Below, piece after piece: positions 1-12,933 of a DNA stretch of 12,933 bases. The notes below the pieces were generated by a model. It saw only the letters and a program-made list of their open reading frames with translations, did not search any database and was not told the origin of the DNA. Numbering within the stretch: the first letter of the stretch is position 1; every line of letters begins with the position of its first letter. This stretch comes from Actinomycetota bacterium. Lineage in GTDB: Bacteria > Actinomycetota > Acidimicrobiia > Actinomarinales > Actinomarinaceae. The stretch covers positions 1 to 12,933 of the forward strand of contig PBPX01000023.1 in assembly GCA_002724835.1 (NCBI GenBank), written 5' to 3'. The translations under genes and the position numbers were made by a program.

Positions 1-737
1 AGCTAGCTTTTATTGCTGGACCCGATAGTGCTGAATACAGAGAGCAGACACTTGAAACAGCAGAAGGTGTAGTAGCTAGTGGTGGAAACGGACTCAGAGG
101 AGGAGCATTTAAGCCTAGGACATCTCCGTATAGCTTTCAGGGCCTTGGAGAAGAAGGCTTAGTAATGTTGAGAGAAGCTGCAGACATTCATAATCTTCCT
201 CTATTTAGTGAAATAATGGATCTTCAGCATTTAGAAATGATGGAAAAATATGTTGATGTATTACAAATAGGTGCACGTAATATGCAGAATTTTAAATTAT
301 TGGAAGCAGTTGGTGAATCTCCTCTTCCTGTTCTTTTAAAGAGAGGTATGAGTGCAACTTTAGAAGAGCTACTACTGGCTTCAGAATATATTCTTGCCAG
401 GGGAAATGAAAATGTGATGTTATGTGAAAGAGGCATTAGAACTTATGAGAATGCAACTAGGAATACATTTGATATAAACGCTATCCCTTATTTGAAAATG
501 AATACACACCTTCCTGTAATTGCTGATCCTAGTCACGCAACAGGAGATCGCACACTTGTGGAGTCAGTTGCCTTAGCAGCCGTTGCAGCGGGGGCTGATG
601 GACTATTGATAGAAATTCATCCAAGACCAGATGAAGCTCTATGTGACGGGCCACAGGCTTTGACACCGGATGAGTTAAAAGTCTTAAGTGGAAAAGTAAG
701 TGAAATAGCAAAAGTAGTTGGGAGATCTTTAAACTAA
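1..737 (+). CDS. aroF: DAHP synthase, type I-beta (AroG/AroF-like), 5'-truncated
   Basis: 3-Deoxy-7-phosphoheptulonate synthase catalyses the first step of the shikimate pathway (PEP + erythrose-4-phosphate). The frame is open from base 3, so the N-terminus lies upstream; 244 residues are visible, matching the whole catalytic barrel of the Thermotoga/Bacillus-type enzyme. Family motifs seen in order are FIAGP, LRGGAFKPRTSPYSFQG, QIGARNMQNF, LLKRG, CERGIRT, ATRNTFD, IADPSH and IEIHPRPDEALCDG. Three of the four metal ligands known for this family are present at the expected spacing: His in DPSH, Glu 26 residues later in IEI, and Asp 11 further in CDG. The fourth, the Cys of the usual GPCSVE, is Asp here (GPDSAE). 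Any N-terminal regulatory domain (ferredoxin-like, or a fused chorismate mutase) is outside the window. The stop is 2 nt before tyrA, so the two are probably translated from one mRNA. Confidence 0.95.
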   Translation, partial: LAFIAGPDSAEYREQTLETAEGVVASGGNGLRGGAFKPRTSPYSFQGLGEEGLVMLREAADIHNLPLFSEIMDLQHLEMMEKYVDVLQIGARNMQNFKLLEAVGESPLPVLLKRGMSATLEELLLASEYILARGNENVMLCERGIRTYENATRNTFDINAIPYLKMNTHLPVIADPSHATGDRTLVESVALAAVAAGADGLLIEIHPRPDEALCDGPQALTPDELKVLSGKVSEIAKVVGRSLN

Positions 738-739
738 CC

Positions 740-1570
740 ATGAAAAATGTTCGAATAATTGGATTAGGTTTAATGGGAACAAACCTTGGAATAAACCTAA
801 CTAGTAAAGGTATTAAAGTTTATGGAGAAGATGTTAATGATTATGCCAATAATCGTGCCAACAAGCTTGGAATAGATATAAACAAAACAGATGAAGAGGT
901 AGATTTAACGATACTTGCAATGCCAGTAAACAAGATCATCTCTTATTTAAAAGAAAATAAAAAAATATCAAACACTAAAGCTTTATTGGATATTGGAGGA
1001 ACTAAACAAGAGATTTGTGACTTGATGGATCAATCAGAGATCCCTTCAATTGGTGGTCATCCTATGTGTGGTTTAGCTGATAATAATTCTTGGGAACCAA
1101 CGCCTGAAATTTATGAAAAAGCAACTTTTTTATTATGTGAAACAGAATCTACTTCTGAAGATTCAAAAACAATAATTAGTAATTTTTTAAAACTACTAAA
1201 TGCAGAAGAGGTGTGGATAGATAGAGAAAGGCATGATGAGATAATTTCAATAACAAGTCACATTCCTCATTTAATAAGCAGTGCTTTGGTAGGAATTGCT
1301 AAGGACGATTATCAAATTAATGAAATTATGGGCATGGCTGCAGGAGGGTTTGACGGCGCAACTAGACTTACTAGAACAAATCCCGAGATGATTATTGATA
1401 TGTATGATACAAACTCAAAAAACATTAATAAGTTTCTAAAAGTTTTTCTGAAGGAAATATCTGAAATAATGGACCTTCAAGAGAGAAAAGAGTTAATAGA
1501 TTATTTAAGTTCATCTGTTGAATGGAGAAGAGCTTTGTCAGAGAAGTTTGGAGAAAGGCCACTAAGTTGA
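740..1570 (+). CDS. tyrA: Prephenate dehydrogenase
   Basis: Oxidatively decarboxylates prephenate to 4-hydroxyphenylpyruvate in tyrosine synthesis (an arogenate substrate cannot be excluded). The protein has 276 residues: an N-terminal Rossmann domain with GLGLMG at residues 8-13 and an acidic Asp31 at the end of the second strand, which favours NAD+. Next come DIGGTK (84-89), HPMCG (107-111), and the catalytic-region SHIPH (173-177), followed by the helical domain with GGFDGATRLT (202-211). There is no ACT and no chorismate mutase domain; the length fits the core enzyme. The position usually occupied by Ser in HPMAGS is Leu112 here. The ATG follows the DAHP synthase stop by 2 nt without a strong Shine-Dalgarno, suggesting translational coupling. 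Its own stop overlaps the preferred TTG start of aroA. Confidence 0.93.
   Translation: MKNVRIIGLGLMGTNLGINLTSKGIKVYGEDVNDYANNRANKLGIDINKTDEEVDLTILAMPVNKIISYLKENKKISNTKALLDIGGTKQEICDLMDQSEIPSIGGHPMCGLADNNSWEPTPEIYEKATFLLCETESTSEDSKTIISNFLKLLNAEEVWIDRERHDEIISITSHIPHLISSALVGIAKDDYQINEIMGMAAGGFDGATRLTRTNPEMIIDMYDTNSKNINKFLKVFLKEISEIMDLQERKELIDYLSSSVEWRRALSEKFGERPLS
1550..1558 (+). promoter_or_regulatory. Ribosome binding site that supports the TTG start of aroA
   Basis: GGAGAAAGG lies 8 nt before the TTG at 1567. This purine run inside the end of tyrA supports TTG 1567 over the ATG at 1522, because translation from TTG yields an N-terminus that begins right at the conserved EPSP synthase first strand. 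The assignment is inference from spacing and homology. Confidence 0.6.
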
Positions 1571-2844
1571 GTTCATTAAAAACTATTTCTGGAGAAGTTA
1601 CTATCTTAGGGGATAAATCAATATCTCATAGGTGTATAATTCTAGGTTCTCTTGCAGAGGGTGAATCTTCTTTTGAGAATATTTTAATTTCAGGAGACAC
1701 AGCTGCAACTATCGAAATTTTTCGATCATTAGGTGTCAAAATTGATTTAATTGATGAAAATATAATCAAAATACATGGCGTAGGTTTAAATGGTTTAGAT
1801 GAACCAGAACATGATTTAGATGCTAAAAGCTCGGGAACTACTGCACGGTTATTAATTGGTTTGCTTTCAAGGCAAAACTTTTCTTCAAGAATGGTTGGGA
1901 GCAATCAGTTGATGAAAAGACCAATGGCTAGAGTCATAGACTTATTTACAGATAATGGAGCAAAAATAGATTCAGATAATGGGAAGTTACCAATTACATT
2001 TACTCCATCATCTTATACATTTAGTAATTTAGATACAAAAGTTCCAAGCGCACAAGTTAAGAGCGCTGCGGTTCTTTCATCGCTATACAATAATGAACCA
2101 ACAATAATTAATGAAGAAACCTTAACTAGAGATCATACGGAAAGAATGCTATTAGAAATGGGTATTGAGCTAGTAAGGCTTGGAAACACAATCACAATAC
2201 CCCCAGTTACAAAATTAAATCCTTTAAATATGAAAGTTCCTTCAGATATTTCATCTGCTGCATTTTTGATTTCTCTAGGAGTTCTAAAAGGAGAGAATCT
2301 GTTATTAAAAAATGTTTTAATTAACGAGAGAAGATTAGGTTTTGTAAAAGTTCTAAAAAGAATGAATGCAAGTATTGAGATACTAAATATTAAAGAAATA
2401 AGTAATGAATTAGTAGGAGATATAAAAGTATCCAAATCCGACCTTGTAGCCACAACAATTGAACCAAAAGAAATATCAGACATTATTGATGAGATACCAA
2501 TTTTAACTTTTATAGCAAGCCAAGCCGAAGGAAAAACAATACTCAAAGGTGCAAACGAGTTAAGAATTAAAGAATCAGATAGATTAGAAAATATGAAGAA
2601 TTTTATTCAAGGCTTAAATGGTGAAATCACTATGCACGAAGATGGCTTTGAAATTAATGGCGTCCAAGATTTAGATGAAGGAAGTGTATCAACAGAAGAT
2701 GATCATCGAGTTGCTATGACGGCTATAATTGCCAACATTGCTCTTGGAAAGAAAATATTACCTGACAACACTGATTGCATTAAAGATTCTTACCCAACTT
2801 TTTTTCTTGATATAGAGAGCATTGGAGGAGTGATTAATGAATAA
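1567..2844 (+). CDS. aroA: 3-phosphoshikimate 1-carboxyvinyltransferase (EPSP synthase)
   Basis: Transfers the enolpyruvyl group of PEP to shikimate-3-phosphate. With the TTG start the protein has 425 residues, the usual family length. The ATG at 1522 would add a 15-residue tail and overlap tyrA by 49 nt. Motifs: GDKSISHR (15-22; Lys and Ser/Arg of the PEP and S3P sites), KSSGTTAR (87-94), KRPMARVIDLF, PSAQVKSA (S3P-binding Ser-x-Gln region), TRDHTE, SDISSAAF, DEIPIL (catalytic Asp region), ELRIKESDR, DDHRVAM, and C-terminal KDSYPTFF. The normally near-invariant Gly-Asn of GNxGT is Lys-Ser here; the Gly-Thr that follows and the Arg are kept. TTG and the tyrA TGA share the tetranucleotide TTGA. 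The 3' end overlaps aroE by 8 nt. Confidence 0.93.
   Translation: MSSLKTISGEVTILGDKSISHRCIILGSLAEGESSFENILISGDTAATIEIFRSLGVKIDLIDENIIKIHGVGLNGLDEPEHDLDAKSSGTTARLLIGLLSRQNFSSRMVGSNQLMKRPMARVIDLFTDNGAKIDSDNGKLPITFTPSSYTFSNLDTKVPSAQVKSAAVLSSLYNNEPTIINEETLTRDHTERMLLEMGIELVRLGNTITIPPVTKLNPLNMKVPSDISSAAFLISLGVLKGENLLLKNVLINERRLGFVKVLKRMNASIEILNIKEISNELVGDIKVSKSDLVATTIEPKEISDIIDEIPILTFIASQAEGKTILKGANELRIKESDRLENMKNFIQGLNGEITMHEDGFEINGVQDLDEGSVSTEDDHRVAMTAIIANIALGKKILPDNTDCIKDSYPTFFLDIESIGGVINE
2824..2830 (+). promoter_or_regulatory. Strong internal Shine-Dalgarno for aroE
   Basis: GGAGGAG sits 6 nt before the aroE ATG at 2837 and inside the last codons of aroA. It is the strongest Shine-Dalgarno seen in the operon and gives aroE independent initiation besides coupling. 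Confidence 0.65.
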
Positions 2845-3625
2845 ATATGGAATCTTAGGTTGGCCATTGGAAAGAAGCTATTCGCCAATAATTCATACTT
2901 TCTTATTAAAACATGCCTCCATTGAAGGTAAGTATGAGTTAATAAGAATGAATGAAATAAATAATAAAAATATAGATCAAATTAATAAAAGTTATTCTGG
3001 ATATAACATAACAATTCCTTACAAAGAAAAGATATTGGAGGTTTGCGAAGAAGCCCACCTTGATGTCCATGTTAAAAAAATTGGTTCTGTAAATACTGTA
3101 AAAAATAAAGATGGAGTAACTTCTTTTTACAATACAGATTATTTAGGTTTCTTAAACTTCCTTGAAATAATTAATTTTAATCCAGAGGGAAGAAAAATTA
3201 TGATTTTAGGTAGTGGTGGAAGTTCAAAATCAATAAATTATGCTCTTAATTTAGTGAAGGGTGAAGCAACAATAATAAGTAGGACAAATAAGGAAGAAAC
3301 TATTTCATATCAAGATCTAAATGAGAGAGCAAATGAAGTTGAAGTAATAATTAATACAACCCCTATTGGAATGCCCCCTTATGAAAATGAGACTTTAGAT
3401 ATTAATGTTGAAAATTTCAATAACCTTGAACTAGTTATGAATATTGGTTATGGGCCAAATAATAATTTTCTTACTTTATTTAATGACAACATCCAAAAAT
3501 TTGACGGTTTGGGTATGTTAATTTGTCAGGCAATAGAATCATTTAATATTTGGACTTCATCAGAGCTAACAGTTACTAGTATTTATGATGAAGTTTTTAA
3601 AGAATTGGAAAAACAACATGATTAG
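2837..3625 (+). CDS. aroE: Shikimate dehydrogenase (NADP+)
   Basis: Reduces 3-dehydroshikimate to shikimate. The protein has 262 residues. The substrate domain shows GWPLERSYSP (8-17; Ser14 and Ser16 are the shikimate carboxylate contacts of the family), NITIPYKEK with catalytic Lys63, GSVNT (83-87), and NTD with catalytic Asp101. The cofactor domain shows the nucleotide loop LGSGGSS (124-130) and an SRT tripeptide (148-150) in place of the common NRT that binds the NADP 2'-phosphate. The C-terminal half carries NTTPIGM (173-179) and the closing helix motif GMLICQAIESFNIWT. It starts within aroA (8-nt overlap, good RBS) and ends within aroC (8-nt overlap). Confidence 0.93.
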   Translation: MNKYGILGWPLERSYSPIIHTFLLKHASIEGKYELIRMNEINNKNIDQINKSYSGYNITIPYKEKILEVCEEAHLDVHVKKIGSVNTVKNKDGVTSFYNTDYLGFLNFLEIINFNPEGRKIMILGSGGSSKSINYALNLVKGEATIISRTNKEETISYQDLNERANEVEVIINTTPIGMPPYENETLDINVENFNNLELVMNIGYGPNNNFLTLFNDNIQKFDGLGMLICQAIESFNIWTSSELTVTSIYDEVFKELEKQHD

Positions 3626-4796
3626 ATTTTTAACAGCTGGAGAGAGCCATGGCCCTGAATTAACAGGAATAATTGAGGGTGTTCCTGCAGGATTCACAAT
3701 TAGTAAAGAGTTTATAGATTCTTATTTAAAAAGAAGGCAGAAAGACACTGGTTCTGGTGGTCGAATGAATATTGAAAGCGATGAAGTATTTATATCATCT
3801 GGAGTAGTTAACAATATTTCAACAGGAGCTCCTATTGCTTTAAGAATTAAAAATAAAGATTGGGAAAATTGGAAAGATAAAGATATAGAACCATACGTAG
3901 TGCCTAGACCTGGGCATGCAGATTTAATTGGTACGGCAAAATATGATTTAAATGACATAAGGTTAGTTTTAGAGAGATCAAGTGCTAGAGAGACAGCTAT
4001 GAGGTCTGCAATAGGGGCAATAGCGATGCAGATACTAGAGTCAATGGGAATATCCATATATGGTTATGTTTCATCTATAGGAAAGGTTGATTATAGATAT
4101 TCAAATGATTTTTCATTAGATGAGATGAGAAAATTAACAGATGATTCACCGGTGTCTTGTCCAGATGCTGATAAATCTAACCAAATGGAAAAAGAAATTT
4201 CAGATGCAAGAAAAAAGAAGGACACACTTGGAGGGTCTATAACTACTATTGCTACGGGCGTCCCTCCAACATTAGGAAGTTATGTACATTGGGACAAAAA
4301 ACTAGATGCTAAATTAGCAAGAATCCTTATGTCTATACAAAGCGTCAAGGCTATAGAGGTTGGAGATGGTATTGAATCATCAAAAAATTATGGCACATCA
4401 GTTCAAGATCAGTATGTTTTAAACGAGAAAGAAATAAAAAAAGAATCAAATAATCTTGGAGGTTTTGAAGGAGGTATGACAAATGGTGAAAATATAGAAT
4501 TAACAGCTTATATGAAGCCAATAAGTACTACATTGTCTCCAATAAAAAGTGTGAATCTTGCTGAAAAAGAAGAAACAGAAACAGTTTATGAAAGATCAGA
4601 TACATGCGCAGTCCCAAGAGCAGTACCAATTTTTGAGAGTGCAATGGCCTTAGAAATATTAAATGCTGTTTTAAATAAGACTGGCGGAGACAATAAGAAA
4701 GAAATAATTAAAAATTTTGAAAATATCCCAAATTTAAATATTGATGAATTTGATTTAGATAATAAAGTTTGGAAATTTGGTTATGAATCGGAGTAA
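3618..4796 (+). CDS. aroC: Chorismate synthase
   Basis: Converts EPSP to chorismate using reduced FMN. I start it at the ATG at 3618, giving 392 residues that begin MIRFLTAGESHG like other family members. An upstream ATG at 3585 would add 11 residues encoded entirely inside aroE in another frame. Signatures: GESHG with His11, the RRQ...GGRMNIESDEV block (39-57), RPGHAD with His100, KYDLNDIRLVLERSSARETA, SIQSVKAIEVGDG, NLGGFEGGMTNGE, MKPISTT, and RSDTCAVPRAVP near the C-terminus. Both catalytic histidines of the family are present. It overlaps aroE by 8 nt and aroK by 14 nt. Confidence 0.95.
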   Translation: MIRFLTAGESHGPELTGIIEGVPAGFTISKEFIDSYLKRRQKDTGSGGRMNIESDEVFISSGVVNNISTGAPIALRIKNKDWENWKDKDIEPYVVPRPGHADLIGTAKYDLNDIRLVLERSSARETAMRSAIGAIAMQILESMGISIYGYVSSIGKVDYRYSNDFSLDEMRKLTDDSPVSCPDADKSNQMEKEISDARKKKDTLGGSITTIATGVPPTLGSYVHWDKKLDAKLARILMSIQSVKAIEVGDGIESSKNYGTSVQDQYVLNEKEIKKESNNLGGFEGGMTNGENIELTAYMKPISTTLSPIKSVNLAEKEETETVYERSDTCAVPRAVPIFESAMALEILNAVLNKTGGDNKKEIIKNFENIPNLNIDEFDLDNKVWKFGYESE

Positions 4797-5292
4797 TGTT
4801 TTTTTGGTTGGTTTTATGGGTTCCGGTAAAACAGCAGTTTACAAAGAGATTTCTCCTTTAGTTAAATCAGAAAATTTTGATTTAGATGAGGAAATTATTA
4901 AAAAATATGGAAGTATTGAAACAATATTTGAAAAAGAAGGAGAAGGTCATTTTAGAGCATTAGAACAAAAAAAATTTTCTTCTATTCCAAATAAAAACTG
5001 TTTAGTAGCTTTAGGCGGAGGTTCTGTAGAGAACGATATAATTTTTGAAAAGATTATAAACTCTTCCAATGCTTTTTACTTAATGGATAATATTGAAAAC
5101 TTATGGGACAGAATAAAAGATACAGACAGACCATTAGTTAAAAAAGGCAAGGACGATGTAATAAAACTATTTAATAAAAGAGTGTCATTATATGAAAAAG
5201 TATTAAACAAAATTGATATGTCAAAAACGACAATTAGCGAAGCATCTGAAATAGTTATTGAAAGCACGTGGTTAAAAGATGCAAGAATCTAG
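4783..5292 (+). CDS. aroK: Shikimate kinase
   Basis: Phosphorylates shikimate at O3 with ATP. From the ATG at 4783 the protein has 169 residues. A TTG two codons upstream (4777) is possible but gives an unusual MVM start. The P-loop GFMGSGKT is at 10-17, the shikimate-binding/Mg2+ region FDLDEE has Asp33 and Asp35, FRALE has Arg58, the Gly triad ALGGGS is at 76-81, and the lid carries RPLV (Arg116). An Arg-x-x-x-Tyr pair (RVSLY) follows, as in the family. It overlaps aroC by 14 nt and aroB by 14 nt. In some lineages aroK and aroB are fused; here they are separate frames. Confidence 0.92.
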   Translation: MNRSNVFLVGFMGSGKTAVYKEISPLVKSENFDLDEEIIKKYGSIETIFEKEGEGHFRALEQKKFSSIPNKNCLVALGGGSVENDIIFEKIINSSNAFYLMDNIENLWDRIKDTDRPLVKKGKDDVIKLFNKRVSLYEKVLNKIDMSKTTISEASEIVIESTWLKDARI

Positions 5293-6280
5293 AGTTACTT
5301 ATTTAGAAAGCGTAGATGGGCTCAACTCGTATTTGAGAAAAAACTTTAGTAAAAGTAGCTCAATAATCTTTGTTGACTCAAATGTAAGTTCAGAATATAT
5401 ATTTGATGAAAATTTTAACACTCATGAAATTTTGGTTAATGAAGAAACAAAAAATATTACAACAGTTGAGAAAATTTGGGAAATTATGCACTCGAATTCA
5501 GTAACAAGAAGCACAAATGTAATTTGTATTGGAGGAGGGGTCCTTTGTGATGTAGTGGGATTTGCGACTAGTACTTATAAAAGAGGTGCAAATTTAGTAT
5601 TAATTCCAACCACACTTCTCGCTATGGTTGATGCTTCACATGGTGGAAAAAATGGAGTTAATAATAATTATGGAAAGAATCAAATAGGTACATTTTATTT
5701 ACCTAGCGAGGTTTTAGTTTGTGTTGAATTTTTAAATTCCTTAGATAAAGAAGAAATTAATACTGGTTTAATCGAGGTTATAAAGGCTGGCTTTATTGGA
5801 AATAATAAAATTTTAGAGCTAGTTTATGGAGATGACTCAGTTTATTCCGACAAGAATTTACTTCAACTAGCCATTGATGTTAAAACAAAAATTACAAAGG
5901 AAGATTTAAAAGAATCCAATAAAAGAATGTATTTAAATTTTGGTCATACAATAGGACATTTAATTGAATCAGATTCAAACTATCAAATTTCACATGGTCA
6001 AGCTGTTGGCATTGGAATTTTGATTGCTTTAGAAATTTCAGAAAAAGAATACAATTTAAATCAATCATATAGAAAAAATTACATGACTTTTTTAAATAAC
6101 TCTGGACTTAAAAGTCATTATAAATTTAAAAAAACAAGAAGTGAACTTATCACCATATTAAGTAATGATAAAAAAGTAAATAATGAAAAGATTAATTTTG
6201 TTTTGTTAGAGGAAATAGAAAAACCAATTCTTAAAGAGATAGATATTGAGCAAGCAATGGAATTGATAATAAATGAGTAA
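5279..6280 (+). CDS. aroB: 3-dehydroquinate synthase
   Basis: Cyclises DAHP to 3-dehydroquinate using NAD+ and a divalent metal. The protein has 333 residues. The NAD loop is GGGVLCDVVGF (85-95), followed by YKRG (100-103) and PTTLLAMVDASHGGKNGV (110-127, where SVGGKTG is usual), then GKNQIGTFYLP. The three metal ligands of the family are in place: Glu165 in LIEVIKAG, His223 in LNFGHTIGH, and His239 in SHGQAVGIG. The start lies within the end of aroK (14-nt overlap) with no obvious Shine-Dalgarno. The end overlaps aroQ by 8 nt (ATGAGTAA). Confidence 0.94.
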   Translation: MQESRVTYLESVDGLNSYLRKNFSKSSSIIFVDSNVSSEYIFDENFNTHEILVNEETKNITTVEKIWEIMHSNSVTRSTNVICIGGGVLCDVVGFATSTYKRGANLVLIPTTLLAMVDASHGGKNGVNNNYGKNQIGTFYLPSEVLVCVEFLNSLDKEEINTGLIEVIKAGFIGNNKILELVYGDDSVYSDKNLLQLAIDVKTKITKEDLKESNKRMYLNFGHTIGHLIESDSNYQISHGQAVGIGILIALEISEKEYNLNQSYRKNYMTFLNNSGLKSHYKFKKTRSELITILSNDKKVNNEKINFVLLEEIEKPILKEIDIEQAMELIINE

Positions 6281-6707
6281 AGTAATAATAATTAATGGCC
6301 CAAATTTAAACTTTTTGGGAATAAGAGAAATTGAAAAATATGGAAGCCTATCATATGAAGATTTAAAAAATAAGATCAGTGAACATGCAGAAGGTAAAAA
6401 TAAGATCGAATTTTTTCAATCAAATTATGAAGGAGAGATTGTTACATACATACAGGAAATCAGAAAAGATACTGAGGTTAAGGGTGTTGTAATTAATCCT
6501 GGTGGCTTAACTCATTCAAGTGTTTCTTTAAGAGATGCTCTTTCAATACTAGAAGTGCCAATAATTGAGGTTCATATAACTGATATTGCTAAAAGAGAAT
6601 CATATAGAAGAATAAACTTAATTTCTGACTTATGTACAAAATCAATAGTCGGAAAAGGCATTGAAGGATACATTGAAGGAGTTGATTTCTTAAATGAAAA
6701 AAATTAA
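6273..6707 (+). CDS. aroQ: 3-dehydroquinate dehydratase, type II
   Basis: Dehydrates 3-dehydroquinate to 3-dehydroshikimate. The protein has 144 residues, the usual length of the small type II enzyme, so it is not the type I Schiff-base enzyme. Motifs: NGPNLNFLGIRE (8-19), catalytic Tyr23 in EKYG, QSNYEGE (49-55), NPGGLTHSS (75-83) with catalytic His81, and PIIEVHITDIAKRE (96-109) with His101. Two local departures from the commonest forms are seen: GLTH instead of AYTH or GAYTH, and HITD where HxSN is usual. It overlaps aroB by 8 nt and pheA by 14 nt. Confidence 0.93.
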   Translation: MSKVIIINGPNLNFLGIREIEKYGSLSYEDLKNKISEHAEGKNKIEFFQSNYEGEIVTYIQEIRKDTEVKGVVINPGGLTHSSVSLRDALSILEVPIIEVHITDIAKRESYRRINLISDLCTKSIVGKGIEGYIEGVDFLNEKN

Positions 6708-7512
6708 AAAAATATTTTATCAAGGCTCTGAAGGTTCTTATTCTGAGTCTGTTTTAGAAGCTTGTTTTCAAGAGACCGAATATGTAGCGTGTGAAACTTT
6801 TAAAGAAACATTAGGAAATGTTTCAAGTGATGATTTTGCACTTCTTCCAGTTGAGAATTCATTAGTTGGTACTGTTATAGAGGCGTATGAGAATCTTACT
6901 GAGAGCAATCTTGAAGTATATTTAGAAATTAGAAAGAAAATTAATCACGCCTTAATTGGTCTTCAAGGTGCAAAAATTGAAAATATTACAAAAGTAATTT
7001 CGCATCCACAAGCTTTGCAGCAATGCAGCAACTTTTTAGAAGGCCTAAAAATAGAGAGACAGCCTGTTTTTGACACTGCAGGGAGTGTTATGAGCTTATT
7101 AGATAATGATACTAAAGAAATTGCCGCAATTGCTGGAGAGCATTTTGAAAATGATAAAAGATTTACAATTTTACAAAACAACATATCAAATCATATTGAA
7201 AATTACACTAGATTTTTCTTAGTTGGCAAAGAAAACCCTGAAATGTCTGAAACGAAAGATAAGAGGTCAGCTGTCTTAATAGCTGATGACAAGCCAGGAT
7301 CATTACTACAGGGCTTAAAGATTTTTGAAGAATTAAAACTAAACCTTACAAAGCTTGAATCAAGACCAATACTTGGATCTCCATGGGAGTATAAATTTTA
7401 TATTGATTATCAAAATGAAAGTAATGAAATTGATACTCAACTTGAAGAAGAGTTAAGAAAAGTAACAAAAGAATTTAAAATTCTTGGTAGGTATGGTTCT
7501 ATAGATCTTTAA
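6694..7512 (+). CDS. pheA: Prephenate dehydratase with C-terminal ACT domain
   Basis: Converts prephenate to phenylpyruvate in phenylalanine synthesis. The protein has 272 residues. The catalytic domain shows GSEGSYSE (11-18), LPVENSLVGTV (51-61), SHPQALQQC (103-111), DTAGSV (127-132) and the TRF triad at 172-174. The ACT domain (about 190-270) shows PGSLLQGL and the ESRP motif (222-225) linked to phenylalanine feedback inhibition. There is no chorismate mutase domain at either end. AAGGAG (within 6675-6681) lies about 12 nt before the ATG. The gene ends the operon and its last 14 nt overlap the 3' end of the convergent gene, leaving no room for a private terminator. Confidence 0.94.
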   Translation: MKKIKKIFYQGSEGSYSESVLEACFQETEYVACETFKETLGNVSSDDFALLPVENSLVGTVIEAYENLTESNLEVYLEIRKKINHALIGLQGAKIENITKVISHPQALQQCSNFLEGLKIERQPVFDTAGSVMSLLDNDTKEIAAIAGEHFENDKRFTILQNNISNHIENYTRFFLVGKENPEMSETKDKRSAVLIADDKPGSLLQGLKIFEELKLNLTKLESRPILGSPWEYKFYIDYQNESNEIDTQLEEELRKVTKEFKILGRYGSIDL

Positions 7513-8575
7513 ATGACCAGTTTGAAGATTCTTTATCGTCTTCTATAACTATATTTAGCTTTTCTAAAAGATTTCTTATATTGTCAGACTCTTCAAATTT
7601 TTTATTGTCTCGAAGTTGGTTTCTTAAGGAAATTAAATCTTCAACCAAAGTATTAAAAATTTCTGAGTAATTTTTCTCATTTTTAATTTGTAATTTTAAT
7701 TTTGCAATTTGTTCATTTAAATCACTAATGTCATCTAATTTAGTTTCGCTTTTTTTATTGCTTAAAACATTATCTTTTGATAATGGAAGTAGTTTTTTTA
7801 GTTCGTCTAAATTATATACCTCACCTTTTTCAAACGCTTTTTCTTCTTTATGGTTGATTATTGTTACTTTCCCAATTCCTTCAACTTCAAAAGAGTTATC
7901 TTCTCCATCAATAAGAAGTGCAGTATGTTCATCTATACCTATAATATTTGTAAATTCATTTTCTAATAAAGTTTCCATTCTTCTTTTACCTACATAACTG
8001 TAACTTGTATCGTGAGTACCTCCTTCCTTATTATTAAAATGTGGAATAATTGTACAATTTAAATTAAAAATTTCTAAAATTTTTAATCCTTTTTCCCAGT
8101 AAGGTTCTAGTCCAACTTTATAAATTTCATAAACTGGCAAAGTCTTATTACCTAAAGTAGAAGCAGCAGCACTTGAAAAAACTGCACTCCCTCCTTTTGT
8201 TATATGATTTTTAAATAAATCTGGAATCCCTGATTCAATCCATGTTTTTGATGCATAACTTGGACTACCTGGTCCAGCAAAAATAAAATTTGATTCTGAA
8301 AGTGCTTCTAACATTTCAAAATAATTTATTGAATTTATACTTTTTTTATCTCTAAAGCTTGCGAGGTCAATTTCAATGTTGATGCTTTTCTGATAAAATT
8401 CTCTTAATTTCTTAACTAATTCATCAGCATTTTCCTGGAATCCAAAAGGTGTATCAATCAAATAAGCATTAACTTTTTCATTTAAGTTATTTATTAATCT
8501 TCTGTGAACCGATACTAAATTTGGACTTGTTTCACCTGATCCAAGTATTGCTATTGATCCTTTAACTTTTGACAT
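7499..8575 (-). CDS. Peptidase S51/cyanophycinase-like protein with CysS-like C-terminal segment
   Basis: The protein has 358 residues. Residues 1-265 look like the class I glutamine amidotransferase-like fold of the peptidase E/cyanophycinase family: GSGE (12-15), FAGPGSPSY (99-107, oxyanion-loop region), GGSAVFSSAAAS (128-139) with Ser135 at the nucleophile position of the usual GTSAGA, IIPHF with His179, KRRMETLL, and GIDEHTALLID (213-223). The elbow glycines of GTSAG are Ser and Ala here, so peptidase activity is uncertain. A charged, possibly coiled-coil linker (about 280-310) leads to residues 310-353, which align by eye with the extreme C-terminus of cysteinyl-tRNA synthetase: LRNQLRDNKKFEESDNIR, then LNIVIED and a conserved Trp353. 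The substrate is unknown. A TATAAT 6 nt before the ATG suggests a leaderless mRNA. Confidence 0.75.
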   Translation of the reverse strand: MSKVKGSIAILGSGETSPNLVSVHRRLINNLNEKVNAYLIDTPFGFQENADELVKKLREFYQKSINIEIDLASFRDKKSINSINYFEMLEALSESNFIFAGPGSPSYASKTWIESGIPDLFKNHITKGGSAVFSSAAASTLGNKTLPVYEIYKVGLEPYWEKGLKILEIFNLNCTIIPHFNNKEGGTHDTSYSYVGKRRMETLLENEFTNIIGIDEHTALLIDGEDNSFEVEGIGKVTIINHKEEKAFEKGEVYNLDELKKLLPLSKDNVLSNKKSETKLDDISDLNEQIAKLKLQIKNEKNYSEIFNTLVEDLISLRNQLRDNKKFEESDNIRNLLEKLNIVIEDDKESSNWSFKDL

Positions 8576-8581
8576 TAAACC

Positions 8582-8587
8582 ATTATA
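8582..8587 (-). promoter_or_regulatory. -10 box of the S51-like gene, leaderless
   Basis: A perfect TATAAT on the minus strand is followed by 6 nt (GGTTTA) and the ATG at 8575. This places the start point at or next to the A of the ATG. No Shine-Dalgarno is seen. The -35 region is not convincing. Confidence 0.65.
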
Positions 8588-8614
8588 GGTATTTAATGAA
8601 TCTTGAAAAAATTG

Positions 8615-8620
8615 TATAAT
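8615..8620 (+). promoter_or_regulatory. -10 box of the alpha/beta hydrolase gene, leaderless
   Basis: A perfect TATAAT lies 6 nt before the ATG at 8627, the same layout as the divergent promoter 27 bp away. It makes the in-frame TTG at 8603 an unlikely start because that codon would be upstream of the transcript. No clear -35. Confidence 0.65.
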
Positions 8621-8626
8621 GAATTC

Positions 8627-9625
8627 ATGTTTAAAATTATGTTAAAAATTTTAGAGGTATTCACAATTGAATATATACCCCGCCTTCCACTTGGATTAAG
8701 AAAGCACTTTTATAAACTAATTCTCCCTTTAAGGAAAGTAAAAGACAAAGTAGCTCTAAATGGCCCAAAAGGAGACTTTACATTTGAGACAAGACTTGAA
8801 TACGCAAAACTTTCTAGACAAGGGTTAAATAATAGTGGAACACATTTATTAAAATTTGATGAGTCAGTAAAAGTTGAAAAACTTGAGAATACACCGCTTG
8901 ATATATATAAATTTACACCAAATGATGCAGTTGATGATACATACGGCATTTATTTTCACGGAGGAGGTTATTATGCAGGAAGTATAACTTCTCATAAACA
9001 TTTTGTTTCTCAATTAACTGCTGGAACAAATGTTCCGTTTTATTTTTTTGAATACAGACTTAGTCCAGAAAATGTTTATCCTGCTGCTCATGAAGATGCA
9101 AAAGTTGCCGTTGAACATATAAAAAATTTAGAAAATGGAAAAAATTCAATATGGGCTGGTGAGTCAGCTGGCGGAGGTCTATCGACTGGATTGGCAGTAG
9201 ATGATTCATTTAATATCAAGCCAGATAAATTAGTACTCCTTTCTCCTTGGCTAGATCTTTCAGACAGAAATCGTGATAGAAGCTATTTAAAAAACAAAGA
9301 TATTTTGCTAGCTTTAGACGGAATGCATTTTGTAGGAGAGTATTATGCTGGAGAATTTGACCCAACAGATCCAATCTTATCTCCTGTGTTTGCAGATATA
9401 AATAATTTTCCAGAAACATTAATTCAAGTATGCTCAAATGAACTTTTATACAATGATGCCATTGAATTTACAAAAAAACTTCGTGAAAAAGGAACAAAAT
9501 ATGAGTTACAAGTTTGGGATGATTTATGGCATGCATGGCACTTCTTTCCTATAAAAGAATCTTCAGATGCTCTTAAAAAAATAGTTAACTTTATTACTTC
9601 TGACTCTTATTCTTCACCTAAGTGA
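8627..9625 (+). CDS. HSL-family alpha/beta hydrolase (esterase/lipase-like)
   Basis: A 332-residue serine hydrolase of the alpha/beta-hydrolase fold-3 (hormone-sensitive-lipase-like) type, probably an ester hydrolase of unknown substrate. The oxyanion-hole motif HGGGYYAG is at 111-118, the nucleophile elbow GESAGG at 178-183 with Ser180, and YRLSPENVYPAAHEDA in between is typical of the family. The third-residue acid appears to be Glu272 in CSNELL (Asp is commoner), and the His is in DLWHAWH near residue 302. The N-terminus (1-45) is hydrophobic/amphipathic and may act as a cap or membrane contact; it has no clear signal peptide. The start is chosen at ATG 8627 because a TATAAT sits 6 nt before it. 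The final 19 nt overlap the end of cbiO on the other strand. Confidence 0.85.
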   Translation: MFKIMLKILEVFTIEYIPRLPLGLRKHFYKLILPLRKVKDKVALNGPKGDFTFETRLEYAKLSRQGLNNSGTHLLKFDESVKVEKLENTPLDIYKFTPNDAVDDTYGIYFHGGGYYAGSITSHKHFVSQLTAGTNVPFYFFEYRLSPENVYPAAHEDAKVAVEHIKNLENGKNSIWAGESAGGGLSTGLAVDDSFNIKPDKLVLLSPWLDLSDRNRDRSYLKNKDILLALDGMHFVGEYYAGEFDPTDPILSPVFADINNFPETLIQVCSNELLYNDAIEFTKKLREKGTKYELQVWDDLWHAWHFFPIKESSDALKKIVNFITSDSYSSPK

Positions 9626-10353
9626 TGAAGGGCAAATCCATAAGGTAATTCAAGTCGATTTTCTTTCATTAACTGACTATTTTGTAAAATATCTTTTGTT
9701 AATGAATCTTCTTTAATAACTCCTTCATTTAAAACTAAACTTCTTTCACAGATTTCTAATGCCATAGGAAGATCATGAGTTACAAGTATTATTGATATGT
9801 CTAGCTTTATTAGAATATCAATTAGATCTCTTCTTGATGCAGGGTCTAAATTTGAGGCTGGTTCATCAAGAACTAATAGTTTAGGTTTTGATGCTAAAAC
9901 AGTTGCAATTGCAACTTTTCTTTTTTGTCCAAAACTTAAATGATGAGGAGCCCTATCTTGAAAATTTTCCATACCAACCATCTTCAAGGCCTCTACAGCA
10001 TTTGTTTCACTTTCCTCATTTGCATACCCAAAATTTTTTGGTCCAAACATAACATCTTCAATAACTGTTGGCATAAATAATTGGTCATCGGGATCTTGAA
10101 AAACAACACCTACAGTTTTTCTAATTTTTCCAATATTTTCAGATGAATATTCTAAACCATCAACTTCAATTTCACCTTTTAACTCTCCAAGTATTCCATT
10201 CAAATGGAGAATTAAAGTAGTTTTACCTGCACCATTTGGTCCCAATATTGCAATAGATTCACCTTTGTTAATAGAAAAATCTATACCTTTTAAGGCTTTA
10301 TGTCCATCTGGGTACGCATAAGACAGATTATTAATTTTTAAATATTTACTCAT
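9607..10353 (-). CDS. cbiO: ECF-type metal transporter ATPase, CbiO family
   Basis: The energy-coupling ATP-binding subunit of an energy-coupling-factor importer, cytoplasmic and docking on CbiQ. It has 248 residues with all ABC motifs: Walker A GPNGAGKTT (38-46), Q-loop VFQDPDDQLF (Gln86; the QDPDDQ form is typical of CbiO), signature LSFGQKRKVAIA (139-150), Walker B LLVLDEP with Glu164, D-loop SNLD, and switch His193 in VTHD. Its ATG overlaps the cbiQ stop as ATGA, so the two are coupled. One ATPase gene is present, so the complex would use a CbiO homodimer. Co2+ or Ni2+ is the usual family substrate; a Zn2+ role is possible from the nearby Zur-like operator. Confidence 0.9.
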   Translation of the reverse strand: MSKYLKINNLSYAYPDGHKALKGIDFSINKGESIAILGPNGAGKTTLILHLNGILGELKGEIEVDGLEYSSENIGKIRKTVGVVFQDPDDQLFMPTVIEDVMFGPKNFGYANEESETNAVEALKMVGMENFQDRAPHHLSFGQKRKVAIATVLASKPKLLVLDEPASNLDPASRRDLIDILIKLDISIILVTHDLPMALEICERSLVLNEGVIKEDSLTKDILQNSQLMKENRLELPYGFALHHLGEE

Positions 10354-11114
10354 AAATATTTATCCACAATTAAAACAATAATTGATATCAAAGTTAGAAA
10401 AATTAATAATACTGAGTTGTCATAATCTCGTTTTTTTAACTCAATAGACCCATTGAAACCTCTTGAAATCATTGATAGATATACTCTTTCACCTCTTTCA
10501 TATCCACGAATTAACATAGCGCCTGACGCATAAGCTATTGGGATAAGTCCTTTTATTCCTTTTTCTTGATATCCTCGAGACCTCATGGAAATTCGAACTC
10601 TTTTAAACTCATCAATGAAGACATCAATGTACCTTATGGCGAATGACATAATAGCAATTATTATTTGTGGAAGTTTCAACTTTTGTAACCCATAAATAAG
10701 CTCAATAGTTGTTGTTACAGCAGTTAAAATTATTCCCATAGTTACTCCGAGAGTTGCTTTAAAAAGTATTCCAAACATATCTTCTAAACCAGTTTGGTAT
10801 ATATCTATGCCAAATAATGTATAAACAATATCATTATTTTCACTACTCAAGAAGGGGAGAAATAAAGCGAAGATAATAAATGGAATATCAATTGTCAGTC
10901 TTTTAAGATAAATTTTTAAAGGTATTTTTGAAATAAAAAGAATGAGAAAAACAATTAATGAATGTGAAAGTATCTGAAACAGATTTTCAACATCTGAAAA
11001 GGCTATAGATATTACGATTAAAAATGTAGAAAGAATTTTATGTTCTGGTTTTATATTTTTTAAGACAGATTCTTTGTGTAATGATAGATGATGAGAGTGA
11101 GTTGTAGAGTACAT
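10350..11114 (-). CDS. cbiQ: ECF transporter transmembrane subunit, CbiQ family
   Basis: The T-component that couples ATP hydrolysis to the substrate-binding membrane subunit. The protein has 254 residues with a His-rich N-terminus (HSHHLSLH, 6-13) and several hydrophobic segments (about 28-42, 50-64, 78-90, 115-135, 150-162, 188-203, 234-251). Two short Arg-Gly coupling motifs are seen: SMRSRGY (176-182), and SMISRGF (214-220) preceded by YERGERVY. These are the ATPase-contacting helices of the family. No CbiM/NikM or CbiN gene lies in the window; directly upstream is the Fur-family gene. The 38-bp spacer holds a Fur-type inverted repeat and a -10 candidate, so metal-responsive repression is likely. 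Confidence 0.88.
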   Translation of the reverse strand: MYSTTHSHHLSLHKESVLKNIKPEHKILSTFLIVISIAFSDVENLFQILSHSLIVFLILFISKIPLKIYLKRLTIDIPFIIFALFLPFLSSENNDIVYTLFGIDIYQTGLEDMFGILFKATLGVTMGIILTAVTTTIELIYGLQKLKLPQIIIAIMSFAIRYIDVFIDEFKRVRISMRSRGYQEKGIKGLIPIAYASGAMLIRGYERGERVYLSMISRGFNGSIELKKRDYDNSVLLIFLTLISIIVLIVDKYL

Positions 11115-11120
11115 AGCCTA

Positions 11121-11126
11121 ATGTTA
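11121..11126 (-). promoter_or_regulatory. Candidate -10 box of cbiQ
   Basis: TAACAT (4 of 6 matches to TATAAT) on the minus strand, 6 nt before the cbiQ ATG. The spacing is the same as at the better promoters in the window. It abuts the inverted repeat at 11128-11142, so a bound repressor would block polymerase. Confidence 0.4.
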
Positions 11127-11127
11127 C

Positions 11128-11142
11128 TGCAAATGATTTGCA
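11128..11142. promoter_or_regulatory. Fur-family operator (7-1-7 inverted repeat)
   Basis: TGCAAATGATTTGCA is a perfect 7-1-7 inverted repeat; after one mismatched pair, symmetry continues for three more bases on each side (TTA...TAA). 7-1-7 repeats are the classic binding sites of Fur, Zur and PerR. The sequence differs from the actinobacterial Zur consensus, as I recall it (TGAAAATGATTTTCA), by one symmetric position per arm. It lies between fur and cbiQ, next to the candidate cbiQ -10 box. Confidence 0.75.
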
Positions 11143-11152
11143 ATAAAAAAAA

Positions 11153-11563
11153 TTATTTACATTTTTTACATCTACCTGAATATACAAAGTGATTCTTTTC
11201 TATCTTGTATCCAGTGTCTTTAGTAATAAGTTCATTAATTTTATTTGTTGTTTTATTTGAGATATCTTCGATATTATTACAGTTATCACATGCTATATGA
11301 GTACTTGTTATTGCTTCTTTGAGATAATATATCCCAGAAGAGTGAGCTTGGTGAGAGTGCTCAATAATATTTAAATCTTCTAATAATTCAAATGTTCTAT
11401 ATATAGTCGCTAAATCAATCTCTTTTGAATATTTACGGGCCAATTTAAATAAGTTGTCTGCTGTAAAATGCTCATGACCTGATTCTTCGAGTATTTTACA
11501 TATAATTTCTCTAGATATAGTTACTCTGTATCCATTTTTTTTGAGCTGATTTATCAAATCCAT
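11153..11563 (-). CDS. Fur-family metalloregulator (Fur/Zur/Nur type)
   Basis: A 136-residue DNA-binding metal sensor. The N-terminal winged helix includes EHFTADNLF (31-39) and the recognition region DLATIYRTFELLEDLNIIE (50-68). The dimerisation domain holds HSHQAHSSG (69-77) and HIACDNC, and two CxxC pairs (Cys92/Cys95 and Cys132/Cys135) are the structural zinc site seen in many family members. Residues that separate Fur, Zur, Nur and PerR cannot be decided by eye. It is upstream of and co-oriented with cbiQO, and a 7-1-7 operator lies between them, so it is the obvious candidate regulator. Its -10 box overlaps that of the divergent selenoprotein gene. Confidence 0.92.
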   Translation of the reverse strand: MDLINQLKKNGYRVTISREIICKILEESGHEHFTADNLFKLARKYSKEIDLATIYRTFELLEDLNIIEHSHQAHSSGIYYLKEAITSTHIACDNCNNIEDISNKTTNKINELITKDTGYKIEKNHFVYSGRCKKCK

Positions 11564-11569
11564 AGGTAA

Positions 11570-11575
11570 AGTATA
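11570..11575 (-). promoter_or_regulatory. -10 box of the Fur-family gene, leaderless
   Basis: TATACT (5 of 6) on the minus strand, then 6 nt (TTACCT) and the ATG at 11563. It overlaps the plus-strand TATAAT at 11572-11577 by four bases, so the two promoters should exclude each other. Confidence 0.55.
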
Positions 11576-11577
11576 AT
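11572..11577 (+). promoter_or_regulatory. -10 box of the thioredoxin-like selenoprotein gene
   Basis: A perfect TATAAT on the plus strand. The start point would fall near 11584, leaving a short leader of about 15 nt that carries AAGGA before the TTG start at 11599. Confidence 0.55.
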
Positions 11578-11587
11578 TTGTTTAGTT

Positions 11588-11592
11588 AAGGA
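11588..11592 (+). promoter_or_regulatory. Ribosome binding site for the TTG start of the selenoprotein gene
   Basis: AAGGA lies 6 nt before the TTG at 11599. A stop (TAA, 11587) closes the frame just upstream, and the only candidate starts after it are ATA and this TTG. This decides the start. Confidence 0.6.
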
Positions 11593-11598
11593 AAAATA

Positions 11599-12072
11599 TT
11601 GAAAAGAATACTTTTAAAAATTGTTAATAAATATAGTTTGATTTACTCTCCAGCAATCTGGACTCTTGGTGTAGCTATAATTTCAATCGTATATAAACCT
11701 TTTTGGATCTTAAATTTCTTGACTGTGCTTGCAATATTGTTTTCTTTTATTTTATATTTATATACATCAAGAAGAGGACTTACTATTGATGGGCATAATT
11801 TCTCGAATTATAAATATACAATTCTAGAATATTATTCAGATTACTGACTTGGCTGTACAGCATCAAAACTCATAGTTGATGAGTTCAAGAAAAAAAATCC
11901 AGAAATACCAATAGTTTCTATTAATGCTTCAAAAAAAGAGTACAAAGAAATAATTGAAAAATATAGATTAAAATTTACACCCACCTATGTTTTAGTTGAT
12001 GGCAATGGTGAAAGAGTACATAAAAGAGTTGGTAGTTTTAGTATTAAAAAATTTACTTCTTTAATAAATTAA
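11599..12072 (+). CDS. Membrane-anchored thioredoxin-like selenoprotein (in-frame TGA = Sec83)
   Basis: Read through one TGA (11845-11847), the frame encodes 157 residues ending at TAA 12070-12072. Two hydrophobic segments (about 16-32 and 35-55) are followed by positive residues (TSRRG), which would leave both ends in the cytoplasm. A thioredoxin fold follows: strand YTILEYY (73-79), the redox motif U83-L-G-C86, helix TASKLIVDEFKKK, strand IPIVSINA, helix KEYKEIIEKY, then FTPTYVLVDGNGE with the cis-Pro (Pro128). Only one Cys (Cys86) exists in the protein, so a CxxC-type centre requires residue 83 to be Sec. TGA acts as a normal stop elsewhere in the window (for example tyrA), so Trp recoding is unlikely. 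A stem-loop follows the TGA. Selenoproteins with UxxC thioredoxin folds are known; the redox partner here is unknown. Alternatives are an ancient nonsense mutation or a sequencing error. Confidence 0.8.
11848..11889 (+). promoter_or_regulatory. Candidate bacterial SECIS element
   Basis: Directly 3' of the TGA, AACTCAT (11867-11873) pairs perfectly with ATGAGTT (11879-11885) around the loop AGTTG, 26 nt after the TGA. CTTG (11848-11851) can pair with CAAG (11886-11889) below it, leaving a 5' internal loop. The distance and a G in the apical loop agree with the bacterial SECIS pattern. An alternative fold pairs CATC (11861-11864) with GATG (11878-11881) plus AACT/AGTT. Which fold wins needs a thermodynamic calculation. 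Confidence 0.55.
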
Positions 12073-12401
12073 GAAACTCTATCTCCTAAAGAAGAGTTTT
12101 CATCGGGATTAAGCAATAATACATTCCCTTCTTTATCTATAGATCCAAGAATTAAACACTGGCTCATAATCGATCCTATTTGCTTGTCTCCCAAATTTAT
12201 TATTCCTATGCATTTTTTATTTACTAAGCTTTCTAAAGAATAATTAGTTATTTGAGCACTAGTTTTTTTAATTCCTATATCTTCACCAAAATCAATGTTT
12301 AGTAGGTAAGAAGGTTTATTTAGTTCTGGAAATTCTTCTACTGAGATTATTTTCCCAACTCGTATATCTAGCTCCATAAAATTTTCAACATTTTTATTCA
12401 T
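12069..12401 (-). CDS. csaA: CsaA-like tRNA-binding-domain protein
   Basis: A 110-residue single OB-fold domain of the tRNA_bind/EMAP type. The whole length matches the CsaA family: LDIRVGKII (11-19), a VEEFPELNKPSYLLNIDFGEDIGIKKTSAQIT block (21-52), GIINLGDKQIGSIMS (66-80), LILGS, and a VLLLNPD...GDRV end. CsaA is described as a small export-related chaperone able to bind tRNA; its exact role is unsettled. The similar C-terminal domain of MetRS would be part of a much larger protein, so a standalone CsaA is the better call. Its stop codon overlaps the TAA of the convergent selenoprotein gene (4 nt shared). It is divergent from the FMN reductase gene across 30 bp. Confidence 0.9.
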   Translation of the reverse strand: MNKNVENFMELDIRVGKIISVEEFPELNKPSYLLNIDFGEDIGIKKTSAQITNYSLESLVNKKCIGIINLGDKQIGSIMSQCLILGSIDKEGNVLLLNPDENSSLGDRVS

Positions 12402-12410
12402 ATAAATAAA

Positions 12411-12422
12411 ATGTAATTACAT
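12411..12422. promoter_or_regulatory. 12-bp perfect palindrome centred between csaA and the FMN reductase gene
   Basis: ATGTAATTACAT is a perfect palindrome whose centre is equidistant from the two divergent start codons (12401 and 12432). It overlaps both -10 candidates and could be an operator or simply back-to-back promoter symmetry. Confidence 0.35.
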
Positions 12423-12425
12423 AAT
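12420..12425 (+). promoter_or_regulatory. Candidate -10 box of the FMN reductase-like gene, leaderless
   Basis: CATAAT (5 of 6) lies 6 nt before the ATG at 12432, repeating the spacing of the other leaderless candidates. No Shine-Dalgarno is visible in the 30-bp spacer. Confidence 0.45.
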
Positions 12426-12431
12426 AATTTT

Positions 12432-12933
12432 ATGTCAAAAATACTTATTTTAGCTGGTGGAACACGTGCAGAATCAAGAAACAATATAGTTGCATCTTAT
12501 GTTGAAGAATACTTAAAACAGTTAGATGTGCCATGTTCTTTGTTTGATGAGCTTTATTTAAATACTCCATTTTTATTAGATTATGAAGACACACAACCTC
12601 AATCGATTGTAGACATTAGAGATACGCTTATAGATTCTGACAAGTTGATAATATTCAGTCCTGTATTTAATGGAGGCTATGTTTCTCACCTGAAAAATAC
12701 TTTGGATTGGCTCTCTTTAGGTTTTGATAATTTTTCCTACAATGAGTTATTTAAAGGAAAGAACGTTGCTGTAGTTTCTTCTGTTGACGGAAGTGGAGGC
12801 AATGCAAAAAAGTCCTTCGATTTACTTTCTGGACAGTTAAAAAATTATGGCTTAAAAGTTTATGAGGAATTTTATTTATTTAATGAACAAGATAATGTTG
12901 ATGAAATGATAGAAAATGGAAAGAATAAAGAAA
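12432..12933 (+). CDS. NADPH-dependent FMN reductase-family flavoprotein, 3'-truncated
   Basis: The open frame runs off the window; 167 residues are visible. The flavodoxin-like fold starts with strand SKILILAGGTR and the FMN-phosphate loop GGTRAESRNN (9-18). A middle block SPVFNGGYVSHLKNTLDWLS matches the family's SPxYNGSxxxxLKNALDW motif, followed by strand KNVAVVSSVDGSGGN. The family reduces FMN, quinones, azo compounds or metals such as chromate with NAD(P)H; the substrate here cannot be told. The first codons are MSK, as in several neighbours. It is divergent from csaA, with a -10 candidate 6 nt before the ATG. Confidence 0.85.
   Translation, partial: MSKILILAGGTRAESRNNIVASYVEEYLKQLDVPCSLFDELYLNTPFLLDYEDTQPQSIVDIRDTLIDSDKLIIFSPVFNGGYVSHLKNTLDWLSLGFDNFSYNELFKGKNVAVVSSVDGSGGNAKKSFDLLSGQLKNYGLKVYEEFYLFNEQDNVDEMIENGKNKE

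Follow-up and report, generated by a model that had tools for sequence, protein, structure and literature searches.

Thioredoxin-like selenoproteins with a UxxC motif have been known from marine bacteria since the Sargasso and GOS surveys (PMC1088965, PMC2398784). As described in the main text of the latter survey, Trx-like 1 and Trx-like 3 share with the protein considered here the UxxC motif, the thioredoxin-like character and a bacterial, marine origin (PMC2398784). Trx-like 3, which shows weak similarity to cd02950, comprised 212 selenoprotein sequences from 33 samples and was commoner in marine samples. It also had 183 Cys homologues (PMC2398784), whereas none close was found for the present family. 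None of the terms actinobacter-, OCS155 and transmembrane appears in that main text. Compared by description alone, Trx-like 3 may be the family reported here. The thiol:disulfide interchange selenoprotein WP_011366075.1, included in a 2026 review, likewise combines PF13098 with UxxC, and the main text of this review contains none of the terms actinobacter-, Actinomycetota and transmembrane (PMC13188914). The classical thioredoxin model TIGR01068 is the one NCBIfam model matched by all 27 aligned members of the present family (E ≤ 0.001). The protein studied here nevertheless scores 28.7 bits against the TIGR01068 cut-off of 96.8 and differs from classical thioredoxin by its membrane helices and its selenocysteine (Sec); no NCBIfam model reaches its cut-off for this protein. 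In the full-text literature, a corpus that leaves out most subscription papers, no paper was found that joins Actinomarina with selenocysteine or selenoprotein, or Actinomarinales with selenocysteine. In one of the papers that bring together Actinomarina and selenium, the passages concern selenate reduction in a sister order. The family terms are absent from the available text of PMC12013277, and the available parts of PMC5029168, PMC9312934 and PMC9402790 do not settle whether the family had been described before.

The locus lies in bases 1-12933 of contig C4, a stretch hereafter called the window (Table 1). We assign its thioredoxin-like frame, with a probability of roughly 0.93, to a 157-residue selenoprotein with a thioredoxin fold, encoded by a Candidatus Actinomarina-like bacterium. 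Translation with TGA read as Sec yields these 157 residues, with a FTPTY motif in the distal part. As a preliminary description had claimed, the TGA falls at the first position of a U-L-G-C motif, giving U83, and C86 of this motif is the sole Cys of the protein. The same description had the frame run on past the TGA, and it does so for 74 sense codons, up to a TAA (12070-12072) overlapping the stop of the convergent csaA-like gene (12069-12071). The probability that 73 codons stay free of stops at the base composition of the window is about 0.0025, which is weak evidence when taken alone. Gene calling with table 11 ends the frame at the TGA and returns the 82-residue product that had been foreseen. 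Gene finders halve or misread such a protein because the Sec codon looks like a stop.

Table 1. Features of the selenoprotein locus and its neighbours (positions in the window).
Feature	Position	Strand	Basis or remark
Thioredoxin-like selenoprotein frame	11599..12072	+	TTG start, TAA stop, single in-frame TGA
In-frame TGA, predicted U83, first UxxC residue	11845..11847	+	Next base C
AAGGA, Shine-Dalgarno-like	11588..11592	+	6 nt 5' of TTG start; sequence
Predicted membrane helix 1 (residues 13-31)	11635..11691	+	Hydropathy; model
Predicted membrane helix 2 (residues 36-57)	11704..11769	+	Hydropathy; model
Thioredoxin-fold domain (residues 70-155)	11806..12063	+	Thioredoxin_2 28.3 bits, cut-off 27; model
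Predicted SECIS-like hairpin of bacterial type (7 bp; AGUUG loop, 11874-11878)	11867..11885	+	
TATAAT, -10-like box	11572..11577	+	By eye
Fur-family regulator, divergent neighbour	11153..11563	-	PF01475, 87.5 bits
CbiQ-type transporter membrane protein	10350..11114	-	PF02361
ABC transporter ATPase, cbiO-like	9607..10353	-	Name inferred from place beside cbiQ
csaA-like tRNA-binding domain protein, convergent	12069..12401	-	PF01588; stop codons overlap

The family was followed through a set of 42 genomes, all of one genus. The selenoprotein is encoded in 33 of them, including all eight genomes that are at least 90% complete, and each of the 33 has exactly one internal stop, always TGA; from the nine others the gene is absent in any form. 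In the protein alignment (A1; 27 rows from 26 of the 33 gene-bearing genomes), the TGA-encoded position 83 occupies one column in all rows, between the invariant stretches S80-D81-Y82 and L84-G85-C86; T127, P128 and T129 are invariant as well. An in-frame UGA is therefore conserved at the redox position, with coding sequence beyond it. The codon comparison took in 32 loci (31 distinct sequences) from 31 of the 33 genomes and was anchored at the TGA, so that its TGA column exists by construction and A1 supplies the independent positional evidence. In each of the 32 loci, C is the base after the UGA. When the A1 profile was run against 395 genomes sampled from the class, only the 33 gene-bearing genomes of this genus matched at E ≤ 1e-8, and the 353 others gave no match at this threshold. 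Relatives on nine named contigs show 50-95% identity; by their coordinates, these contigs coincide with nine of the genome matches. Since the window comes from a draft genome in 68 contigs that is 80% complete, a sequencing or assembly error, or else the recent change of a Cys codon into a stop, might be suspected. The preliminary description had itself envisaged TGC, TGT or TGG at this place, but the same TGA stands in all 33 gene-bearing genomes, MAG-titled and other records alike. The TGA is therefore no read error, and the probability of this explanation is vanishingly small.

The region beyond the TGA evolves like the region before it. In ten pairs of sequences, dN/dS is 0.05-0.14 before the TGA and 0.05-0.17 after it, the second value being higher in four pairs, equal in three and lower in three. 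Codons 3' of the TGA are under purifying selection. These figures bear on the idea that the TGA is a true stop, the product being an 82-residue membrane hairpin and the remainder a relic or the outcome of rare read-through. The end of the table-11 call at the TGA agrees with such a stop, as does a database entry of 87 aa (P0083) that ends exactly at SDY, but dN/dS as low beyond the TGA as before it, the lack of a second stop in 33 genomes and an amino-acid identity to the window protein that is higher after the TGA than before it in six of seven sequences make a true stop very unlikely. In bacterial Sec decoding, termination competes with Sec insertion at UGA. Two products could accordingly arise, the full-length protein at ample selenium and, at scarcity, a truncated hairpin with a role of its own. 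The part 5' of the TGA is, however, the less conserved one in the six comparisons of seven just mentioned, and we consider a dual product improbable.

Database copies of the protein bring in another reading of the codon. Searches with the window protein returned 21 proteins, and those with A1 at least 90 (8000 candidates scored). The SDY-x-LG motif is present in 77 of the 91 proteins listed. At the Sec position 76 of them show Trp, and the 77th is the Cys reading of the window protein made in this analysis. In the 14 others, P0046 and P0081 vary beside the site and also have W, P0083 ends at SDY, and the rest are remote or without this part. Were TGA to mean Trp (code 4), as these 76 entries would have it, residue 83 would be Trp and the protein would not be a redox enzyme. 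TGA, however, terminates three of the 15 window genes with a listed stop, and Trp is therefore not the true reading. Besides, the UCA-anticodon tRNA that was found in this genome is tRNA-Sec, the Sec apparatus is complete (see below), Trp would supplant the attacking Cys of a thioredoxin site, and the TGA of SelD sits in a GSGUACK motif. Code 4 hence deserves hardly any credence, and the Trp of the databases is most simply explained as TGA read by code 4 gene calling. Code 4, read error, pseudogene and true stop were all rejected or held unlikely on TGA conservation, TGA stops, alignment and dN/dS. As a separate observation, apparent code-4 calls in public catalogues, for an organism that uses TGA as a stop, may hide other selenoproteins.

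Reading the TGA as Sec calls for the corresponding machinery, and selA, selB, selC (tRNA-Sec) and selD, which the preliminary description had suggested looking for, were all found in the source genome (1.14 Mb). The selA match scores 365 bits (cut-off 267.9), and selB follows directly. A search of the genome with the selB profile gave five matches, none above the cut-off of 242.25. The best one (205.1 bits) covers profile positions 1-331 only, and the gene adjacent to selA, whose product has 561 aa, scores 198.4 bits over positions 2-567. That the latter score is below both the cut-off and the 205.1-bit match speaks against the selenoprotein. The selA-adjacent gene was nonetheless taken as SelB because its product holds a winged-helix domain above its cut-off (SelB-wing_3) and resembles the solved SelB 4zu9 over residues 3-548. 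The tRNA-Sec scores 77.7 bits (cut-off 47) and is called SeC, anticodon tca, by ARAGORN; a second match above this cut-off (49.4 bits) is a tRNA-Ser. SelD (371 bits; contig C10, L007 1399-2424, minus strand) has a single in-frame TGA of its own, in GSGUACK. Judged by its sequence, SelD of the same organism is thus a selenoprotein and provides a Sec site independent of the first. Another contig holds a further selD match, a partial one (98.6 bits, positions 218-309). A search of the genome with AhpC-TSA for more Sec proteins gave two matches, neither with an internal stop.

Across the genus, selA is above its cut-off in 34 of the 42 genomes. It accompanies the selenoprotein gene in 27 genomes; the selenoprotein stands alone in six (63-77% complete), selA stands alone in seven, and two have neither. 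The presence of selA in seven of the nine genomes without the selenoprotein gene in any form (G002, G005, G006, G015, G025, G029 and G039) counts against the selenoprotein reading. Since G005 is 87% complete in seven contigs, a real loss of the gene is possible. In the class sample, selA occurs in 256 of 395 genomes and 119 of 184 genera (E ≤ 1e-60), being above its cut-off in 255 genomes, so that the Sec trait is not special to this genus.

A bacterial SECIS has been described as a stem-loop directly 3' of the UGA with a small apical loop that contains a G (PMC1088965, in the part consulted). In the window, such a stem-loop (AACUCAU-AGUUG-AUGAGUU) is found soon after the UGA, G being the second base of its 5-nt loop, although covariation itself is weak. 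The 7-bp hairpin starts 19 nt past the UGA in all 31 distinct sequences, with the loop AGUUG in 17 and AGUUA in 14. The strongest synonymous conservation in the gene coincides with this stretch: among 150 windows of six codons, codons 89-94 rank first, with 0.95 observed where codon usage predicts 0.49, and all 31 sequences have ATA for Ile92 and GTT for Val93. The hairpin forms in 30 of 30 rows of alignment A4, which omits two of the 32 loci and contains 25 distinct sequences; 175 of 175 cells pair, as against 14-56% for slid versions, and unguided consensus folding with RNAalifold gave the same hairpin. One pair varies between UA, UG and CG, with CG confined to two sister sequences; shuffles equalled the count of two-sided pairs in 163 of 500 cases and the cell count in 15 of 500. 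Folded by itself, the hairpin does better than shuffled sequences (z -2.45), the stretch having been chosen after the fact. What weighs against a selenoprotein here is that covariation is thin, that shuffled sequences fold as well as the 57 nt around the TGA (z -0.74) and that an Rfam search of 11500-12200 gave no match at E ≤ 1. The TGA stretch of SelD, folded for comparison, showed no convincing hairpin (z -1.11).

The protein is above the curated cut-off of Thioredoxin_2 (PF13098), and both PF00085 and PF13098 are matched by all 27 members of A1 (E ≤ 0.01). The three solved thioredoxins among the alignments listed place their first active-site Cys opposite U83, at weak E values (0.0015-0.0028). 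AlphaFold2, run on A1 with Cys at position 83, gave a best model with a mean pLDDT of 89.8 and a pTM of 0.82 (five models, 74.7-89.8). Helices 2-11, 13-31 and 36-57 precede a domain made of strand 73-79, helix 84-99, strand 105-109, helix 116-121, strands 129-134 and 139-144 and helix 149-156. The two N-terminal helices followed by a thioredoxin domain, as first proposed, are thus modelled with high confidence. Residue 83, modelled as Cys, stands just before helix 84-99, and the model has the strand-helix order of the PF13098 fold: the motif opens the first helix, and a Pro, the invariant P128, precedes a later strand. Hydropathy, checked in five rows, agrees on both membrane segments; the first 16 residues of these rows hold four or five Lys/Arg and no acidic residue, and SRRG follows helix 2 in the window protein. 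According to the positive-inside rule, positive charges mark the cytoplasmic side, and both ends should therefore be cytoplasmic. Judged by the positive charges that flank the helix pair, ahead of helix 1 and behind helix 2, the thioredoxin domain probably lies on the cytoplasmic side.

No close Cys orthologue was found in the family genomes, in the 395 class genomes or among the matches listed (8000 candidates scored). A remote Cys match, P0091 (E 8.8e-4 in the A1 search), led to 20 proteins (P0091-P0110), 19 of which were aligned (A3). This Cys family has a basic N-terminus, an SDNCxxC-type motif with both Cys invariant, and TPT. Comparison of the A1 and A3 profiles with hhalign, which covered the thioredoxin part only (66-140), gave a probability of 97.7 and an E value of 1.8e-12, and set U83 on the first Cys. 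Where Cys or TGA had been expected at position 83 of homologues, the orthologues have TGA and the remote homologues Cys. The remoteness of these Cys relatives, with a best solved-structure E value of 0.0015 and no close Sec/Cys pair, is a point against the selenoprotein. The two families share the motifs LEFYSDxCxxC and TPT, and the hydrophobic segments of the Cys family (13-29 and 36-52) compare with 15-31 and 36-52 in the window protein; in the four members checked, segment 13-29 was present in all and the second (about 36-52) was above threshold in three. The Cys family differs by Cys in place of Sec, by a mostly greater length (171-204 aa in the 19 aligned) and by a C-terminal LDRxRVLYWLDQQ. 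As it also joins two hydrophobic segments to a thioredoxin domain, the architecture is not unprecedented, and the earlier impression that the combination of helix pair and thioredoxin was unfamiliar is weakened.

The Fur-family gene, on the opposite strand, starts 35 bases upstream of the selenoprotein frame. The adjacency to Fur that had been pointed out recurs in the 31 genomes examined of the 33. The gene order, with cbiO-like, cbiQ and fur on one side and csaA-like and FMN reductase on the other, is kept in 40 loci, that is, 31 of the 33 gene-bearing genomes and nine named records repeating nine of them; in one of the 40 the sequence ends before cbiO. Between the divergent starts, TATAAT or a TATATTATA version was seen by eye in the 32 sequences compared; a promoter scan did not report the TATAAT box as a full promoter. 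Synteny and the TATAAT-like box suggest that the selenoprotein gene may be regulated in common with Fur. A putative link with Fur or the transporter is based on synteny. Elsewhere in the window, no substrate-binding component was seen beside the CbiQ-type protein and the ABC ATPase (9607-11114, minus strand). Positions 3-7512 hold a dense run of genes, apparently a shikimate and aromatic amino-acid cluster, as named from reading the translations. The product of 7499-8575 (minus strand) has a Peptidase_S51 domain (26 bits, cut-off 23.9, residues 10-226) and an extra C-terminal stretch, which presumably resembles the end of cysteinyl-tRNA synthetases.

The selenoprotein would most likely act as a cytoplasm-facing, membrane-tethered selenol-thiol reductase; we put its placement on the cytoplasmic side of the membrane together with a reductase cycle at slightly better than even odds. 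A helical hairpin in the membrane would be followed by the thioredoxin-fold domain with the active site U83-L-G-C86. The UGA at codon 83 would be decoded as Sec by SelB and tRNA-Sec, aided by the SECIS hairpin. The target of the U83 selenolate could then be a disulfide, a sulfenic acid or a peroxide belonging to a substrate located in or at the membrane, possibly membrane proteins or oxidants near it, and C86 would resolve the intermediate as a U83-C86 selenenylsulfide. The thioredoxin system might re-reduce this bond; the genome encodes a thioredoxin (PF00085, 86.6 bits, 105-aa frame) and a thioredoxin reductase (408.7 bits, cut-off 343.45).

It may be further envisaged, as a tentative and rather doubtful proposal, that the protein is an obligate Se-dependent membrane thioredoxin retained throughout a genus of small-genome marine bacteria, that the relatives searched hold no close Cys counterpart, that its gene keeps one place between the fur/CbiQ-type transporter genes and csaA, and that the protein cooperates with the regulator or the transporter when metals or oxidants are dealt with at the membrane. 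On the selenoprotein reading, an oceanic lineage whose genome measures about 1 Mb retains the complete Sec apparatus and uses Sec on a membrane redox protein. Annotation either truncates this protein to 82 aa or writes Trp at the Sec position. Since the motif-bearing database clusters, at least 78 in number, stand for at least 1979 sequences, it would be a common selenoprotein that is misannotated.
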